Below are positions 1-64,000 of a DNA stretch of 64,000 nucleotides, piece after piece (the first letter of the stretch is position 1; each line of letters starts with the position of its first letter). Under the pieces are notes generated by a model that was not told the DNA's origin, did no database searches, and saw only the letters and a program-made list of their open reading frames with translations. Source of the stretch: Alteromonas sp. ALT199 (GTDB lineage Bacteria > Pseudomonadota > Gammaproteobacteria > Enterobacterales > Alteromonadaceae); assembly GCF_018619335.1 (NCBI RefSeq), contig NZ_JAHHDX010000117.1:1-64000 (forward strand). Direction: 5' to 3'. Both the position numbers and the translations under genes were made by a program.

Positions 1-3
1 AAG

Positions 4-419
4 TTAGGCGTCATTTAAATACGGCTTTAAAAAGTGGGTTCAGCCGTGACATTCCGGCTTCAAGGTTGTTTCGCTTGGTTGTCTTTGCGGCTTGCTTTTC
101 GGTAGTTTCAACGGCTTTTGCAACGCGTTTTTCATCAACATCGCAACGCCAACATTCAACATCACCAGTTTTCTAAACTCGCTCTTTTATCCAGCATTGC
201 CGTTAACATCTAGCTTTTCGCACAGGGTTGTTTTATCTTAAATTCAACAATTTAAACACGCGGTCTAATTGGCTAGTGGTGGCAGCAAAGCTGCGTACTT
301 TCAGTTGTACGCCTAACAAAACGCTGTTGGCACTCCCTCCGGTCGCTGGGACGCTAACACGTGGGCTGACTCACTTCGTTCGGATTTTAGCCCACGTGCT
401 AGCGCCCCAAAGCTTAGCG
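4..419 (+). other. Integron cassette 1, no convincing gene
   Basis: This 416-bp cassette runs from the cut point in the R' core at 3-9 to the G of the next R' core. I find no ORF with a ribosome binding site. The only plus-strand frame (TTG at 228, 69 codons) reads straight through the attC hairpin and is likely spurious. The module is related to the next cassette along its whole length, with the right half (roughly from 190 on) nearly identical and the left half more diverged. It may carry a promoter, a small RNA, or only the recombination site; the sequence does not decide between these. Confidence 0.7.
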
Positions 420-425
420 TTAGGC
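311..425 (+). repeat. attC site of cassette 1
   Basis: R'' core GCCTAAC (311-317) pairs with R' core GTTAGGC (419-425). Between them lies a long inverted repeat: CGCTAACACGTGGGCT on the left pairs with AGCCCACGTGCTAGCG on the right. The roughly 115-nt length and imperfect palindrome fit attC sites of chromosomal integrons, which recombine as folded single strands. Confidence 0.85.
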
Positions 426-836
426 GTCATTTACTAACAGCATTAAAAAGTAAGTTCAGCAGTGACATTTCAGCATCAAGGTTGTTTCACTAGGTTGTCT
501 TCGTGGCTAGCTTTCTCAGTTGTCTAAATGACTTTAGCAACGCGGTTTTTATCAACACAGCAACGCCAACAGTCAACACTACAAGTTGTCTAAACTCGCT
601 CTTTTATCCAGCAATGTCCTTAACATCTGGCATTTCGCACAGGGTTGTTTTATCTTAAATTCAACAATTTAAACACGTGGCCTAATTGGCTAGTGGTGGC
701 AGCAAAGCTGCGTACGTTCATTTGTACGCCTAACAAAACGCTGTTGGCACTCCCTTCGGTCGCTGGGACGCTAACACGTGGGCTGACTCACTTCGTTCGG
801 ATTTTAGCCCACGTGCTAGCGCCCCAAAGCTTAGCG
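420..836 (+). other. Integron cassette 2, diverged copy of cassette 1
   Basis: This 417-bp cassette has the same beginning (TTAGGCGTCATTTA) and the same attC arm as cassette 1. By eye it is close to 90 percent identical overall, with differences concentrated in the first 200 bases. No ORF has a convincing start; the frame from TTG at 645 crosses the attC into cassette 3. Adjacent copies of one cassette suggest repeated insertion or tandem duplication. Confidence 0.7.
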
Positions 837-842
837 TTATCT
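728..842 (+). repeat. attC site of cassette 2
   Basis: R'' GCCTAAC (728-734) and R' position GTTATCT (836-842) flank the same long hairpin as in cassette 1 (CGCTAACACGTGGG paired with CCCACGTGCTAGCG). The R' differs from the R'' complement because its last six bases belong to the next cassette, which is what a real array junction should show. Confidence 0.85.
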
Positions 843-882
843 TCCAATTGGCATATGTGCTCTTCTGCGATAATCTTAATGT

Positions 883-1119
883 ATGCCGACAGTATTAAAG
901 TTAGGGCCGTATCGTTTCTTCTTTTATAGTAATGAAAACGGTGAACCCGCACACATTCATATTCAGCGAGAGAAGATGCTTGCTAAATTCTGGTTAAAGC
1001 CCGTTGCTTTAGCTAGCTCTACTCGTTTTCCACCGAAAGAGTTAAGAAAACTCGAGCAATTGGTGGTCGAAAATAAAGAAACATTTTTGGAGGCTTGGAA
1101 TGGCTATTTTAGCAGTTGA
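883..1119 (+). CDS. DUF4160 domain protein (cassette 3, first gene)
   Basis: The 78-residue product matches the DUF4160 family: it begins MPTVLKLGPYRFFFYSNENGE followed by PAHIHIQRE, the family's typical PxHIHV-type motif, then a short basic helix region ending in EAWNGYF. Function of the family is not established; members are nearly always next to a DUF2442 gene and the pair has been suggested to act like a toxin-antitoxin module. Here the partner starts inside this gene (1100) with a 20-nt overlap, so translation is probably coupled. The gene starts 47 bases into the integron cassette and is read in the array direction. I see no strong promoter, so expression likely depends on an upstream cassette or attI promoter. 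Confidence 0.8.
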   Translation: MPTVLKLGPYRFFFYSNENGEPAHIHIQREKMLAKFWLKPVALASSTRFPPKELRKLEQLVVENKETFLEAWNGYFSS

Positions 1120-1366
1120 ACATCACCCTCTTGCTCACTCAGTTAGTTTTGACTCAGACTCACTTATTGTCAGTCTAATTGATGGCCGCACTCTTTCCGT
1201 TCCTTTAGTTTGGTTCCCATCGCTTTCATCTGCGACTGCAGATCAACTAAAAGATTGGGAGATTCTGGGTGATGGCGAAGGTATTCACTGGCCTCAATTG
1301 GACGAGGACTTAAGTGTTAATGGTCTACTTTTGGGCAATCAAGGAAAGAAGATAACAAATCAATAA
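1100..1366 (+). CDS. DUF2442 domain protein (cassette 3, second gene)
   Basis: The 88-residue product shows the DUF2442 pattern: an N-terminal beta region, the signature DGRTLSVPLVWFPSL (residues about 29-43), then WEILGDGEGIHWPQLDEDLSVNGLL. This Ile-His-Trp-Pro-x-Leu-Asp-Glu-Asp motif with a following Leu is typical. In similar pairs it is the downstream partner of DUF4160. The start ATG at 1100 lies within the preceding gene, preceded by TTTTTGGAGG in the upstream coding sequence, a good ribosome binding site. The stop codon falls inside the cassette's attC R'' region (1350-1356), leaving almost no untranslated tail, as is common for compact cassettes. Confidence 0.8.
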   Translation: MAILAVEHHPLAHSVSFDSDSLIVSLIDGRTLSVPLVWFPSLSSATADQLKDWEILGDGEGIHWPQLDEDLSVNGLLLGNQGKKITNQ

Positions 1367-1458
1367 ACACACTCACTGCGTTCGCTGGGACGCATACAAG
1401 TGGGGCGGCTTCGCAATTTTAGCTAGCAAGTTTGCGCCGTTTGATGGGGGCGTTATAA
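1350..1458 (+). repeat. attC site of cassette 3
   Basis: R'' AGATAAC (1350-1356) is the exact reverse complement of GTTATCT at the cassette's 5' junction (836-842), and R' is GTTATAA (1452-1458). The inner part shares TCGCTGGGACGC and a GTGGG arm with the attC of cassettes 1 and 2 but is otherwise different. This gives cassette 3 as 837-1452. Confidence 0.85.
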
Positions 1459-1470
1459 GGCATCAGTCGA

Positions 1471-1968
1471 GTGAGTGCATACGATTTAGAAAAGGAAGTT
1501 TGGTCTGAAGCTAACTTTAAAGTGATGGGGTGGCATGACGCATCACTATGGTCAATGGTTTCCAATGCAGAGCAATTCGAATACTTATTTGACCTAGATT
1601 ACATAGATGCGTTAGTTACGACTGTCAATTTGTCTTCCGATCGTTGGAATGAAATCCAGCTTCTTACTATTTTATATGAGGCCTCATTGCAGGACAAAGA
1701 AGCAGCGAAATTTCAGTATATTCTTGCAGTGTCGCTCATGTTTCGTGACGATATTCGGCTAAGAGATATCTATAAAAATGACTTTGGTTTAAGTACCGGA
1801 ACCTACAGTACCAATAACGCCGTCATTGAGTCTTTGAAAAAACATGGTTTTACAGAGTGCGCTAACCTAGAAGGCGCAGATTTAGTCCATTGCAACTTGG
1901 ATGTTTTAGAGAATTATCCATACAAACGCATCAAGTCGCCGCTAAAAAGCGCGACTGGGACACGTTAA
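1471..1968 (+). CDS. Uncharacterised cassette-encoded protein (cassette 4)
   Basis: GTG start at 1471, 18 bases into the cassette; 165 residues. I do not recognise a named family. The first 50 residues (motif MGWHDASLWSM, then FDLDYIDALV) have the look of a globular domain found in integron cassette proteins of marine bacteria, but I cannot confirm it. The rest is alpha-helical in character. The last dozen residues (KSPLKSATGTR) are encoded by the attC hairpin itself, and the stop lies within the R' core, so the gene probably lost its original stop or uses the attC as its 3' end. There is no signal peptide or membrane segment. Confidence 0.6.
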   Translation: MSAYDLEKEVWSEANFKVMGWHDASLWSMVSNAEQFEYLFDLDYIDALVTTVNLSSDRWNEIQLLTILYEASLQDKEAAKFQYILAVSLMFRDDIRLRDIYKNDFGLSTGTYSTNNAVIESLKKHGFTECANLEGADLVHCNLDVLENYPYKRIKSPLKSATGTR

Positions 1969-1970
1969 GT
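1921..1970 (+). repeat. Short attC site of cassette 4
   Basis: A compact site with R' GTTAAGT (1964-1970, a perfect GTTRRRY), a perfect 6-bp inner stem AGTCGC (1934-1939) with GCGACT, and GGGACACG before the core. The expected R'' is degenerate (TACAAAC at 1921-1927). At about 50 nt it is much shorter than its neighbours and overlaps the end of the cassette 4 gene. Confidence 0.65.
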
Positions 1971-1971
1971 C

Positions 1972-2463
1972 ATGATTATAATACAAAAAATACAAACACA
2001 TTGGACTAAAGCCTCAAGAGGGATGCCAAACGCAAAACTAAGAAACTCTGTCCCAAGGATGCTAGAGTTACCTCATATTGAAAATGATGCAGCCATTTTT
2101 GTTCATGAGGTCAAAGCAACCGAAGATAATGGTTTTAACCTGGAAAGTGAAACTGTGGCTATTCCAAACCCAAAGAAATACTGGTCGTTTGAGTTTACAG
2201 AGTCTGATAATAGGTTAAGTGTATTCTTTAGCTATAGTTACCACGAACATGGTACGCCAAATAGGGGGGGGGTTCGCCGTAATATTATAAACCTATCTGA
2301 AGGTGAAACGGCTAGCTTCCATATAAATGGTCGCTTTACTTATTATAGTGGTCAGTGGTATCGGCAGTATTTTGTAAATATTGGGTACGGGGTTAGCGAA
2401 ACTGACGTTTTCCTATCAAAACCGTTTAATCGTCATGTTAGTAAAATGGTCAATTTATTCTAA
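1972..2463 (+). CDS. Uncharacterised cassette-encoded protein (cassette 5)
   Basis: 163 residues starting at ATG 1972, only seven bases after the cassette 5 cut point. I do not recognise the family. It is soluble in character, beta-rich in the middle (YWSFEFTESDNRLSVFFSYSY) and rich in aromatic residues; there is no signal peptide. A run of nine G residues (2264-2272) lies inside the reading frame near residue 98, encoding part of the stretch before VRRN. A change of one base in that tract would truncate the protein, so the reading frame may be phase variable or the tract may be a sequencing risk. No strong ribosome binding site is visible. Confidence 0.55.
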   Translation: MIIIQKIQTHWTKASRGMPNAKLRNSVPRMLELPHIENDAAIFVHEVKATEDNGFNLESETVAIPNPKKYWSFEFTESDNRLSVFFSYSYHEHGTPNRGGVRRNIINLSEGETASFHINGRFTYYSGQWYRQYFVNIGYGVSETDVFLSKPFNRHVSKMVNLF

Positions 2464-2599
2464 ATGCGGCGGTTTATACTCTCGACTAAACAAGACAGGC
2501 ATCTTTATGTACACCAAAATTGCACAGAGAAATGCCAAACATAAAAAAATGAAACCGGCAGCTAACAATCACATTTAGCCGGTCGTAAACTCCTTGAGG

Positions 2600-2661
2600 C
2601 ATTAACATGCGTGCTCAATCGCTTCGCACCAAACCTTAGCCCACTTGTTTAACCGTTACTT
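2600..2661 (+). repeat. Degenerate attC-like site
   Basis: CATTAAC (2600-2606) and GTTACTT (2655-2661) could be R'' and R' cores. The segment TTAGCCCACTTG before the right core resembles the right arm TTAGCCCACGTG of the attC sites of cassettes 1 and 2. The left arm does not pair well with it, so this is either a decayed site at the end of the array or chance. Confidence 0.4.
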
Positions 2662-2685
2662 AGGGTAAATTTAAAAATCGATTAG

Positions 2686-2988
2686 ATGGTAAAGTATGAT
2701 CTATTCAGAGGTTCTAGTTTGAATGTAAGAGTAATATGTCTTTTTGTTATCAGTTCTGTTGTCAGCAGTTCGGGTAATGCCTCGCCTACGTCTAATGAAT
2801 TTATTTCTTGTAAGAAGATGGCTGTTTCTGTCCTTGAGTTGTGTCTTAACGACGATGACCTAAAATGCTGGTCAAAATCCAAATCGGCCTATAAGTCTTG
2901 CCACAAAAAGGTTATTCAGAATCACCAACTAGATTATGAGCGAATAAAGGCAGAAAACGTGCGTCAAAAGCAATTTAAAAGGCAATAA
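2686..2988 (+). CDS. Small exported twin-CX10C protein
   Basis: Up to 100 residues. A hydrophobic stretch (VRVICLFVISSVVSSSGNA, about residues 13-31) looks like a Sec signal peptide, so a TTG start near 2719 is an alternative to ATG 2686. The predicted mature part has four cysteines with exact symmetric spacing: C-x10-C, seven residues, C-x10-C, in helical, Lys/Glu-rich sequence. That spacing resembles the disulfide-linked helical hairpins of CX9C/CX10C proteins and would suit the oxidising periplasm. The C-terminal 20 residues are strongly basic. I know no named family for it. It lies just after the last attC-like site and might be the last cassette or the first chromosomal gene. Confidence 0.55.
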   Translation: MVKYDLFRGSSLNVRVICLFVISSVVSSSGNASPTSNEFISCKKMAVSVLELCLNDDDLKCWSKSKSAYKSCHKKVIQNHQLDYERIKAENVRQKQFKRQ

Positions 2989-3160
2989 GAACGAAGTAAA
3001 AGAAAAAATAAGAAAAACGGTTTAGCTCAGTATCCGTTAATCTGGCGCTTTTGACGTAAAGTTGAAATTTATAAACGTATATAACGCCTAAGGAAATGGG
3101 CCTAGTTACCTGTACGCAATAAGTTTATTCTGAAATTAACTGCACACAAGGATTAAAAGA

Positions 3161-3820
3161 TTGATCTCACAACTACCAAAGTGGGTAGAGTTTGGAGCCT
3201 TCTTTTTGGCTTTAATTGCTGGTTGTGTGAATGCAATTGGTCTTCTCGGGTTTGAACACCAATCTGTGTCTCACTTATCTGGCACAGCTACTTTACTCGG
3301 CACTGAACTGCTAGGCCTGACATTCCAAAAGATATTTCATCTTCTAGGTATTTTGTTGTCATTTTTAAGTGGAGCTTGCGTTGCTGGCTTCTTACTACAT
3401 GGCTCAACATTAAAATTGGGCAGGCATTACGATACTGCTTTATTCATTGAATTCGCATTATTGTGCTTGTCTTCATGGCTTTTAATATCAGGGTCATTTT
3501 ATGGCCACTTCCTCGCTTCGGCTGCGTGTGGCCTTCAAAACGCGCTTGCCACAACATATAGCGGTGCAATTATCAGAACAACGCATGTTACGGGCATTTT
3601 TACCGATTTAGGCATAATGTTGGGTTCTGTATTCAGAGGACAGACGCTTGACAGACGAAAAGCAAAGCTATTTCTATTTATAATTACTGGCTTTGTTCTT
3701 GGCGGTACGGTTGGAGCATTGCTTTACGCCCAATTATTGTTTAAAGCACTTTTTATTCCAGCGGGCATATGTTTGATTATGGCGGCAGCTTATCGTCTCT
3801 ATGCTCAGCGTAATGGGTAG
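3161..3820 (+). CDS. YoaK/DUF1275 family membrane protein
   Basis: 219 residues with about six hydrophobic segments. The pattern GCVNAIGLLGFEHQSVSHLSGTATLLG near the N-terminus and GLQNALATTYSGAIIRTTHVTGIFTDLG in the middle are the two repeats typical of DUF1275 (YoaK). The function of this family is not established; it is an inner membrane protein of transporter-like shape. Translation starts at TTG 3161, chosen because AAGGA lies eight bases upstream. It stands alone on the plus strand after the cassette region and before ynfA. Confidence 0.85.
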   Translation: MISQLPKWVEFGAFFLALIAGCVNAIGLLGFEHQSVSHLSGTATLLGTELLGLTFQKIFHLLGILLSFLSGACVAGFLLHGSTLKLGRHYDTALFIEFALLCLSSWLLISGSFYGHFLASAACGLQNALATTYSGAIIRTTHVTGIFTDLGIMLGSVFRGQTLDRRKAKLFLFIITGFVLGGTVGALLYAQLLFKALFIPAGICLIMAAAYRLYAQRNG

Positions 3821-3982
3821 CACACGTATTTATTACGGTTAGTTTTATGCTGCGCTAGATGCTATCAACTTGGCTGGCGAAAGCTCGATAGCACAGGTGG
3901 TGATGGTGGAGATTCAGATTGACCTTACATGCTACTTCGGCAATAACTTGATGAACAAACGGTATTTTAAAAAGAGGTCTTT

Positions 3983-4315
3983 GTGTTGGAATTAAAAACC
4001 ATTGGTTTATTCTTCATTACTGCACTTGCTGAAATTGTGGGGTGCTATCTACCCTATTTGTGGTTAAAGGAAGACAAGTCGATTTGGCTGTTAATACCCG
4101 CAGCAATATCACTGGCACTCTTTGCATGGCTGCTATCATTGCACCCTACTGCGGCTGGCCGAGTGTATGCAGCTTATGGAGGCGTTTACATATTTATGGC
4201 TATTATATGGCTTTGGCTGATTGATGGCATTAAGCCAACATTATGGGATTTGGTGGGTACAGGTGTCGCTTTGCTTGGAATGGCTATTATTATGTTCGCT
4301 CCAAGACAGACCTAA
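3983..4315 (+). CDS. ynfA: YnfA family (UPF0060) small membrane protein
   Basis: 110 residues, four membrane helices, with high similarity to E. coli Ynf[17 protein letters not shown] near the start, then [23 protein letters not shown] and [20 protein letters not shown]. The family is related in fold to small multidrug resistance transporters, and YnfA homologues have been linked to efflux of dyes and drugs. The start is GTG at 3983, with AAGAGG about six bases upstream. It stands alone; a 160-base gap separates it from the DUF1275 gene. Confidence 0.9.
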
Positions 4316-4352
4316 TCAAAAACATTTTTTTAAAAATGACAAAGAAAACACA

Positions 4353-4796
4353 ATGAAGATCACCTTTGCACCCAGTTCAAACCTACAGCGGGCAGCTGAA
4401 TTTACTTTTGAGAACATGCACGCATATTACGCTAAGTTCGCTCCTGAGTGGAACGCTGCAAAAGTGCTTGAGGCTACGGCAAATCTAATTAACTACGACA
4501 TTCAATTAGAAAACCAGACAGTGGGAGTTATGCGTCTACAATTTGAAAAGAGCAACTGCCTCTTACGCGATCTTCAAGTTATACCAATGGCACAAAACAA
4601 AGGCATAGGCACTGTCGCTATTGCAGAAGCAGAAAAACTCGCTCTAAAGGCCAAGGCTAGTTCGCTTACCTTACGGGTTTTCAAAATTAGCCCTGCAGTT
4701 TTGCTCTATAAGAAAGTGGGCTTTGTTATTGATAGTGAAGACGACCGCTTTTTTAACATGACTAAACCCCTAGGTGTTAAACCAACTGGTTTTTAA
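4353..4796 (+). CDS. GNAT family N-acetyltransferase
   Basis: 147 residues from ATG 4353. The acetyl-CoA binding motif A is visible as LRDLQVIPMAQNKGIGTVAI (Q/R-x-x-G-x-G/A type: QNKGIG), followed by the typical LRVFKISPAVLLYKKVGFV, where a family member places LYKKxGF at the end of the fold. The substrate cannot be told. An in-frame start at 4221 would overlap ynfA by nearly 100 bases and add residues with no GNAT likeness, so I prefer 4353. A second GNAT gene follows 38 bases later and the two probably form an operon. Confidence 0.85.
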   Translation: MKITFAPSSNLQRAAEFTFENMHAYYAKFAPEWNAAKVLEATANLINYDIQLENQTVGVMRLQFEKSNCLLRDLQVIPMAQNKGIGTVAIAEAEKLALKAKASSLTLRVFKISPAVLLYKKVGFVIDSEDDRFFNMTKPLGVKPTGF

Positions 4797-4834
4797 TAGC
4801 CGTTCATTCTAAATATAACTAAAGGCCAAAATGT

Positions 4835-5290
4835 ATGAATATTATTATGGATGATCTCACTGGGGGAGCGGTGCTAGCGCTTTTAGAAGAGCATTTGTCG
4901 GATATGTATGCCACGTCGCCGCCAGAGTGCGTACACGCATTAGATGTTGATGCACTAAAAGCGCCTAACATTACTTTTTTTAGTGGTTGGAAGCAGCAAC
5001 AGCTTGCGGGGTGTGTTGCTATTAAAGCCCTTGATACACATAGCGCCGAGCTAAAATCTATGCGAACGGCAAAGCCCTTCAGAGGATGTGGTGTAGCTTC
5101 CCAGTTATTACTTTTTGCCTTAGAACATGCGAAAATAAAAGGGTTTAGTTCAATAAGTCTAGAAACGGGTACGCAAGATTACTTTTTGGCGGCAAGAACG
5201 CTTTATAAAAAGTTCGGTTTTATCGACTGCGGCCCTTTTGGTAGCTATTCACTAGACCCCAACAGTCACTTTATGACCCGAGCGCTTTAG
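4835..5290 (+). CDS. GNAT family N-acetyltransferase (YsnE-like)
   Basis: 151 residues. Motif ELKSMRTAKPFRGCGVASQLL carries the acyl-CoA pyrophosphate loop (R-G-C-G-V-A), and LYKKFGFIDCGPFGSYSLDPNSHFMTRAL at the end is the typical C-terminal part of the YsnE/PA4866-like branch, with a conserved L-Y-x-K-x-G-F. It belongs to the general acetyltransferase fold; substrate unknown. It lies between the other GNAT gene and phnA, all on the plus strand with short gaps, so co-transcription is likely. Confidence 0.85.
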   Translation: MNIIMDDLTGGAVLALLEEHLSDMYATSPPECVHALDVDALKAPNITFFSGWKQQQLAGCVAIKALDTHSAELKSMRTAKPFRGCGVASQLLLFALEHAKIKGFSSISLETGTQDYFLAARTLYKKFGFIDCGPFGSYSLDPNSHFMTRAL

Positions 5291-5314
5291 TTTAGTATTT
5301 TAAGAGAATTGCAC

Positions 5315-5644
5315 ATGTCACTACCTCCTTGCCCAAGCTGTCAATCTGAGTATGTATATGAAGACCAGTCTTTACTCATTTGCCCCGAATGTGGTTATGA
5401 GTGGAACCCGAACGAGGTTGAAGATGAAATTTCTGCCAAAGACTACAACGGTACGCCGCTAGTTGCCGGTGACAAAATCACGCTGGCAAAAGATTTAAAA
5501 GTAAAAGGCAGCTCACTAGTACTTAAAATTGGCACCAAAGCGGTTATCCGCCACGTGAAAGATGCCAAAGACCACCAGCTAGACTGCAAAGTAGATGGCG
5601 CCGGTGAAATGATGCTTACCGCACAGTTTGTAAAAAAAGCATAG
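5315..5644 (+). CDS. yjdM: PhnA/YjdM family zinc-ribbon protein
   Basis: 109 residues matching E. coli YjdM (historically PhnA) along its whole length. An N-terminal zinc ribbon with two CxxC pairs (CPSC and CPEC) is followed by the conserved [25 protein letters not shown] and [11 protein letters not shown]. Despite the old name, a direct role in alkylphosphonate breakdown is not established. ATG 5315 is chosen over TTG 5309 because homologues start MSLPPCP. It is the last gene of the short plus-strand group and is followed by a hairpin terminator. Confidence 0.9.
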
Positions 5645-5674
5645 TCAGCACGTTTTTAAAGTCCCTCACCTCCT

Positions 5675-5707
5675 AGCGCGCTTATCTTTTAGCGCGCTTT
5701 TCTTTCT
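5675..5707 (+). terminator. Intrinsic terminator after yjdM
   Basis: Two copies of AGCGCGCT (5675-5682 and 5691-5698), each self-complementary, can form a hairpin with an eight-base loop and are followed by TTTCTTTCT. Confidence 0.7.
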
Positions 5708-5750
5708 AAGCGCATACGGGGCGCGCTAGCTACACTAGCTAAATAGTACT

Positions 5751-6608
5751 TTAGAAGTTAGCAACCTCGTTAGTAATGGTTTCAGTGAGTAAGCTAATCG
5801 CTTTAGATGACACTTTTTGAGGGTTAACTAAGCATACGCCTACATGTCCAAGTTCGGGCAAGCTTTCCGAATTAGACAAAACGTGTAGCCCTGTCGGTAC
5901 AGAACTTTTTGCCAGTACAGTAATACCTAGTCCTTCATTAATGGCAGTTTTAATGCCGTTTAAGTCTGCAATGGTGTATACCACCTGCCACGGTTTTTTG
6001 ATTGCCGATAACAGATTGGTGGCGCGCTTGCGATAAATACAGGGCGAAGGGGCAGCAATAATAGGAAGCTTAGCGGGCACGCTGTTTACAAAGCGCTGAC
6101 TTCCTACCCATACCAGCTGATCTGAAATGATGAAACCGTCCTGCTGTGGGTTCGGTGTTTCCTGTAGTGACAGAATTAAATCGAACTGACTTTTTAACGG
6201 TTCACTCAACAAATCCTTGCTTAGCGCACAATGCACTTCCAACGATATCTCTGGGTAAGTTTGTGTGAATCGACGAATGATTTTGGGCATGAGTGTGGTG
6301 CTAAATTCACTGGGAATGCCTAGCCTAATATTTCCCGTCACCTGAGGCTTCCCGAACTCAGCCATAGCTTGGTCATTGAGCGCTACGATCTTCTCACCAT
6401 ATGACAATAAACGGCTACCAGCGCCAGTAAGCGCTAGCCGATTTTTATCACGAGAAAACAACTTTTCCCCAATCATTTCTTCTAGCTTTTTTATTTGTAG
6501 GCTAATAGCAGGCTGAGTACGTTGCAGCTGCTCGGCGCATTGTGTGTAGCTTCCCGTCTGTGCAATAAGCACGAACGAACGCAAAAAATCTATCGACAAG
6601 TTTTTCAT
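5751..6608 (-). CDS. LysR-family transcriptional regulator
   Basis: 285 residues. The N-terminal winged helix-turn-helix is clear (LRSFVLIAQTGSYTQCAEQLQRTQPAISLQIKKLEEMIGEKLF, residues about 9-51), followed by a linker helix and a LysR substrate-binding domain with two Rossmann-like lobes. The effector is unknown. The gene is transcribed away from glyA with 256 bases between the two starts, the classical divergent layout in which a LysR protein controls its neighbour and itself. That suggests, without proof, control of this serine hydroxymethyltransferase or of another amino-acid gene elsewhere. Confidence 0.9.
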   Translation of the reverse strand: MKNLSIDFLRSFVLIAQTGSYTQCAEQLQRTQPAISLQIKKLEEMIGEKLFSRDKNRLALTGAGSRLLSYGEKIVALNDQAMAEFGKPQVTGNIRLGIPSEFSTTLMPKIIRRFTQTYPEISLEVHCALSKDLLSEPLKSQFDLILSLQETPNPQQDGFIISDQLVWVGSQRFVNSVPAKLPIIAAPSPCIYRKRATNLLSAIKKPWQVVYTIADLNGIKTAINEGLGITVLAKSSVPTGLHVLSNSESLPELGHVGVCLVNPQKVSSKAISLLTETITNEVANF

Positions 6609-6864
6609 TATTTTGCTTCACACCTTATTTCTATCTTCAACCAAGCACATACCTTTCACCGGTATAGTTTAGAGACTCATTTAGTTAGCCGCTCTACTAC
6701 AGACAAAACACAAACGCGCCATTCCATGCCCTACCGGTTCATATCGTGCCAAAAATACAAAGCCAGCATTTAATAAAATTATAATGCCATATTTTTTATT
6801 AATTTTATTTATTCTTTTTACCCTCCTAGTATCAAATAAACAACAATGACAATTAGGAGCCTGC
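6609..6864. promoter_or_regulatory. Divergent promoter region between the LysR gene and glyA
   Basis: A TATAAT hexamer at 6780-6785 is a candidate -10 for glyA, in a very AT-rich stretch; no good -35 is present at the standard distance, which would fit activator-dependent transcription. TAGGAG eight bases before ATG 6865 is the glyA ribosome binding site. I could not pick out a clear LysR T-N11-A box, and no glycine or SAM riboswitch is evident. Confidence 0.4.
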
Positions 6865-8121
6865 ATGAATACGCTAAATCAACACCTTCTCCAACAAGAC
6901 CCAGATATTGCCCAATTTATTGCGCAAGAAGACGAGCGCCAAGAACATCACATCGAGCTGATTGCATCAGAGAACTACACCAGTAAAGCTGTTATGCAGG
7001 CGCAGGGGAGTCAGTTAACGAACAAATATGCAGAAGGCTATCCAGGTAAGCGTTATTACGGCGGCTGTGAAGCCGTGGATAAAGTTGAGCAGCTGGCCAT
7101 CGACAGAGCTAAAGCCCTGTTTGAAGTTGATTATGTAAATGTACAGCCCCATTCTGGCTCACAAGCAAATACTGCGGTTTACATGGCACTGCTAAGCCCT
7201 GGCGATACCATACTCGGGTTAAGCCTAGATCACGGCGGTCACCTAACCCATGGTGCAAAACCTAATTTTTCAGGCAAGCTTTACAACGCCATTCAATATG
7301 GGCTAAACACCGAAACCGGCGAGATTGACTACGACCAAGTAGAAGCTTTAGCTAAAGAGCACAACCCAAAGATGATCGTGGCAGGGTTTTCGGCTTATTC
7401 TCGCGTTGTCGATTGGCAAAAGTTTAGAGAGATTGCTGATAGTGTAGGCGCGTATTTGCTGGTAGATATGGCGCACGTAGCAGGTCTTGTCGCAGCGGGA
7501 GTTTATCCCTCACCAATTAGCGCCGCGCACGTGGTCACCACCACTACTCACAAAACACTACGTGGCCCTCGTGGCGGGCTCATTATGTGTAAGTCTAACC
7601 CTGAACTTGAGAAGAAATTTAACTCACTTATATTCCCGGGTATTCAGGGTGGGCCGCTTATGCACGTTATCGCCGCTAAAGCTGTGGCGTTTAAAGAAGC
7701 CATGACAGCCGAGTTTAAAGCGTATCAAAAGCAAGTAGTTACCAATGCTCGCACTATGGCAGACGTATTTACGAAGCGCGGATTTGATGTGGTATCTAAC
7801 GGTACTGACAACCATATGTTCCTACTAAGTCTGGTTAGTAAAGGAATGACGGGGAAAGAGGCCGATGCTATTTTAAATAGCGTGAACATTACTGTTAATA
7901 AGAATACTGTGCCCAACGACCCACAGTCGCCATTTGTAACAAGTGGCATTCGAATAGGTACGCCAGCGGTGACTTCTCGTAATTTTAGTGAAGACGATTG
8001 TGCCCAGTTAGCCAACTGGATTTGCGATGTGCTATCAGAACCTGAAGACAGTAATCTTGTTCAGCAAGTTAAAGATAAAGTGGCTACGCTAACTGCTGCC
8101 CGCCCGGTTTACACTAAGTAA
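6865..8121 (+). CDS. glyA: Serine hydroxymethyltransferase
   Basis: The enzyme interconverts serine plus tetrahydrofolate and glycine plus 5,10-methylene-THF in the cytoplasm with PLP. It has 418 residues, the normal bacterial length. The PLP-binding lysine is in [13 protein letters not shown] (Lys230), and the N-terminal [25 protein letters not shown] and [14 protein letters not shown] motifs are intact. The context (monocistronic, divergent LysR regulator) is unlike the housekeeping glyA-nrdR or glyA-rib loci of many gammaproteobacteria, so this could be a second, regulated copy; that would need the rest of the genome. It converges on a lipoprotein gene whose end is ten bases away. Confidence 0.97.
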
Positions 8122-8131
8122 ACCTACTGGC

Positions 8132-8599
8132 TTACAAAGAGCGAACTCGTGCGTTGCAGGTAGCTACCATCACCCGCCACACGAGTTTAGCTCGTTCGTT
8201 AAACTTAAAAATTTGAACGCCCCACGCTTCTTCCATTGCGTTTTTCCACACGTCGCAGGTTTCGATTGTGTTGCCATACAGGGGCGCTAACGACAAACTG
8301 ATTCTTATCGACTCTAGCCATTTCGTGAATAGCGGGTCGTGCCGCCCTGTTTTGCGAAGCTGTAATAGTTGAAGCGATGCTTGCTGTTTCATTCCTTGCA
8401 AGCGCTGATAAATTTCTCGCGGGTCATCCTGCTGCCCTAGAATATGGAGCTCCCTTTCTATATCGTAAGCATTGTTCCATTGTATGGATTTTGGTGCATC
8501 TTTTGTGCATCCCCACATCGCCATACACACGAAGCAAAGCAATACAACGCTAATGTATTTACCTAAATGTAGTGATGGAAATAATTTTACTTTGCGCAC
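8132..8599 (-). CDS. Uncharacterised lipoprotein
   Basis: 155 residues with a basic N-terminus, a hydrophobic stretch (YISVVLLCFVCMAMWGC) and a lipobox ending at Cys31 (MWGC), so it is predicted to be lipidated by Lgt/Lsp. The mature part is helical and has two further cysteines (ETCDVW and VATCNA) that could form a disulfide. I do not recognise a domain. Its gene converges on glyA. Confidence 0.65.
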   Translation of the reverse strand: MRKVKLFPSLHLGKYISVVLLCFVCMAMWGCTKDAPKSIQWNNAYDIERELHILGQQDDPREIYQRLQGMKQQASLQLLQLRKTGRHDPLFTKWLESIRISLSLAPLYGNTIETCDVWKNAMEEAWGVQIFKFNERAKLVWRVMVATCNARVRSL

Positions 8600-8830
8600 C
8601 GAATTCGGCTCTCCTTTACCAGCGACGCTTTTAGTATAGGTGAGTCTTAAATGAATACTTAGTTAAGTGCTTACTACTGCTCGAAGAAATAAAGCACCAA
8701 CTGAGGGCTCTCATGTCTTTAGGCGCTTTTTAAAAGATTCGTATTAAATTGCTGAAGTGGGCCGGTTAGCAATAGCAGTAACCGGCTGGCAAAGGTTGGG
8801 GCATTTGACGCTATGTTCTGGGGGAAACCG

Positions 8831-10102
8831 TTAGCTAAACCACTTCCACCAAACAAATACCAAAAGAAACCCGAACAGGTAAACCAAGCCTAGCAAGCTA
8901 AGTAACTTTACCACCTTATTGGGTGCTGCATCTGGGTGCAGCTTAGTTTGCGCCACCAGCTTATGGTTAAGCCAAGCAAACATGGGCGTGGTTACAAAAG
9001 CTAACGTCATCGCGAAGCCTAGCATGGCTAAAAGTGCAGACTTGAAGAATAGTACAATAGTAAAACTGAATACTGCCATAAACAGCAATACTGGCGTTAC
9101 AAGGGTATTACGGGCGGCTTTATCCTTGTTAAACAATAGCGCAATTGCTTCTGCAACCACTCGCGCATAGCCATCGTATACGGTTAACGCCGAGCCGAAT
9201 ATACATAAAAACGCCACTATAGCGATAAGCAGATGCGCCCACTGCCCGATGGTTGACGAGTACATGCTGATAAGTTGATGGGAAAAGCCAATACCACTAG
9301 TGCTGAGTTTTGTGCCGCTGCCATACAGAATTAACGCACCTAGCCCCAAAAACAACAAGGCAAGTAATACGGTTACCGCATAGCCCAAGTTAAAATCGAA
9401 AAGGGCCGACTTCGGCGTTACCGCTTGACCTTTGCACTGTCGCTTTAACCAAAGAGAAGTAATAGACGATATTTCGATAGGTGCAGGCATCCAACCCATG
9501 GTTACCACTAAAAAACCTAACGTGGCGAGCGTCCACGGCGATGGTTGAGACTCAACTGGCACCTCTGGCGCGGTATAATTACTAAGGGCGACTATAAATA
9601 CGGCGACGGTTGCCACCACAAGGACGCCCATTATGCCTTTGGCTATATTGTCTAACCCTTCAAAATGCCCTGCCAGTAAAATCAGTAATATGAGCGCTAA
9701 AACCACTGAAGCAGACACCGCTATAGCCATATCAAACGGAATGAAGTACGACAATAAACTTGCAGCAAACAGTAACAGTGCCGCTGCATTAACTACCGAC
9801 GCGATAGTATTTAGGCACAAGGCGATGGCTAGGTAGCGTTTACCCATGCCTAAGTAGCCTTGCTGCAGGGTTTGTTTCGTGCTGATGGTATAGCTTACGC
9901 CAGCCCTGAAAAACGGGTATTTAAGTAGGTTTACCACCAATATGAGAAGCGCTAACTGCCATCCGAACTTTGCTCCAGCCTGTGTTGAGGCCACTAAATG
10001 GCTTCCACCTACCGCCGCCGTTGCCATAAGTACACCAGGACCGAGTAATTTTAGTAAGGCGATAACGCGGGCAAGGAAGGGTGTTTCAGCTGAGTACGAC
10101 AA
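8831..10102 (-). CDS. Nramp-like transporter with altered metal-binding motifs
   Basis: 423 residues and about 11 membrane helices. The start GPGVLMATAAVGGSHLVASTQAGAKFG aligns with helix 1 of Nramp/MntH transporters. Canonical Nramp proteins have DPGN there and an MPH motif in helix 6, which bind Mn2+ or Fe2+. Here the first is replaced by VGGSH and the second reads MGWMPAPIE, so none of the usual metal ligands Asp, Asn and Met-His pair is in place, although MP is kept. Nramp-related proteins of this type exist in other marine gammaproteobacteria; their substrate is not known to me. The gene stands alone. The Nramp fold assignment is firm, metal transport is doubtful. Confidence 0.8.
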   Translation of the reverse strand: MSYSAETPFLARVIALLKLLGPGVLMATAAVGGSHLVASTQAGAKFGWQLALLILVVNLLKYPFFRAGVSYTISTKQTLQQGYLGMGKRYLAIALCLNTIASVVNAAALLLFAASLLSYFIPFDMAIAVSASVVLALILLILLAGHFEGLDNIAKGIMGVLVVATVAVFIVALSNYTAPEVPVESQPSPWTLATLGFLVVTMGWMPAPIEISSITSLWLKRQCKGQAVTPKSALFDFNLGYAVTVLLALLFLGLGALILYGSGTKLSTSGIGFSHQLISMYSSTIGQWAHLLIAIVAFLCIFGSALTVYDGYARVVAEAIALLFNKDKAARNTLVTPVLLFMAVFSFTIVLFFKSALLAMLGFAMTLAFVTTPMFAWLNHKLVAQTKLHPDAAPNKVVKLLSLLGLVYLFGFLLVFVWWKWFS

Positions 10103-10200
10103 GGCAACCTCTAAATGGGCATTAGAAAATAGCCGTTAACCATATCAGTTTAATAATCAGCAGAAAAGACACTAAGCGATGGGAAGGTAGCACTAATAAA

Positions 10201-10235
10201 GGTTGCGAGCCGCTTTGGGTTCGCAACCTGTTTTT
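10201..10235. terminator. Hairpin between the binding-protein and Nramp-like genes
   Basis: GGTTGCGA (10201-10208) pairs with TCGCAACC (10221-10228). The plus side has TGTTTTT; read on the minus strand, the hairpin is followed by TTTATTAG. It probably ends the minus-strand porin/binding-protein transcript. Confidence 0.55.
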
Positions 10236-10254
10236 CGATTTGAAAAGTCGAGAA

Positions 10255-11052
10255 TTAGCGTCGGTCGAAATTTACCTTCTTCTGCGGATGCTGATAATAG
10301 CCTTCTTTTAGCAGTCGCTTGAAGCGGGTTAGTTTACCTTCCAGCGTTAACTCTTCTAGCCCTTTATTAAATAAAGACAAAATAAGCTGGCTATCGCCTT
10401 GTCCTTTGGGAACTAACAAATGCGTGGTTACGGTAGAAATAAACGGTTTGATAGGTATAACATCTCGACGGTCGCCGCGGTTAAAGTCGCGCTGCAGTAA
10501 ATACCAACCGGTAAGTTCGTCAATGGGAAAAACATCAATATCACCGTTTATTAAAGCTTCTAGGTTAGCTTTATCAGTCTCGCGCTCAACCACACTTTCG
10601 TTATCTTTTATAAAGGCAGCAAGCTCATCATTATATAAATACCCTTCTGTGATCCCCACTTTTAAGCCTTCCATATCGCTAAGATTACTCCAGCTATCGG
10701 GGCCTTTTTCGGCGTTTACGTAGAACACCAGGCTTTCTGCGCTTATCGGATTGCTGTGAAAAAACTCACTTTCACGCGATCGTACAAAGTTACCGTAAGA
10801 AATCGCATCGTATTCACCTTTTAACGTCGCTTCCAAGGCTTCTTCCCAAGGTAATGATACAAACTCCACCACAACGCCAGTCTCTAAAAACGCACTGGCA
10901 ATAACATGGTTTATATAACCTTCGTGCTGCATGTCGGTTGACGTGTAAGGCGCGTATTCTGTGGTCGCTATGCGCAGTTTCATCCATGAATGGGCAAAAC
11001 TTTGCATTGGAATTAGCGCTAGTATAAATGTCGCTATAAGTAATGATCGCAT
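10255..11052 (-). CDS. Orphan periplasmic substrate-binding protein (SBP_bac_3 type)
   Basis: 265 residues with a clear signal peptide (MRSLLIATFILALIPMQSFA). The mature part follows the family 3 solute-binding pattern: LRIATTEYAPYTSTDMQHEGYINHVIASAFLETGV, then EGDAISYGNF-type and GLKVGITEGYLYND lobes. These proteins normally bind amino acids or similar small polar ligands. No ABC permease or ATPase is nearby; instead the gene sits 19 bases downstream of a porin-like outer membrane protein gene. It may serve a transporter or sensor encoded elsewhere. Confidence 0.8.
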   Translation of the reverse strand: MRSLLIATFILALIPMQSFAHSWMKLRIATTEYAPYTSTDMQHEGYINHVIASAFLETGVVVEFVSLPWEEALEATLKGEYDAISYGNFVRSRESEFFHSNPISAESLVFYVNAEKGPDSWSNLSDMEGLKVGITEGYLYNDELAAFIKDNESVVERETDKANLEALINGDIDVFPIDELTGWYLLQRDFNRGDRRDVIPIKPFISTVTTHLLVPKGQGDSQLILSLFNKGLEELTLEGKLTRFKRLLKEGYYQHPQKKVNFDRR

Positions 11053-11071
11053 GTCAAAGTCCTGTTATTGA

Positions 11072-12190
11072 TTAGAAGTAAATGCCAAGGTTTATGTTCA
11101 AACGGTGTGTAGTTTCTTGTCTACCGCCTAAATCTAGCCCAACGCCAGGGCCACCTGAAAACCACATGTTTTTACCTTGGATACTATCTACATAAACAAA
11201 CAATTTATCCCAGCCAAAACTACAGCCGTTAATCCACTGTGAAGAGTTTTTCCCTTCATTTCCTTCGCCTTTAGCAACGCTGTATTCGGAATAGCAGGTA
11301 AGTGATTCTATGTGCGTAAACTTATAGGGCACCGAATACACGAGGTTCGCTGAATAAGTTTTACCGTCAGCAGCCGCCAAGAAAGGAAAGGTAAAAGACG
11401 ATAGCGCTATACGGTCGTCAGCCTGTCCTTCAGGTGCTGCCAAGTCGTATTCGTAATCGATGTATTGGAGCTCTACTTTCACGTCGCCTTGGGTATGACG
11501 CATGTGAACGGCATAAGCATTCATATCACCATCATCTAACGTATCTAAGTTTAGAATGTTACCGTATTGATACGACACGCCAATATCGGTAGTTGCACCG
11601 CGAATGAAGTTACCTGAGTAGTTAGCGCGCAGGTTGTATTGCCCATCTTCTTTATTTCGGTATTCTCCGTCATCTGCCACATCAAATGAGTAGCGGCCAA
11701 ACTCCGCGGCGTCATTGTACTCATCATTCATAAAGTAAGCGGCTTGAAAGTCCCAGTTACCCCAATCGTGATTTATTTTAACCCCAGCGTCGTAATCGTC
11801 CTCAAAGCCAAGGTAGTAGTTAACCGAAAACCAAAAGTTGTTACTGGCAAAGGGCTGCAGGCCAAACGGCGTTTGCGTTATGCCTGCGGTTATTTCGGTT
11901 TGATCATCAAAATGATACGTAAGGTCAGCGAAGCGAACGGTATCAAAATCAGTGTTTTCGTACCAACGGTACTCTGCTTTATAGCTAAACTGGTCCGACT
12001 CACCAGATACGCCAAGTTTGAATGATTCGAACTCAAAACCATCTCTAAACTCGGGGAGTTGCCAGTCTTGATGCCCGTAATTAACCCTTACGTGACCGCT
12101 TAACTTTAAGGGGAGTTCGTCGGCTTTTACGACGCTCGACGTGCATGTAGCAATTGAAACTAAAGAAAATGCGGATAGTAGCTTGTTCAT
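11072..12190 (-). CDS. Porin-like outer membrane beta-barrel protein
   Basis: 372 residues: signal peptide to about residue 23 (ending VKADE), then alternating beta-strand sequence such as LSGHVRVNYGHQDW, FSYKAEYRWYENTDFDTVRFADLTYHFDD and a terminal strand ending HRLNINLGIYF with the C-terminal Phe expected for BAM-dependent insertion. The block EITAGITQTPFGLQPFASNNFWF is typical of carbohydrate/phosphate-selective porins of the OprO/DcaP-like group. The solute is unknown. It is the first gene of a two-gene minus-strand unit with the binding-protein gene. Confidence 0.8.
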   Translation of the reverse strand: MNKLLSAFSLVSIATCTSSVVKADELPLKLSGHVRVNYGHQDWQLPEFRDGFEFESFKLGVSGESDQFSYKAEYRWYENTDFDTVRFADLTYHFDDQTEITAGITQTPFGLQPFASNNFWFSVNYYLGFEDDYDAGVKINHDWGNWDFQAAYFMNDEYNDAAEFGRYSFDVADDGEYRNKEDGQYNLRANYSGNFIRGATTDIGVSYQYGNILNLDTLDDGDMNAYAVHMRHTQGDVKVELQYIDYEYDLAAPEGQADDRIALSSFTFPFLAAADGKTYSANLVYSVPYKFTHIESLTCYSEYSVAKGEGNEGKNSSQWINGCSFGWDKLFVYVDSIQGKNMWFSGGPGVGLDLGGRQETTHRLNINLGIYF

Positions 12191-12554
12191 TACTGTTCCT
12201 GTATTGAATTTTTGGCGGGAACCCTTTGCTAAAAATTGCCTCTAATAGAATAAAGGGGTGTATAAACGCTTAGGAGCCTCGCGCACCAAAATAAATCCTT
12301 CAGTACTAACAATACTGAGCAAACCTTAAAAAAAGATCATTTTTTAAGGTCTGACTTCTGTGTCTCCCCTTAAAAAATAACGCCCCGTTGGGCGGTCGCA
12401 ATTAAGTACTGGCCGTATGATATGGAAAATAAAATGTAAAAAAAGAAGTGTTATAAATGCAAAGTGATTGTGGGAATTTTCACCGTAAACTTCAGGTCCT
12501 ATCTAAAAGTTAAACAACGTTTTCAATGCACATAAACAAAGAATAGGAGGTTGT
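12191..12554. promoter_or_regulatory. Divergent intergenic region with a 26-bp palindrome
   Basis: This 364-bp gap separates the porin-like gene (minus) from rof (plus). At 12324-12349 a nearly perfect palindrome pairs CCTTAAAAAA with TTTTTTAAGG around a GATC centre. It could be an operator or a hairpin. AGGAGG at 12545-12550 is the strong ribosome binding site of rof. No gene is visible in the gap. Confidence 0.5.
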
Positions 12555-12809
12555 GTGAATATAGCCTGTCAGCTTTATGACTACATAGAAATTGCCTGTA
12601 TGTATAAACTTGAAGTAAGCGCTTTTTTAAAAGACGGCGAAATGAAAAGTGGTAAAGCACTGAACACAGTGATTGATAAGCGCGGCGACGAACCTACAGA
12701 ATGTATACAAATGCGCATTAACGGCATTAAAGAAAACATTGCGCTTAATGAAATCGCCCAACTACATGCAATAACCGATAATCCTCATTTCAGCTCGGTC
12801 AGCTTTTAG
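12555..12809 (+). CDS. rof: Rho-binding antiterminator Rof (YaeO family)
   Basis: 84 residues; the core CQLYDYIEIACMYKLEVSAFLKDGE with the Asp-Tyr-x-x-Ile/Leu-Glu-x-Ala-Cys signature matches E. coli Rof/YaeO, which binds the Rho N-terminal domain and blocks its RNA entry. Length and Sm-like beta-rich character fit. The start is GTG 12555, five bases after a perfect AGGAGG. Nothing nearby links it to Rho by operon; rho itself lies at 47277-48542. Confidence 0.85.
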   Translation: MNIACQLYDYIEIACMYKLEVSAFLKDGEMKSGKALNTVIDKRGDEPTECIQMRINGIKENIALNEIAQLHAITDNPHFSSVSF

Positions 12810-12855
12810 GTAGTATGCCGAGTTAACTCTAATATTTTTGAACCGCACCATATTT

Positions 12856-13245
12856 ATGACACAACACCTCTCGGCTATTACGTTTTTTGTAGACAATTAC
12901 GACAGCGCAATTGAATATTTTACCTCGGTTTTAAATTTCACCTTAACTGAAGACAAAGTGACCGGAGAAGACTCGCGCTTTGTGTTAGTAACGCCACCGA
13001 ACAGCGCCACCAGCTTGCTACTTGCGCAAGCTAAAAACGATATTGAATTAACACTTATTGGTAACCAAGCCGCAGACAAAGTGTTTTTAATTTTAAATAC
13101 CGATGACTTTTGGCGTGACTTTGACGACATGCAAAGTAAAGGGGTGGTGTTTTTAGAAACTCCACGTGAAGAAGTTTATGGTACCGTAGCCATCTTTAAA
13201 GATAAGTTTGGCAATAAGTGGGACTTGATCCAAACCGCTGAATAG
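12856..13245 (+). CDS. VOC (glyoxalase-fold) family protein
   Basis: 129 residues from ATG 12856. Typical vicinal-oxygen-chelate topology: AITFFVDNYDSAIEYFTSVLNFTLTED at the start, RFVLVTPP in the middle and VYGTVAIFKDKFGNKWDLIQ at the end. The family covers glyoxalases, dioxygenases and resistance proteins; the substrate cannot be told. A TTG at 12838 would add six residues but has no support. It is 46 bases after rof and may be co-transcribed. Confidence 0.85.
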   Translation: MTQHLSAITFFVDNYDSAIEYFTSVLNFTLTEDKVTGEDSRFVLVTPPNSATSLLLAQAKNDIELTLIGNQAADKVFLILNTDDFWRDFDDMQSKGVVFLETPREEVYGTVAIFKDKFGNKWDLIQTAE

Positions 13246-13333
13246 CGCTTTATATAAATACGCCTTGCCAACGGCGTGTTTAGTGTCGCAAAGTTTAATC
13301 GCACTCAGTAAAGACGTAGAGGAGAAGTAAAAC

Positions 13334-13645
13334 GTGCAGGCTATGAAACGTTCTATTATTGCTGATGTTGTTGCAATAGCGGCGATAGCACTGTTGATCA
13401 CCACTACATTTTACTGGATTGAAGCTAGACGTGAGGTCATTATTTTATGCGACAACTTTACGCCTGGCGTGTCGAAAAAAAGCGTTGAACGCCAGTTAAA
13501 TACTGCAGACTTGTTGATCTGGGATACTGAGTTTGTTGCAAATGGCAGCAAGATTGAAGCGTATAGTCCACTGCACTTAGGTATTATGAAGTGCAGTGTA
13601 CAATTTAATAAGCAAGATATTGTGGTGTTTTCTACTGTTGAGTAA
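13334..13645 (+). CDS. Small membrane-anchored protein of unknown function
   Basis: 103 residues with one N-terminal transmembrane helix (ADVVAIAAIALLITTTFYWI, about residues 9-28) followed by an exported domain containing two cysteines (LCDNF and MKCSV) that might form a disulfide. I do not recognise the family. GTG 13334 is chosen because GGAGAA lies seven bases upstream; ATG 13343 is the alternative. Confidence 0.6.
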   Translation: MQAMKRSIIADVVAIAAIALLITTTFYWIEARREVIILCDNFTPGVSKKSVERQLNTADLLIWDTEFVANGSKIEAYSPLHLGIMKCSVQFNKQDIVVFSTVE

Positions 13646-13879
13646 TCAGACACTCTTCAGATATTCGTGAGAACACTGAGCACTTTTAGCCATAAAACTG
13701 AACCACCTTGGTGCAACATTTACATTGCCGCAACACCCTATTCACCGGTACGCTAAAAGTCGTAAAGGCAAACTTACCCTCTGCCATTTGTCGCACCAAG
13801 TTAACTTTCTATCCCGCTGTAACCTATTGTGCTGTAAACGTATAATTACGCTGTGTCTTCTTAACGCAAAATTTCTCTT

Positions 13880-14626
13880 ATGCAAAAAACAAAACACAGT
13901 GTCATCGAGGATGTTTTCGCCCTGATAAGCGCCGGCTTGTTTGTTGCTTTTGGCGTATATTTGTTTCAGTCTCAAGATTTAATGGTAGGTGGCGCAGCAG
14001 GTCTTGCACTGTTGGGTACTTATGCGGTTGATATGGACTTCGGCTTGTTATTCTTTTTGATTAACCTACCCTTCTATACCCTTGCGTGGACGCAAATTAG
14101 TAAGCGTTTCACCATTAACACTTTTATCTCTGTTACCACGGTTTCTGTATTGACCGAGCAAATTCCGGCGTTTGTAGATATTAGCCACGTTAACCCGTTT
14201 TTCGCTGCGGTATTTGGCGGTATTTTAATTGGTGTGGGCATGCTAATGATGTTTCGTCATAGCTCAAGTCTTGGTGGCGTTGGCATTATGGCGTTCTACT
14301 TACAGCAGCGTTTTAATATCAGAGCTGGTACTTTCCAACTAACCGTAGATAGCTGCATATTGCTTAGCGCGCTGTTTTTTATCTCGTGGCCATTAGTGCT
14401 GATTTCAATTTTAGCGGCATTTTGTTTGAACATGGTTATTTCGCTTAACCACAGACCTGAACGTTACTTCCCCGCGCAAGGCGAAGCTGGATCTAAAAAG
14501 AGTGAAGCAGGCTCAAGCAAGGGCGAACCAAAATCAAAAAAAGCGCAAGCGAAGCGCGTGAATAACAGTGAAGAATGCAACTTAAGTAGCAGCTTAGAAA
14601 GCGAACTTCGCGCACAAAATGGCTAA
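13880..14626 (+). CDS. YitT family membrane protein
   Basis: 248 residues with about five to six membrane helices. The pattern GLFVAFGVYLFQSQDLMVGGAAGLALL and later FRHSSSLGGVGIMAFYLQQRFNIRAGTFQL is typical of YitT/DUF161 proteins, though the usual cytoplasmic C-terminal DUF2179 domain is absent. Instead it ends in a low-complexity Lys/Ser/Gly tail (residues about 198-235). The function of the family is not known. A strong terminator follows. Confidence 0.85.
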   Translation: MQKTKHSVIEDVFALISAGLFVAFGVYLFQSQDLMVGGAAGLALLGTYAVDMDFGLLFFLINLPFYTLAWTQISKRFTINTFISVTTVSVLTEQIPAFVDISHVNPFFAAVFGGILIGVGMLMMFRHSSSLGGVGIMAFYLQQRFNIRAGTFQLTVDSCILLSALFFISWPLVLISILAAFCLNMVISLNHRPERYFPAQGEAGSKKSEAGSSKGEPKSKKAQAKRVNNSEECNLSSSLESELRAQNG

Positions 14627-14721
14627 ATGGACGCAGTCAGTCCTCTATTGTTCTGCGATTAAGCGTGAAAGCAGATGACGGCAAGTAGAAGTAGACAACG
14701 GCTCTCATCACCAATAAATAA

Positions 14722-14754
14722 AAAGCCCGGTTAGGCGCTACCTAACCGGGCTTT
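14722..14754. terminator. Strong bidirectional terminator
   Basis: A perfect 14-bp stem, AAAGCCCGGTTAGG with CCTAACCGGGCTTT, has a five-base loop, with T-rich sequence after it on both strands. It can end both the YitT transcript (plus) and a transcript of the small ORF (minus). Confidence 0.9.
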
Positions 14755-14795
14755 ATTGTATCTTTTATTTGTATTCCTTGACGCCTACAACAAAC

Positions 14796-14876
14796 CTATT
14801 GCTTCTTTTGAACTGGTCTTGACGGTCGACTAACTACTCCACGATTCACTCTCGGACGAGAAAACGAAGTACGCAT
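14796..14876 (-). CDS. Putative 26-residue basic peptide
   Basis: ATG at 14876 begins MRTSFSRPRVNRG and the frame ends VQKKQ at a TAG. It has five Arg, several Ser and Pro, two terminal Lys and no acidic residue, so it is strongly cationic. GTGAGG lies about five bases before the ATG, a good ribosome binding site. The strong terminator 40 bases downstream also works in this direction. It is not recognised as a known small protein. Codon-level conservation in related genomes would decide whether it is real; an RNA-only transcript is the alternative. Confidence 0.45.
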   Translation of the reverse strand: MRTSFSRPRVNRGVVSRPSRPVQKKQ

Positions 14877-15053
14877 ACAAACCTCACTTATGAGTTGGTG
14901 CTCAGAACAGTTGGAGGCGATATATTCGCCGCAATCCCATAACTAAGCTACAACAGTAAAGCTCAAATTAGGGGTAAAAGTCTCATTCTTTTAATGAATA
15001 GTGCTTTATTAAAACTTATATAAAGATTGCTCAAACTGGCACTGCGTTGATAA

Positions 15054-16130
15054 CTAAAGGTATTTCACAATGCGCGGTACACGCTGAGAAACGCGGGTCA
15101 TTAATTCGTAGTCGATGGTGTCGGCATTAGCTGCAACTTCCTGAATAGACACATTTTGCCCCCACAGTTCGACTTCATCGCCCACCGCTACGTTATCGAT
15201 ATGAGTTACATCAATGGTGATCATGTCCATAGATACCCGGCCAGCTAAATAGGCGCGCTTACCCCGAATCATTACAGGCGTACCGTTTTTACAGTGCCTT
15301 GGATAGCCGTCGGCGTAACCAATTCCTACGGTTGCAATTTTGCTTAGCTTACTTGCTACCCAAGTTTGCCCGTACCCAACTCCCTCGCCTGCCGATATAG
15401 TTCGCACGGCTAGTACACTTGAGCGAAGTGTCATGGCGGGATAGATTTCAATATCTATGTTTTGCGAAGTTGAAACGGCACCTCCGTAAATGCCCACACC
15501 CAAACGATTCCAAGCATTTCGACTTGCAGGCCAATTTACCGTAGCCGGCGAATTAGCCACGCTAGTTGGAAAGCCCAGTTTTCCAACTATCTGGTTAAAC
15601 GCATCCGTTTGAGCATTGGTAAAGCTATTATCTATGTCGTCTGCACACGCAAAATGCGTGGCAATTACCGTTTTTTCGCTAAGCAAATGACGGTATTTAA
15701 CAGTAATATCTTCGATGTCTGAAAGGGCAAAGCCTAAGCGATGCATACCGCTATCTACTTTCAACCAAATATGGGGGCGCTGTTGTTTAGGGCAGCTTTC
15801 TAGCCAGCCAAGCTGTTCTTCACAATGCATAACTAAAATGCAGTTATGCTGAAACGCCATTTGGCATTCCTTCGCCTGATGAGCCCCTTCTAAAACAACT
15901 ATTGGTGCTGTAATTCCAGCATCGCGAAGGGCAATAGCCTCTTCGATGATAGCAACGGCAAAACGCGAAGAAACATGCTGAAGAATACGTGCAACGTTTA
16001 CGGCCCCATGACCATAGGCATCTGCTTTTACCACCGCCATAGATTGGCTTATCGGCGCTAAAGCAGCAAGGGCTTTGAAGTTATGTAAAATGGCGTCAGC
16101 ATGAATAATAGCTTGCGTTTGTCGGCTCAC
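15054..16130 (-). CDS. alr: Alanine racemase
   Basis: 358 residues, the usual length. The PLP lysine motif AVVKADAYGHG (Lys35) and the catalytic tyrosine region VGYGQTW are present, with the (alpha/beta)8 N-terminal and beta C-terminal domains. It interconverts L- and D-alanine for peptidoglycan synthesis or for use of D-alanine released in wall turnover. There is no signal peptide. It is divergent from murQ with 190 bases between them, at the left end of a cell-wall turnover cluster. Confidence 0.96.
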   Translation of the reverse strand: MSRQTQAIIHADAILHNFKALAALAPISQSMAVVKADAYGHGAVNVARILQHVSSRFAVAIIEEAIALRDAGITAPIVVLEGAHQAKECQMAFQHNCILVMHCEEQLGWLESCPKQQRPHIWLKVDSGMHRLGFALSDIEDITVKYRHLLSEKTVIATHFACADDIDNSFTNAQTDAFNQIVGKLGFPTSVANSPATVNWPASRNAWNRLGVGIYGGAVSTSQNIDIEIYPAMTLRSSVLAVRTISAGEGVGYGQTWVASKLSKIATVGIGYADGYPRHCKNGTPVMIRGKRAYLAGRVSMDMITIDVTHIDNVAVGDEVELWGQNVSIQEVAANADTIDYELMTRVSQRVPRIVKYL

Positions 16131-16320
16131 AGAAAAACACGTTCCTTAAATGTTTAACAGGAAAAAAAATATAAAGCCGAAGTGTACCACGAGAAGCTCG
16201 CTTAAGGCGCAGGATTAGTATTGAAAAACCTACTGTCTAACGCAAGGTTTCTTATAGTTTGAAATACCGTTATGCTTTGCGCTCGCTTATTTTAATCATT
16301 TCGTTGCTTCAAGGTTTAAC

Positions 16321-17316
16321 ATGTCTTCGCACACCCCCTCTACTTCAGATTCGCCCGCAACCACTCGTATTAAAAACAACGCGGCAGATGATGCTCCCAC
16401 CGTGAACGAATTAGCTAAATCACTGAATAAAGTTGTCTCTGAAGGCAGAAATCCCGATACGTTGGATATAGATACGTTAAGTACCCAAGGCATTCTAACC
16501 CGCCTTAACAACGAGGATGCTAAAGTCGCAAGCGCGGTAGCACTTCAAATACCCCAAATAACGAAAGCGGTTGATGCCGCAACTGTTAGCATTAAAAACG
16601 GCGGAAGGCTTATTTATATCGGTGCAGGTACCAGCGGTAGGTTAGGCATTCTGGACGCAGTTGAGTGTCGCCCTACCTTTAGCGTACCCGATGAAATGGT
16701 TGTGGGTGTAATAGCGGGCGGAGAGAAGGCCGTTCAGCACGCAGTGGAAGGCGCGGAGGACAATTTTGATGCAGGTCGCACTGATCTTGAAAATTTATCT
16801 TTAACCCAAACCGATACGGTTATTGGTATTTCAGCTAGCGGTCGCACGCCCTATGTAAGTGGTGCACTGGACTATGCTCGTTCTCTAGGGTGCTTTACTG
16901 GTGCAATTGCTTGCAGCCCTAACGCCGCTATTTTTGAGAATGCTGACGTCGCTATATGTCCAGTTGTTGGCCCTGAAGCCCTGACTGGCAGTACTCGCAT
17001 GAAGTCTGGTACGGCCCAGAAGCTTGTTCTTAATATGATTAGCACCAGCACTATGATTAAGCTGGGAAAAACCTATCAAAATTTAATGGTTGATGTGAAT
17101 GCCACTAACGAAAAACTGAAGGCACGCGCCCTTCGCATTGTTATGCAGGCTACAGATTGTAGTGAAGACGCGGCCCTGGCTGCGCTAAATGCGTGCAATA
17201 ACAAAGCTAAAGTGGCTATTTTGATGGTGCTAACAGGGCAAACCGCAGAGCAGGCCGTAGCACAACTAAGTACCAAAGATGGTTACTTACGTAAAGCCGT
17301 AGAAGAAAGAGAATAG
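16321..17316 (+). CDS. murQ: N-acetylmuramic acid 6-phosphate etherase
   Basis: 331 residues with one SIS sugar-phosphate fold (RLIYIGAGTSGRLGILDAVECRPTFS, residues about 92-117, and GISASGRTPYVSGALDYAR). The enzyme removes D-lactate from MurNAc-6-phosphate to give GlcNAc-6-phosphate in the cytoplasm. The N-terminal 30 residues (Ser/Thr/Asn rich) are longer than in E. coli MurQ. It stands 55 bases before the namZ gene in the same direction and is probably its operon partner. The source of MurNAc-6P is not encoded nearby. Confidence 0.96.
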   Translation: MSSHTPSTSDSPATTRIKNNAADDAPTVNELAKSLNKVVSEGRNPDTLDIDTLSTQGILTRLNNEDAKVASAVALQIPQITKAVDAATVSIKNGGRLIYIGAGTSGRLGILDAVECRPTFSVPDEMVVGVIAGGEKAVQHAVEGAEDNFDAGRTDLENLSLTQTDTVIGISASGRTPYVSGALDYARSLGCFTGAIACSPNAAIFENADVAICPVVGPEALTGSTRMKSGTAQKLVLNMISTSTMIKLGKTYQNLMVDVNATNEKLKARALRIVMQATDCSEDAALAALNACNNKAKVAILMVLTGQTAEQAVAQLSTKDGYLRKAVEERE

Positions 17317-17371
17317 CTAAGGCGCTTCTCTGCAATAAGGGACTGCAATAAGGGGGTCCGGTTTAGCCAAT

Positions 17372-18811
17372 ATGAGCATAAATATTACACGTTATACAAA
17401 GAGCGCATTAATCATCGCGTTTACCTTGCTGGTCAGTTTTTCCTTCTTGACCTCATGTGCACAAAACAGCTTATCTACACATGTATATACAACTAATAAT
17501 GACAGTTTAAAAGCAAAACAAAGTGGGCTGACTAATGAAGATTTAAACGCCAATCAACTTGCTGTAGGTGCTGAGCGCTTTTCAACATACCTCCCTTTGT
17601 TAGAAGGTAAGCGAGTTAGTTTGGTAGTGAACCAAAGTTCGTTGGTTAGAAATGATTTGGTTAAAAATAACTACTTAACTGCTCATTCAAAACCGACAAA
17701 AGCAAACCAACCCTATCAGCATTTGGTGGATGCCTTATCACAACGTAACGTTGACCTAGTAAGCATTATGTCACCCGAACACGGATTTAGAGGGGATAAA
17801 GGCGCTGGCGAAAAGGTAAATAGCGATATTGATGCTAAAACGGGCTTACCTATTCATTCGCTTTACGGGGCAACTAAAAAGCCGACAACGGACATGCTTG
17901 AAAACATCGATGTGATTGTTTTCGATATTCAGGATGTGGGCGTACGTTTTTACACCTATTTAAGTACCTTGCACTATGTAATGGAAGCCGCCTTTGCTCA
18001 AGGTATTCAGGTTGTGGTGCTAGATAGACCAAACCCTAACGGCCGCTATATTGACGGCCCGGTACTAAAATCTGAATTTTCGTCTTTCATTGGCATGCAT
18101 CCTATTCCCGTTTTGCACGGCATGACATTAGGTGAACTTGCTCAAATGATCGTGGGAGAGCGCTGGGTAGATATTGACGAAAGTAGTTATAACAACGCTA
18201 AGCTTACCGTTATTCCGGTACAAAACTATCAACGTACTGAGCATTATTCATTACCAGTTGCGCCTAGCCCTAACCTGCCAAACGATTTATCGATACGCCT
18301 TTACCCCACGCTATGTTTTTTTGAGGGTACCGATGTGAGTATTGGTCGCGGCACTGATTTTCCATTCCAGCTTATTGGTCACCCTTTTGTTGAGTTTGGT
18401 AACACCAAGGTACCGGTAAAGGCAAATAGTGCAGCGCCCCACCCTAAACATGAAAATTCCATACTAAAGGCACACGTATTTACTTTCGCTGATCCTACGA
18501 ACTTGGAAAGCCCAGGCCCTAGGCAAGCACTTCAAGAATACTTACCTATTAATGGCTTAGATATCGACACCCTGATAGATGCCTATTCACGTTTTTCTGA
18601 ATATAACAACATGGTCGGCGCCAATGGTAGCTCTGAAGAAACCTTCTTCACTCGCCCAGATTTCTTCGACAAATTAGCGGGTACTGATGCGCTACGAACT
18701 CAAATTCAAACCGGCAAAACACCTACAGAAATTCGCAAAAGTTGGCAGAAAAACTTAAGCAAATTTAGAGAAAAAAGAAAGGTGTATCTTCTTTACGAAG
18801 ATATGGATTAA
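17372..18811 (+). CDS. namZ: NamZ-type exo-beta-N-acetylmuramidase (DUF1343), lipoprotein
   Basis: 479 residues. The N-terminus has a hydrophobic signal and a lipobox (SFLTSC, about residue 29). From about residue 65 it follows the DUF1343 pattern: GKRVSLVVNQSSLV, LVSIMSPEHGFRGDKGAGEKVNSD, LPIHSLYGATKKP, VIVFDIQDVGVRFYTYLSTL and VLDRPNPNGRYIDGPVL. The founding member, Bacillus YbbC/NamZ, cleaves non-reducing terminal MurNAc from peptidoglycan fragments. Here the protein would act in the periplasm anchored to a membrane. With nagZ it could strip glycan chains alternately to GlcNAc and MurNAc. Follows murQ closely. Confidence 0.9.
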   Translation: MSINITRYTKSALIIAFTLLVSFSFLTSCAQNSLSTHVYTTNNDSLKAKQSGLTNEDLNANQLAVGAERFSTYLPLLEGKRVSLVVNQSSLVRNDLVKNNYLTAHSKPTKANQPYQHLVDALSQRNVDLVSIMSPEHGFRGDKGAGEKVNSDIDAKTGLPIHSLYGATKKPTTDMLENIDVIVFDIQDVGVRFYTYLSTLHYVMEAAFAQGIQVVVLDRPNPNGRYIDGPVLKSEFSSFIGMHPIPVLHGMTLGELAQMIVGERWVDIDESSYNNAKLTVIPVQNYQRTEHYSLPVAPSPNLPNDLSIRLYPTLCFFEGTDVSIGRGTDFPFQLIGHPFVEFGNTKVPVKANSAAPHPKHENSILKAHVFTFADPTNLESPGPRQALQEYLPINGLDIDTLIDAYSRFSEYNNMVGANGSSEETFFTRPDFFDKLAGTDALRTQIQTGKTPTEIRKSWQKNLSKFREKRKVYLLYEDMD

Positions 18812-18956
18812 GGTTCAAATTAGCATATTTAGCTTTAAGCATTTGAAGGCGAAATTGGGTAGTATTAGTGAGCTAAATTCACACCCTCAATATGTAAGTA
18901 AACACTCACACTCAAAGGGTGCCATAAAAGAATAAACCAAAAAAAGTTAGTAAAAG

Positions 18957-20027
18957 CTAACCTTCTTCATCTTTTGATTTTACCAAGGTTGCAAGCTGAG
19001 CTTCGGCGGTGGCTTTTTGATGTTTAAACTCATCCCTACTTTCGCCGTCACTTTCTGCGAGCTTTGCATCAATATCGGCAATCGTCTGCATCAGTGTTTC
19101 TTTACTCTTTTCTTTTTGCTCAGCCTCTTCTGCCTTGTCAAAAATAACGTCTTCAGGGGACGCTTCTTCTTGCTTAGTTTGACCTGGAGATTTAGCTATC
19201 ATCTTCAAACCGTCAGGCTGTGGACGTTGGTTCATAAAGCTAGGTGAAACAATTTCAATATCGGCATTATGCAACGCGTCGAGTACGGCTTTGTGAAGTC
19301 GTGAACGCGCGCTGAGCAAACTCTTCACTTCGGTGAGGAGACCTGAAATACGATAGCTTACTGAGAAGTCGCCTAACCCGACCACTTGTACAAATGGCTC
19401 TGACAATTGAGCATTTTCAGCAGCAACAATTAAGTGCTTTTCGATAATACTGTGATGGATATCGTAACCTAAACTAATATCCACACTAACGATTGCGCCA
19501 GAGGCTCGGGTTACTGAAACGGGCGAGTTCACCATTAGGGTATTAGCAAACGCAATAAGTTCTCTGCTCTCGGTCTGAATTTCAACATCAAGCAAGCCCA
19601 TTTCGGTAACACGACCGCTATAACCTTCTACTTTTATAAAATCACCCACTTTAAACGGTCGGTTTACACGAAGTACGATCCCCGCCATCAAATTTCCAAC
19701 CATAGTGGTGGAAGAAAACGCAATCACACCTGAAATCAGTACACCAATGAGCGCAATAACCTGGTTTCTTGTGCTTTCACTTACTGGGAGGGAAATTGCT
19801 ATCACTACCGCACCAACGATAGTAAGTACCAACATACCGACTTGACGTGGCAATTTTTGCTCACTGGTAAGGTGGCTCTGCTTTGCTAGCAAAAGGTAAT
19901 GTAGTGCGATAAGCGCACTTAGTACCAATACAATAGCAATAAGTAGTGGAGCAAAAGGAAGCAGCGCATTTAACACAGTATCGACAAATGATGTTTGTGC
20001 AGTGCCTGGCGTGTTTTCGGTATCCAC
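18957..20027 (-). CDS. MscS-family mechanosensitive channel
   Basis: 356 residues: three N-terminal membrane helices (about 22-45, 66-84, 91-112), then the pore-lining helix with GVIAFSSTTMVGNLMAGIVLRV, and the beta domain FKVGDFIKVEGYSGRVTEMGLLDVEIQT, all typical of MscS. The C-terminal 90 residues are charged, rich in Glu and Lys, and predicted as coiled coil (KAEEAEQKEKSKETL and following), an extension beyond E. coli MscS. The gene sits head to head with neither neighbour's promoter obvious: it converges on namZ and is just downstream of nagZ (52 bases), so it may share nagZ's transcript. Confidence 0.92.
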   Translation of the reverse strand: MDTENTPGTAQTSFVDTVLNALLPFAPLLIAIVLVLSALIALHYLLLAKQSHLTSEQKLPRQVGMLVLTIVGAVVIAISLPVSESTRNQVIALIGVLISGVIAFSSTTMVGNLMAGIVLRVNRPFKVGDFIKVEGYSGRVTEMGLLDVEIQTESRELIAFANTLMVNSPVSVTRASGAIVSVDISLGYDIHHSIIEKHLIVAAENAQLSEPFVQVVGLGDFSVSYRISGLLTEVKSLLSARSRLHKAVLDALHNADIEIVSPSFMNQRPQPDGLKMIAKSPGQTKQEEASPEDVIFDKAEEAEQKEKSKETLMQTIADIDAKLAESDGESRDEFKHQKATAEAQLATLVKSKDEEG

Positions 20028-20079
20028 ATTTATTCCTTTTAAATTGGCTCTTAAACTATTTTAACTTTTACGATGACAA

Positions 20080-22083
20080 TTAATTTAATGAAACCGGTGA
20101 GCGGCCTTCAACAAGCGCATTGCCCATTAGCACATCGGCCAATGCGTTAAGGCTATAACTAGTAACCTGCTGATTTGCTTTATCACTTTGTTTGGTAATA
20201 TTAACTGCATAACTGAATGTAGCAATAGCAACATCAGCCAACTCTTTCACGTCTTGTGCTTTGTAAGGCATGCGCAGCGGTGTAAAAATAACGGTTTTAC
20301 TTTGTGTTTTCGCAGTTCTCATTATCTTTTTGCTAAATGCCATCACATCGTTTTCGCTTGCGCGTCTTGTTATATGCTCAGGTAAATCGAACCCACCTAA
20401 CTCGTAGTTAGCGTGAAGAGGACTAATATTTCCAACTACCAGCACATCGGCTTGTTTCAATAGGTTTATTGCTAATTGGGTTTCCGGTAATGCCGTTAAA
20501 GGTAAACAAGCAAACTCTAGTGGTTTATTGGTGTCCGTAAAACGAGGGCGTGTAAGCGCTGCTTCAAACGCTAAACATCTTGCCGCATCTGGCATAAGTG
20601 CCAACCAGCGGCTTGTAGTTATTGGTAGCTTATCCTTTCCATAGAGTACAGTTACCGATGATTTAGAAAGCGCTTTCTCAACTTCAATCCCTCTATTTTT
20701 CAAACTGTTATGATTATCCATTGAAGCATTTTCTTTTGCTTCATTAAGCCACCATGACATAGGCTGGGAAAGGAAATTTTGCAGAGCAAAGCGTTGTTTT
20801 GCCTTGAGAATACGATTATGAGACGCCCTTAAGAAAGCGCTTTCTGAGACTCGTCTTGCCGCGTTATCTAAAAGTAACGCGAACTTTTTTATGTCGTCTT
20901 GATTTCTTATGGTGAAAGGCATTAGCGCTATATCAGCGCCAGCACTGAATGCGCTAACTAAAGCTTCTTCATGTGAGAAAAACTGAGTAATTCCAGCCAT
21001 GTCTAACGCGTCAGTAACGATTAGACCTTGATACCCCAATTGGTTGCGAAGCAAATTGCTTAGTATCTTCTTTGACAAGGTAGCAGGAACAATTTGCGAC
21101 ATACCATGCTTATCAATAATTGTAGTATCGTCCAAAGACGGGTACTGAATGTGTGCACTCATTACCATTGCTGGAGGCGTTGCACTATTGATAATGTTAG
21201 CAAAAGGAAGGATATCTCCTTCCATAGCTTGCGCTTCGGTGTGCGTTACTTGCGGCAAGCCGCTGTGGCTATCTACATGGGTATCACCGTGGCCTGGAAA
21301 ATGTTTGATAGCGCTCATAACACCTGTGCTTTGCATAGCACTAACAAATGCCAGTCCGAGTGCGGCTACCTGTTCTGGTTTTTCAGAAAAGCTGCGTACG
21401 TTTATAACGGGGTTTTTAGGCTCGCTATTCACATCAACCGACGGCGCAAAATTGGTGTTAATACCCAGCGGTAAAAGCGCTTGGCCAATATGCGATGCTA
21501 CACTTTGCGCAAATGCACTGCCTCGCTGATGAAAGGTGGCGCCAATGGCCATGTTACCCGCAAACGGCGAGAGCATTTCTGAAGGCAACCTTGCGACCCT
21601 GCCCCCTTCTTGATCGACAGCAATGAACAAGGGCTGACGACCTGCTTTTACCATATGCTGTTGCATGGTGTAATTAAGCGTAATTAATTGCTCGGTGTTT
21701 TGGATGTTCTCTGAAAACAAAATCACACCGCCTATGTTGTGCGTACTAAGCACATTTAAAAGTGACGCTGGGATTACGGTCATCGGTGTGCGGCAGTGTG
21801 ATGACGGCGTGTTGTCTTCACAAAAATAGCGAAAATCTAAGATGATTTTTTGCCCTAGCATGTCTTTTGTTGCGCTAATTGTTTCTGCGCTAGCCCTCTT
21901 AACGCTGACCTTGGACAACCCTGTTTTCGTAGTACTCGATGTTGAAGAATCTGCGTTTAAAGATTGAGTACTTGCGCCAACAGCATAAAAACTGACACTA
22001 AATAAAACTAACATGCCCAAAAAAATAAAGTTTAGGCCCAATACAGGAACGCGCTTTTTACAAATAACTTGCTGGAATAACAA
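20080..22083 (-). CDS. nagZ: Exported NagZ-type beta-N-acetylglucosaminidase (GH3)
   Basis: 667 residues, about twice the size of cytoplasmic proteobacterial NagZ. An N-terminal hydrophobic segment (residues about 14-37) implies export or membrane anchoring. The GH3 barrel is complete: FIAVDQEGGRVARLP, KHFPGHGDTHVDSH with the family's Asp-His acid/base dyad (Asp271, His273), and nucleophile Asp358 in LIVTDALDMAG. A second alpha/beta domain follows (about residues 480-660), as in Bacillus YbbD/NagZ. It should remove GlcNAc from the non-reducing end of muropeptides outside the cytoplasm. The context with namZ and murQ supports wall recycling. Confidence 0.92.
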   Translation of the reverse strand: MLFQQVICKKRVPVLGLNFIFLGMLVLFSVSFYAVGASTQSLNADSSTSSTTKTGLSKVSVKRASAETISATKDMLGQKIILDFRYFCEDNTPSSHCRTPMTVIPASLLNVLSTHNIGGVILFSENIQNTEQLITLNYTMQQHMVKAGRQPLFIAVDQEGGRVARLPSEMLSPFAGNMAIGATFHQRGSAFAQSVASHIGQALLPLGINTNFAPSVDVNSEPKNPVINVRSFSEKPEQVAALGLAFVSAMQSTGVMSAIKHFPGHGDTHVDSHSGLPQVTHTEAQAMEGDILPFANIINSATPPAMVMSAHIQYPSLDDTTIIDKHGMSQIVPATLSKKILSNLLRNQLGYQGLIVTDALDMAGITQFFSHEEALVSAFSAGADIALMPFTIRNQDDIKKFALLLDNAARRVSESAFLRASHNRILKAKQRFALQNFLSQPMSWWLNEAKENASMDNHNSLKNRGIEVEKALSKSSVTVLYGKDKLPITTSRWLALMPDAARCLAFEAALTRPRFTDTNKPLEFACLPLTALPETQLAINLLKQADVLVVGNISPLHANYELGGFDLPEHITRRASENDVMAFSKKIMRTAKTQSKTVIFTPLRMPYKAQDVKELADVAIATFSYAVNITKQSDKANQQVTSYSLNALADVLMGNALVEGRSPVSLN

Positions 22084-22300
22084 TGTTTATCTAATCCTTG
22101 GTAACACGACGCACAATACGGTACGCTAGCATAAATGAGAGAATCTTGTTCGCCAACTTTGAACTGTATACACACATTCTCTTTTACTTTTTCTTACGCG
22201 TTTTCTTACGCAGAAATATACCTTTAGGGCATGCTTACCTTTGTTGTACAGCGAAGATCACACGTCCTAAGCACACATGAATTTAAGTTTGGAAAGAAGT

Positions 22301-23677
22301 ATGGATTGGATGTCAGTCATCCCCCCTCTTGTGGCTATTGTCGTCGTCTTTTGGAAAAAAGAAGTTATATTAGCATTGGCACTGGCTGTTTTGTGCGCGG
22401 AAGCGTTAATTTTGGTCAATGCTGATTTCACTAGCAGTTACATGGCCCCTATTAATGCCATAGAGCGTGTAGTTGATACCGCTTCTAGCCCAGGCAATAC
22501 GAGGGTACTTATTTTCTCGGTACTTGTAGGCGCATTACTCGCTTTCATTCGTGATTCAGGTGGAGTAACGGCAACGGTTGACTATCTAGTGAACAAGGGC
22601 GTGGCCAAAACCCGCAAACAAGTGGGTAGTTTGACCATGTTCACTGGCATTGCCGTGTTTATAGAGTCGAACCTAAGTGTACTTACTGCCGGCATATTTG
22701 CCCGAGGGTTATTTGACCGTTTTGGCATGAGCCGCGCACGTTTAGCTTACATAATTGATTCCACCAGCGCGCCTGTTTGTATTTTGATTTTATTAAATGG
22801 CTGGGGGGCCTTTATACTCAGCCTACTAGATGCGTACGAACTACCCGCTTCGTCGGCCTCAATTTTATGGGGCAGCGTATTTTTTAATTTTTACGCTATC
22901 TTCACCTTACTTATAGTGGCCTACACTATTTCCGCTGATAAAGTGCACGGCCCCATGGCTGAAGAAGAGAAGGCGCTAACTCATGTCGAGGTAAATCAGA
23001 CTACTGAACCTGCCACTAAAGCCCGATTCATGCTTGTACCACTATTGGTAATGGTATTCAGTATGGTTGGATTCATGTTCTGGACAGGTAATGGCGTATT
23101 ATCTGAAGGTAGCGGCAGTAAGTCTGTACTTTATGCCACTGCCCTTGCCACCGCCATAGCCTACGGTCTGCTTTTAATCCACAAACGCTTTACCCATAAA
23201 GAAGCGGTAGAAATCGGTTTTAAAGGGATGGGTGAACTACTTCCCCTAGTTACTATAGTGTTACTTTCATTAACCTTGGGCAATAGCCTTAAGGTGCTTG
23301 GTACAGGCGTTTTTGTGGCAGGAATAGTGGGTGAATATCTTCCATTGGTGCTGATTGTTCCCATGCTGTTTATTGCCGGGGCTATCATGTCGTTTACTAC
23401 TGGCACGTCATGGGGCACGTTCGCTATTCTTGTCCCCATTGGTGTTCCGCTAATTCAAAGTTTGGGGTTACCCCCTTCACTGGTAATTGGCGCTATATTA
23501 GGTGGCGGCATATTTGGCGATCACTGTTCACCTATTTCCGACACTACAGCCGTATCTTCGCTAGCTGCGGGTACTGACGTATTAACCCATGTTAAAACCC
23601 AGTTCCCCTACGCATTATTTGCGGGCGCACTTACGCTTATTGCCTATTTTGTAGCAAGTTTGGTCATGCTTGGTTAA
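22301..23677 (+). CDS. NhaC-family Na+/H+ antiporter-like transporter
   Basis: 458 residues from ATG 22301, with about 11-12 membrane helices. Motifs such as VLVGALLAFIRDSGGV, SNLSVLTAGIFARGLFDRFGMSR and IFGDHCSPISDTTAVSSLAAG belong to the NhaC/YuiF-type Na+/H+ antiporter family. ATG 22301 is chosen because GGAAAG lies about six bases upstream; ATG 22277 is possible but has no ribosome binding site. It is divergent from nagZ (about 215 bases apart) and precedes ggt. Members of this superfamily may also carry small organic acids, so a role in uptake of wall-derived products is conceivable but unproven. Confidence 0.87.
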   Translation: MDWMSVIPPLVAIVVVFWKKEVILALALAVLCAEALILVNADFTSSYMAPINAIERVVDTASSPGNTRVLIFSVLVGALLAFIRDSGGVTATVDYLVNKGVAKTRKQVGSLTMFTGIAVFIESNLSVLTAGIFARGLFDRFGMSRARLAYIIDSTSAPVCILILLNGWGAFILSLLDAYELPASSASILWGSVFFNFYAIFTLLIVAYTISADKVHGPMAEEEKALTHVEVNQTTEPATKARFMLVPLLVMVFSMVGFMFWTGNGVLSEGSGSKSVLYATALATAIAYGLLLIHKRFTHKEAVEIGFKGMGELLPLVTIVLLSLTLGNSLKVLGTGVFVAGIVGEYLPLVLIVPMLFIAGAIMSFTTGTSWGTFAILVPIGVPLIQSLGLPPSLVIGAILGGGIFGDHCSPISDTTAVSSLAAGTDVLTHVKTQFPYALFAGALTLIAYFVASLVMLG

Positions 23678-23754
23678 TTCTACAGGCTGAAGTTTGTCGG
23701 TAGTCAGTTGCTAATCGCAAAGGTCTAGTAATTTCTGTAGCAAGGAGTTTTGTA

Positions 23755-25473
23755 ATGAAAAAACGGATAGCTAACGTCGGGTTTATCGCGGTGATAGTGG
23801 CATGTATATCGGTAGTAGCAGCGTGTTCCCAAGCGCCAAATAACACTGTTGATAGTGCTAACAGTAATTCAGTAGGGCTTAGCCAACAAGCTGTCGCTAT
23901 GCCAGATAGCTACAGTGCCGATGCCGCAATGCAGGTACTTCAGGAAGGCGGCAACGCCATTGACGCTGCAATTACGGCTCAGTTTGTTTTGGCCGTAACG
24001 CTGCCAGAGGCGGGCAACGTAGGCGGTGGCGGCTTTATGACAATAAAGTTTGAAGATAGCACCGACTTTCTTGATTACCGCGAAATGGCACCGGAGAGTG
24101 CCCATCGCGACATGTACCTTGATGACAAAGGTAATGTAAAGCCCTATGAATCTTTGTTTGGCGCTAAGGCGTCAGGTATTCCTGGTACCGTTGCAGGTAT
24201 GTGGGCCGCGCACAAAAAATACGGGACCTTAAAGTGGGAGCGCCTTCTCGCCCCTGCTGTAGAGTTAGCCGAGCAGGGTTTCGTGGTGCATGAGAAGCTA
24301 GCAAATAACATTGCACGCTATATTGCACGTACTCAAGAAAAAGACATTAAAAACAATTTCAGTGAGTATTTTGAAGAAGCGAAAGCGGGCACTACTTTTA
24401 AGCAGCCTGAGCTAGCGAAGACTCTTAAAGCTATTCAGCAACAGGGAGAAGACGGCTTTTATAAAGGCGAAATAGCAAAGCACATTATTGATTTTATGCA
24501 GCAAAATGGCGGTCTTATTACCTATGAAGATTTGCTGGCTTACAAAGCCGTGTGGCGTGCGCCTCTTCACTTAAACTGGCAGGGCTACGAGCTAGTTACC
24601 GCCCCTCCTCCAAGTTCGGGTGGCGTTGCTGTGGCACAGTGGATTGGCATGCTAGAAGCTTATGATGTAACCCATGACCTACCCGCACAAAACAGCACTG
24701 AATATATTCACGTTATGTCTGAAATAGGCAAACGTGTGTTTGCCGATCGCGCCCAATACATGGGCGACCCTGACTTTGTCAGTGTTCCGGTAAAAGCGCT
24801 CACAGCCGCTAACTACATTACTGAACGCGCAGCAGAGATTCAGCCCGCCAGCATTTCTGATACGCCAACCGTGAAGCCTGGCTTGAAAGAGAGCGAAGAT
24901 ACAACTCACTTCTCAATAATGGACAGATGGGGTAACGCCGTTGCCAATACCACTACCATAAACCTTACTTTTGGTAGTGGCGTTGTTGTAACTGGCGCCG
25001 GCTTCTTGTTGAACGATGAAATGGACGACTTTAGCGCCAAGCCTGGTGTGCCTAACTTTTTTGGCGCTGTAGGTGGCGAAGCGAATGCGATTGAGCCCTA
25101 CAAGCGTATGTTGTCTTCTATGACACCAACGCTTGTTACTAAAAACGACCAAGTGGTTCTGGTAACAGGCTCTCCGGGCGGAACCACCATTATCTCGTCA
25201 GTTGCACAGTCGCTACTGAACGCCCTGCTTTACGATATGAGTGCAGAAGAAGCCGTGAACTCACCGCGTTTTCATCACCAGTTGCTGCCAAAAGACACCA
25301 TTCGTATGCATGACGGGTTTACTGAGGCTACCGTTAATGAACTGAAAGCCATGGGCTATACCATCGATAACCGTCGTTTTGGTGATGTGCACTTAATTAA
25401 ACGCACTAAGAACGGGGTGGAAGCGGCGTCTGAAAAAAGCGGACGGGGTAAAAGCCTAGTACAACCTTATTAG
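23755..25473 (+). CDS. ggt: Gamma-glutamyltransferase, lipoprotein
   Basis: 572 residues. N-terminal signal with a lipobox (VVAAC, about residue 24). The Ntn-hydrolase core is intact: the autocleavage/nucleophile threonine in DTTHFSIMD (Thr383), the substrate-binding GGEANAIEPYKRMLSSMTPT and LVTGSPGGTTIISS. It cleaves gamma-glutamyl bonds of glutathione and gamma-glutamyl peptides outside the cytoplasm. Membrane anchoring differs from the soluble E. coli enzyme. It lies 77 bases after the NhaC-type gene with a good AAGGAG site (23742-23747 region), likely in one operon. Confidence 0.95.
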   Translation: MKKRIANVGFIAVIVACISVVAACSQAPNNTVDSANSNSVGLSQQAVAMPDSYSADAAMQVLQEGGNAIDAAITAQFVLAVTLPEAGNVGGGGFMTIKFEDSTDFLDYREMAPESAHRDMYLDDKGNVKPYESLFGAKASGIPGTVAGMWAAHKKYGTLKWERLLAPAVELAEQGFVVHEKLANNIARYIARTQEKDIKNNFSEYFEEAKAGTTFKQPELAKTLKAIQQQGEDGFYKGEIAKHIIDFMQQNGGLITYEDLLAYKAVWRAPLHLNWQGYELVTAPPPSSGGVAVAQWIGMLEAYDVTHDLPAQNSTEYIHVMSEIGKRVFADRAQYMGDPDFVSVPVKALTAANYITERAAEIQPASISDTPTVKPGLKESEDTTHFSIMDRWGNAVANTTTINLTFGSGVVVTGAGFLLNDEMDDFSAKPGVPNFFGAVGGEANAIEPYKRMLSSMTPTLVTKNDQVVLVTGSPGGTTIISSVAQSLLNALLYDMSAEEAVNSPRFHHQLLPKDTIRMHDGFTEATVNELKAMGYTIDNRRFGDVHLIKRTKNGVEAASEKSGRGKSLVQPY

Positions 25474-25586
25474 CACAGCCGTACTAGCACAGCATTATTA
25501 GCTTGTAGTCATGAACTTAAATCTATAGGCGAGCCGTATTGGCTCTGCCTTAAGGTTTCGGCATTCAGCAAGGTAAAAACTAGTAA

Positions 25587-26063
25587 CTACAGCAACAGAG
25601 CGGTGTCGATAGGCACATACTTCGACGCCACTTTTTGAATACTTTCAGCCGTTAACGCGGGAACGCCGTACACAGTTACAGTTTTCCCTTTTTCTTTAAG
25701 CGCGTTTACCAAAATATCGAAATCACCATCACCTGACACCAGGATAATTTCATCAACCTGATTGGCGTGTTCTAGCGCATCCACCGTAATACCTACATCC
25801 CAGTCGCCTTTAGCCGACCCGTCGGCGCGCTGAATGAAAGGCTTTAATTTCACCTCAAAACCAATGGCGCGAAGAATGTTTTGAAATTCACGCTGTTTGC
25901 TGTCGCCCCGGTCGATGGCGTATGCAAAAGCATGGGTTATATCTAAGTTGTAGCTAAGTTCACGCCAAAACTGGTTGTAATTAAAGTTACGTTTGTACGC
26001 CTGACGACAGGTGTAATATACGTTTTGTACGTCTACAAGCACTAAAGCTTTTTTCAAAACCAC
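25587..26063 (-). CDS. NYN-domain (LabA/DUF88) protein
   Basis: 158 residues covering a single PIN-like NYN domain: ALVLVDVQNVYYTCRQ at the start (first acidic ligand), KGDWDVGITVDAL, and EIILVSGDGDFDILVNALKEKGKTVTVYG with the Asp-Gly-Asp-Phe metal-binding motif. The conserved acidic residues suggest an active ribonuclease, though no target is known. It is divergent from the PepSY gene that follows, with a short shared promoter region. Confidence 0.9.
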   Translation of the reverse strand: MVLKKALVLVDVQNVYYTCRQAYKRNFNYNQFWRELSYNLDITHAFAYAIDRGDSKQREFQNILRAIGFEVKLKPFIQRADGSAKGDWDVGITVDALEHANQVDEIILVSGDGDFDILVNALKEKGKTVTVYGVPALTAESIQKVASKYVPIDTALLL

Positions 26064-26134
26064 TCTCTTTATCGATTTACTCAGTTAATGTTTTCTGATG
26101 TTATAGCCTTTTGCTAGTAAAACCAAAAAACCTG

Positions 26135-26842
26135 ATGATGAAATTTATGCGCAAAGCGCACAATTACCTGGGCTTAATTTTGTTTGTGCAAATAGGTCTA
26201 TGGTTTTTAAGTGGCTTATTCATGGCCTTGTTACCCATAGATGAAGTAAGAGGTAACCACTTAAAGAACAGTATCACCACTTCCTGGCACAAAGCAGCGT
26301 TCTCCCCTTCAGATATATTAAGTGAGCACAGTAGCTCAGCGTCGCTTTCTCTCACCTATCGCGTTAATACCTCACAATCTTCGCTTGATGCCATCCCTGT
26401 TTATTATGTCGTGGATGGCGATAATAATTATCGCTATAGCGCCATAACAGGTGAACGATTAGACGCCCTGCAGGAAAGTACTGTGCGAAAAGCAGCAACA
26501 GAGCAATATGCAGGTAATGGTGAAATTGTTGCGGCACAGCGGTTAGATGAGCTACCGCAAGAAGTACAAAACTTGTTAGCCCCTTTGTGGCAGGTCAGCT
26601 TTAACGACGAGCTCAATACCCGGTTTTACATCGACCCGAATACTGGCAGCGTCTCGCGCGTGCGTACCGACACCTGGCGGCTATTTGATTTTATGTGGAT
26701 GCTGCACATCATGGATTATAAAAACAGAAGTAACTTTAATACGCCTTGGCTTATTGCTTTCTCTGGCAGTGCCTTTCTATTTACCCTCACAGGCATTGCG
26801 CTGTTATATCAGCACTTTAAACCGAAATGGAAAACTCGCTAG
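26135..26842 (+). CDS. PepSY-domain membrane protein
   Basis: About 235 residues from ATG 26135 (TTG 26111 would add eight). Helix 1 (YLGLILFVQIGLWFLSGLFMAL) and a C-terminal helix (LIAFSGSAFLFTLTGIALLYQH) bracket a periplasmic region with PepSY-like sequence (YRYSAITGERLDAL and TRFYIDPNTGSVSRVRTDTWRLFDFMWMLHIMDY). The HIMDYKNRSNFNTPWL pattern resembles PepSY-TM proteins linked to iron or heme reduction. Exact role unknown. It lies alone between divergent and convergent neighbours. Confidence 0.8.
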   Translation: MMKFMRKAHNYLGLILFVQIGLWFLSGLFMALLPIDEVRGNHLKNSITTSWHKAAFSPSDILSEHSSSASLSLTYRVNTSQSSLDAIPVYYVVDGDNNYRYSAITGERLDALQESTVRKAATEQYAGNGEIVAAQRLDELPQEVQNLLAPLWQVSFNDELNTRFYIDPNTGSVSRVRTDTWRLFDFMWMLHIMDYKNRSNFNTPWLIAFSGSAFLFTLTGIALLYQHFKPKWKTR

Positions 26843-26878
26843 CCCAAGGCCTGTAGTTCTTTGATGTACAGACCCTAA

Positions 26879-27298
26879 CTATTGCTTGGCAAACAACTGG
26901 TTGATTTCTGCAAACGCTTTAAATTCTAACGCGTTACCAAAAGGGTCTTTGAAAAACATAGTGGCTTGTTCACCGGGCTTTCCCTTAAAGCGAATGTAAG
27001 GTTCGATAACAAACTCGATTCTTGAAGCCTCTAGCTTACTTGCCAGCGCTTGCCAATCGCTCATAGTTAACACAACGCCAAAGTGCGGTACAGGCACGGC
27101 ATGATCATCTACCCCGTTATAGGCAGGCGGCGACGGCATGGCCTCTACACAGTGTGTGACCAATTGATGACCGAAGAAATCCCAGTCAATCCACTGAGTA
27201 TCACTGCGCCCTTTTTCACACCCCAATAGTTCGCCGTAGAAGGCTTCTGCATCAGTTAAATTAGTGACCGGTATGGCAAGGTGAAAAGGCTGAACCAT
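26879..27298 (-). CDS. VOC (glyoxalase/bleomycin-resistance fold) protein
   Basis: 139 residues from ATG 27298, which has AGGAG five bases upstream. Pattern: [28 protein letters not shown], a central [10 protein letters not shown], and [14 protein letters not shown] at the end, with His, His and Glu in the metal-ligand positions expected of glyoxalase-type VOC enzymes. It is close to the plant/bacterial YurT-like dioxygenase-fold group. It follows the aldehyde dehydrogenase gene by 11 bases in the same direction, so the two are probably co-transcribed and may share an aldehyde-handling role. Confidence 0.85.
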
Positions 27299-27309
27299 GA
27301 ACACTCCTG

Positions 27310-28716
27310 TTATAAGAACTTGTTAAGTAACGATAGCTTCAATTTTGAAAACGGCGCGTAGCGAAAGAACACGTCTAATGCAAAAGAACGCTTCATCACC
27401 GTTCTAATATGACTAAATGTATCAAAACCTGCTTGCCCATGGTAGCTACCCATACCGCTATTTCCCACGCCACCAAACGGCAATTCAGGATTGGTCATAA
27501 ACAGCATAGTGTCGTTAGTACAAGCGCTACCTGAACTGGTTTTACTGATAATGTTATCAAGCACGTCATCTTTATCGCTAAATGCGTAAAGGGCGAGAGG
27601 TTTTGGTCTGCTATTAACAAGCTTGATGCCAGCGTCCATGTTGTCGACAGTGATAATAGGCAGTATTGGACCAAAGATTTCTTCTTTCATCAGCGGGCTA
27701 TCTAACGAAGGCTCTAGTACAAGGGTAGGTACCATTGCTGGTCGGGACTCATCCAGTTCGCCGCCATACACCACATTGACATTTTCGAGGTAACTTTCAA
27801 GACGCTTTAAGTGGCGATGATTGACTATATTGCCGTAGTCTCGTGAAGATAAAGGGGCTTTGCCGTATTGTTTTTTAAGCTCTTTTTTAACAGCTTCAAT
27901 AAGTTTTTGCTCAAAGCCCTTTTCTACAATGACATAGTCAGGCGCAATACAGGTTTGCCCAGCATTCATCCATTTGCCCCATACTAGACGGCGCGCGGTT
28001 ACTGTTAGGTTTGTATTCTTATCAACAAAGCAGGGGCTCTTGCCGCCAAGCTCCAAAGTTACTGGTGTTAAGTGCTTTGCCGCTGCACTCATAACAACTT
28101 TACCTACCACTTCCCCGCCAGTGTAGAAAATGTGGTCCCACTTGCAGGCAAGTAACGCTGTGGCTTCGTCTTTACCGCCTTCTACTACGGCCACGCATGA
28201 ATTATCCATATATTGGGGGATAAGCTTAGCCACCAGCGAAGAGGTTTCTTCAGCCAGTTCAGAGGGTTTCAATACCGCACAGTTGCCCGCAGCTATAGCG
28301 GCGATATAAGGGGCAAGCAATAACTGGAGCGGATAATTCCACGCTCCTATAACAAGCACAGTGCCAAGTGGCTCAGGCTTGCGAAAGCTTTTCCCTGGCC
28401 ATGCCACCATAGGCGTCGACACTTTGCGCGGTTTTACCCATTTATCCAAATGCTTTAGCGTATGCTTGATATCAGAAAGCAAGAACCCTTGTTCGGCCAC
28501 CATGGCTTCGGTCTTACATTTGCCCAAGTCATTTTTAAGGGCCTGTAAAATGTCGTGCTGATTATCTTTAAGCAACGTTTCTAACGCCTTTAACTGGTTT
28601 TTGCGCCATTCCAGGGACTGGGTTTTCCCAGTATCGAAACTGTCATTAAGTTTGTGAACAACGTCAACGAAACACACACCGGTTTCCACTGCGTGAAGAG
28701 AAGGTCTATTTGGCAT
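27310..28716 (-). CDS. Aldehyde dehydrogenase (coniferyl-aldehyde dehydrogenase type)
   Basis: 468 residues. The ALDH signatures are all present: [41 protein letters not shown] with the general-base Glu, [12 protein letters not shown] with the catalytic Cys, and the C-terminal [15 protein letters not shown]. The short, membrane-associated-like C-terminus ([19 protein letters not shown]) and sequence style fit the class 3/CalB-like group that oxidises long-chain or aromatic aldehydes with NAD(P)+. Substrate is inferred only from the family. First gene of a two-gene unit with the VOC gene. Confidence 0.93.
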
Positions 28717-29030
28717 AAGAAGGCTCCGAAAGCATAACTCCCGCTACAACAATTTTATGGCTCACCTTAAGATTGTTGACGGCTAAAGCAGCGCGATAAT
28801 TAACTGATACTATCTTATATTAATAGAGATGTTCGAAGACAACGCAACTAAATTGTTAATTAATGTTTAATGCGACTACATATTGGAGGCTAAAAGTAGA
28901 TTTTATATGCGTGAAATGCAGGTACTAAAAAATGAGGTGTGATAGAGGAAAATTAAAAATAGATAAAGTTTGTCAGCAACAAAAAAGCCCAGTAAACACT
29001 GGGCTTTTAAACGTATTTAATGCGGCGCTA
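28717..29030. other. Intergenic region upstream of the aldehyde dehydrogenase gene
   Basis: This 314-bp AT-rich gap holds the promoter side of the aldehyde dehydrogenase gene and the purA terminator (28983-29008). I see no gene in it. Confidence 0.5.
28983..29008 (-). terminator. Terminator after purA
   Basis: A perfect 11-bp stem AAAAGCCCAGT with ACTGGGCTTTT, four-base loop. On the minus strand it is followed by a run of T. It lies 22 bases after the purA stop. Confidence 0.9.
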
Positions 29031-30822
<1,792 letters not shown>

Positions 30823-31005
30823 TTAACTAAAGTAAAACAGCAGCAGCGCACCTATTATTACAAGGGTTCCGCCGACTTGGCGCAATTGATTGCTGGGCTG
30901 CTGGCTAATCTGCATTAGGTAATTGCGCCATTTATTAGGAAATAGCAACGGCCCTATTCCCTCAATAATAAGTACCAGAGCTAAAGCGGGTAATAGCCAC
31001 TCCAT
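30823..31005 (-). CDS. DUF2065 (YjeT family) small membrane protein
   Basis: 60 residues with two membrane helices (WLLPALALVLIIEGIGPLLFP and LRQVGGTLVIIGALLLFYFS) joined by a short NKWRNYLMQISQQPSNQ loop. This matches YjeT/DUF2065, a small inner membrane protein of unknown function usually found between hflC and purA. Here it keeps the position upstream of purA although hflKC are missing, and a class-V aminotransferase gene lies 55 bases upstream. Confidence 0.9.
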   Translation of the reverse strand: MEWLLPALALVLIIEGIGPLLFPNKWRNYLMQISQQPSNQLRQVGGTLVIIGALLLFYFS

Positions 31006-31060
31006 AAAACTATCCTTTAATAAATATGACGTTAATACTTACGCTGTCTTCACGCAGCAA

Positions 31061-32239
31061 TTACACTTTCTGGGTCAGCGCAGACAAATCAACGTAGTCG
31101 GGGGTGTGGTACAGACCAAAGCCAAACCGTAAGCAGCTACCTCTAAAATCAGTAAGAATATGGTGTTTTTTAAGTTCTGAAGCTAGTGCCTTTGTCACAT
31201 CGGCATTATCTAATTCAAAGGTAAGGAAGTGCCCTCGATTCGCCTCATTACTTACGGCTAAATGTTTTTCGTTTAGCAAGTGATGATTACAGGCAGCAAG
31301 CTTTTTTAAAAATGTGCGCTGCATGCTCATTACATAGTCATTGACTGCCGCTACATCAATACTATTTTCTTCAAACATGCGAAGCACGGCTCTTAACCTG
31401 TAGAGCGCCGTAAAGTCCATAGTCGCCCCGGCAAAGCGCATTCCATCTAAACTATATTGCACGCTATCTTTACCTACCCCTTTGCGTGGCTTATCTAGCT
31501 CGCCAAACTCGGCAAACCAGCCCGTGTACGATGGTCTTAGCTCGCAGCCTACCGGAACGTGCGCAAAGCACGCGCCCTCTCCCGCTTGTGCATACTTATA
31601 ACTACCGGCAAGATAAAAGGCACGATGGGCAATCTCCGCTATGTCGGTAGGCTTTGCCATAAATCCATGGTAGCCATCAACCACAATAAGGGTATTGTCG
31701 TTAGTTACGCTATTTACGATATCGGCAACATTGTTCACCACGTATCCGGAATTAAAGAATACCTGACTAAAGAAAACTAGCTTAGGATCATGCTTGGCAA
31801 TAGCGGCCTTAAAACGCGAAGCAAATGTATTATGGGGCTTGGTAGGTACGGTTATAAGTTCTATCGCCCCCAGTTCTTCTAGTCTGCTCGCTTGGCGCTG
31901 AAAACTGTGAAACTCGCTATCTGTCGATACCACTTTATAAGGTGCAGCGCTGTCGATACAGCTCATAATACGATAAAGCAACTCATGAGTATTTGGCGCA
32001 AAAACGATTTGCTGTGGCGCGCCAGTATTCAGTATTTTGCTAATTCGCTGCTGCAGTTCTGGCACTAAAGTTTGAAAAAAATATCCCCACTTTTCGTCTA
32101 CGTATTTAGCGCTATCATCCCAGTAGTTGAGCATTGCTTCGCGTGTGCAGTCTGGCCAAAAATAATGACTGTGACACGCATAATGCTGTTTACCTTTATT
32201 CGCGTTGAGAAAGCCCGTATAAAACTGCTGATATGCCAT
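31061..32239 (-). CDS. Kynureninase-like / class-V aminotransferase-fold PLP protein
   Basis: 392 residues with fold type I features: VVDGYHGFMAKPTDI supplies the Asp that pairs with the PLP ring nitrogen, and FYLAGSYKYAQAGEGACF carries the Schiff-base lysine. GSYKY-x-x-AGEG is typical of the selenocysteine lyase/kynureninase-like group. The substrate is not evident: it is not clearly kynureninase, cysteine desulfurase or phosphoserine aminotransferase. It is in the same direction as DUF2065 and purA. No pathway genes lie nearby. Confidence 0.8.
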   Translation of the reverse strand: MAYQQFYTGFLNANKGKQHYACHSHYFWPDCTREAMLNYWDDSAKYVDEKWGYFFQTLVPELQQRISKILNTGAPQQIVFAPNTHELLYRIMSCIDSAAPYKVVSTDSEFHSFQRQASRLEELGAIELITVPTKPHNTFASRFKAAIAKHDPKLVFFSQVFFNSGYVVNNVADIVNSVTNDNTLIVVDGYHGFMAKPTDIAEIAHRAFYLAGSYKYAQAGEGACFAHVPVGCELRPSYTGWFAEFGELDKPRKGVGKDSVQYSLDGMRFAGATMDFTALYRLRAVLRMFEENSIDVAAVNDYVMSMQRTFLKKLAACNHHLLNEKHLAVSNEANRGHFLTFELDNADVTKALASELKKHHILTDFRGSCLRFGFGLYHTPDYVDLSALTQKV

Positions 32240-32502
32240 GCTTTATTGCCTAATATAAAAACCGCTTAAACCCTATCAAACTTCAGCGTATTTCGCATGA
32301 ATCTGCGCCTACGGCAAAACATTTATTTACAAATTAGGTGTAAATAGTTTTGCCCAAATCGTCGCGCTTAATGATACTTCTTATATACAAACGCCCACTG
32401 CAAAATTGAAGAACTCTGCTATAACCTATAAAGAGGCGTTGCTTTTGTTAGTCGAATTGCAAGCTCCATCTGTTCCATGCAGACACACATTAAAGGTATT
32501 TT

Positions 32503-32927
32503 ATGCGTTTCCCTAAATACGGAAATTATTCATTGGATGTCTCAGGTAACGTACTTGAGGTATTTGCTACTGGAGCGTGGAACCTAAAAACGACGGAATT
32601 TCTTATCGAAGAAATGAACGAGCTTATTGCTAGGTTTGAAGGTAAGCCCTGGGCAGCGTTAATGGACGGCCGGCGCTGGGTGTTATCTACGCCTGAATGC
32701 CAAACCCGTCTAGCTGAAGCAATCAAGGTGAACATTTCTCGAGGACTAACGTGTTCAGCTATGTTTTAGATAGCGGGATGGTTAAGCGTGCTCAGTTAGA
32801 GCGAACCCACCCGTCTAACGAAAAGGGCTTTGATAGTAAACACTATAAACGTGAATATTTTATGCATTACTTTGAAGCGCTAAACTGGCTGCATAAAGAA
32901 GGTTTTTCCCCTATTACAGGGGAATAA
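32503..32927 (+). pseudogene. Frameshifted gene of unknown function
   Basis: The first frame (32503-32769, 88 residues) ends in ISRGLTCSAMF and a stop. From GTG 32751 a second frame reads VFSYVLDSGMVKRAQLERTHP and continues 58 codons to TAA at 32925-32927. Joined by a one-base shift near 32748-32751, the two give a smooth protein of about 140 residues (GLTVFSYVLDSGM). The second part has normal codon use and a plausible C-terminus (NWLHKEGFSPITGE). No slippery heptamer is visible, so I favour a one-base deletion or a sequencing error over programmed frameshifting. The N-terminal part looks like a small cytosolic STAS-like or SpoIIAA-like domain, with low certainty. Confidence 0.7.
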
Positions 32928-32991
32928 CATTTTTTCAAAGCCTAAAAGAAGTTAACGTAAATGCTTATCTTACGTTTGTTTTTAGCGGCAA

Positions 32992-33861
32992 CTAATATAA
33001 CAAGCTGTACATTTTTCGACGAAACTCAGATTTGAGCGGGTCGCCATCTGCTAAAGCGTTCATCATATCCATCATTAACTTTCTGGCATCGCCAAAGCCA
33101 AGCTCTTTCTTTAACACACTATAAAGAAGCTCTAGTGCATCTTGTGCTTTGTTTGCTTGCTGCAACTGTACCGCTAAGTCCACTTTAAGCTGCAAGTCAT
33201 CAGGGTTCGCCTCAACTGCCGCTTGAAGCTGGCGAATTTCAGGCGTATCGGCCGCTTGTTCTGCTAGTTCAATTTTCCCCGCTAAACTCTTATAACGAGA
33301 GTCCTGATCAACCAGCTTTATTTCTTCCAGTAACGCTTTCGCTGCATCGATTGAGCCGGTCTCAACGTAGCAATCAATTAGCATGTACTTAGCGTTAACA
33401 TTGTCAGGGTTAAGCGCTAGGGCTTCTTTCGCCGCTGGCAGTGCCTCTGCATATTCACCCTGCTGAATCGCTTTACCTGCTGTGGCAAGTAAATCGTCTT
33501 CTGGGTTAGGTAAATATTTAGCAAGCATTTCTCTAATTTGCTTCTCTGGCTGTACACCTGCAAAACCATCAACAGGCTGACCGTTTTGTACAACCATAAC
33601 TGTTGGCAAACTTCTAATGCCAAACTGCGCAGCCACTTCCTGCTGGGCTTCGCAATCTACTTTGGCCAAAATCAGATGCTGACTGTATTCACCCGCCAGT
33701 TTCTCTAAAATAGGCATTAGGTCTTTACAGGGTTCGCACCAATCAGCCCAAAAATCGATAAGCACCAATTTTTCTTGTGATGCTTCTACAATGATTTGCT
33801 GAAAGTTTTCTACCGTAATGTCTACGATGGTTGCTTGGCTATTTGCAACGAGATTTTCCAT
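32992..33861 (-). CDS. cnoX: CnoX-type thioredoxin/TPR chaperedoxin
   Basis: 289 residues. Residues 12-117 are a thioredoxin domain with WADWCEPCKDLMPILEKLAGEY, cis-Pro in RSLPTVMVVQNG. The rest is TPR-like helices (EYAEALPAAKEALALNPDNVNAKYMLIDCYVETG and following) ending in a conserved LGDARK... DGDPLKSEFRRKMYSLLY-type tail. This is the layout of E. coli CnoX (YbbN), which protects proteins from oxidative over-crosslinking and hands them to GroEL/DnaK. In E. coli the CxxC is degenerate (SxxC); here both cysteines are kept (CEPC), so it could be redox active. Confidence 0.9.
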   Translation of the reverse strand: MENLVANSQATIVDITVENFQQIIVEASQEKLVLIDFWADWCEPCKDLMPILEKLAGEYSQHLILAKVDCEAQQEVAAQFGIRSLPTVMVVQNGQPVDGFAGVQPEKQIREMLAKYLPNPEDDLLATAGKAIQQGEYAEALPAAKEALALNPDNVNAKYMLIDCYVETGSIDAAKALLEEIKLVDQDSRYKSLAGKIELAEQAADTPEIRQLQAAVEANPDDLQLKVDLAVQLQQANKAQDALELLYSVLKKELGFGDARKLMMDMMNALADGDPLKSEFRRKMYSLLY

Positions 33862-34162
33862 AACGCAGGCCTTTAATTTCTTGTATTGAGAGGAATATGG
33901 GGCAGACGACCTAAAATTACAAGGCTAAGAGCAGTTATCTTTACCCTTGAGAAGAAGGCTTTAAGCACAGGTCCTAGTTGATGTTTTGCTAAGCAAAGCA
34001 ATTTCGCAGGTTTGAGCTCGTTGTAAAAGCATCTTGCCCGCCTCGACTGATCAATCAGAATTTGTCGTTTACACGACAATCTAAGCCCACACAAAATGTT
34101 AATGTAGTGTAAACTTACACTGCAAAGCCACTCTACTACTAGATTCCGGCCGAGAGGGTTTT
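33862..34162. promoter_or_regulatory. Divergent region with a 16-bp operator-like palindrome
   Basis: The 301-bp gap lies between cnoX (minus) and the DUF962 gene (plus). AGTGTAA and TTACACT form an inverted repeat with a two-base centre at 34106-34121, 41 bases before the DUF962 start. It looks like a dimeric repressor site. No gene is evident. Confidence 0.45.
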
Positions 34163-34496
34163 ATGACTACACAAACTAGCACTGACACACATTTTTCTTC
34201 ATTCAAAGAGTTTTACCCGTTTTATTTAAATGAACACAAAGATGTGTACATGCCGCACACTTCATTTTATTGGCTCTTGGCTTGTACTTGGGGTTATCGC
34301 GCTAGCGATATTTTTGGCTAGCTGGTCACTACTGTGGCTTATTCCGTTAGTAGGTTATGGCTTTGCTTGGGTAGGACATTTCTTTTTTGAAAATAACCGC
34401 CCTGCTACATTTAAACACCCGCTTTACAGCTTGATGGGCGATTGGGTTATGTTTAAAGATATTCTTGTGGGCAAAATTAGCCTCAAGGGTGAATAA
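34163..34496 (+). pseudogene. DUF962 (Mpo1-like) membrane protein gene with a frameshift
   Basis: ATG 34163 opens a frame with FSSFKEFYPFYLNEHKD, the normal N-terminus of DUF962 proteins, but it runs into a stop at about 34319. The rest of the family sequence (CRTLHFIGSWLVLGVIALAIF and VGYGFAWVGHFFFENNRPATFKHPL) is in the +1 frame and ends at 34496. The break is near 34244-34250; removal of one base there joins EHKDV to TCRTLHF as in homologues. Mpo1-type proteins act in fatty-acid alpha-oxidation or are small ER/inner membrane proteins of two helices. The cause may be a true mutation or a sequencing error. Confidence 0.8.
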
Positions 34497-34767
34497 AGCT
34501 AATAAGGGTTAAACGATGGTAAGCTCCAAATTAGTGCCGATAACCCTTGTTGCTACCACCTTAAGTTGATGTGTGCTGCGATATGTGTTTTTAACGGACA
34601 ATCCTGCCTCTTCACCGCACACGCTTTACATATAAGAAACGAAAGCGATATGGTTGGAAACAACGTTCGCAGCTTACTACATTTGCGTTAGGATTTACGC
34701 TACACGCATGACAGCGAACATTTTACCTATCGCGCTTAGCGCAAAAACAATAACAAAAGGAACAAAC

Positions 34768-36876
34768 ATGTTTGCGTCTCGTTTCGCCTTTCGCCCTTCG
34801 CGAAAAGGCTTATCTGTTGCCTCGACAGCATTATCACTATTAGTACTAGGTATTAGCCAGGCCAATGCCTTGCAAGAATCTGGCTCTGATTCAGCTAGCT
34901 TAAATGCGCTAACGTACAATGACACCTTCAACTTAGAGTTTGTGACAAACCCACAGTTTCTTGACAAGGATACGGTAGTTTATTCTCGTCAGAGCATGGA
35001 TGTCATGACTGACGGTAGACAAAGTCGACTATGGCAAGTAAACATTAAATCCGGTGAACATCGCCCGTTTATTGGTGTAGACGAAAACTTGTCGCAGGCT
35101 ACCTTATCGCCCAACGGTAAAATGGTGGCATATACAAAATCGGTAAACGGGCGCGCACAAATTCATCTTTATTACCTAGATACCATGCAGTCTGTCCGTT
35201 TGACCAACACCACCGAAACACCTCGTCAGTTAACCTGGTCTAATGACAGCAAGACCTTAGCGTTTACGCAGTTTACCGAACAAAAGCAAAAGCCTTTATT
35301 TACCGACATGCCAAGTAAACCTAAAGGGGCCAAATGGGCGGATCAAGGCACATATATTGATGCGGTGCAGTACAGAGGCGACGGCAGAGGCTACTTGCGT
35401 GAGGGCTTCGATCAGATTTTTGTTTTGCCTGTTGAAGGCGGTACGCCTCGTCAGCTAACCACAGGGAAATTCCCCAGCGGCGGCACCCTTTCATTTTCTA
35501 AAGACAATGATTGGATTTATTTTGCCACGCCACAACGAGAAGACTACGCGCTACATCCTTTGTTCAGCGATATTTACAAAGTGAACGTAAGCACAGCGTC
35601 AGTTGAACAAGTTACCAATATTGAAGGGCCTGAAGGCAGACCAACTTTAAGCCCCGACGGTAAATACCTTGCGTTTACCCAACTTAACGACAGAAAGCTT
35701 TCATATCAAAACGGTGACATCGTTGTACTAGAACTTAAAAGTGGTGATATTACTCGCTTAACTACATCGTTAGATAGAAGCTTAGGTAAGTTCACGTGGC
35801 GTAAAGACAGTCGCGGATTAATTTTCTCTTACCTTGATCATGGAGAGACTAAGCTTGCTGCAGTGAACCTTAAAGGTGATGTAAAAACTATCAACGTGAG
35901 CATTGGCGGTCAGGCCTTTGGACGCCCTTACACGTCAGGTGACTTTGCAGTTAGTGAAAAAGGGGACATCGTTTATACTACTGCCAGTCGCACCATGCCG
36001 GGCGACTTAGCGCTTTACAGAAAAGGTAAAGATGATATACAGCTTACCGATTTAAATAACGACGCACTTGGCCATAAGACGTTGGCAGAAGTGCAAGACC
36101 TTTCGGTAGTTTCAAGTGTTGATGAGCTACCTATCGACGCTTGGATTGCATTGCCGCCAGGATTCGATAGCAGCAAAAAATACCCGCTGATATTAGAAAT
36201 TCACGGCGGTCCACACGCAGCCTACGGCCCTCATTTTGCCATGGAAATTCAGCTGATGGCAGCCCAAGGTTATGTGGTTGTGTGGTCTAACCCAAGGGGT
36301 AGTAGTTCCTACGGTGAAGACTTCGGTAACTTGATTCACCATAACTACCCGTCTGAAGACTATAACGACCTGATGGACGTAGTAGATGCGGTTGTTAAGC
36401 AAGGTTATGTTGATTCTGAGAACTTATTTATTACCGGTGGCTCAGGCGGCGGTACACTTACCGCTTGGTCTATTGGTAAAACTGAGCGCTTTAGTGCAGC
36501 TGTAGTGGCAAAACCCGTTATCAACTGGATGAGCTTTTCGTTGACGGCCGATGCGTATCCTTACTTTAGCCAATATTGGATGGCTGATATGCCGTGGAAC
36601 ATTGCCGATAAGCTATGGAAGCGCAGCCCGCTAAGTTTAGTGGGTAACGTAGTAACGCCAACCATGCTGCTAACCGGCGAAGCCGATCACCGCACCCCTA
36701 TTAGTGAAACCGAGCAATACTATCAAGCCTTGAGACTGCAAGGTGTGGATGCGGCGATGGTACGCATTCCTGGGGCTTCACATGGCATCGCAAGCCGCCC
36801 TTCTCGTTTGATTCAAAAAGTGGGAAATATTGTGGCGTGGTTTGAACGCTACAAGAAAGACAAAGACAGCGAGTAA
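34768..36876 (+). CDS. S9-family serine peptidase (prolyl oligopeptidase type)
   Basis: 702 residues from ATG 34768 (AAAGGA nine bases upstream); an upstream in-frame start at 34654 would place a non-signal sequence in front of the signal peptide. The signal peptide runs to about ISQANALQ. A beta-propeller of WD40-like/TolB-like repeats follows (residues about 45-400, e.g. ATLSPNGKMVAYTKSVNG). The alpha/beta hydrolase domain has GGSGGG with catalytic Ser559, the Asp in GEADHRTP and His in GASHGIASRP. The enzyme is exported, probably degrading peptides in the periplasm or outside, in the acylaminoacyl-peptidase/DPP group. Confidence 0.93.
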   Translation: MFASRFAFRPSRKGLSVASTALSLLVLGISQANALQESGSDSASLNALTYNDTFNLEFVTNPQFLDKDTVVYSRQSMDVMTDGRQSRLWQVNIKSGEHRPFIGVDENLSQATLSPNGKMVAYTKSVNGRAQIHLYYLDTMQSVRLTNTTETPRQLTWSNDSKTLAFTQFTEQKQKPLFTDMPSKPKGAKWADQGTYIDAVQYRGDGRGYLREGFDQIFVLPVEGGTPRQLTTGKFPSGGTLSFSKDNDWIYFATPQREDYALHPLFSDIYKVNVSTASVEQVTNIEGPEGRPTLSPDGKYLAFTQLNDRKLSYQNGDIVVLELKSGDITRLTTSLDRSLGKFTWRKDSRGLIFSYLDHGETKLAAVNLKGDVKTINVSIGGQAFGRPYTSGDFAVSEKGDIVYTTASRTMPGDLALYRKGKDDIQLTDLNNDALGHKTLAEVQDLSVVSSVDELPIDAWIALPPGFDSSKKYPLILEIHGGPHAAYGPHFAMEIQLMAAQGYVVVWSNPRGSSSYGEDFGNLIHHNYPSEDYNDLMDVVDAVVKQGYVDSENLFITGGSGGGTLTAWSIGKTERFSAAVVAKPVINWMSFSLTADAYPYFSQYWMADMPWNIADKLWKRSPLSLVGNVVTPTMLLTGEADHRTPISETEQYYQALRLQGVDAAMVRIPGASHGIASRPSRLIQKVGNIVAWFERYKKDKDSE

Positions 36877-36908
36877 GGCGGATTAAATTCTTAGCTCTAT
36901 TTAAGAAA

Positions 36909-36942
36909 AAAGGCGCCCTTCAGTAAATGAAGTGACGCCTTT
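36909..36942. terminator. Bidirectional terminator between convergent genes
   Basis: AAAGGCG (36909-36915) pairs with CGCCTTT (36936-36942), with further pairing TTCA/TGAA inside; A-rich and T-rich flanks allow it to work on both strands, for the S9 peptidase and the sugar dehydrogenase. Confidence 0.75.
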
Positions 36943-36961
36943 CTTTTCTTCAACATTTACC

Positions 36962-38149
36962 CTATTTGGTGAGCTTTAGTACTTTTCCATTAGGGGCGTC
37001 GGTCAATAAGTAAATAGCACCATCTGGACCCACTTCTACGTCGCGGATACGGTCGTGATTGTCGCGTACATATTCGAACTGCTCTCCCGGCTTTCCATCT
37101 TCTACCTTGATACGGCGAAGGTGGGTAAATTTCAAAGAACCCACTAATATATCGCCGTTCCACTCTTTAAACATGTCGCCTTGGTAGAAGGTTAGGCCGC
37201 TTGGTGCAATAGACGGGTCCCAGTACAACCAAGGCTGCTTCATACCATCCATATGGGTTTTATCGCTGATAATGTCGCCGCTGTAGTCAACGCCATAAGT
37301 AATCTCTGGCCAACCGTAGTTCGCACCGCGCTCTAGGATATTAATTTCATCACCGCCTTTAGGTCCGTGCTCCATTGCCCATACTGCGCCGGTTTCAGGG
37401 TGAATGGTTACGCCCTGGACATTGCGGTGACCATAGCTGAATATTTCAGGGGCATTGCCATCGGTGAAGGGGTTATCTTTTACTGCACTGCCGTCACGGT
37501 TGATACGCACAATTTTACCAAAGTGGTTATTGGTGTTTTGCGCTTCTTTCATGTACTTATAGCGATCGCCCATGGTGACGTACAAGTGCTTTTTAGCATC
37601 AAACGCTAAGCGGCAGCCAAAGTGAAAGCCGTTATCCACAATAGAGTCGGCACTGAAGATAACATCAACATTTTCAAGGCCTAAATCAGTAAGTGTGGCT
37701 TTTGCAACACTACTACTGCTGCCAGGTTTGCCTTCTGTGTCACTCGCTTTGCTGAAGCAAAAGTAAATCGTATTGTTGCTGGCGAAATCTGGGTCGATGG
37801 TGATGTCTAACATGCCACCCTGGTTCTGCGCGACCACTTCAGGTACGTTATTTAGGCGCCCTGACAATTTACCGTCTTTTGACAAACGTTGGATACCACC
37901 CGCTCGTTCGGTTACCAGCAAGTCGCCATCAGGTAAAAACACCATGCCCCATGGATGCACTAAACCTTCAGCAAGCGTGGTTACGGTAATATCGCTTTCG
38001 GTGATTTCATGGGATTCACCATGCTCGTGGCCTCCGTGCGCCATTGCCAATGGACTTACCGTAAGCGCTAATACGCAAGCTAACGAGTGCGCTAGCATAT
38101 TAATGGGTTTAAATGGTGCGGTTAATAGTTTCATCGCTAAGAGCCTCAT
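36962..38149 (-). CDS. PQQ-dependent aldose sugar dehydrogenase family protein
   Basis: 395 residues. It has a signal sequence (hydrophobic to about residue 37) and a His-rich mature N-terminus (GGHEHGESHE). The six-bladed propeller of soluble glucose dehydrogenase type is recognisable: GLVHPWGMVFLPDGDLLVTERAGGIQRL, HFGCRLAFDAKKHLYVTMGDR, GHRNVQGVTIHPETGAVWAMEHGPKGGDEINILERGANYGWPEITYG. This matches E. coli YliI (Asd). It would oxidise aldoses in the periplasm with PQQ; whether this strain makes PQQ cannot be judged here. Confidence 0.9.
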   Translation of the reverse strand: MRLLAMKLLTAPFKPINMLAHSLACVLALTVSPLAMAHGGHEHGESHEITESDITVTTLAEGLVHPWGMVFLPDGDLLVTERAGGIQRLSKDGKLSGRLNNVPEVVAQNQGGMLDITIDPDFASNNTIYFCFSKASDTEGKPGSSSSVAKATLTDLGLENVDVIFSADSIVDNGFHFGCRLAFDAKKHLYVTMGDRYKYMKEAQNTNNHFGKIVRINRDGSAVKDNPFTDGNAPEIFSYGHRNVQGVTIHPETGAVWAMEHGPKGGDEINILERGANYGWPEITYGVDYSGDIISDKTHMDGMKQPWLYWDPSIAPSGLTFYQGDMFKEWNGDILVGSLKFTHLRRIKVEDGKPGEQFEYVRDNHDRIRDVEVGPDGAIYLLTDAPNGKVLKLTK

Positions 38150-38220
38150 TAGAAGAAAGGATGTGCTTTAATCCACAATCTTCTTTTACTGTTTTGTTTT
38201 TGTCTCAAAGCAGTATACAA

Positions 38221-38249
38221 AAAAGGGCACAGCGCTGCTGTACCCTTTT
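38221..38249 (-). terminator. Terminator downstream of dps
   Basis: AAAAGGG-C-ACAGC and GCTGT-A-CCCTTTT form an almost perfect 13-bp stem around GCT. The minus strand continues with TTTTTTG after it. Confidence 0.8.
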
Positions 38250-38367
38250 GTTAGATTTTCTTGCCCATGCGGTAAAGTCGGCTTTTCACACAAACAAAGC
38301 TAGCCTCTAGCGCTCATTGTTGCGCAGTCATAGTTTTACGCTAACCGTTGTTATTAGGGTAGCGTAT

Positions 38368-38841
38368 TTATCTTGGCAATGTTGCGCGAAGCATCCACGC
38401 TGTTTTCTCGTGAACGCGCATACGATCACCAATCAACGCTGCAGATGACTCGTCGTCAGCGTCTTGCGCTATTTTTAATGACTCACGGCACGTTTTAACT
38501 ACTTGCTCATGACCATGAGTAAGCAAACGTACCATTTCGGTAGCTTCAGGCACGCCCTCAACTTCTTCAATTGAACTAAGCTGAGCGAATGACTTATATG
38601 TTCCAGGTGCTGAAACGCCTAATGTACGAATACGCTCTGCAATTTCATCAACCGCTTCTGCAAGCTCAGTGTAGTGCTCTTCAAACATCAGGTGCAATTC
38701 ACGGAACTGAGGACCTTCTACGTTCCAATGAAAGTTATGCGTTTGAAGGTACAATGTGTAAGAGTCGGCCAATAGCTTTTTAAGGCCTTCTGCTACTGCG
38801 TTACGATCGCTCTCAGAAATACCAATATCAATCTTGCTCAT
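38368..38841 (-). CDS. dps: Dps family DNA-binding ferritin-like protein
   Basis: 157 residues with the Dps ferroxidase pattern: [45 protein letters not shown], giving the His, Asp and Glu ligands shared at the dodecamer interface. It binds iron, consumes hydrogen peroxide and protects DNA in starvation. N-terminal lysines are few, so direct DNA binding is uncertain. The gene is monocistronic, with a terminator behind it and a long AT-rich promoter region upstream where I could not recognise an OxyR or Fur site. Confidence 0.95.
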
Positions 38842-39027
38842 GTCACACTCCTTAACGTTAAAACCTTTTTAGATTTTTATTCGGCCAACTCATTAGCTTC
38901 CAATAAAACCTTGGTTTGCAAATATAACTTAATAATACACTAGATTTTTTGATTTAGATTAACGGTTTAGTTGATTGCTTTCATCGCATTAATCGATAGC
39001 TCAATACATTTTATCCAAATCGGTGAA

Positions 39028-39570
39028 TTAATGGTGGTGGTGTACTTCGCCTGCCTCTTTTTTAACAGGTAACGTCGTCTTTAGCTCGCTGGAATCACTA
39101 AATACTAAAGTTAGCGTTATTTCACTGCCTGCTTCCAATCCGTTAGACAGCCCCATCAGCATAATGTGACGGCCACCGGGTTCAAACGAAACCATCTCGC
39201 CCGCCTTTATTTCGACACCTTCCGTTAACTCACGCATTTTCATCATGTCTGCTTCCATTACCGTCGTGTGAATTTGCGCTTCACTTGCTAAATTGCTCGA
39301 TACTGAAACAGACGTCAGTTTTGTATCGCGGTCACTGTTATTGTGTAAAGTAAAGTACACTGCGCCGGTTTTCGCCAAGGCAAAGGTCGCTCTAGCGTAA
39401 CCGCCCATAACCATGACGCCAGTTTGCGTGTTTGCACCCTTGGGATGTTCTTTACTCTGGTGCTTATTTTCATGTTCACTAGCGTGGGCAGTAACAAGTG
39501 CCGATAGGCTTAAAGAAAATAAGCTTGTGGCGATAAACAATGGTTTTAGCGATTTGGAAAAAAATGACAT
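39028..39570 (-). CDS. PCuAC-type periplasmic copper chaperone
   Basis: 180 residues with a signal peptide (to about VTAHA). The PCuAC/DUF461 domain has the copper motif H-x-x-x-M... with EAQIHTTVMEADMMKMREL and later GGRHIMLMGL, giving the usual H-M...H-M ligands. The start of the mature protein and the C-terminus (GEVHHHH) are His-rich, which could add metal sites. Such proteins deliver Cu(I) to the CuA centre of cytochrome oxidase. The usual partner senC/sco is not adjacent. The gene stands alone next to tRNA-Thr. Confidence 0.93.
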   Translation of the reverse strand: MSFFSKSLKPLFIATSLFSLSLSALVTAHASEHENKHQSKEHPKGANTQTGVMVMGGYARATFALAKTGAVYFTLHNNSDRDTKLTSVSVSSNLASEAQIHTTVMEADMMKMRELTEGVEIKAGEMVSFEPGGRHIMLMGLSNGLEAGSEITLTLVFSDSSELKTTLPVKKEAGEVHHHH

Positions 39571-39635
39571 ACAGTCTGCTCCGAATGAATATTCAGAAAC
39601 AGTGTACGTAAGATTGGCATAGGAAAAAAGAAAAA

Positions 39636-39711
<76 letters not shown>

Positions 39712-39771
39712 ACACTTTAAAAACCGCTGCCTAGACAGCGGATGCGTATTCTAGCGATAAACGCGGGGGTG

Positions 39772-40908
39772 TCAACCTTTTAATCGCGTTGCTTCAGCAA
39801 CTAATTTCGGAAAGTACTCAAGTGGTAAATATTTGCTCAATGCCATGAGCTTTTCACCTAGGCTTTCATAACTGTTAGTGGTGACATTAATATGCCCCAT
39901 CTTACGCTTTTCGCGAACAGATTTTCCGTACCAGTGAAGGTGACTACCATCAATACTCAGCAAATCTCGTGAAAAACTGCTGCACCCAATGATGTTTACC
40001 ATAGCGCTTGGGCCAATGGCTGATGTATCACCAAGGGGTAAGCCGCACACTGCACGTAAATGATTTTCGAACTGGCTGGTTACAGCACCCGACTGGCTCC
40101 AGTGACCAGAATTATGTACGCGCGGAGCAAGTTCGTTTACAAGCAGCTTGTCGCCCACTTGGAACAACTCAACCGCTAACACACCTACATAGTTCATACC
40201 CTCAGCCAGTTTCACAAAAATATCGTGAGCTTGAGCCTGAAGTGCGTCATCAATGTTAGTCGCTGGCGCTACCGACACGTGAAGTTGGCCTTGATGGTGA
40301 AGGTTCTCAGCAAGCGGATAGGTTCTTATATCGCCATTAGCGTTACGCACGCCAATTAATGACAACTCCCTGTCGAAGGCGACCATTTTCTCAACTACCA
40401 AAGGTACGTTTTTTAGGTCTAAACCTTGAAGTGAGCTTTTTAATGCTGGCAAATCAGCTTCATCGCTTAAGCGCCATTGACCGTAGCCGTCATAGCCATC
40501 GCGACTGGCTTTTAGAATTAGCTTATTGCCAAGTAGCTTAACGCAATCATCTAACTGGGAAAGGTCAGTAACTATTTGGTGGTCGCAGTTTGCAACCTGC
40601 ATGCTTTCAAGTAGTTTTTTTTCGCGTACGCGGTCGGCACCAACAAGAATGCTTTCAATATTCGGCATCAATTTGTTAGTTTTCGCCGCCTCTTCTAGAA
40701 GCCCCTCGGGCACATGCTCGAATTCTACTGTTAGCGCATCAGCGCCTTCAACCGCTTCAGCAAGCGAAATTTCAAGTGGGGTTTTGCTAACTGGATGCAC
40801 AACGGTATCGTTGTTTACGTCCACAGCTTGTACGTCAATACCTAGCGGGCTTCCTGCTAGGTACATCATTTGAGCAAGTTGGCCTGCGCCGTAAACAACT
40901 ACTCTCAT
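39772..40908 (-). CDS. purK: 5-(carboxyamino)imidazole ribonucleotide synthase
   Basis: 378 residues of ATP-grasp type. The N-terminal [19 protein letters not shown] is the PurK glycine loop, and [45 protein letters not shown] are the ATP-grasp/metal motifs. It converts AIR with ATP and bicarbonate to N5-CAIR. The first codon overlaps the purE end by four bases (40905-40908), so the two are translated together, in the order purE-purK. Confidence 0.97.
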
Positions 40909-41399
40909 TCATCTAGCTCCAACGTGTTGCTTGAAGCAAGTACTGTGTCGGTTTGAGACTTTCTAAAAGCGATAACGGCATCGCGTACACTTTCGTCTTG
41001 CAGTGCAACCACTTGTGCAGCTAAAAGACCGGCATTTGCTGCACCAGCCTCGCCAATTGCCAGTGTGCCAACCGCTACGCCTTTTGGCATCTGAACAATA
41101 GAGAGCAGTGAATCTAAGCCGTTAAGTGCTTTTGATTTAACCGGGCAACCGAACACAGGTAAATGTGTGTGCGCGGCAATCATACCGGGTAAGTGTGCCG
41201 CGCCACCTGCGCCAGCAATTATTGCGCTAAAACCTTTATCGGCAGCGGCTTCTGCGAACTCTACTAGCAAGATAGGTGTGCGGTGCGCCGACACAACCTT
41301 CGCTTCAAATTCAACACCAAACGACTTCAGCATTTTTGCGGCCTGCTGCATAGTAGGCCAGTCTGAAGTTGAACCCATTACAATCGCGACTTTTGCCAT
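40905..41399 (-). CDS. purE: N5-carboxyaminoimidazole ribonucleotide mutase
   Basis: 164 residues. [34 protein letters not shown] holds the phosphate and substrate loop of class I PurE, with the conserved SAHRTP, and [26 protein letters not shown] is the second signature. It moves the carboxylate in N5-CAIR to give CAIR. Starts the purEK operon; no PurR-type box is obvious upstream. Confidence 0.97.
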
Positions 41400-41675
41400 C
41401 TAGAGATCCTCGGGGTAGGTAAAATGGACAACCTTGGAAAGGCCGCGATTGTAGCGTAAAACCGTTTAAAATCCCACCGTAAATGCTGTTGAAAATAGCG
41501 CCGACAGCTAAGTTCCTGTACATGACGCTTTCCTTAGCAGGTGATCTATCTAATCATTCTAGTCCGTATTAACTATAATTAATTTGAGTAAAAATACTGC
41601 CTCATAACACGGATTAACGACCGCTATTCTTAGAACTTAGTAACGTTAATGGTTAAATGGCGTAAGAGGTTATTG

Positions 41676-42950
41676 ATGACAGATAAGCATGAACCCGACG
41701 TACTTGACGAGGTGATAGAAGAAGTACAAGACGTGGTCTCTGACTTCTTAAATCGCGAAGCCGCTCCCGGTATTCTTCTAATGGCTGCCACCATACTCGC
41801 TCTGGTTGTGGCTAACTCCCCTTTAGATCGTTTTTATGATCAACTTATAAGTATGCCTGTGCAAGTATCTGCTGGCAGTTGGGAAATAGACAAACCCTTG
41901 CTGCTTTGGATTAACGACGGCTTGATGGCTGTGTTCTTTTTTCATGTTGGTTTAGAACTCAAGCGGGAGGTATGCGAAGGCGAACTCGCCAACCCTAAGG
42001 ATATAATATTACCCGCAGCAGGTGCAGTTGGCGGCATGGTCCTGCCCGCTTTAATCTATGTAGGCATTAATTGGGACAACCCTGTCGCTATAGCGGGTTG
42101 GGCTATACCAGCTGCTACAGATATTGCCTTCGCACTAGGTATTCTTGCCTTGTTAGGTAGCCGTGTTCCAACCAGCCTTAAGGTCTTTCTTGTAACCCTC
42201 GCTATTATTGACGATATCGGCGCCATAGTAATTATTGCGTTGTTTTACACCGAAAATATCACCGCTGGTGCGCTTTATGTTGCAGCGGGCTGTTTATTGC
42301 TACTTTGGCAAATGAATAAGCGTAACGTGGTAGATATTCCCGCTTATGTTTTCGTGGGTGCTATATTATGGGTTGCTATGCTCAAATCGGGTGTCCACGC
42401 GACTTTAGCGGGTGTAGTGCTTGCTGCGTTTATTCCTATGCGCGATGAAAAAGACAAGTCATACTCTCCGGTAACACGACTTGAGCACGGATTGAATGGT
42501 TCTGTGAGTTTTGCAATTTTGCCTTTATTTGCCTTTGCAAATGCGGGGATTAGTTTCGGAAATATCTCTCCAGAAGGTATTTTTCACCCTGTGACTTTTG
42601 GTATTTTTCTTGGCTTAGTTCTCGGTAAGCAAATTGGTGTATTTGGGTTTTGCTATCTAATGGTAAAGCTAAAACTGGCGAAATTACCTGACGACCTTAA
42701 TTTCAAGCATATCTATGGCTGCGCGCTGCTTTGTGGCGTTGGCTTCACAATGAGCTTATTTATTGGCGGGCTTGCCTTCGCACAAACGGGCATTAATCAG
42801 ATATTTGATGAGCGAGTGGGTATATTAGCAGGCTCAATCGTATCTGCGTGCTTGGGCTACATAGTGTTGAGACTCGTTAGCGAAGCACCGAGTGACGACA
42901 CCGACGTCGCTTCAAACGCTAGTAAGTTCACTGGCAATACAGTTAAATAG
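41676..42950 (+). CDS. nhaA: Na+/H+ antiporter NhaA
   Basis: 424 residues from ATG 41676, chosen for its AAGAGG site six bases upstream; ATG 41649 is an alternative. The Na+/H+ site is visible in AIPAATDIAFALGILALLG and LAIIDDIGAIVIIALFY, with the essential Asp pair. It expels Na+ in exchange for H+ at the inner membrane. The N-terminus carries an acidic DEVIEEVQDVVSDFLNREA extension, longer than in E. coli. Its last 39 bases overlap the end of the histidine kinase gene on the other strand. Confidence 0.95.
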   Translation: MTDKHEPDVLDEVIEEVQDVVSDFLNREAAPGILLMAATILALVVANSPLDRFYDQLISMPVQVSAGSWEIDKPLLLWINDGLMAVFFFHVGLELKREVCEGELANPKDIILPAAGAVGGMVLPALIYVGINWDNPVAIAGWAIPAATDIAFALGILALLGSRVPTSLKVFLVTLAIIDDIGAIVIIALFYTENITAGALYVAAGCLLLLWQMNKRNVVDIPAYVFVGAILWVAMLKSGVHATLAGVVLAAFIPMRDEKDKSYSPVTRLEHGLNGSVSFAILPLFAFANAGISFGNISPEGIFHPVTFGIFLGLVLGKQIGVFGFCYLMVKLKLAKLPDDLNFKHIYGCALLCGVGFTMSLFIGGLAFAQTGINQIFDERVGILAGSIVSACLGYIVLRLVSEAPSDDTDVASNASKFTGNTVK

Positions 42951-45728
42951 TATCTGCTTGCGAATAGGCTTACTTAAATGGGCATTCATACCTGCGGCTA
43001 AGCAGGCTTGAATGTCTTCATTAAAAGCGTTGGCAGTTAAGGCTATTATTTTAACCTTATCTTTGTTTCTGCCTTCTTTACGAATAAGCCTAGAAGCAGT
43101 ATGGCCATCCATGATTGGCATCTGACAATCCATTAGCACAACATCGAAGTCATGTTTTTGTTCTGCAGATACGGCATCACGCCCATTTTTTGTTCGAATA
43201 CATTTTATGTTGGCCGATTTAAGCATATCCATAACAATGTCAGCGTTAATATCATTGTCTTCTGCAAGCAGTATGCGTAAATCACTAGGAAGCGTAGGAG
43301 CGATCTCACTTTTGTCTTTAATGACGCCTTCACTTATTGCAGCAGGGATAAGAAAAGTAAAGTTAGTACCTTTTCCCAACTCACTTTCTACGTAGAGTTC
43401 GCCGTCAAGTAACTCAACTAACCCTTTCGATATTGCCAAGCCCAGCCCTGTTCCCCCAAAGTGTCGCGTTGTAGATGCATCAGCTTGCTCAAATTTTTCA
43501 AAAATTAGGTGTACTTTATCAGCGGAAATGCCAATACCTGTATCAATAATCGAAACTTTAAGCTTTGCCTGTGTGTAACTTACGTTTACCGATACCTTAC
43601 CTTCGTTGGTAAACTTAATCGCGTTGCTAAGAAGATTATTGGTAACCTGAGCAATTTTTCCAGCATCAACATCAAGAGTCGTTGGCACATCGCTGCTAAC
43701 GTTAAGTTCAATGTCGTAGCCTTTTATTTGCGATGTGTGTCTATAAAGCTCACAGGACGCAACAAGTAACTCGCGAATGTCACAGTGCTGAATATCACAT
43801 AGCATTTTTCCAGATTCGATTTTCGACCAATCCAAGATGCTGTCTAAAATAATAAGTAGATTAGTAGCTGAACGGGAAATAGTCTTAGCCCTCACAGCAA
43901 CATTTTCGGGTAGGTTGTTCTCGAGCATTAAGTCACAGGAACCAACAATGCCGTTCATTGGTGTTCTTATCTCGTGGCTCATATTGGCAAGAAATTGAGT
44001 TTTAGCGACATTCGCGGCTTCTGCCTCTTTTAAAGCAAAAGCTAAGTGTTCTGTTTTTTCCTCTATCCGTTTCTCTAGAGAGCTATTTAACTCATTAAGT
44101 TCTACGTTTAGTACTTGCTCTACTTCCCTTGCTTCTTTGAGTTCATCAAACGCGTTTAGTAAACGTGTCTCAAGACTCATAAACTCATCGCTTAAAGCAG
44201 ATAGCTCTTGAATATGAAGTGCTCTTTGCGGCGTCTTATTAACGTCTTTTTGGGTGGGGTCGAATTCAGCAATATAGCGAACGAGTCTTCGAATAGGTGC
44301 TCCAACCATTTTGGCCACCACATATCCTGTAAAACTTCCAAAAGCAGATAACGCTAACAATAAGAGTAAATCTTTTAGCAAATAATTGCTCATCAATGCC
44401 AGTAAAAGACGCTTGTCGAAGTAATAGCTAACCTTCCAATTGGCAAAGGACATATTTTCGGTGAACCTCAACCACGTTTTACCATGAGGCCCGTTTTTCA
44501 CCTCAATGGCACAATTAGGTTCACAGGAATAAAATGGCGCTTTAGTTAACGGCTTCATAGTTAACGCATCGGATGCATAAATCACTTCGCCTTTTTGATC
44601 TTCAATAAGCATTGAAAAACCGCCAATACTCAGGCTATCGATAGCATTAAAACTCTTCAGAGATAACGAGCCTTCAACAATACCTTTTGGTACTCCCTCA
44701 CTATCTAAAATTGGCGCAGATAAAGCGACAATCGGGTCGTTGCCAAAACCACGACCTTGAAACACATTAGACAAAAATGGCGTGCCTGACTGCATCACTT
44801 CGTAAAAGTAAGGACGGTAAGCTACATTAGGTAAGCCATTTTGCTTTGCCTTTTCCAGCATACTTGGCGGATAGGCATGGGTAATGTCGCCACTTTCATT
44901 AGCGACAAGGAACGTTAGAAATTCTGGATTATGAGAGGCCACTATCTGTAGATTTGCGGCAGCCGCTTTTTCTAAGTTGCTACTCGATATACTGTTAGAA
45001 ATGACTTGCGCTGTACTGATGATCGCACTTTGATGATAGCGCATAAAATTTGAAAGCTGAAACTCCAGCACATTTACACGTTGCGCCATATAGCTGTGAA
45101 TTTGTTGTTCTTGCTGCTGCTGAAATAAATTTACTGATAAATAAATTACCGCCGTTGAAGCAACGAAGAAACAACCGGCAAAAAAGTAACCGAAAAGAAA
45201 ATGCAATGTGACCTTTTCGGCCTTACTGGAAGTCTGCCGCTTTAGCCCATGTAAGGCTAAATACGCGAAATGACCAGTGATCAGACCAAACACTCCGCTT
45301 ACCCAGGTAACCAAAACCCCTGAGAAAAGCATATTTACGTTATCGTCATCGTAAAGAGAATGCTCTAACATCAAAATGGGCAAAAAGACGATAGACCAAA
45401 AACCTGCGCCGACTTTTATTACTTGCCTTAGTGATTTGTCATAGCCAAATAAGCTTAGCACTATTGGCAGTAGAGTGAGACTTTCTTTACCTACAATACT
45501 TCCGTCACTAAGCCACAATGGAAGGCTTATCAACAGGGCAATGGGAATGGATATAAAAGGCGAAAAGCGTAGGGAAGCGTAAACCGCTGCGCCTATGCCA
45601 AAGGTAGCAATGCCCGTACTATCAAAAGGTGGATTGAGTGCATTTAGCCCAGCACCTAATACACATACAACTAACGCTTGAAAGGCCAGAGACCACGAAA
45701 AGGAAAATGAAAAACTGCCAATTTTCAA
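42912..45728 (-). CDS. Hybrid sensor histidine kinase with MASE1-like membrane sensor
   Basis: 938 residues. Order: a MASE1-like bundle of membrane helices (to about 170), another membrane helix near 190, a periplasmic sensor region like Cache/CHASE (about 210-440), a membrane helix (about 445-465), HAMP-like and coiled-coil linker, HisKA with NMSHEIRTPMNGIVGS (phosphorylated His585), the HATPase N and G boxes (LLSNAIKF, DTGIGIS, HFGGTGLGLAIS), and a receiver with LMDCQMPIMDGH (Asp867) and the final KP. It is an autonomous signalling protein likely feeding an Hpt or a response regulator elsewhere. The ligand is unknown. It ends inside the nhaA gene on the opposite strand. Confidence 0.92.
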   Translation of the reverse strand: MKIGSFSFSFSWSLAFQALVVCVLGAGLNALNPPFDSTGIATFGIGAAVYASLRFSPFISIPIALLISLPLWLSDGSIVGKESLTLLPIVLSLFGYDKSLRQVIKVGAGFWSIVFLPILMLEHSLYDDDNVNMLFSGVLVTWVSGVFGLITGHFAYLALHGLKRQTSSKAEKVTLHFLFGYFFAGCFFVASTAVIYLSVNLFQQQQEQQIHSYMAQRVNVLEFQLSNFMRYHQSAIISTAQVISNSISSSNLEKAAAANLQIVASHNPEFLTFLVANESGDITHAYPPSMLEKAKQNGLPNVAYRPYFYEVMQSGTPFLSNVFQGRGFGNDPIVALSAPILDSEGVPKGIVEGSLSLKSFNAIDSLSIGGFSMLIEDQKGEVIYASDALTMKPLTKAPFYSCEPNCAIEVKNGPHGKTWLRFTENMSFANWKVSYYFDKRLLLALMSNYLLKDLLLLLALSAFGSFTGYVVAKMVGAPIRRLVRYIAEFDPTQKDVNKTPQRALHIQELSALSDEFMSLETRLLNAFDELKEAREVEQVLNVELNELNSSLEKRIEEKTEHLAFALKEAEAANVAKTQFLANMSHEIRTPMNGIVGSCDLMLENNLPENVAVRAKTISRSATNLLIILDSILDWSKIESGKMLCDIQHCDIRELLVASCELYRHTSQIKGYDIELNVSSDVPTTLDVDAGKIAQVTNNLLSNAIKFTNEGKVSVNVSYTQAKLKVSIIDTGIGISADKVHLIFEKFEQADASTTRHFGGTGLGLAISKGLVELLDGELYVESELGKGTNFTFLIPAAISEGVIKDKSEIAPTLPSDLRILLAEDNDINADIVMDMLKSANIKCIRTKNGRDAVSAEQKHDFDVVLMDCQMPIMDGHTASRLIRKEGRNKDKVKIIALTANAFNEDIQACLAAGMNAHLSKPIRKQILFNCIASELTSV

Positions 45729-45750
45729 CGCATGTCTCCAGCTGCCAACA

Positions 45751-47049
45751 TTAATGTTGCGCCATGTAGTCTAAAGTAAAATTAGTAAGAAGCTTCACGC
45801 CCAGTTTCATTCCCTCGTCGTCAACGTAAAACTCTGGCGTGTGATGAGCGGGACTATCTTCTTCTGATACATCGAGGGGCTTGCCGCCGACCCAAACATA
45901 CAAACCAGGTATTTGCTCTTGGAAAAATGAAAAATCTTCTGCTCCAGTAACCGGCTTTGAGAGTAATGTGTTCTCTTCGCCAGCGGTACGCTGCATAGTA
46001 GGCAGCATTGCTCTAGTAAGCTCTGGGTCGTTGTAAGTAATGGGGTAGTAATAGTCTAGGGGCAAAGTAAGCTCCGCTTCTGCGCCCATGCTCTGTGCTA
46101 TGGCTTTCACTTTACGCGGTAACGACTCATAGATATGATCACGGGCGGCTTCATTAAGTGTACGGATCGTGCCTACCATTTCTACTTCGTTTGGAATGAT
46201 ATTAGAACGGTTGCCACCATGAATCGAGCCGATAGAGACCACAGCTGCATCGTCAATCAATTTCAATTCACGACTTACAATGGTTTGAATAGACATGATC
46301 ATTTGTGCAGCAGTAACTACTGGATCTACGCTCTTCCACGGATAGGCGCCGTGTGCCTGCTTTCCATGGATCACAATTTTAAACGGGTCTACTGCGGCCA
46401 TGGTGCCACCAGCGTTATAACGTACTTTACCTACGTCGGTGTTGGCGTTGATATGTAAGCCGAAAATGGCGTCTACTTCAGGGTTCTTCAATACGCCTTC
46501 AGCAACCATAACTTCAGCACCGCCTTTTTCTCCGGCCGGCGCCCCTTCTTCTGCTGGCTGAAAAATAAATTTCACTTTACCTTTCAATTCGCCTTTTATC
46601 TGGGTGAGAATTTTTGCTGCGCCCATGAGCATGGCCATGTGAGTATCGTGACCGCATGCGTGCATAATCGGTACTTCTTTACCATTATACTCGCCTTTTT
46701 GGGTTGAACGATAAACTAAGTCATTTTGTTCTTTTACAGGAAGGCCATCCATATCAGCGCGTAACGCAACCACTGGACCGGGCTTACCCGAATCTAAAAT
46801 AGCTACCACACCGGTTTTTGCTACACCGGTTTGCACATCTAACCCCAAACTTTCAAGATAGTTAGCAACATATTCAGCGGTTTTGAATTCGCGGTTAGAT
46901 AGCTCAGGAAATTTATGGAAGTGGTGGCGCCATTTAATAACATCTGGCTCAACCCAATTGGCAAGCTCATTCACATTAGTTTGAGCAGCGTAGGCGGTAG
47001 AAACAGATACTAACCCTGCAAAAGTAAACGACAGCAACTTCCGGTACAT
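45751..47049 (-). CDS. M20-family amidohydrolase (IAA-amino acid hydrolase / carboxypeptidase type)
   Basis: 432 residues with a signal peptide (MYRKLLSFTFAGLVSVSTAYA). The metal-binding pattern is complete: RHHFHKFPELSNREFKTA, MHACGHDTHMAMLMGAA and FIFQPAEEGAPAGEKGGAEVM, then DAIFGLHIN. These are the amidohydrolase-type M20D enzymes that cleave N-acyl or aromatic amino acid conjugates. Export implies a periplasmic or secreted role. The gene follows the histidine kinase gene by 22 bases on the minus strand, but as it is upstream (45751-47049), the kinase may be read from its transcript. Confidence 0.9.
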   Translation of the reverse strand: MYRKLLSFTFAGLVSVSTAYAAQTNVNELANWVEPDVIKWRHHFHKFPELSNREFKTAEYVANYLESLGLDVQTGVAKTGVVAILDSGKPGPVVALRADMDGLPVKEQNDLVYRSTQKGEYNGKEVPIMHACGHDTHMAMLMGAAKILTQIKGELKGKVKFIFQPAEEGAPAGEKGGAEVMVAEGVLKNPEVDAIFGLHINANTDVGKVRYNAGGTMAAVDPFKIVIHGKQAHGAYPWKSVDPVVTAAQMIMSIQTIVSRELKLIDDAAVVSIGSIHGGNRSNIIPNEVEMVGTIRTLNEAARDHIYESLPRKVKAIAQSMGAEAELTLPLDYYYPITYNDPELTRAMLPTMQRTAGEENTLLSKPVTGAEDFSFFQEQIPGLYVWVGGKPLDVSEEDSPAHHTPEFYVDDEGMKLGVKLLTNFTLDYMAQH

Positions 47050-47232
47050 AATAATTATTTCCTTTGATGTTTTTTAAACAGAATAAATCATCTCGGGGAA
47101 GAACACACCACTGAATGAACAATTGCAATCAAAACTAAATAGGCGATAAGTTTTGAAAATACCTGATTAATCAGCGCATGAATACTAGACGGAAGTATAA
47201 GAAAAATAACATATGCGAGAGATACAATAAAA

Positions 47233-47252
47233 AAGGCGCCATTTGGCGCCTT
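47233..47252 (-). terminator. Terminator after rho
   Basis: AAGGCGCC pairs with GGCGCCTT around a short loop, 25 bases after the rho stop; on the minus strand it is followed by TTTTTTATTG. Confidence 0.85.
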
Positions 47253-47276
47253 ACAGATATACGATAGTACTTTTAA

Positions 47277-48542
47277 CTAGCTCTTTTGTCTGCGCATTGC
47301 GTCAAAGAATTCGTTGTTAGTCTTGGTCATCGATAGCTTACTAATAAGGAATTCCATCGCGTCAATTTCTGACATTTCGTGGACAATTTTGCGAAGGATC
47401 CACATTTTCTGTAGTTCGTCTTGCGCAGTAAGCAACTCTTCACGACGTGTACCAGAGCGGTTAAAGTCGATAGCTGGGAATACACGCTTTTCCGCAATCT
47501 TGCGATTAAGGTGTAATTCCATGTTACCTGTACCTTTAAACTCTTCGTAGATAACCTCATCCATCTTAGAGCCAGTATCAATTAGCGCTGTTGCAATAAT
47601 TGTTAAGCTTCCGCCTTCCTCAACATTACGAGCAGCACCAAAGAAGCGTTTAGGCTTATGCAGCGCATTAGCATCAACACCACCGGTAAGTACTTTACCA
47701 GATGAAGGAATTACCGTGTTGTATGCACGAGCAAGACGGGTAATCGAATCTAGCAAAATAACCACGTCTTTTTTGTGTTCTACAAGACGCTTAGCTTTCT
47801 CGATAACCATTTCAGCCACTTGTACGTGACGACTTGCTGGCTCATCAAATGTTGATGCAACCACTTCACCCTGAACTAGGCGATGCATCTCGGTTACTTC
47901 TTCTGGACGTTCGTCGATAAGTAACACCATTAACTCACAATCAGGGTGGTTAGCGGCAATAGACTGGGCGATATTTTGAAGAAGTAGTGTTTTACCTGCT
48001 TTAGGTGGCGCAACAATTAGACCACGCTGACCTTTACCTATTGGAGAGGCAAGGTCTAGTACACGGGCCGTAATGTCTTCAGTAGACCCATTACCACGTT
48101 CCATGCGCAAACGGTCTGCGGCGTGTAGCGGTGTCAGGTTTTCGAAAAGAATCTTATTACGTGAGTTTTCAGGCTTGTCGAAGTTTACTTCGCGAATTTT
48201 TAATAGGGCGAAATATCGTTCACTGTCTTTCGGTGGACGAATTTTTCCGGCAATCGTATCACCGGTACGCAGATTAAAGCGTCGGATTTGGCTTGGCGAC
48301 ACATATATGTCGTCAGGACCAGCTAGATACGATGAATCAGCTGAGCGTAAAAAGCCGAAACCGTCCTGTAAAATTTCTAGTACCCCATCCCCAAAGATGT
48401 CTTCACCGCTTTTGGCGTGAGTCTTAAGGATTGAGAAAATGATGTCTTGTTTTCTGGCGCGCGCCATGTTTTCCAGGCCCATTTCCTCGGCCAGGTTAAC
48501 CAACTCGCTTATTGGTTTGTTCTTTAATTCAGTTAAATTCAT
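47277..48542 (-). CDS. rho: Transcription termination factor Rho
   Basis: 421 residues from ATG 48542 (start [34 protein letters not shown] as in other Rho proteins; a GTG 48590 start would add 16 residues unlike the family). The RNA-binding OSB-fold, Walker [23 protein letters not shown] and the Q/R loops are present. Its hexamer pulls RNA to end transcription. The upstream region (48543-48770) is the untranslated leader typical of rho, which is often autoregulated. trxA lies upstream with its own terminator, the classical trxA-rho order. Confidence 0.98.
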
Positions 48543-48774
48543 ACTGGTGGGTCTTTGTGCTTGAACTTCGCTTACAGGACTTATTGTCACTCTGTTCTAG
48601 TTTAGATTTGATATCACCCGGATATGGGTGTAGGCAGAATGCTGCTCGGATGAGCGCTGAGGAAAAGTTAGCACTATATTTAACCAACGTCCAGCGTTTT
48701 ACCACCGAAATGTTAAATAAAATGTTGCGCCCTTCTCTAAAACTAAATGCAAGTACCTGAGATGCAAATAAAAA

Positions 48775-48797
48775 CCGGCGCTTAATTCGCACCGGCT
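48775..48797 (-). terminator. Terminator between trxA and rho
   Basis: CCGGCGC (48775-48781) and GCACCGG (48789-48795) form a hairpin with one mismatch; the minus strand then reads a T-run. It follows the trxA stop by about 17 bases. Confidence 0.75.
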
Positions 48798-48813
48798 TTT
48801 ACTCTTTTTTCAA

Positions 48814-49140
48814 TTAAAGATTTTCGTTAAGAAACTCTGTCAATTGAGCTTTTGATAACGCGCCAACTTTAGTTGCTGCAACGCTACCGTTTTTGAAAAG
48901 TAGCAATGTAGGAATACCACGAATGCCATATTTAGGCGGAGTTTCGTTATTTTCATCGACATTCAACTTGCCAACTGTTAACTTGCCATCAAACTCGGTC
49001 GCAACTTCTTCTAAGATTGGTGCGATCATTTTACACGGGCCACACCATTCGGCCCAGAAGTCAACCAGTACAGGACCTTCAGCATTGATAACATCTGCTT
49101 CGAATTTATCGTCAGATAACTGGATAATTTTGTCGCTCAT
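48814..49140 (-). CDS. trxA: Thioredoxin
   Basis: 108 residues from ATG 49140 ([16 protein letters not shown]); an upstream start at 49224 would add 28 residues without family support. The active site [15 protein letters not shown] and cis-Pro region [14 protein letters not shown] are intact. It reduces disulfides in the cytoplasm with thioredoxin reductase. It is the gene upstream of rho on the minus strand, and divergent from rhlB with 100 bases between. Confidence 0.98.
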
Positions 49141-49240
49141 TCTTTTCTCCATTATTGGTCTGTCGCTGATTTGTCTCAGCCCGACCATAAGTGTTATATA
49201 GAAACTGTTTTTTAATGCAAGCACTGATAAGCTATAAGCT

Positions 49241-50527
49241 ATGCCTACTCACTTAACTGATACTCACTTTTCCGACCTACCGATTAACGGTAAGGTTGTT
49301 GACGCCTTAACGGCAGCTAATTTTTCACATTGTACACCAATTCAAGCACTTGCACTGCCTCCATTATTGGAAGGTCACGACATTGCAGGTCAGGCTCAAA
49401 CCGGTACCGGTAAAACCATTGCTTTTTTGGTGGCTACATTTCACTATTTGCTAAGCAAAGCAGAAAATGCAGATAACAGCAAATCAAATGGCCCTCGCGC
49501 AATTATTATGGCGCCAACCAGAGAGCTTGCCGTTCAAATCTTTAACGACGCCAAACTGCTTAGTGAGCATACTGGATTGTCGCTTGGTTTGATTTATGGG
49601 GGCGAAGGTTACCAAAGTCAACGTGAAACTTTGGAAGAAGGGGTAGATATTATAATTGGTACGACAGGACGCATTCTTGATTACTATAAGCAAAATGTGT
49701 TCACACTGAAGAATATTCAGGTTGCCGTACTTGATGAAGCCGATCGCATGTTCGATTTAGGTTTCATAAAAGATATCCGCTTCTTATTTCGCCGTTTGCC
49801 CCCTGCGAGCGAACGCTTGAGCATGTTGTTCTCTGCAACGCTTAGCTACCGCGTGCAGGAACTTGCCTACGAACACATGAATAATCCAACCCATGTTCAA
49901 GTAGCACCAGAACAAACAACGGCTACGCGTGTTAGCCAGGAGCTGTTCTACCCTTCCGACGATGACAAAATGCTGCTGCTTCTCACCTTACTTGAAGAAG
50001 AATGGCCTGAAAAAGCGATTGTTTTTGCAAATACAAAGAACAGCTGTGAAAGAGTCACTGATTGGCTAACCGCCGATGGTCATCGTGTGGGCTTGCTAAG
50101 TGGCGATGTACCCCAGAAGAAACGCTTGGGTATATTAGAAGACTTTACTAAGGGTAAACTGGATATTTTAGTTGCTACTGATGTAGCTGCTCGGGGTCTC
50201 CACATTGATGCAGTAACACACGTATTTAACTACGATTTGCCAGATGATGCGGAAGACTATGTACATCGTATTGGTCGTACTGGGCGTGCTGGACAAAGCG
50301 GCGTTGCCATTAGCTTTGCCTGCGAGAAATACGCGCTAAACCTACCTGCTATCGAACAGTACATTCAACAAGCAATTCCGGTTACAGACTATGACAGTAG
50401 TGCGTTAATTGACGATGTGACGCCTCCAAAGCCTCGCAGAAGACGCACACCGAACAACCGTAATAGTTCACGACGTGGAAATACTAGAGGCCGCGGCAAG
50501 CCGCAGCAGCGAAATAATAAGGCGTAA
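49241..50527 (+). CDS. rhlB: ATP-dependent RNA helicase RhlB
   Basis: 428 residues, DEAD-box layout: Q motif ([16 protein letters not shown]), Walker [25 protein letters not shown], and the second domain with [12 protein letters not shown] and [10 protein letters not shown]. The Arg/Asn/Ser-rich C-tail (from about residue 395: [22 protein letters not shown]) binds RNA and RNase E as in RhlB. It unwinds structured RNA for the degradosome. It is in the classical trxA / rhlB-gppA position and is followed 26 bases later by gppA. Confidence 0.95.
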
Positions 50528-50553
50528 AGATATTTAATAAGAATCGAGATTTT

Positions 50554-52065
50554 ATGCAGGCAGAACTCCAGCACGACGCACAAACCTACGGCGAATATTA
50601 CGCCGCCGTAGACTTAGGCTCTAACAGCTTTCACATGGTGATTGTTCACGTTGTTAACGGCAGTGTGCAAATAATAGGGAAAATTAAACAGAAAGTGCGC
50701 TTAGCAGCAGGTTTAAATGATGATTTCGCACTTGATGACGTAAGTATGGAACGCGGCTGGCAGTGCCTGCAAGTTTTCTCAGAGCGCCTGCAGGATATTC
50801 CTCCGTCAAATATTAAAATTGTTGCCACCGCTACACTACGCCTAGCAACCAATGCTCATATTTTCATTCGCAAAGCGGAAGAAATTCTCAATCACAAGCT
50901 TGATGTAATAAGCGGTGAAGAAGAAGCACGACAAATCTATCTTGGCGTAGCTTATACGTCAGCTAACCAAGGTAATAGCTTGGTTATAGATATTGGCGGT
51001 GCTAGTACCGAAATCATTATTGGCAATGACATGCAGCCTATCCACCTTAAAAGTTTGGATATGGGTTGCGTTACCTTTATGGAGCGCTACTTCACCGGTG
51101 GCAAAATTACCGAAGAAAATTTCGAAAACGCCAAACAAGCGGCACATACGCTGATTGCCGACGTATCGAACGCCTTTTTGTGCTTTGACTGGGAAAATTG
51201 TTTAGGTGCTTCAGGTACACCACAAGCAATTACCGAAATTCTAGTCGCACAAGGTATAAGCGATGCTATTCGCTTAGATTACCTCTATCACTTAAAAAAG
51301 CAGTGTATCGAATGCGGGAGCATCAAAACCCTTGATATCGATGGCTTAGAAGATAATAGAAAAGCTATTTTCCCTTCTGGCTTGGCTATTCTGATCAGCT
51401 TGTTTGAAGCGCTAAGTATTAAGCACATGAATATTTCTGGTGGAGCCCTGCGTGAGGGACTTATCTACGGTATGTTAGATAACGTCACAGAAAACGACCG
51501 TCGTCAGCAAACGCTTAATCAAGCAAAACAGCGTTATCATATTGACAAAAATCACGCGAACTCGGTTCGCCATGTCGCACTAGCTTTATGCCACCAACTT
51601 TGTGCACAACAAAACATTTGCCACCTAGATACGGAAACCATTTTAGGAGCAGCTGCACAGTTACATGAAATTGGCCTGCATATCGAATACAAGCGCCACC
51701 ACGAGCACGGTGAATATATTTTAAGTCATATAGATTTACCCGGCTTCACTCGTTTACAACGTTCTGCAATTCGCGATCTAGTAGCGCAACATCGTTTAAC
51801 TATTGATACGCAAATTCTGGAAAAGTATCACGAAGACTACAGGCCAATGCTAAAAGGCTTACTTCGAGTGTTGAGGATTGCCGTGGTTTTATGTCTGAGA
51901 CGCCAAAACAAGCATATACCTGAAGTATCATTGAGCTGTGAAGATAGCAAGTGGACACTTACATTTCCTGATGGATGGCTAAAGTCACATCCATTGATTA
52001 ATGCAGAGCTAGCTAATGAGTGCTGGTTACAACATAAGGCCGGATGCGAACTTGTATGTGTGTAA
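50554..52065 (+). CDS. gppA: Exopolyphosphatase / guanosine pentaphosphate phosphohydrolase
   Basis: 503 residues. The N-terminal actin-like fold has AAVDLGSNSFHMVIVHVVNG and LVIDIGGASTEIIIGND; GEEEARQIYLGVAYT and a C-terminal HD-like helical domain (HVALALCHQLC, EIGLHIEYKRHHEHGEYIL) fit the Ppx/GppA family. It removes phosphate from pppGpp and polyphosphate ends, connecting stringent response and phosphate stores. Synteny with rhlB supports the gppA name. A strong bidirectional terminator follows. Confidence 0.95.
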   Translation: MQAELQHDAQTYGEYYAAVDLGSNSFHMVIVHVVNGSVQIIGKIKQKVRLAAGLNDDFALDDVSMERGWQCLQVFSERLQDIPPSNIKIVATATLRLATNAHIFIRKAEEILNHKLDVISGEEEARQIYLGVAYTSANQGNSLVIDIGGASTEIIIGNDMQPIHLKSLDMGCVTFMERYFTGGKITEENFENAKQAAHTLIADVSNAFLCFDWENCLGASGTPQAITEILVAQGISDAIRLDYLYHLKKQCIECGSIKTLDIDGLEDNRKAIFPSGLAILISLFEALSIKHMNISGGALREGLIYGMLDNVTENDRRQQTLNQAKQRYHIDKNHANSVRHVALALCHQLCAQQNICHLDTETILGAAAQLHEIGLHIEYKRHHEHGEYILSHIDLPGFTRLQRSAIRDLVAQHRLTIDTQILEKYHEDYRPMLKGLLRVLRIAVVLCLRRQNKHIPEVSLSCEDSKWTLTFPDGWLKSHPLINAELANECWLQHKAGCELVCV

Positions 52066-52094
52066 GTACTCACACCAATTTTTTAGCGAAGACT

Positions 52095-52123
52095 AAAAAA
52101 GCCGTGCTTAGCACGGCTTTTTT
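52095..52123. terminator. Bidirectional terminator between gppA and hemB
   Basis: AAAAAAGCCGTGC and GCACGGCTTTTTT form a perfect 13-bp stem with a three-base loop; A and T runs flank both sides, so it can stop both convergent transcripts. Confidence 0.92.
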
Positions 52124-52152
52124 ACTGTGGATGACAACTCACTTTCCCATAG

Positions 52153-55067
<2,915 letters not shown>

Positions 55068-55079
55068 ACAAACCTATGT

Positions 55080-55856
55080 TTAGCTAAGAGAAAACAACTC
55101 ACAGCTATTAGCATAACTGCTAATACACAATTTATCAGTCTCTACTTGCAGATATTCGCCTAATTGCTGAGCTATATGCGGTAGAAAAGCAGGCTCGTTG
55201 TTGCGCTTTCGAGGACGTAATGTTTTTGGAAATAAATACGGCGCATCAGTTTCAAGAATAAGTCGCTCTAACGGAATATGTTTCACAGCTTCGCGTAAAT
55301 CTTCACCGCGCTTATCGTCACATACCCACCCTGTGATGCCGATATAAAGCCCTAGCGATAAATACTGCTTCACCTGTTCACTGGTACCTGTAAAGCAGTG
55401 AGCAATTCCACCTTTTAAACGAGGCATGTATTGGCTTAATAACTCAATCTGTTGGTTAAACGCATCTCTTTCATGTAAGTACACGGGCAAATGCAACGAA
55501 GCGGCTATTTTCAACTGCGCTTCGAACACCGCTAATTGAACGTCTTGGGGTGAAAAGTTGCGATTGAAGTCCAAACCACATTCACCAATGGCTACACACC
55601 CCTGGTGTTGTGCAAGTTCATTTAGTCGAAGGTAGTCGCTCTCAGTAACATCTTTAGCATTGTGCGGATGTACACCAATAGTGAAACAACATTGGCTGGG
55701 GTACTTTTTATAAAGTGCAATTGCTTCGTCCCACTCGTTAGGATGAGTAGTGATAATGCATAGCTTTTCAACGCCGGCTTCTTGCGCACGGCTTATAACA
55801 TCGTCGGCGTCAAAACGCTTATCAAGCAAATTGACGCCCGCATCAAACCATGGCAC
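55080..55856 (-). CDS. tatD: TatD-family metal-dependent hydrolase
   Basis: 258 residues. TIM-barrel hydrolase pattern: FDAGVNLLDKRFDADD (the usual first HxH region is altered to DAGVN as in TatD proper), TIGVHPHNAKD, AIGECGLDFNRNFSP, VYLHERDAFNQQIE and LETDAPYLFP. The E. coli enzyme is a Mg-dependent DNase linked to DNA repair and quality control, in the tatABCD operon. Here it is downstream of tatABC with one unknown gene between. Confidence 0.9.
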   Translation of the reverse strand: MPWFDAGVNLLDKRFDADDVISRAQEAGVEKLCIITTHPNEWDEAIALYKKYPSQCCFTIGVHPHNAKDVTESDYLRLNELAQHQGCVAIGECGLDFNRNFSPQDVQLAVFEAQLKIAASLHLPVYLHERDAFNQQIELLSQYMPRLKGGIAHCFTGTSEQVKQYLSLGLYIGITGWVCDDKRGEDLREAVKHIPLERLILETDAPYLFPKTLRPRKRNNEPAFLPHIAQQLGEYLQVETDKLCISSYANSCELFSLS

Positions 55857-56393
55857 TTACTTAACGCGCTTCACTTTCATGCGCTTGTTAAGACCTTCTA
55901 CACTTAAGAAGAAAGCCCCTAACAGCCCTCGTTCCACAGCGACAGGCTGGCCTTCCTTAAGCTTCATGTAGGTGTCATCTGTTTGTTGCCATACAGAACC
56001 GTCACTAAACGAAATAACGTACTTATCACGAAGACTTTTCTTAAGTGACTTAATGCTAACCAAAATTTCAGACGCTTCTTTTGTAAGGTCTCGCTTGTGC
56101 TCCAAACCAAATTCATTTTCTGGTTGAGAGGTAAGACGCGATGGCTTTGCCGCGGGAGGTGTCGCTTTGCTATTATTAGCCGCCCCTCTATAAGTTTGTA
56201 ACTGGCCGATTTCAGCGTTTACCCCATCGTACTGGCTAAGCGACTTTGCTACTTTGTCGAAGCACATTAGACGTTTTAAACTGTTATCTGTATTTCGGCA
56301 TTTCTCCATTGCATCGCCGATAGATTCAGCCTGTGCGTTCATTGCGCCAAACGCACACAATAAAGTGGCAAGAGAAAGCAGTCGTATTTTCAT
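55857..56393 (-). CDS. Exported protein of unknown function between tatC and tatD
   Basis: 178 residues from ATG 56393, which begins a good signal peptide (MKIRLLSLATLLCAFGAMNAQA). An earlier frame start at 56474 overlaps tatC and has no signal. The mature N-terminus EKCRNTDNSLKRLMCFDKVAKSL has two Cys twelve apart, typical of small proteins with a disulfide at the start of a helical domain. The C-terminal half (LVSIKSLKKSLRDKYVISFSDGSVWQQTDDTYMKLKEGQPVAVERGLLGAFFL) looks like a small beta domain. I know no name. It is probably part of the tat operon and could be a Sec-exported partner. Confidence 0.7.
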   Translation of the reverse strand: MKIRLLSLATLLCAFGAMNAQAESIGDAMEKCRNTDNSLKRLMCFDKVAKSLSQYDGVNAEIGQLQTYRGAANNSKATPPAAKPSRLTSQPENEFGLEHKRDLTKEASEILVSIKSLKKSLRDKYVISFSDGSVWQQTDDTYMKLKEGQPVAVERGLLGAFFLSVEGLNKRMKVKRVK

Positions 56394-56418
56394 TGTTATT
56401 CCTTTCTTTTTATAACTT

Positions 56419-57174
56419 TTATGTGTTGTCAGACGTTTCTGCTGACGTCTCTTCCTGTGGCTTTTTGCCCGCATAGAAGCCGCCTACGATAACGCCAACT
56501 TCAAACAGTATCCACATTGGGATAGCTAACAAAGTTTGAGAAATGATATCTGGTGGCGTTAGCAGCATACCTACTACGAAAGCGCCAACAACCACGTATG
56601 GTCGCTTTGCTCGTAGCGATTTCGCATCAGTTACACCTGTCCAACACATTAAAATGATGGCTATTGGTATCTCAAATGAGACCCCAAAAGCAAAAAACAG
56701 TTTCAAAACAAAATTTAAGTAGCTGGAAATATCAGTACTTACCGTAACCCCTTCTGGAGCAACGCTTGTAAAGAAGGCAAACGCAATTGGGAAAACCACA
56801 AAATAGGCGAAGGCCATGCCTGCGTAGAACAGTAGGGTGCTGGAAAGCAAAAGTGGCGCAACCAAACGCTTTTCATTACGGTAGAGCCCTGGCGCAACAA
56901 AGCCCCAGATTTGATAAAGAACATAGGGAATGGCGATAAAAAAAGACAGAACCAGCGTAAGCTTGAACGGTGCAAAAAACGGCGATGCAACGTCGGTTGC
57001 AATCATACTTGAATTTTCAGGTAAAGCTTCAAGCAGTGGCATAGCCAAAAGTTGGTAGAGGTCTTGAGCGAATGCAGCTAGACAAAGAAATACAATCAGT
57101 ACACTCAAAAGCGCTTTGAGAATACGACTGCGAAGTTCAATCAAATGAGAAATTAAGTTGTTAGCGTCAGACAT
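56419..57174 (-). CDS. tatC: Twin-arginine translocase subunit TatC
   Basis: 251 residues with six membrane helices. Pattern: [53 protein letters not shown], with the Arg-Ser pattern of the signal-binding cytosolic part. It is the docking receptor for twin-arginine signal peptides of folded proteins. Start codon abuts tatB. Confidence 0.96.
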
Positions 57175-57474
57175 CTATTGCTTTTTGTAAGGTTCTTGAA
57201 CCGACTCTGCAGCTTTTTTAAGCTCATCGACACTTTGTTCAAGTTCAGGTGAAAGATCTTTAAGCCCTTGTTGCTCAGCTTTCTTTAAGTTGTCATGCAA
57301 TTCATGCACGCGCAACTGATGCTCAACTTCTTGCTTAAAGCCCGTTGCCACATTTCGTACACTACGAATTGTATTTATAGTTGAGCGCATGGCACCTGGC
57401 AATCTTTCTGGCCCCAAAACAAGAAGGGCCAATACGCCAATAACCAATAGCTCCCAAAAGCCAATATCGAACAT
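57175..57474 (-). CDS. tatB: Sec-independent translocase subunit TatB
   Basis: 99 residues: one helix [24 protein letters not shown] followed by an amphipathic helix ([38 protein letters not shown]). PERLP and the length (longer than TatA) identify TatB. Its ATG shares one base with the tatA stop (57474). Confidence 0.95.
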
Positions 57475-57728
57475 TAGGATTTTTCTTTAACGTCGCTCTG
57501 CGTCTGCGTTGAAACAGGCTCTGCAGCTGATTTTTCTTCAACTTGCTTCTTTTGTTCGAAGTCTGCGTCTTTTTCTTCTTCGCTGACCGCTTTTTTGAAG
57601 CCTTTAATTGCACCACCTAAGTCAGTGCCAATGCCTTTAAGCCGTTTAGTTCCGAATAAAAGCACTACAATAACCAGTACGATCAGCAACTGCCAAATAC
57701 TAATACCGCCCATAAAATTAATCTCCAT
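57474..57728 (-). CDS. tatA: Sec-independent translocase subunit TatA
   Basis: 84 residues: [26 protein letters not shown] membrane helix with FGTKRLKxxG, then the amphipathic [12 protein letters not shown] helix and an acidic/Gln-rich tail. It forms the pore of the Tat system. It is the first gene of tatABC-(unknown)-tatD, with the divergent 57897 gene upstream. Confidence 0.95.
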
Positions 57729-57896
57729 AATATCGATAGCTACAGTATGCCATTGCCTGCCATTGCTTTCACCTGAATATTTACCTGTATGAATAAAGAT
57801 TGACGTATTAGTTGCAACAATCCATGCTCTGTAAATGCCTTAGAGGAATAGTTAAAACATTCAACTAATCTTATTTTTACAAGGAGTTAGCGAGTA

Positions 57897-58958
57897 ATGC
57901 TGTGCCTTACTGTGGTTTATTGCCATTTGTTGCTCACGTCTCAAGTTGTAATAATGCCAACTAATCCAACGGCGAATACTCCATTTAACGCGACCAGCGT
58001 TCGACGTACCTATAACAATAGTAATCACGCTTTACCCCAAACCTCTACTAACCTTAAAAATACCGGCGACACAACTTCGCCGATGTATTCGTCTCTCTCT
58101 TCTGAAGCTTGGTTCGACATTTGGCAGCGAAGCTTTACCGACACTATGGACTTCACGGTAAAACAATTAGACGGCTTATTTGAAGATGAAGATAGCTCTT
58201 ACGCTAATGGGAATAAGCGAGCCAGAGCCGAGGGACGTGTTCAACTTGCTTGGGAACCCAGAAGTGGAATGCTATCAGATACAGACCTTCGCTTTCGCAT
58301 AAGGGTTAAACTACCAGCCCTACAAGAACGTGTAGATTTATTGTTAAGCGATAACGAGGATGAGAACCAAGACAACACTATCCGCGCCGCACGCAATGTT
58401 AATACTAACAATAGAGATAGAACCACGATAGCACTTCGCTTCACGCCAGAACAAGATTCACATTTTTCATATAGAATTGGCGCTGGCCGGCGCGACCAAT
58501 TTTATGCCAAAACTCGATATAGAGACGCCCACGCTTTTTCAGGTCAAATGGCAATGCTTTACGACGCAGAGCTATACTATTATACCCGCGACAGATTAGG
58601 CGCAGAAGTTGGTGTGGCGTTCCAATACGAAATAAATAGAAAGCACCTAGTCCGACAAAATAACCGCTTCTACTTCCGTGACGACTCAAACGATTGGCTA
58701 TGGCGTCACGAGGTACACCATCTGTTTTCGATAGACCAACACAACGCATTTATCCCCCACTTTATGGTGGAAGGACTTAGCCAGCCTAACTATCGCGTAG
58801 AAGAGATATACACAGGTTTTAGATGGCGCAACAATACACTTCGCGATTGGTTATTCTTCGAAGTCGAGCCTTTTATTTTATGGCTACGTAACGAAGACTT
58901 TAAAACGTCATACGGTATGGCACTGCGTGTTGAAGCTTATTATGGAAGAGATAACTAA
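57897..58958 (+). CDS. Uncharacterised beta-rich, possibly outer-membrane protein
   Basis: 353 residues from ATG 57897; AAGGAG ten bases upstream supports the start. The N-terminus has a short hydrophobic run but no clear signal peptide; a later methionine (about residue 20) is a possible start. From about residue 110 on the sequence alternates short beta strands rich in Tyr, Arg and Phe with FSYRIGAGRRDQFYAKTRY, VEEIYTGFRWRNNTLRDWLFFEVEP, YGMALRVEAYYG, which resembles outer-membrane barrel proteins of unnamed families (some are annotated as hypothetical exported proteins). Function unknown. It diverges from tatABC and is followed by a 9-copy heptamer repeat. Confidence 0.65.
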   Translation: MLCLTVVYCHLLLTSQVVIMPTNPTANTPFNATSVRRTYNNSNHALPQTSTNLKNTGDTTSPMYSSLSSEAWFDIWQRSFTDTMDFTVKQLDGLFEDEDSSYANGNKRARAEGRVQLAWEPRSGMLSDTDLRFRIRVKLPALQERVDLLLSDNEDENQDNTIRAARNVNTNNRDRTTIALRFTPEQDSHFSYRIGAGRRDQFYAKTRYRDAHAFSGQMAMLYDAELYYYTRDRLGAEVGVAFQYEINRKHLVRQNNRFYFRDDSNDWLWRHEVHHLFSIDQHNAFIPHFMVEGLSQPNYRVEEIYTGFRWRNNTLRDWLFFEVEPFILWLRNEDFKTSYGMALRVEAYYGRDN

Positions 58959-58967
58959 GCCCTACTC

Positions 58968-59030
58968 CACAAAACACAAAACACAAAACACAAAACACAA
59001 AACACAAAACACAAAACACAAAACACAAAA
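58968..59030 (+). repeat. Nine-copy tandem CACAAAA repeat
   Basis: Nine perfect copies of the 7-bp unit CACAAAA fill 58968-59030, ten bases after the stop codon of the upstream gene. A period of seven is not a multiple of three. It lies in the gap between convergent genes. Confidence 0.95.
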
Positions 59031-59098
59031 ATCTAAGCCTTTGCGTTTCGTTATCAAAATATAAAGCGAGTTCTATATCTAGGTCATGGTCAAAAAAT

Positions 59099-59121
59099 AA
59101 GGCTGTCAAAATGACAGCCTT
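59099..59121. terminator. Bidirectional terminator after ilvH
   Basis: GGCTGTCA (59101-59108) pairs with TGACAGCC (59112-59119) around AAA; flanked by AA on one side and TT on the other plus T-rich tail. It follows the ilvH stop on the minus strand by 33 bases. Confidence 0.85.
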
Positions 59122-59153
59122 ATTGGTTTTACTTTTTAGGCTTGTGAAAAGGT

Positions 59154-59651
59154 TTAAGGACGAAGCGCTCTATCACCTCTAGCAAGACCACAAACACCGG
59201 TACGAGAAGACTCGATAATCTCTGCACACTGCCCCATTGTATCGGCAAAAGCATCTAGCTTATCTGATGTACCGGTAATTTCTATGGTGTAGTTGTTTAC
59301 GTTTACATCAACAATACGCGCTCGAAAGATATCTGAATTACGTTTAACTTCAGCCCTTACCGACTCGGTGCGTGTTGCCACTTTAATAAGCATAAGCTCA
59401 CGCTCGATGTGTGTACCTTCCGTTAGGTCCACTACTTTTAGCACATCAATAAGCTTATTCACTTGCTTAGTGATTTGTTCGATAACCTTGTCGTCGCCGT
59501 GAGTAATAATAGTTAGGCGGGAAAGGCTCGCGTCATCGGTGGGTGCCACACATAGTGAATCTACATTATAACCGCGCTGTGAAAATACACCTACGATACG
59601 AGAAAGTGCGCCTGGTGCATTTTCCATTAATACTGAGATAATACGTTTCAT
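59154..59651 (-). CDS. ilvH: Acetolactate synthase small (regulatory) subunit
   Basis: 165 residues. N-terminal ACT domain [40 protein letters not shown], which binds valine for feedback inhibition; the second half has the usual IEITGTSDKLDAFADTM. Its start overlaps the ilvI stop by one base, so translation is coupled. Confidence 0.97.
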   Translation of the reverse strand: MKRIISVLMENAPGALSRIVGVFSQRGYNVDSLCVAPTDDASLSRLTIITHGDDKVIEQITKQVNKLIDVLKVVDLTEGTHIERELMLIKVATRTESVRAEVKRNSDIFRARIVDVNVNNYTIEITGTSDKLDAFADTMGQCAEIIESSRTGVCGLARGDRALRP

Positions 59652-61369
59652 CAGGTTCGCTCCGTCTTGCTTAAGCGCATGTCATCCATTGCGCCAAACT
59701 TAATTTGCATTGGATATACGTGTTCATTTTGGTCTACTGCTATGTCCATAAACACTAAGCGATCTGTGTAGCTGAAACATTTCTCCATTGCTGCGTCTAG
59801 TTCGTCAAGCTTGTCTACTTTAATGCCCACGTGTCCGTACGCTTCTGCCAACTTCACAAAATCAGGCATGGAATCCATATACGAGTGTGAGTGACGCCCT
59901 TTATAAATCATATCCTGCCATTGACGAACCATACCTAAAGCACGGTTATTCAACGAGATAATCTTAATCGGCAAATTATATTGCAAACAGGTAGATAGCT
60001 CTTGAATATTCATTTGAATACTGCCATCGCCGGTTACTACCACAGAGGTTGAGCTTGGGTGCGCAAATTGAACGCCCATTGCAGCTGGTAAGCCAAAGCC
60101 CATGGTGCCTAGACCACCAGAGTTTATCCACTGACGTGGTTTATCATAAGGGTAGTAAAGTGCAGCGAACATTTGATGCTGACCTACGTCAGAACTTACA
60201 TACGCTTTACCGTCTGTGTGTTTATAAAGCGCCTCGATAACACGCTGAGGTTTAATGACTTCTTCACTTTGCGCGTAGTTCAAGCACTCACGAGAACGCC
60301 AGGTTTCAATTTGCTGCCACCAATCGGCAAGCTTATCGCTTTGAGCAGATAAATCTTTCTTATTCACCTGACTCAATATTTGATCGAGTACTTTGTCTAC
60401 CGAACCTACCACAGGAATATGCGCATTTACGGTTTTAGAAATTGAAGCAGGGTCGATATCTACGTGGATAATATCTGCATGAGGGCAGAATTTATCTACA
60501 TTATTGGTAACACGGTCATCAAAACGTGCGCCTAACGCAATAATACAATCGGCGTTATGCATTGTTTTGTTCGCTTCAAGCGTACCGTGCATACCTAGCA
60601 TACCGACAAACTGCTTATGTGTGCCCGGCATAGCACCTAAGCCCATAAGGGTACAGGTTACCGGCGCATTTAACTTCTCTGCTAATTCAATAACTTTTGC
60701 CGACGCGTCGCAAGCTACTGCTCCGCCACCAACATATAATACAGGGCGTTCAGCTTTAAGTAGCGACTCAACCGCTTTCTTAACCTGCTTGGGATGGCCC
60801 TTTTCTGTCGGGTTATAAGAACGCATGGTAACGTCAGTTGGATACACATAAGGGTGTTCTTCCGCTACGTTCACAATATCTTTTGGTAAATCTACAACCA
60901 CAGGGCCAGGACGACCTGTGTTTGCAATGTAATAGGCTTTAGCAATCGCTTCTGGAATGTCTACCGCGCGCTTAACCAAAAAGCTGTGCTTAACGATAGG
61001 ACGCGAGCACCCTACCATGTCAGTTTCTTGGAATGCGTCTTCACCAATGTGCTTCGAAGGCACCTGTCCCGATAAGATTACCATCGGGATAGAGTCCATG
61101 TACGCAGTAGCAATACCTGTAATAGTATTAGTTGCGCCAGGGCCTGATGTGACGAGCACTGTGCCGGTTTTGCCAGTTGAACGTGCATAACCATCCGCCA
61201 TATGGGCGGCTGCCTGTTCATGACGTACGAGGACGTGTTTGACATCATCTTGCGCAAATAACGCATCATAAATGTCTAGTACGGCACCGCCTGGGTAACC
61301 GAACACGTGTGTCACTCCTACATCTTTTAGCGCTTCAACCACCATGGCTGCGCCCGACATCATTTTCAC
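59651..61369 (-). CDS. ilvI: Acetolactate synthase large subunit
   Basis: 572 residues. ThDP enzyme: catalytic Glu in [24 protein letters not shown]-region sequence, and ThDP-binding [29 protein letters not shown]. It makes acetolactate or acetohydroxybutyrate, the first joint step of branched-chain amino acid synthesis. The start is GTG 61369 with AGGAG about nine bases upstream. I looked for a leader peptide rich in Leu/Val/Ile codons in 61370-61530 and did not find one, so attenuation is unlikely; Lrp-type control is possible. Confidence 0.97.
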
Positions 61370-61641
61370 AGTGCTTTCTCCTGTAATGGGTTGGGGGGTT
61401 TGTCAGCGTACGTTGACGATGCCCCGACTATATCTAAGGTAATAGGAAGATAAAACACCAAATTGCGCAAAAGTGAGATATATATCCCAATATTCGCAAT
61501 AATTAGGATAAGTATTTCGGCGCAAGTGCGGATTTGACAAAAAATAGGATATTTATTTACACAAAATTAACAGAACAAAGAATAAAAATGGAGAGCAAGA
61601 TGAATGAGCCTTTGTCTACTGTTCGTGCCAAAGGCATAACC

Positions 61642-62019
61642 TTAATCATCGAGACTGATATCTATATCACTGTTATCGCCTATATCCTCATCATCGTCAA
61701 TCTCTTCTGCAGTTGGCCGCTTAGAGCCATAAATACTAGCGGTTTTTGGTCTATTAATTCTTGCTTGGTATTTCAACCACGCTTTTTCCTGAGGCGTAGC
61801 GGGTTCACGATGCCCAAGCGCCGACTCCAAATAGGCTTGCTCTTCATCATTTTCTGGTGTGATTTTCCCGTCAACCAAAGCGGCAAACAAGTTTCCGTAT
61901 GCTTGCAACAACTTACTCTCGTTAATTGAAAAATCCCCGGAACGCGCGAAGCCGTAGGGATAGTTCTTCTTATCTGCGAAGGGCTTTCTGGTAACTTGTT
62001 CTTTCGTGATTACAGACAT
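61642..62019 (-). CDS. maoP: MaoP/YifE family protein (DUF413)
   Basis: 125 residues from ATG 62019 (start MSVITKEQVTRKPFADKKNYPYGFARSGDFSI); the first 100 residues match DUF413 (YifE), renamed MaoP in E. coli, where with the maoS site it limits long-range contacts of the Ori macrodomain. The tail (IDDDEDIGDNSDIDISLDD) is an acidic extension. Its closeness to ilv genes is conserved in enteric bacteria too. It is upstream of ilvI on the minus strand with a 270-bp gap. Confidence 0.93.
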   Translation of the reverse strand: MSVITKEQVTRKPFADKKNYPYGFARSGDFSINESKLLQAYGNLFAALVDGKITPENDEEQAYLESALGHREPATPQEKAWLKYQARINRPKTASIYGSKRPTAEEIDDDEDIGDNSDIDISLDD

Positions 62020-62210
62020 CTTAACCTCTTTCATCGCGAGTATCTAAACTGAACATCTAGACAGATTTGCAACAATTATTGTTGAATGAAATAGACTGAC
62101 GATTTAGCGTCTTAACCGCTTACAAGGTTATTCTTAGATGGGTTTTTGAATGCTGTCAATTAGAAATAGACGTGTCGTAAAAACTTAATATTGCTTTGTA
62201 GAGCAGACAT

Positions 62211-62232
62211 AAAAAAGGTCGCAAAAGCGACC
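62211..62232 (-). terminator. Terminator after the DUF4442 gene
   Basis: GGTCGC pairs with GCGACC around AAAA; the minus strand is followed by six T. It lies 21 bases after the stop. Confidence 0.8.
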
Positions 62233-62252
62233 TCAAAATAACAAGACATAGT

Positions 62253-62714
62253 TTAGCGTTTTTCACTAACCCAAACCGTAATAGTGCCATCTACAACTAC
62301 TGTCCCTTCACCGTTGTACGCCTTAACTGAAATGGGTAGATCACCAGGCTTCCATGCATCTGCTGGCACTTCTGCGACACAGCGAATGTCAGAGTCTGCT
62401 TTCGCCGGATATTTCACTTCCATGCCCTTAGGGATCCATCTAAGGTTTTTAGGAATTGATGCTTCGCACATAAAGCCCATGGCCATTTCTAAACCGTTAC
62501 AAATAGCGATAACGTGAACCGTACCAATGTGATTTTCTACCCCTTTACGCTTTTTAATGAGCACTTCACAGTAGTTGGGTTTAATGTCTGTAATAAGTGG
62601 AGTGACGGTTGAGAAGTAAGGGGCCCTGCGTGCTGAGTACCAGCTAAACAGCTTTTTACCAAAGGGCAATTTTAGAAATTTGTTATAGGTATTAAGTACG
62701 TAGTTCTTTGACAT
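62253..62714 (-). CDS. DUF4442 hotdog-fold thioesterase-like protein
   Basis: 153 residues matching DUF4442: LPFGKKLFSWYSARRAPYFSTVTPLITDIKPNYCEVLIKKRKGVENHIGTVHVIAICNGLEMAMGFM. In these proteins NHIGTVHVIA and the conserved Asn/His/Glu positions form the active site of PaaI-type thioesterases. The substrate is unknown. It lies between maoP and the TonB-dependent receptor gene and is followed by its own terminator. Confidence 0.88.
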   Translation of the reverse strand: MSKNYVLNTYNKFLKLPFGKKLFSWYSARRAPYFSTVTPLITDIKPNYCEVLIKKRKGVENHIGTVHVIAICNGLEMAMGFMCEASIPKNLRWIPKGMEVKYPAKADSDIRCVAEVPADAWKPGDLPISVKAYNGEGTVVVDGTITVWVSEKR

Positions 62715-62890
62715 AGTTACTCGCGCTAAATATGTACGAGGTTAAACCTCTTAGGTGAAGAATCAGTACACTAACGCGTTGCTCTATGATCAACCTATTG
62801 TTTAGCGCACGCCTCGCTGGTTAGACCAGTTTATGCATAGTAACATAATCGTTACTAGCTGAGGTTGCAACAAGGTTTATTACAAAAACA

Positions 62891-62918
62891 AAAAAGCAGC
62901 TCAATTGAGCTGCTTTTT
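62891..62918 (-). terminator. Perfect-palindrome terminator after the TonB receptor gene
   Basis: AAAAAGCAGCTCAA and TTGAGCTGCTTTTT form a perfect 28-bp palindrome 18 bases beyond the receptor stop. A run of T follows on either strand. Confidence 0.9.
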
Positions 62919-62935
62919 GCTATGCGAATAAGCGC

Positions 62936-64000
62936 TTAGTTAAGCTGCATGTCAAACCCTACGAAGTAAAATCTTCCACGAGCACTCGCTGGATAAGCAA
63001 AGTTCGTCAAGAAAGGTTCTTCGTTAGTCACATTTTTAATACCTCCATACATCTTAACTGTTTCAGTTAATACATATGAGAAGTTGATGTCGTGTTGGAA
63101 AAACTCATCCATTACGACTGAATCGTCATAATCACCACGCTCATACGCTTCGACTTCTACGAAGGAAACTAGCTGCTCATCCATGTACTGTGTTTGCCAA
63201 CCAATTTGTAGATCCTGCCATTTCCAAGTAACAGTAAAGTTGCCCGCCCATTCAGGACGATTGACTTCACCTAATTCTGGGTTAACTTCGCTCAAATCGT
63301 TAGGGTTGGTGTATTGGTCAATTTCATTAACCTTAGTACCTGAAAGCTTTGTTAAGAAAGTATGATCATCAATTTCAAAGTCATAACCAACGCTGAAATC
63401 TACCCCTGACGTTTCCAGACGAGCAAAGTTAACATCGGTTGAACGCAAGAAGTTAAGCCCAGCAAACTGCGGTGAGTTTTCATCGGTGTTACGGGTAAAC
63501 AAAGAACAGAAATTTTCGTTTAAGGTTTCACCGATATAACATCCGTTAACGATATCGTCAGAGCTTACAGAGCTGATCGCAGATTCAATCTCAATGCTCC
63601 AATAGTCAGCCGTAAGTGACAAACCTTCCAACCAGCTTGCTTGGTATACGAAACCCACTGTTGTTGTATCGGCTGTTTCTTCCTGTAGTTCTGCGTTACC
63701 CCCGGTAACCCCAGGGAATGCGGCCGATAGAGGATCGCTGTAAACATATTCACCTGCATCATTAAACGGGTTATAGCCGATTGACTGGAAGTCAGCCACA
63801 CAGTTAGCCTGTATCTGATCTGCCGCAGCTGGATCATTACCACGGATACCTGCAATCACGCTAGCATTACACGGGTCAGTAGGACGGAATGTTGTACCTA
63901 CCTCAGGACCGAAAAGTTCTGTGATGTTGGGCGCACGAACAGCCTGAGACTGTGACAAGCGAATCATAAGATCTTCGTGAGGCGCATACATTAGGTTTGC
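62936..64000 (-). CDS. TonB-dependent receptor, 3' part only
   Basis: The last 354 codons of a TonB-dependent outer-membrane receptor; the gene continues past the right window edge. Visible are the barrel strands starting MIRLSQSQAVRAPNITELFGPEVGTTFRPTDPCNA, GNAELQEETADTTTVGFVYQASWLEGLSLTADYWSIEIE, VNRPEWAGNFTVTWKWQDLQIGWQTQYM and a final strand MYGGIKNVTNEEPFLTNFAYPASARGRFYFVGFDMQLN ending as in TBDT barrels. Two Cys (DPCNASV and ANCVADF; INDIVNGCYIGETLNENFCSLF) may form loops with disulfides, as in the oar-like/Alteromonas receptors. The substrate cannot be told from this part. Confidence 0.92.
   Translation of the reverse strand, partial: ANLMYAPHEDLMIRLSQSQAVRAPNITELFGPEVGTTFRPTDPCNASVIAGIRGNDPAAADQIQANCVADFQSIGYNPFNDAGEYVYSDPLSAAFPGVTGGNAELQEETADTTTVGFVYQASWLEGLSLTADYWSIEIESAISSVSSDDIVNGCYIGETLNENFCSLFTRNTDENSPQFAGLNFLRSTDVNFARLETSGVDFSVGYDFEIDDHTFLTKLSGTKVNEIDQYTNPNDLSEVNPELGEVNRPEWAGNFTVTWKWQDLQIGWQTQYMDEQLVSFVEVEAYERGDYDDSVVMDEFFQHDINFSYVLTETVKMYGGIKNVTNEEPFLTNFAYPASARGRFYFVGFDMQLN

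Follow-up and report, generated by a model that had tools for sequence, protein, structure and literature searches.

Positions 15,054 to 25,473 of the window, i.e. of the whole 64,000 nucleotide stretch of Alteromonas sp. ALT199 DNA which was analysed, carry genes predicted to act on the MurNAc and GlcNAc units of peptidoglycan. The sequence-only reading grouped them with their neighbours and proposed that the cell may feed on external peptidoglycan. The question raised by this locus is which of the genes belong together and whether such a route would be complete in this organism.

Gene layout and core enzymes

The seven predicted ORFs could be confirmed, all of them correctly placed and in the order given before. 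The alanine racemase gene alr (15054..16130, minus strand; TIGR00492 337.9 bits, cut-off 168) is divergent from murQ (16321..17316, plus strand), which codes for an N-acetylmuramic acid 6-phosphate etherase of 331 aa (TIGR00274 408 bits, cut-off 302). A gap of 55 bp separates murQ from namZ (17372..18811, plus strand), the gene of a predicted exo-beta-N-acetylmuramidase and possible lipoprotein of 479 aa. On the minus strand lie the gene of an MscS-type channel (18957..20027, 356 aa; MS_channel_2nd 48.4 bits) and nagZ2 (20080..22083), the product of which (667 aa; Glyco_hydro_3 257 bits) is predicted to be an exported GH3 beta-N-acetylglucosaminidase with two domains, like YbbD/NagZ of B. subtilis. 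They are followed on the plus strand by the gene of an NhaC-family carrier (22277..23677, 466 aa; Na_H_antiporter 142 bits, under all three listed NCBIfam cut-offs) and by the gamma-glutamyltransferase gene ggt (23755..25473, 572 aa; G_glu_transpept 557.8 bits; TIGR00066 526.1 bits, cut-off 357.85), the product of which has a hydrophobic, lipobox-like N-terminus by eye. The coordinates point to four units and not to one operon, namely alr (minus), murQ-namZ (plus), nagZ2-mscS (minus) and nhaC-ggt (plus).

The profile search of the window genome gave four MurQ matches, only that of the window being above the cut-off, and the best solved match of this protein is 4s12, a MurNAc-6P etherase (E 5e-107). 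The genome holds a single NamZ match, in which both NamZ_N (262.9 bits, cut-off 26.9) and NamZ_C (100.1 bits, cut-off 25) were recognised, with 4jja and 4k05 as solved homologues. The proposal that NamZ is a lipoprotein agrees with the lipobox-like LTSC of the window protein, which ends at residue 29 and is followed by Ala. However, the pattern, a narrow one, was present in just 13 of 71 NamZ relatives, the window counted, thus a lipid anchor is not general among them.

The best solved match of NagZ2 is B. subtilis YbbD/NagZ (3bmx), aligned over residues 70-624 of 667, therefore both domains are present. The KHFPGHG block of the catalytic loop and the catalytic residues D271, H273 and D358 did not vary among the 14 sequences aligned. 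The double length of the protein was thus borne out, and its export is suggested by a hydrophobic N-terminus seen by eye; the lipobox pattern was not matched in the window protein and was found in 13 of the 61 NagZ2 proteins compared. Judged from their sequences, NamZ and NagZ2 are both probably exported, and it is likely that these two predicted exo-glycosidases strip off wall sugars outside the cytoplasm.

Conservation of the locus in relatives

NamZ was detected in 59 of 59 Alteromonas genomes. The murQ gene lay within the namZ stretch in 19/21 order-level loci and in 57/58 genus loci, hence the grouping of the two genes is not due to chance, and the proposed linkage of the exo-glycosidases to murQ was supported. 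MurQ was above the cut-off in 23 of 24 NamZ-bearing genomes as opposed to 2 of 7 genomes of the same family without NamZ. All three genes, murQ, nagZ2 and namZ, fell within the first stretch in 50 of the 58 genus loci (nagZ2 was absent in 7, murQ in 1). The 58-locus table omits G345, where namZ is situated at a contig end; a symporter and a BadF kinase were seen by eye near murQ in that stretch. One sub-cut-off match (G152) was left aside, and G169, G221 and G258 stood outside the 21-locus comparison. In the single-contig genome G327 namZ is split into two ORFs.

In line with the sequence-only reading, relatives carry a fuller locus for MurNAc use around the same core. It comprises a sodium symporter, a BadF-type kinase, MurQ, NamZ, an RpiR-type regulator, NagZ and, in some of the relatives, an amidase/AmiE-like fusion, which is probably exported. 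The gene order is symporter-(kinase)-murQ-namZ. Symporter and kinase are both present at loci such as L034, L035, L038 and L039, PF01869 matches coincide with the kinase positions, either adjacent to murQ or preceding it, and the kinase and MurQ form a single protein in L037, L047 and L048 (both domains being confirmed by NCBIfam for L048). A PTS permease stands beside murQ solely in L033 and L050 of the 21 loci.

The symporter gene adjoins namZ in 23 of the 58 genus loci and is absent from 35, yet murQ, namZ and nagZ2 are kept in all 35 of the latter. Over whole genomes the symporter profile scored at least 847 bits in 14 of 31 and at most 202 bits in the other 17, the window genome among them. 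In the locus tree, a quick one of 69 rows without bootstrap, which was built from the genes of the locus itself and leaves out three loci with no murQ in the stretch (L032, L049, L227), the window is found in a group of 29 rows without symporter. Since the symporter is present in other genera as well, and in view of this tree, its loss rather than repeated gain seems the simpler reading; its place may have been taken by a carrier from a different family.

We consider it rather probable that murQ, namZ and nagZ2 represent a reduced Alteromonas form of a NamZ/NagZ/MurQ locus for the salvage of peptidoglycan sugars. As the protein families suggest, NamZ and NagZ2 would cut MurNAc and GlcNAc singly off wall fragments outside the cytoplasm. 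In the fuller form, to judge from family and gene order, the sodium symporter would bring in MurNAc, the BadF-type kinase would convert it into MurNAc-6P, MurQ would cleave this into GlcNAc-6P and D-lactate, and the RpiR-type regulator would govern the set; growth of such relatives on external MurNAc is plausible. The group of the window would have lost the symporter, the local kinase, the regulator and the amidase/AmiE fusion, and retained murQ, namZ and nagZ2. AnmK could supply MurQ there via the cytosolic anhydro-sugar route, while the use of free MurNAc would need another carrier together with a broadly specific kinase, e.g. one of the two of the NagK type.

Possible uptake and phosphorylation of MurNAc in the window genome

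In the locus comparison no symporter, PF01869 kinase, regulator or amidase/AmiE fusion was linked to the window locus. In the window genome no match was obtained for PTS_EIIC (PF02378), the one PTS permease family searched, or for the amidase/AmiE fusion when the fusion was used as query at E 1e-20. The view that external peptidoglycan serves as food here was thus not supported, as the window locus lacks the importer, the local kinase, the regulator and the fusion that occur in the fuller loci. The genome also encodes a short NagZ of the E. coli type (L082 9090-10145), a protein of 351 aa in which no signal was evident by eye, and AnmK (L079 3029-4231), so that together with MurQ the E. coli-type cytosolic set is present, and the contrast drawn earlier between this organism and E. 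coli does not hold as an either/or. A fucP-family permease adjoins anmK. Two BadF (NagK-like) kinases are encoded near nagA-like genes. Eight PF01636 matches were found, with no obvious murU beside the five inspected by eye; a PF01636 protein as AmgK was rejected, the neighbourhoods resembling those of other genes.

These data could also mean that in the group of the window the exported enzymes serve the turnover or remodelling of the cell's own wall, that MurQ handles only cytosolic anhydro-MurNAc, and that the adjacency of the genes is a relic. The lack of the importer and its partners, the presence of AnmK and short NagZ and the two-ORF namZ of G327 are compatible with this. A pure relic would however not be expected to keep the three genes together in 35 of 35 symporter-less loci over that divergence, and we regard this explanation as rather unlikely. 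The first dN/dS values and pairwise distances hinted at relaxed constraint on murQ, namZ and nagZ2 after the loss of the symporter, with usable dS in just 2-3 symporter-bearing pairs per gene and none for nhaC and ggt. In the tree-length test (9 symporter-bearing and 28 symporter-less rows, 20 resamplings) the ratios were 7.1 for murQ, 3.4 for namZ and 3.6 for nagZ2, and those of the controls 2.2 (alr), 5.0 (nhaC) and 14.4 (yitT). Since the control ratios overlap those of the core genes, the effect is not specific and relaxed selection was rejected.

Somewhat less probable is a special case of the reduced salvage locus preferred here, namely that the window locus provides a complete and functional route for external MurNAc. 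An NhaC-type or FucP-type carrier would then import the sugar, and MurQ would receive it phosphorylated by a NagK-like kinase. The retention of the core genes in all 35 symporter-less loci would fit such a route, as would the fucP-family gene beside anmK and the namZ dN/dS of 0.10-0.29 in 10 symporter-less pairs (an eleventh pair, with a value of 0.04, was excluded on account of its high dS). The initial stretches of 20 kb, which contained nhaC in 34/35 symporter-less versus 5/23 symporter-bearing genus loci, also spoke for it. These stretches were too short, so the apparent absence of nhaC from symporter-bearing loci was an artefact: in extended stretches of 17 loci, 16 of them symporter-bearing and the other L252, nhaC was present in 15. 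The position of nhaC is thus no mark of replacement, and nhaC as a substitute for the symporter was rejected.

The kinases speak on both sides. T. forsythia MurK, a member of PF01869, is a demonstrated MurNAc 6-kinase (PMC5790795). The kinase of L034 matches the solved MurNAc/GlcNAc kinase 8zo3, and 1zc6, a probable GlcNAc kinase, ranks higher. In the kinase tree, where 10 of 51 inner branches are weak, both BadF kinases of the window genome share one half with the kinases of symporter-bearing Alteromonas loci, which favours the working route. Against it, both are apart from the 12 kinases that are linked to MurQ or namZ in other genera, and for the one tested the GlcNAc kinase model gave 286.3 bits (below the cut-off of 370). 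The L043 kinase had been grouped with MurQ-linked kinases by BLAST; the tree placed it elsewhere and this assignment was dropped. MurNAc may be a substrate of the two NagK-like kinases. It is slightly more doubtful again that free MurNAc is used in the window's group by means of an unrecognised carrier outside the PTS, SSS and AmpG families and a recruited GlcNAc-type kinase, with exported NamZ and NagZ still feeding MurQ after the loss of an ancestral symporter.

The idea that the remaining neighbours are parts of the system was not supported. The alr gene lies within the stretch of 58/58 genus loci and is the only alanine racemase match of the window genome, therefore it is probably a housekeeping gene of wall synthesis, which leaves the tie once proposed between its D-Ala and feeding on peptidoglycan unsupported. 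The mscS gene is a variable neighbour (23/58 genus loci). The ggt gene was found in 27/58 first-look stretches and in 15/17 extended ones, and outside the genus, within about 10 kb, in 0/14 loci, compared with 5/14 for nhaC. A neighbour of about 940 aa had been considered as a TonB receptor and was rejected, since Pfam gives FAD-oxidase and Fe-S domains. It is very improbable that all genes of the 15-25 kb stretch, those of alr, ggt, MscS and NhaC included, form a single functional cluster for feeding on external peptidoglycan and glutamyl peptides, even though 15 of the 58 genus loci, the window included, share exactly this content (14 gene types scored), since alr is the sole racemase gene, mscS varies, nhaC and ggt adjoin the locus with or without the symporter, and outside the genus the two had the low counts given above.

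Comparison with known systems

NamZ enzymes are known from Bacillus. The B. subtilis locus murQ-murR-murP-amiE-nagZ-ybbC, in which ybbC is namZ, resembles the core of the window (16321-22083), where MurQ, a two-domain NagZ and NamZ are likewise linked, and the parallel drawn with Bacillus was upheld to this extent. The likeness extends in some relatives to the amidase/AmiE-like fusion and the RpiR-family regulator. The window locus differs in having no amiE and murR, its genome in having no PTS_EIIC match, and the organism in its Gram-negative cell envelope; in the Alteromonas relatives the place of MurP is taken by the sodium symporter and the kinase. The contrast with Bacillus implied for exported NagZ failed, because the B. 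subtilis enzyme, the best solved match of NagZ2, is itself a two-domain extracellular lipoprotein, and AmiE and NagZ have been described to degrade muropeptides one after the other outside the cell (PMC5061867).

With the cytosolic recycling of E. coli (AmpG, NagZ, AmpD, AnmK, MurQ) and its murQP uptake, the window genome shares short NagZ, AnmK and MurQ; it differs by the lack of a PTS_EIIC match and by the additional, probably exported two-domain NagZ and NamZ. A Gram-negative MurNAc route with a separate transporter, the PF01869 kinase MurK and MurQ is represented by murTKQ of T. forsythia (PMC10465942, PMC5790795, PMC5388701), and a title in a reference list names NamZ enzymes (NamZ1/NamZ2) from this species. 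In the Alteromonas relatives, by contrast, namZ comes immediately after murQ, an SSS-family protein is the candidate transporter and the kinase can be fused to MurQ; the window locus has neither such a transporter nor a linked PF01869 kinase. Among the titles and abstract beginnings of the matches listed, which covered few subscription papers, no description of a NamZ-MurQ locus in Alteromonas was found.

NamZ belongs to the core traits of this marine genus (59/59 genomes), and the Alteromonas loci form a natural series from fuller ones, with symporter, kinase, regulator and amidase, to those with little beyond the enzymes. The role of exported exo-glycosidases without a dedicated importer is therefore testable by deletions in related strains, and the series bears on the use of peptidoglycan by marine heterotrophs.

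The locus in the window and its neighbours

The coordinates of the seven genes named in the sequence-only reading (alr, murQ, namZ, mscS, nagZ2, nhaC and ggt) were borne out, and each gene was confirmed by domain searches. In the window murQ and namZ follow each other on the plus strand with a gap of 55 bp, alr and murQ are divergent, nagZ2 and mscS lie on the minus strand directed towards murQ-namZ, and nhaC and ggt are directed away from nagZ2. Residues E115, E143 and E146 of MurQ were invariant in 13 aligned sequences; these blocks contain the glutamates that act in catalysis in the E. coli enzyme. The KHFPGHG block, D271, H273 and D358 of NagZ2, presumably catalytic, were present and invariant in 14 aligned sequences; its N-terminus is hydrophobic, as read by eye. 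NamZ is a possible lipoprotein: a lipobox-like LTSC is found at its N-terminus, but by our own pattern a lipobox occurred in just 13 of the 71 NamZ proteins compared.

Of the genes grouped in the sequence-only reading, alr, nhaC, ggt and mscS are probably not part of the salvage locus. The alr gene is the only alanine racemase match of the window genome (G000), nhaC and ggt are found beside symporter-bearing and symporter-less loci alike, and mscS is present in 23 of 58 genus loci. The position of nhaC and ggt is conserved in the genus, and any role of theirs in MurNAc use would be hypothetical.

The B. subtilis ybbC gene encodes NamZ. Among solved structures NagZ2 was closest to B. subtilis YbbD/NagZ, whose structure record calls it a lipoprotein; the alignment spans both domains. 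According to one study, AmiE and then NagZ act sequentially outside the B. subtilis cell, and in the gene order amiE and nagZ come after murQ-murR-murP and are followed by ybbC (PMC5061867). Since this NagZ is two-domain and extracellular, the exported double-length enzyme, previously held to contrast with Bacillus, is the Bacillus condition and no departure from it. Nor does the contrast drawn with the cytoplasmic route of E. coli hold as a choice between two routes, as G000 also encodes a short NagZ (351 aa) and AnmK, the internal-route type, alongside the predicted exported NamZ and NagZ2.

Fuller loci in relatives

A sample of 295 genomes of the order contained 25 with a NamZ match (24 above the cut-off), and all 59 Alteromonas genomes have NamZ. 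Named genomes gave 565 confirmed stretches. Of the best 80, some of which are short, 11 were gammaproteobacterial by title and 69 were others, whose titles we take to be Bacteroidota; at the BLAST threshold used murQ occurred in 9/11 versus 2/69 and nagZ2 in 6/11 versus 4/69.

The window locus was compared with the loci of 20 further genomes, out of 24 others that had a match. In these 21 loci murQ was present in 19, nagZ2 in 16, a sodium:solute symporter and an RpiR-type regulator in 12 each, and alr and the NhaC carrier in 10 each, the commonest order being symporter-[kinase]-murQ-namZ. A PTS_EIIC protein replaces the symporter in two (L033, L050). The kinase adjoins murQ in L034, L035, L038 and L039; that of L034 matched a probable GlcNAc kinase (1zc6, 110.7 bits) and a MurNAc/GlcNAc kinase (8zo3, 68.3 bits). 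In three further loci and in one of Psychrosphaera a BadF-type kinase and MurQ form a single chain of 615-636 aa, with the kinase in N-terminal position (L037, 10290-12137, minus strand; L047, 10641-12494, minus; L048, 7611-9491, plus; L120 of Psychrosphaera, 6655-8565, plus), both domains being confirmed by NCBIfam for L048 only. This fusion is possibly a single-chain MurNAc kinase/etherase.

Neighbours in the fuller loci include an AmiE-like fusion of Amidase_2, PG_binding_1 and a beta-lactamase fold (L046, 17169-19673, plus strand), which among 31 genomes had a whole or partial match in 17 and none in G000, G031, G204 and G214. A FAD/Fe-S protein (L045, 10761-13604, plus strand, with similar ones elsewhere) was closest to the GlcD and YdiJ models, under their cut-offs; of the 58 genus loci, 21 have such a protein within the stretch, and it may oxidise the D-lactate that MurQ releases. 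An M14 carboxypeptidase, an SH3/NlpC-P60 protein and an enzyme closest to the L-Ala-D/L-Glu epimerase model, under its cut-off, were also observed. Judged from families and order, the fuller loci appear to serve the utilisation of MurNAc and muropeptides. In L227 (G340) namZ directly follows the symporter, and murQ was not found in the stretch.

Reduced loci in the group of the window

Within the genus 58 loci from 59 genomes were tabulated, one contig-end case being omitted and some stretches being cut by contig ends. The symporter was present in 23 and absent from 35. All 35 symporter-less loci hold alr, murQ, namZ and nagZ2, and 34 hold nhaC; within the fetched stretch the kinase and the regulator were each found in one, and the amidase fusion in none. 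L252 (G322) is intermediate, retaining kinase and RpiR-type regulator with no symporter within the stretch. In L268 and L267 (G327, one contig; G324) namZ appears as two ORFs, through either decay or a sequencing error.

On a quickly built tree from genes of the locus itself (69 rows) the symporter state needs six changes, and the window falls in a 29-row group without it. The symporter is also present outside the genus, in further genera of the family and in G058 from another family, so that loss is the more economical interpretation. Across whole genomes, its profile scored at least 847 bits in 14 of 31, the best score in G000 being 202; G000 had no match to PTS_EIIC genome-wide and none to the amidase fusion at E 1e-20.

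Candidate kinases and carriers, and the proposed role

Two BadF kinases are encoded in G000. One adjoins nagA (TIGR00221; L081, 9677-11859, contig C35) and is a candidate broad GlcNAc/MurNAc kinase; the second has a nagA-like gene nearby, as judged by eye. In the kinase tree both stand apart from a group of 12 murQ- or namZ-linked kinases of other genera. The same is true of the kinases located within those Alteromonas loci that have the symporter; these make up a sub-group by themselves, within the half of the tree that contains the two of G000. In Alteromonas, MurNAc may therefore be a substrate of a NagK-like kinase. A FucP-family MFS permease adjoining AnmK in G000 (L079, 3029-5623, contig C140) is a candidate for the transport of MurNAc or anhydro-MurNAc.

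None of the papers listed in literature searches was about such a locus in Alteromonas, which is no proof of absence. The genes, their families, their linkage and the negative search results are observations. NamZ would release MurNAc and NagZ2 GlcNAc, both outside the cytoplasm; the GlcNAc would be used via the nag genes, and MurQ would be fed by AnmK at least. Since NamZ would give free MurNAc and MurQ needs MurNAc-6P, the principal gap lies in the importer and local kinase that are missing. Only at the loci of relatives are genes seen that would fill it; these fuller loci, with their symporter and kinase-MurQ fusion, are more informative than the window locus, which is a reduced Gram-negative form of an already known locus type.
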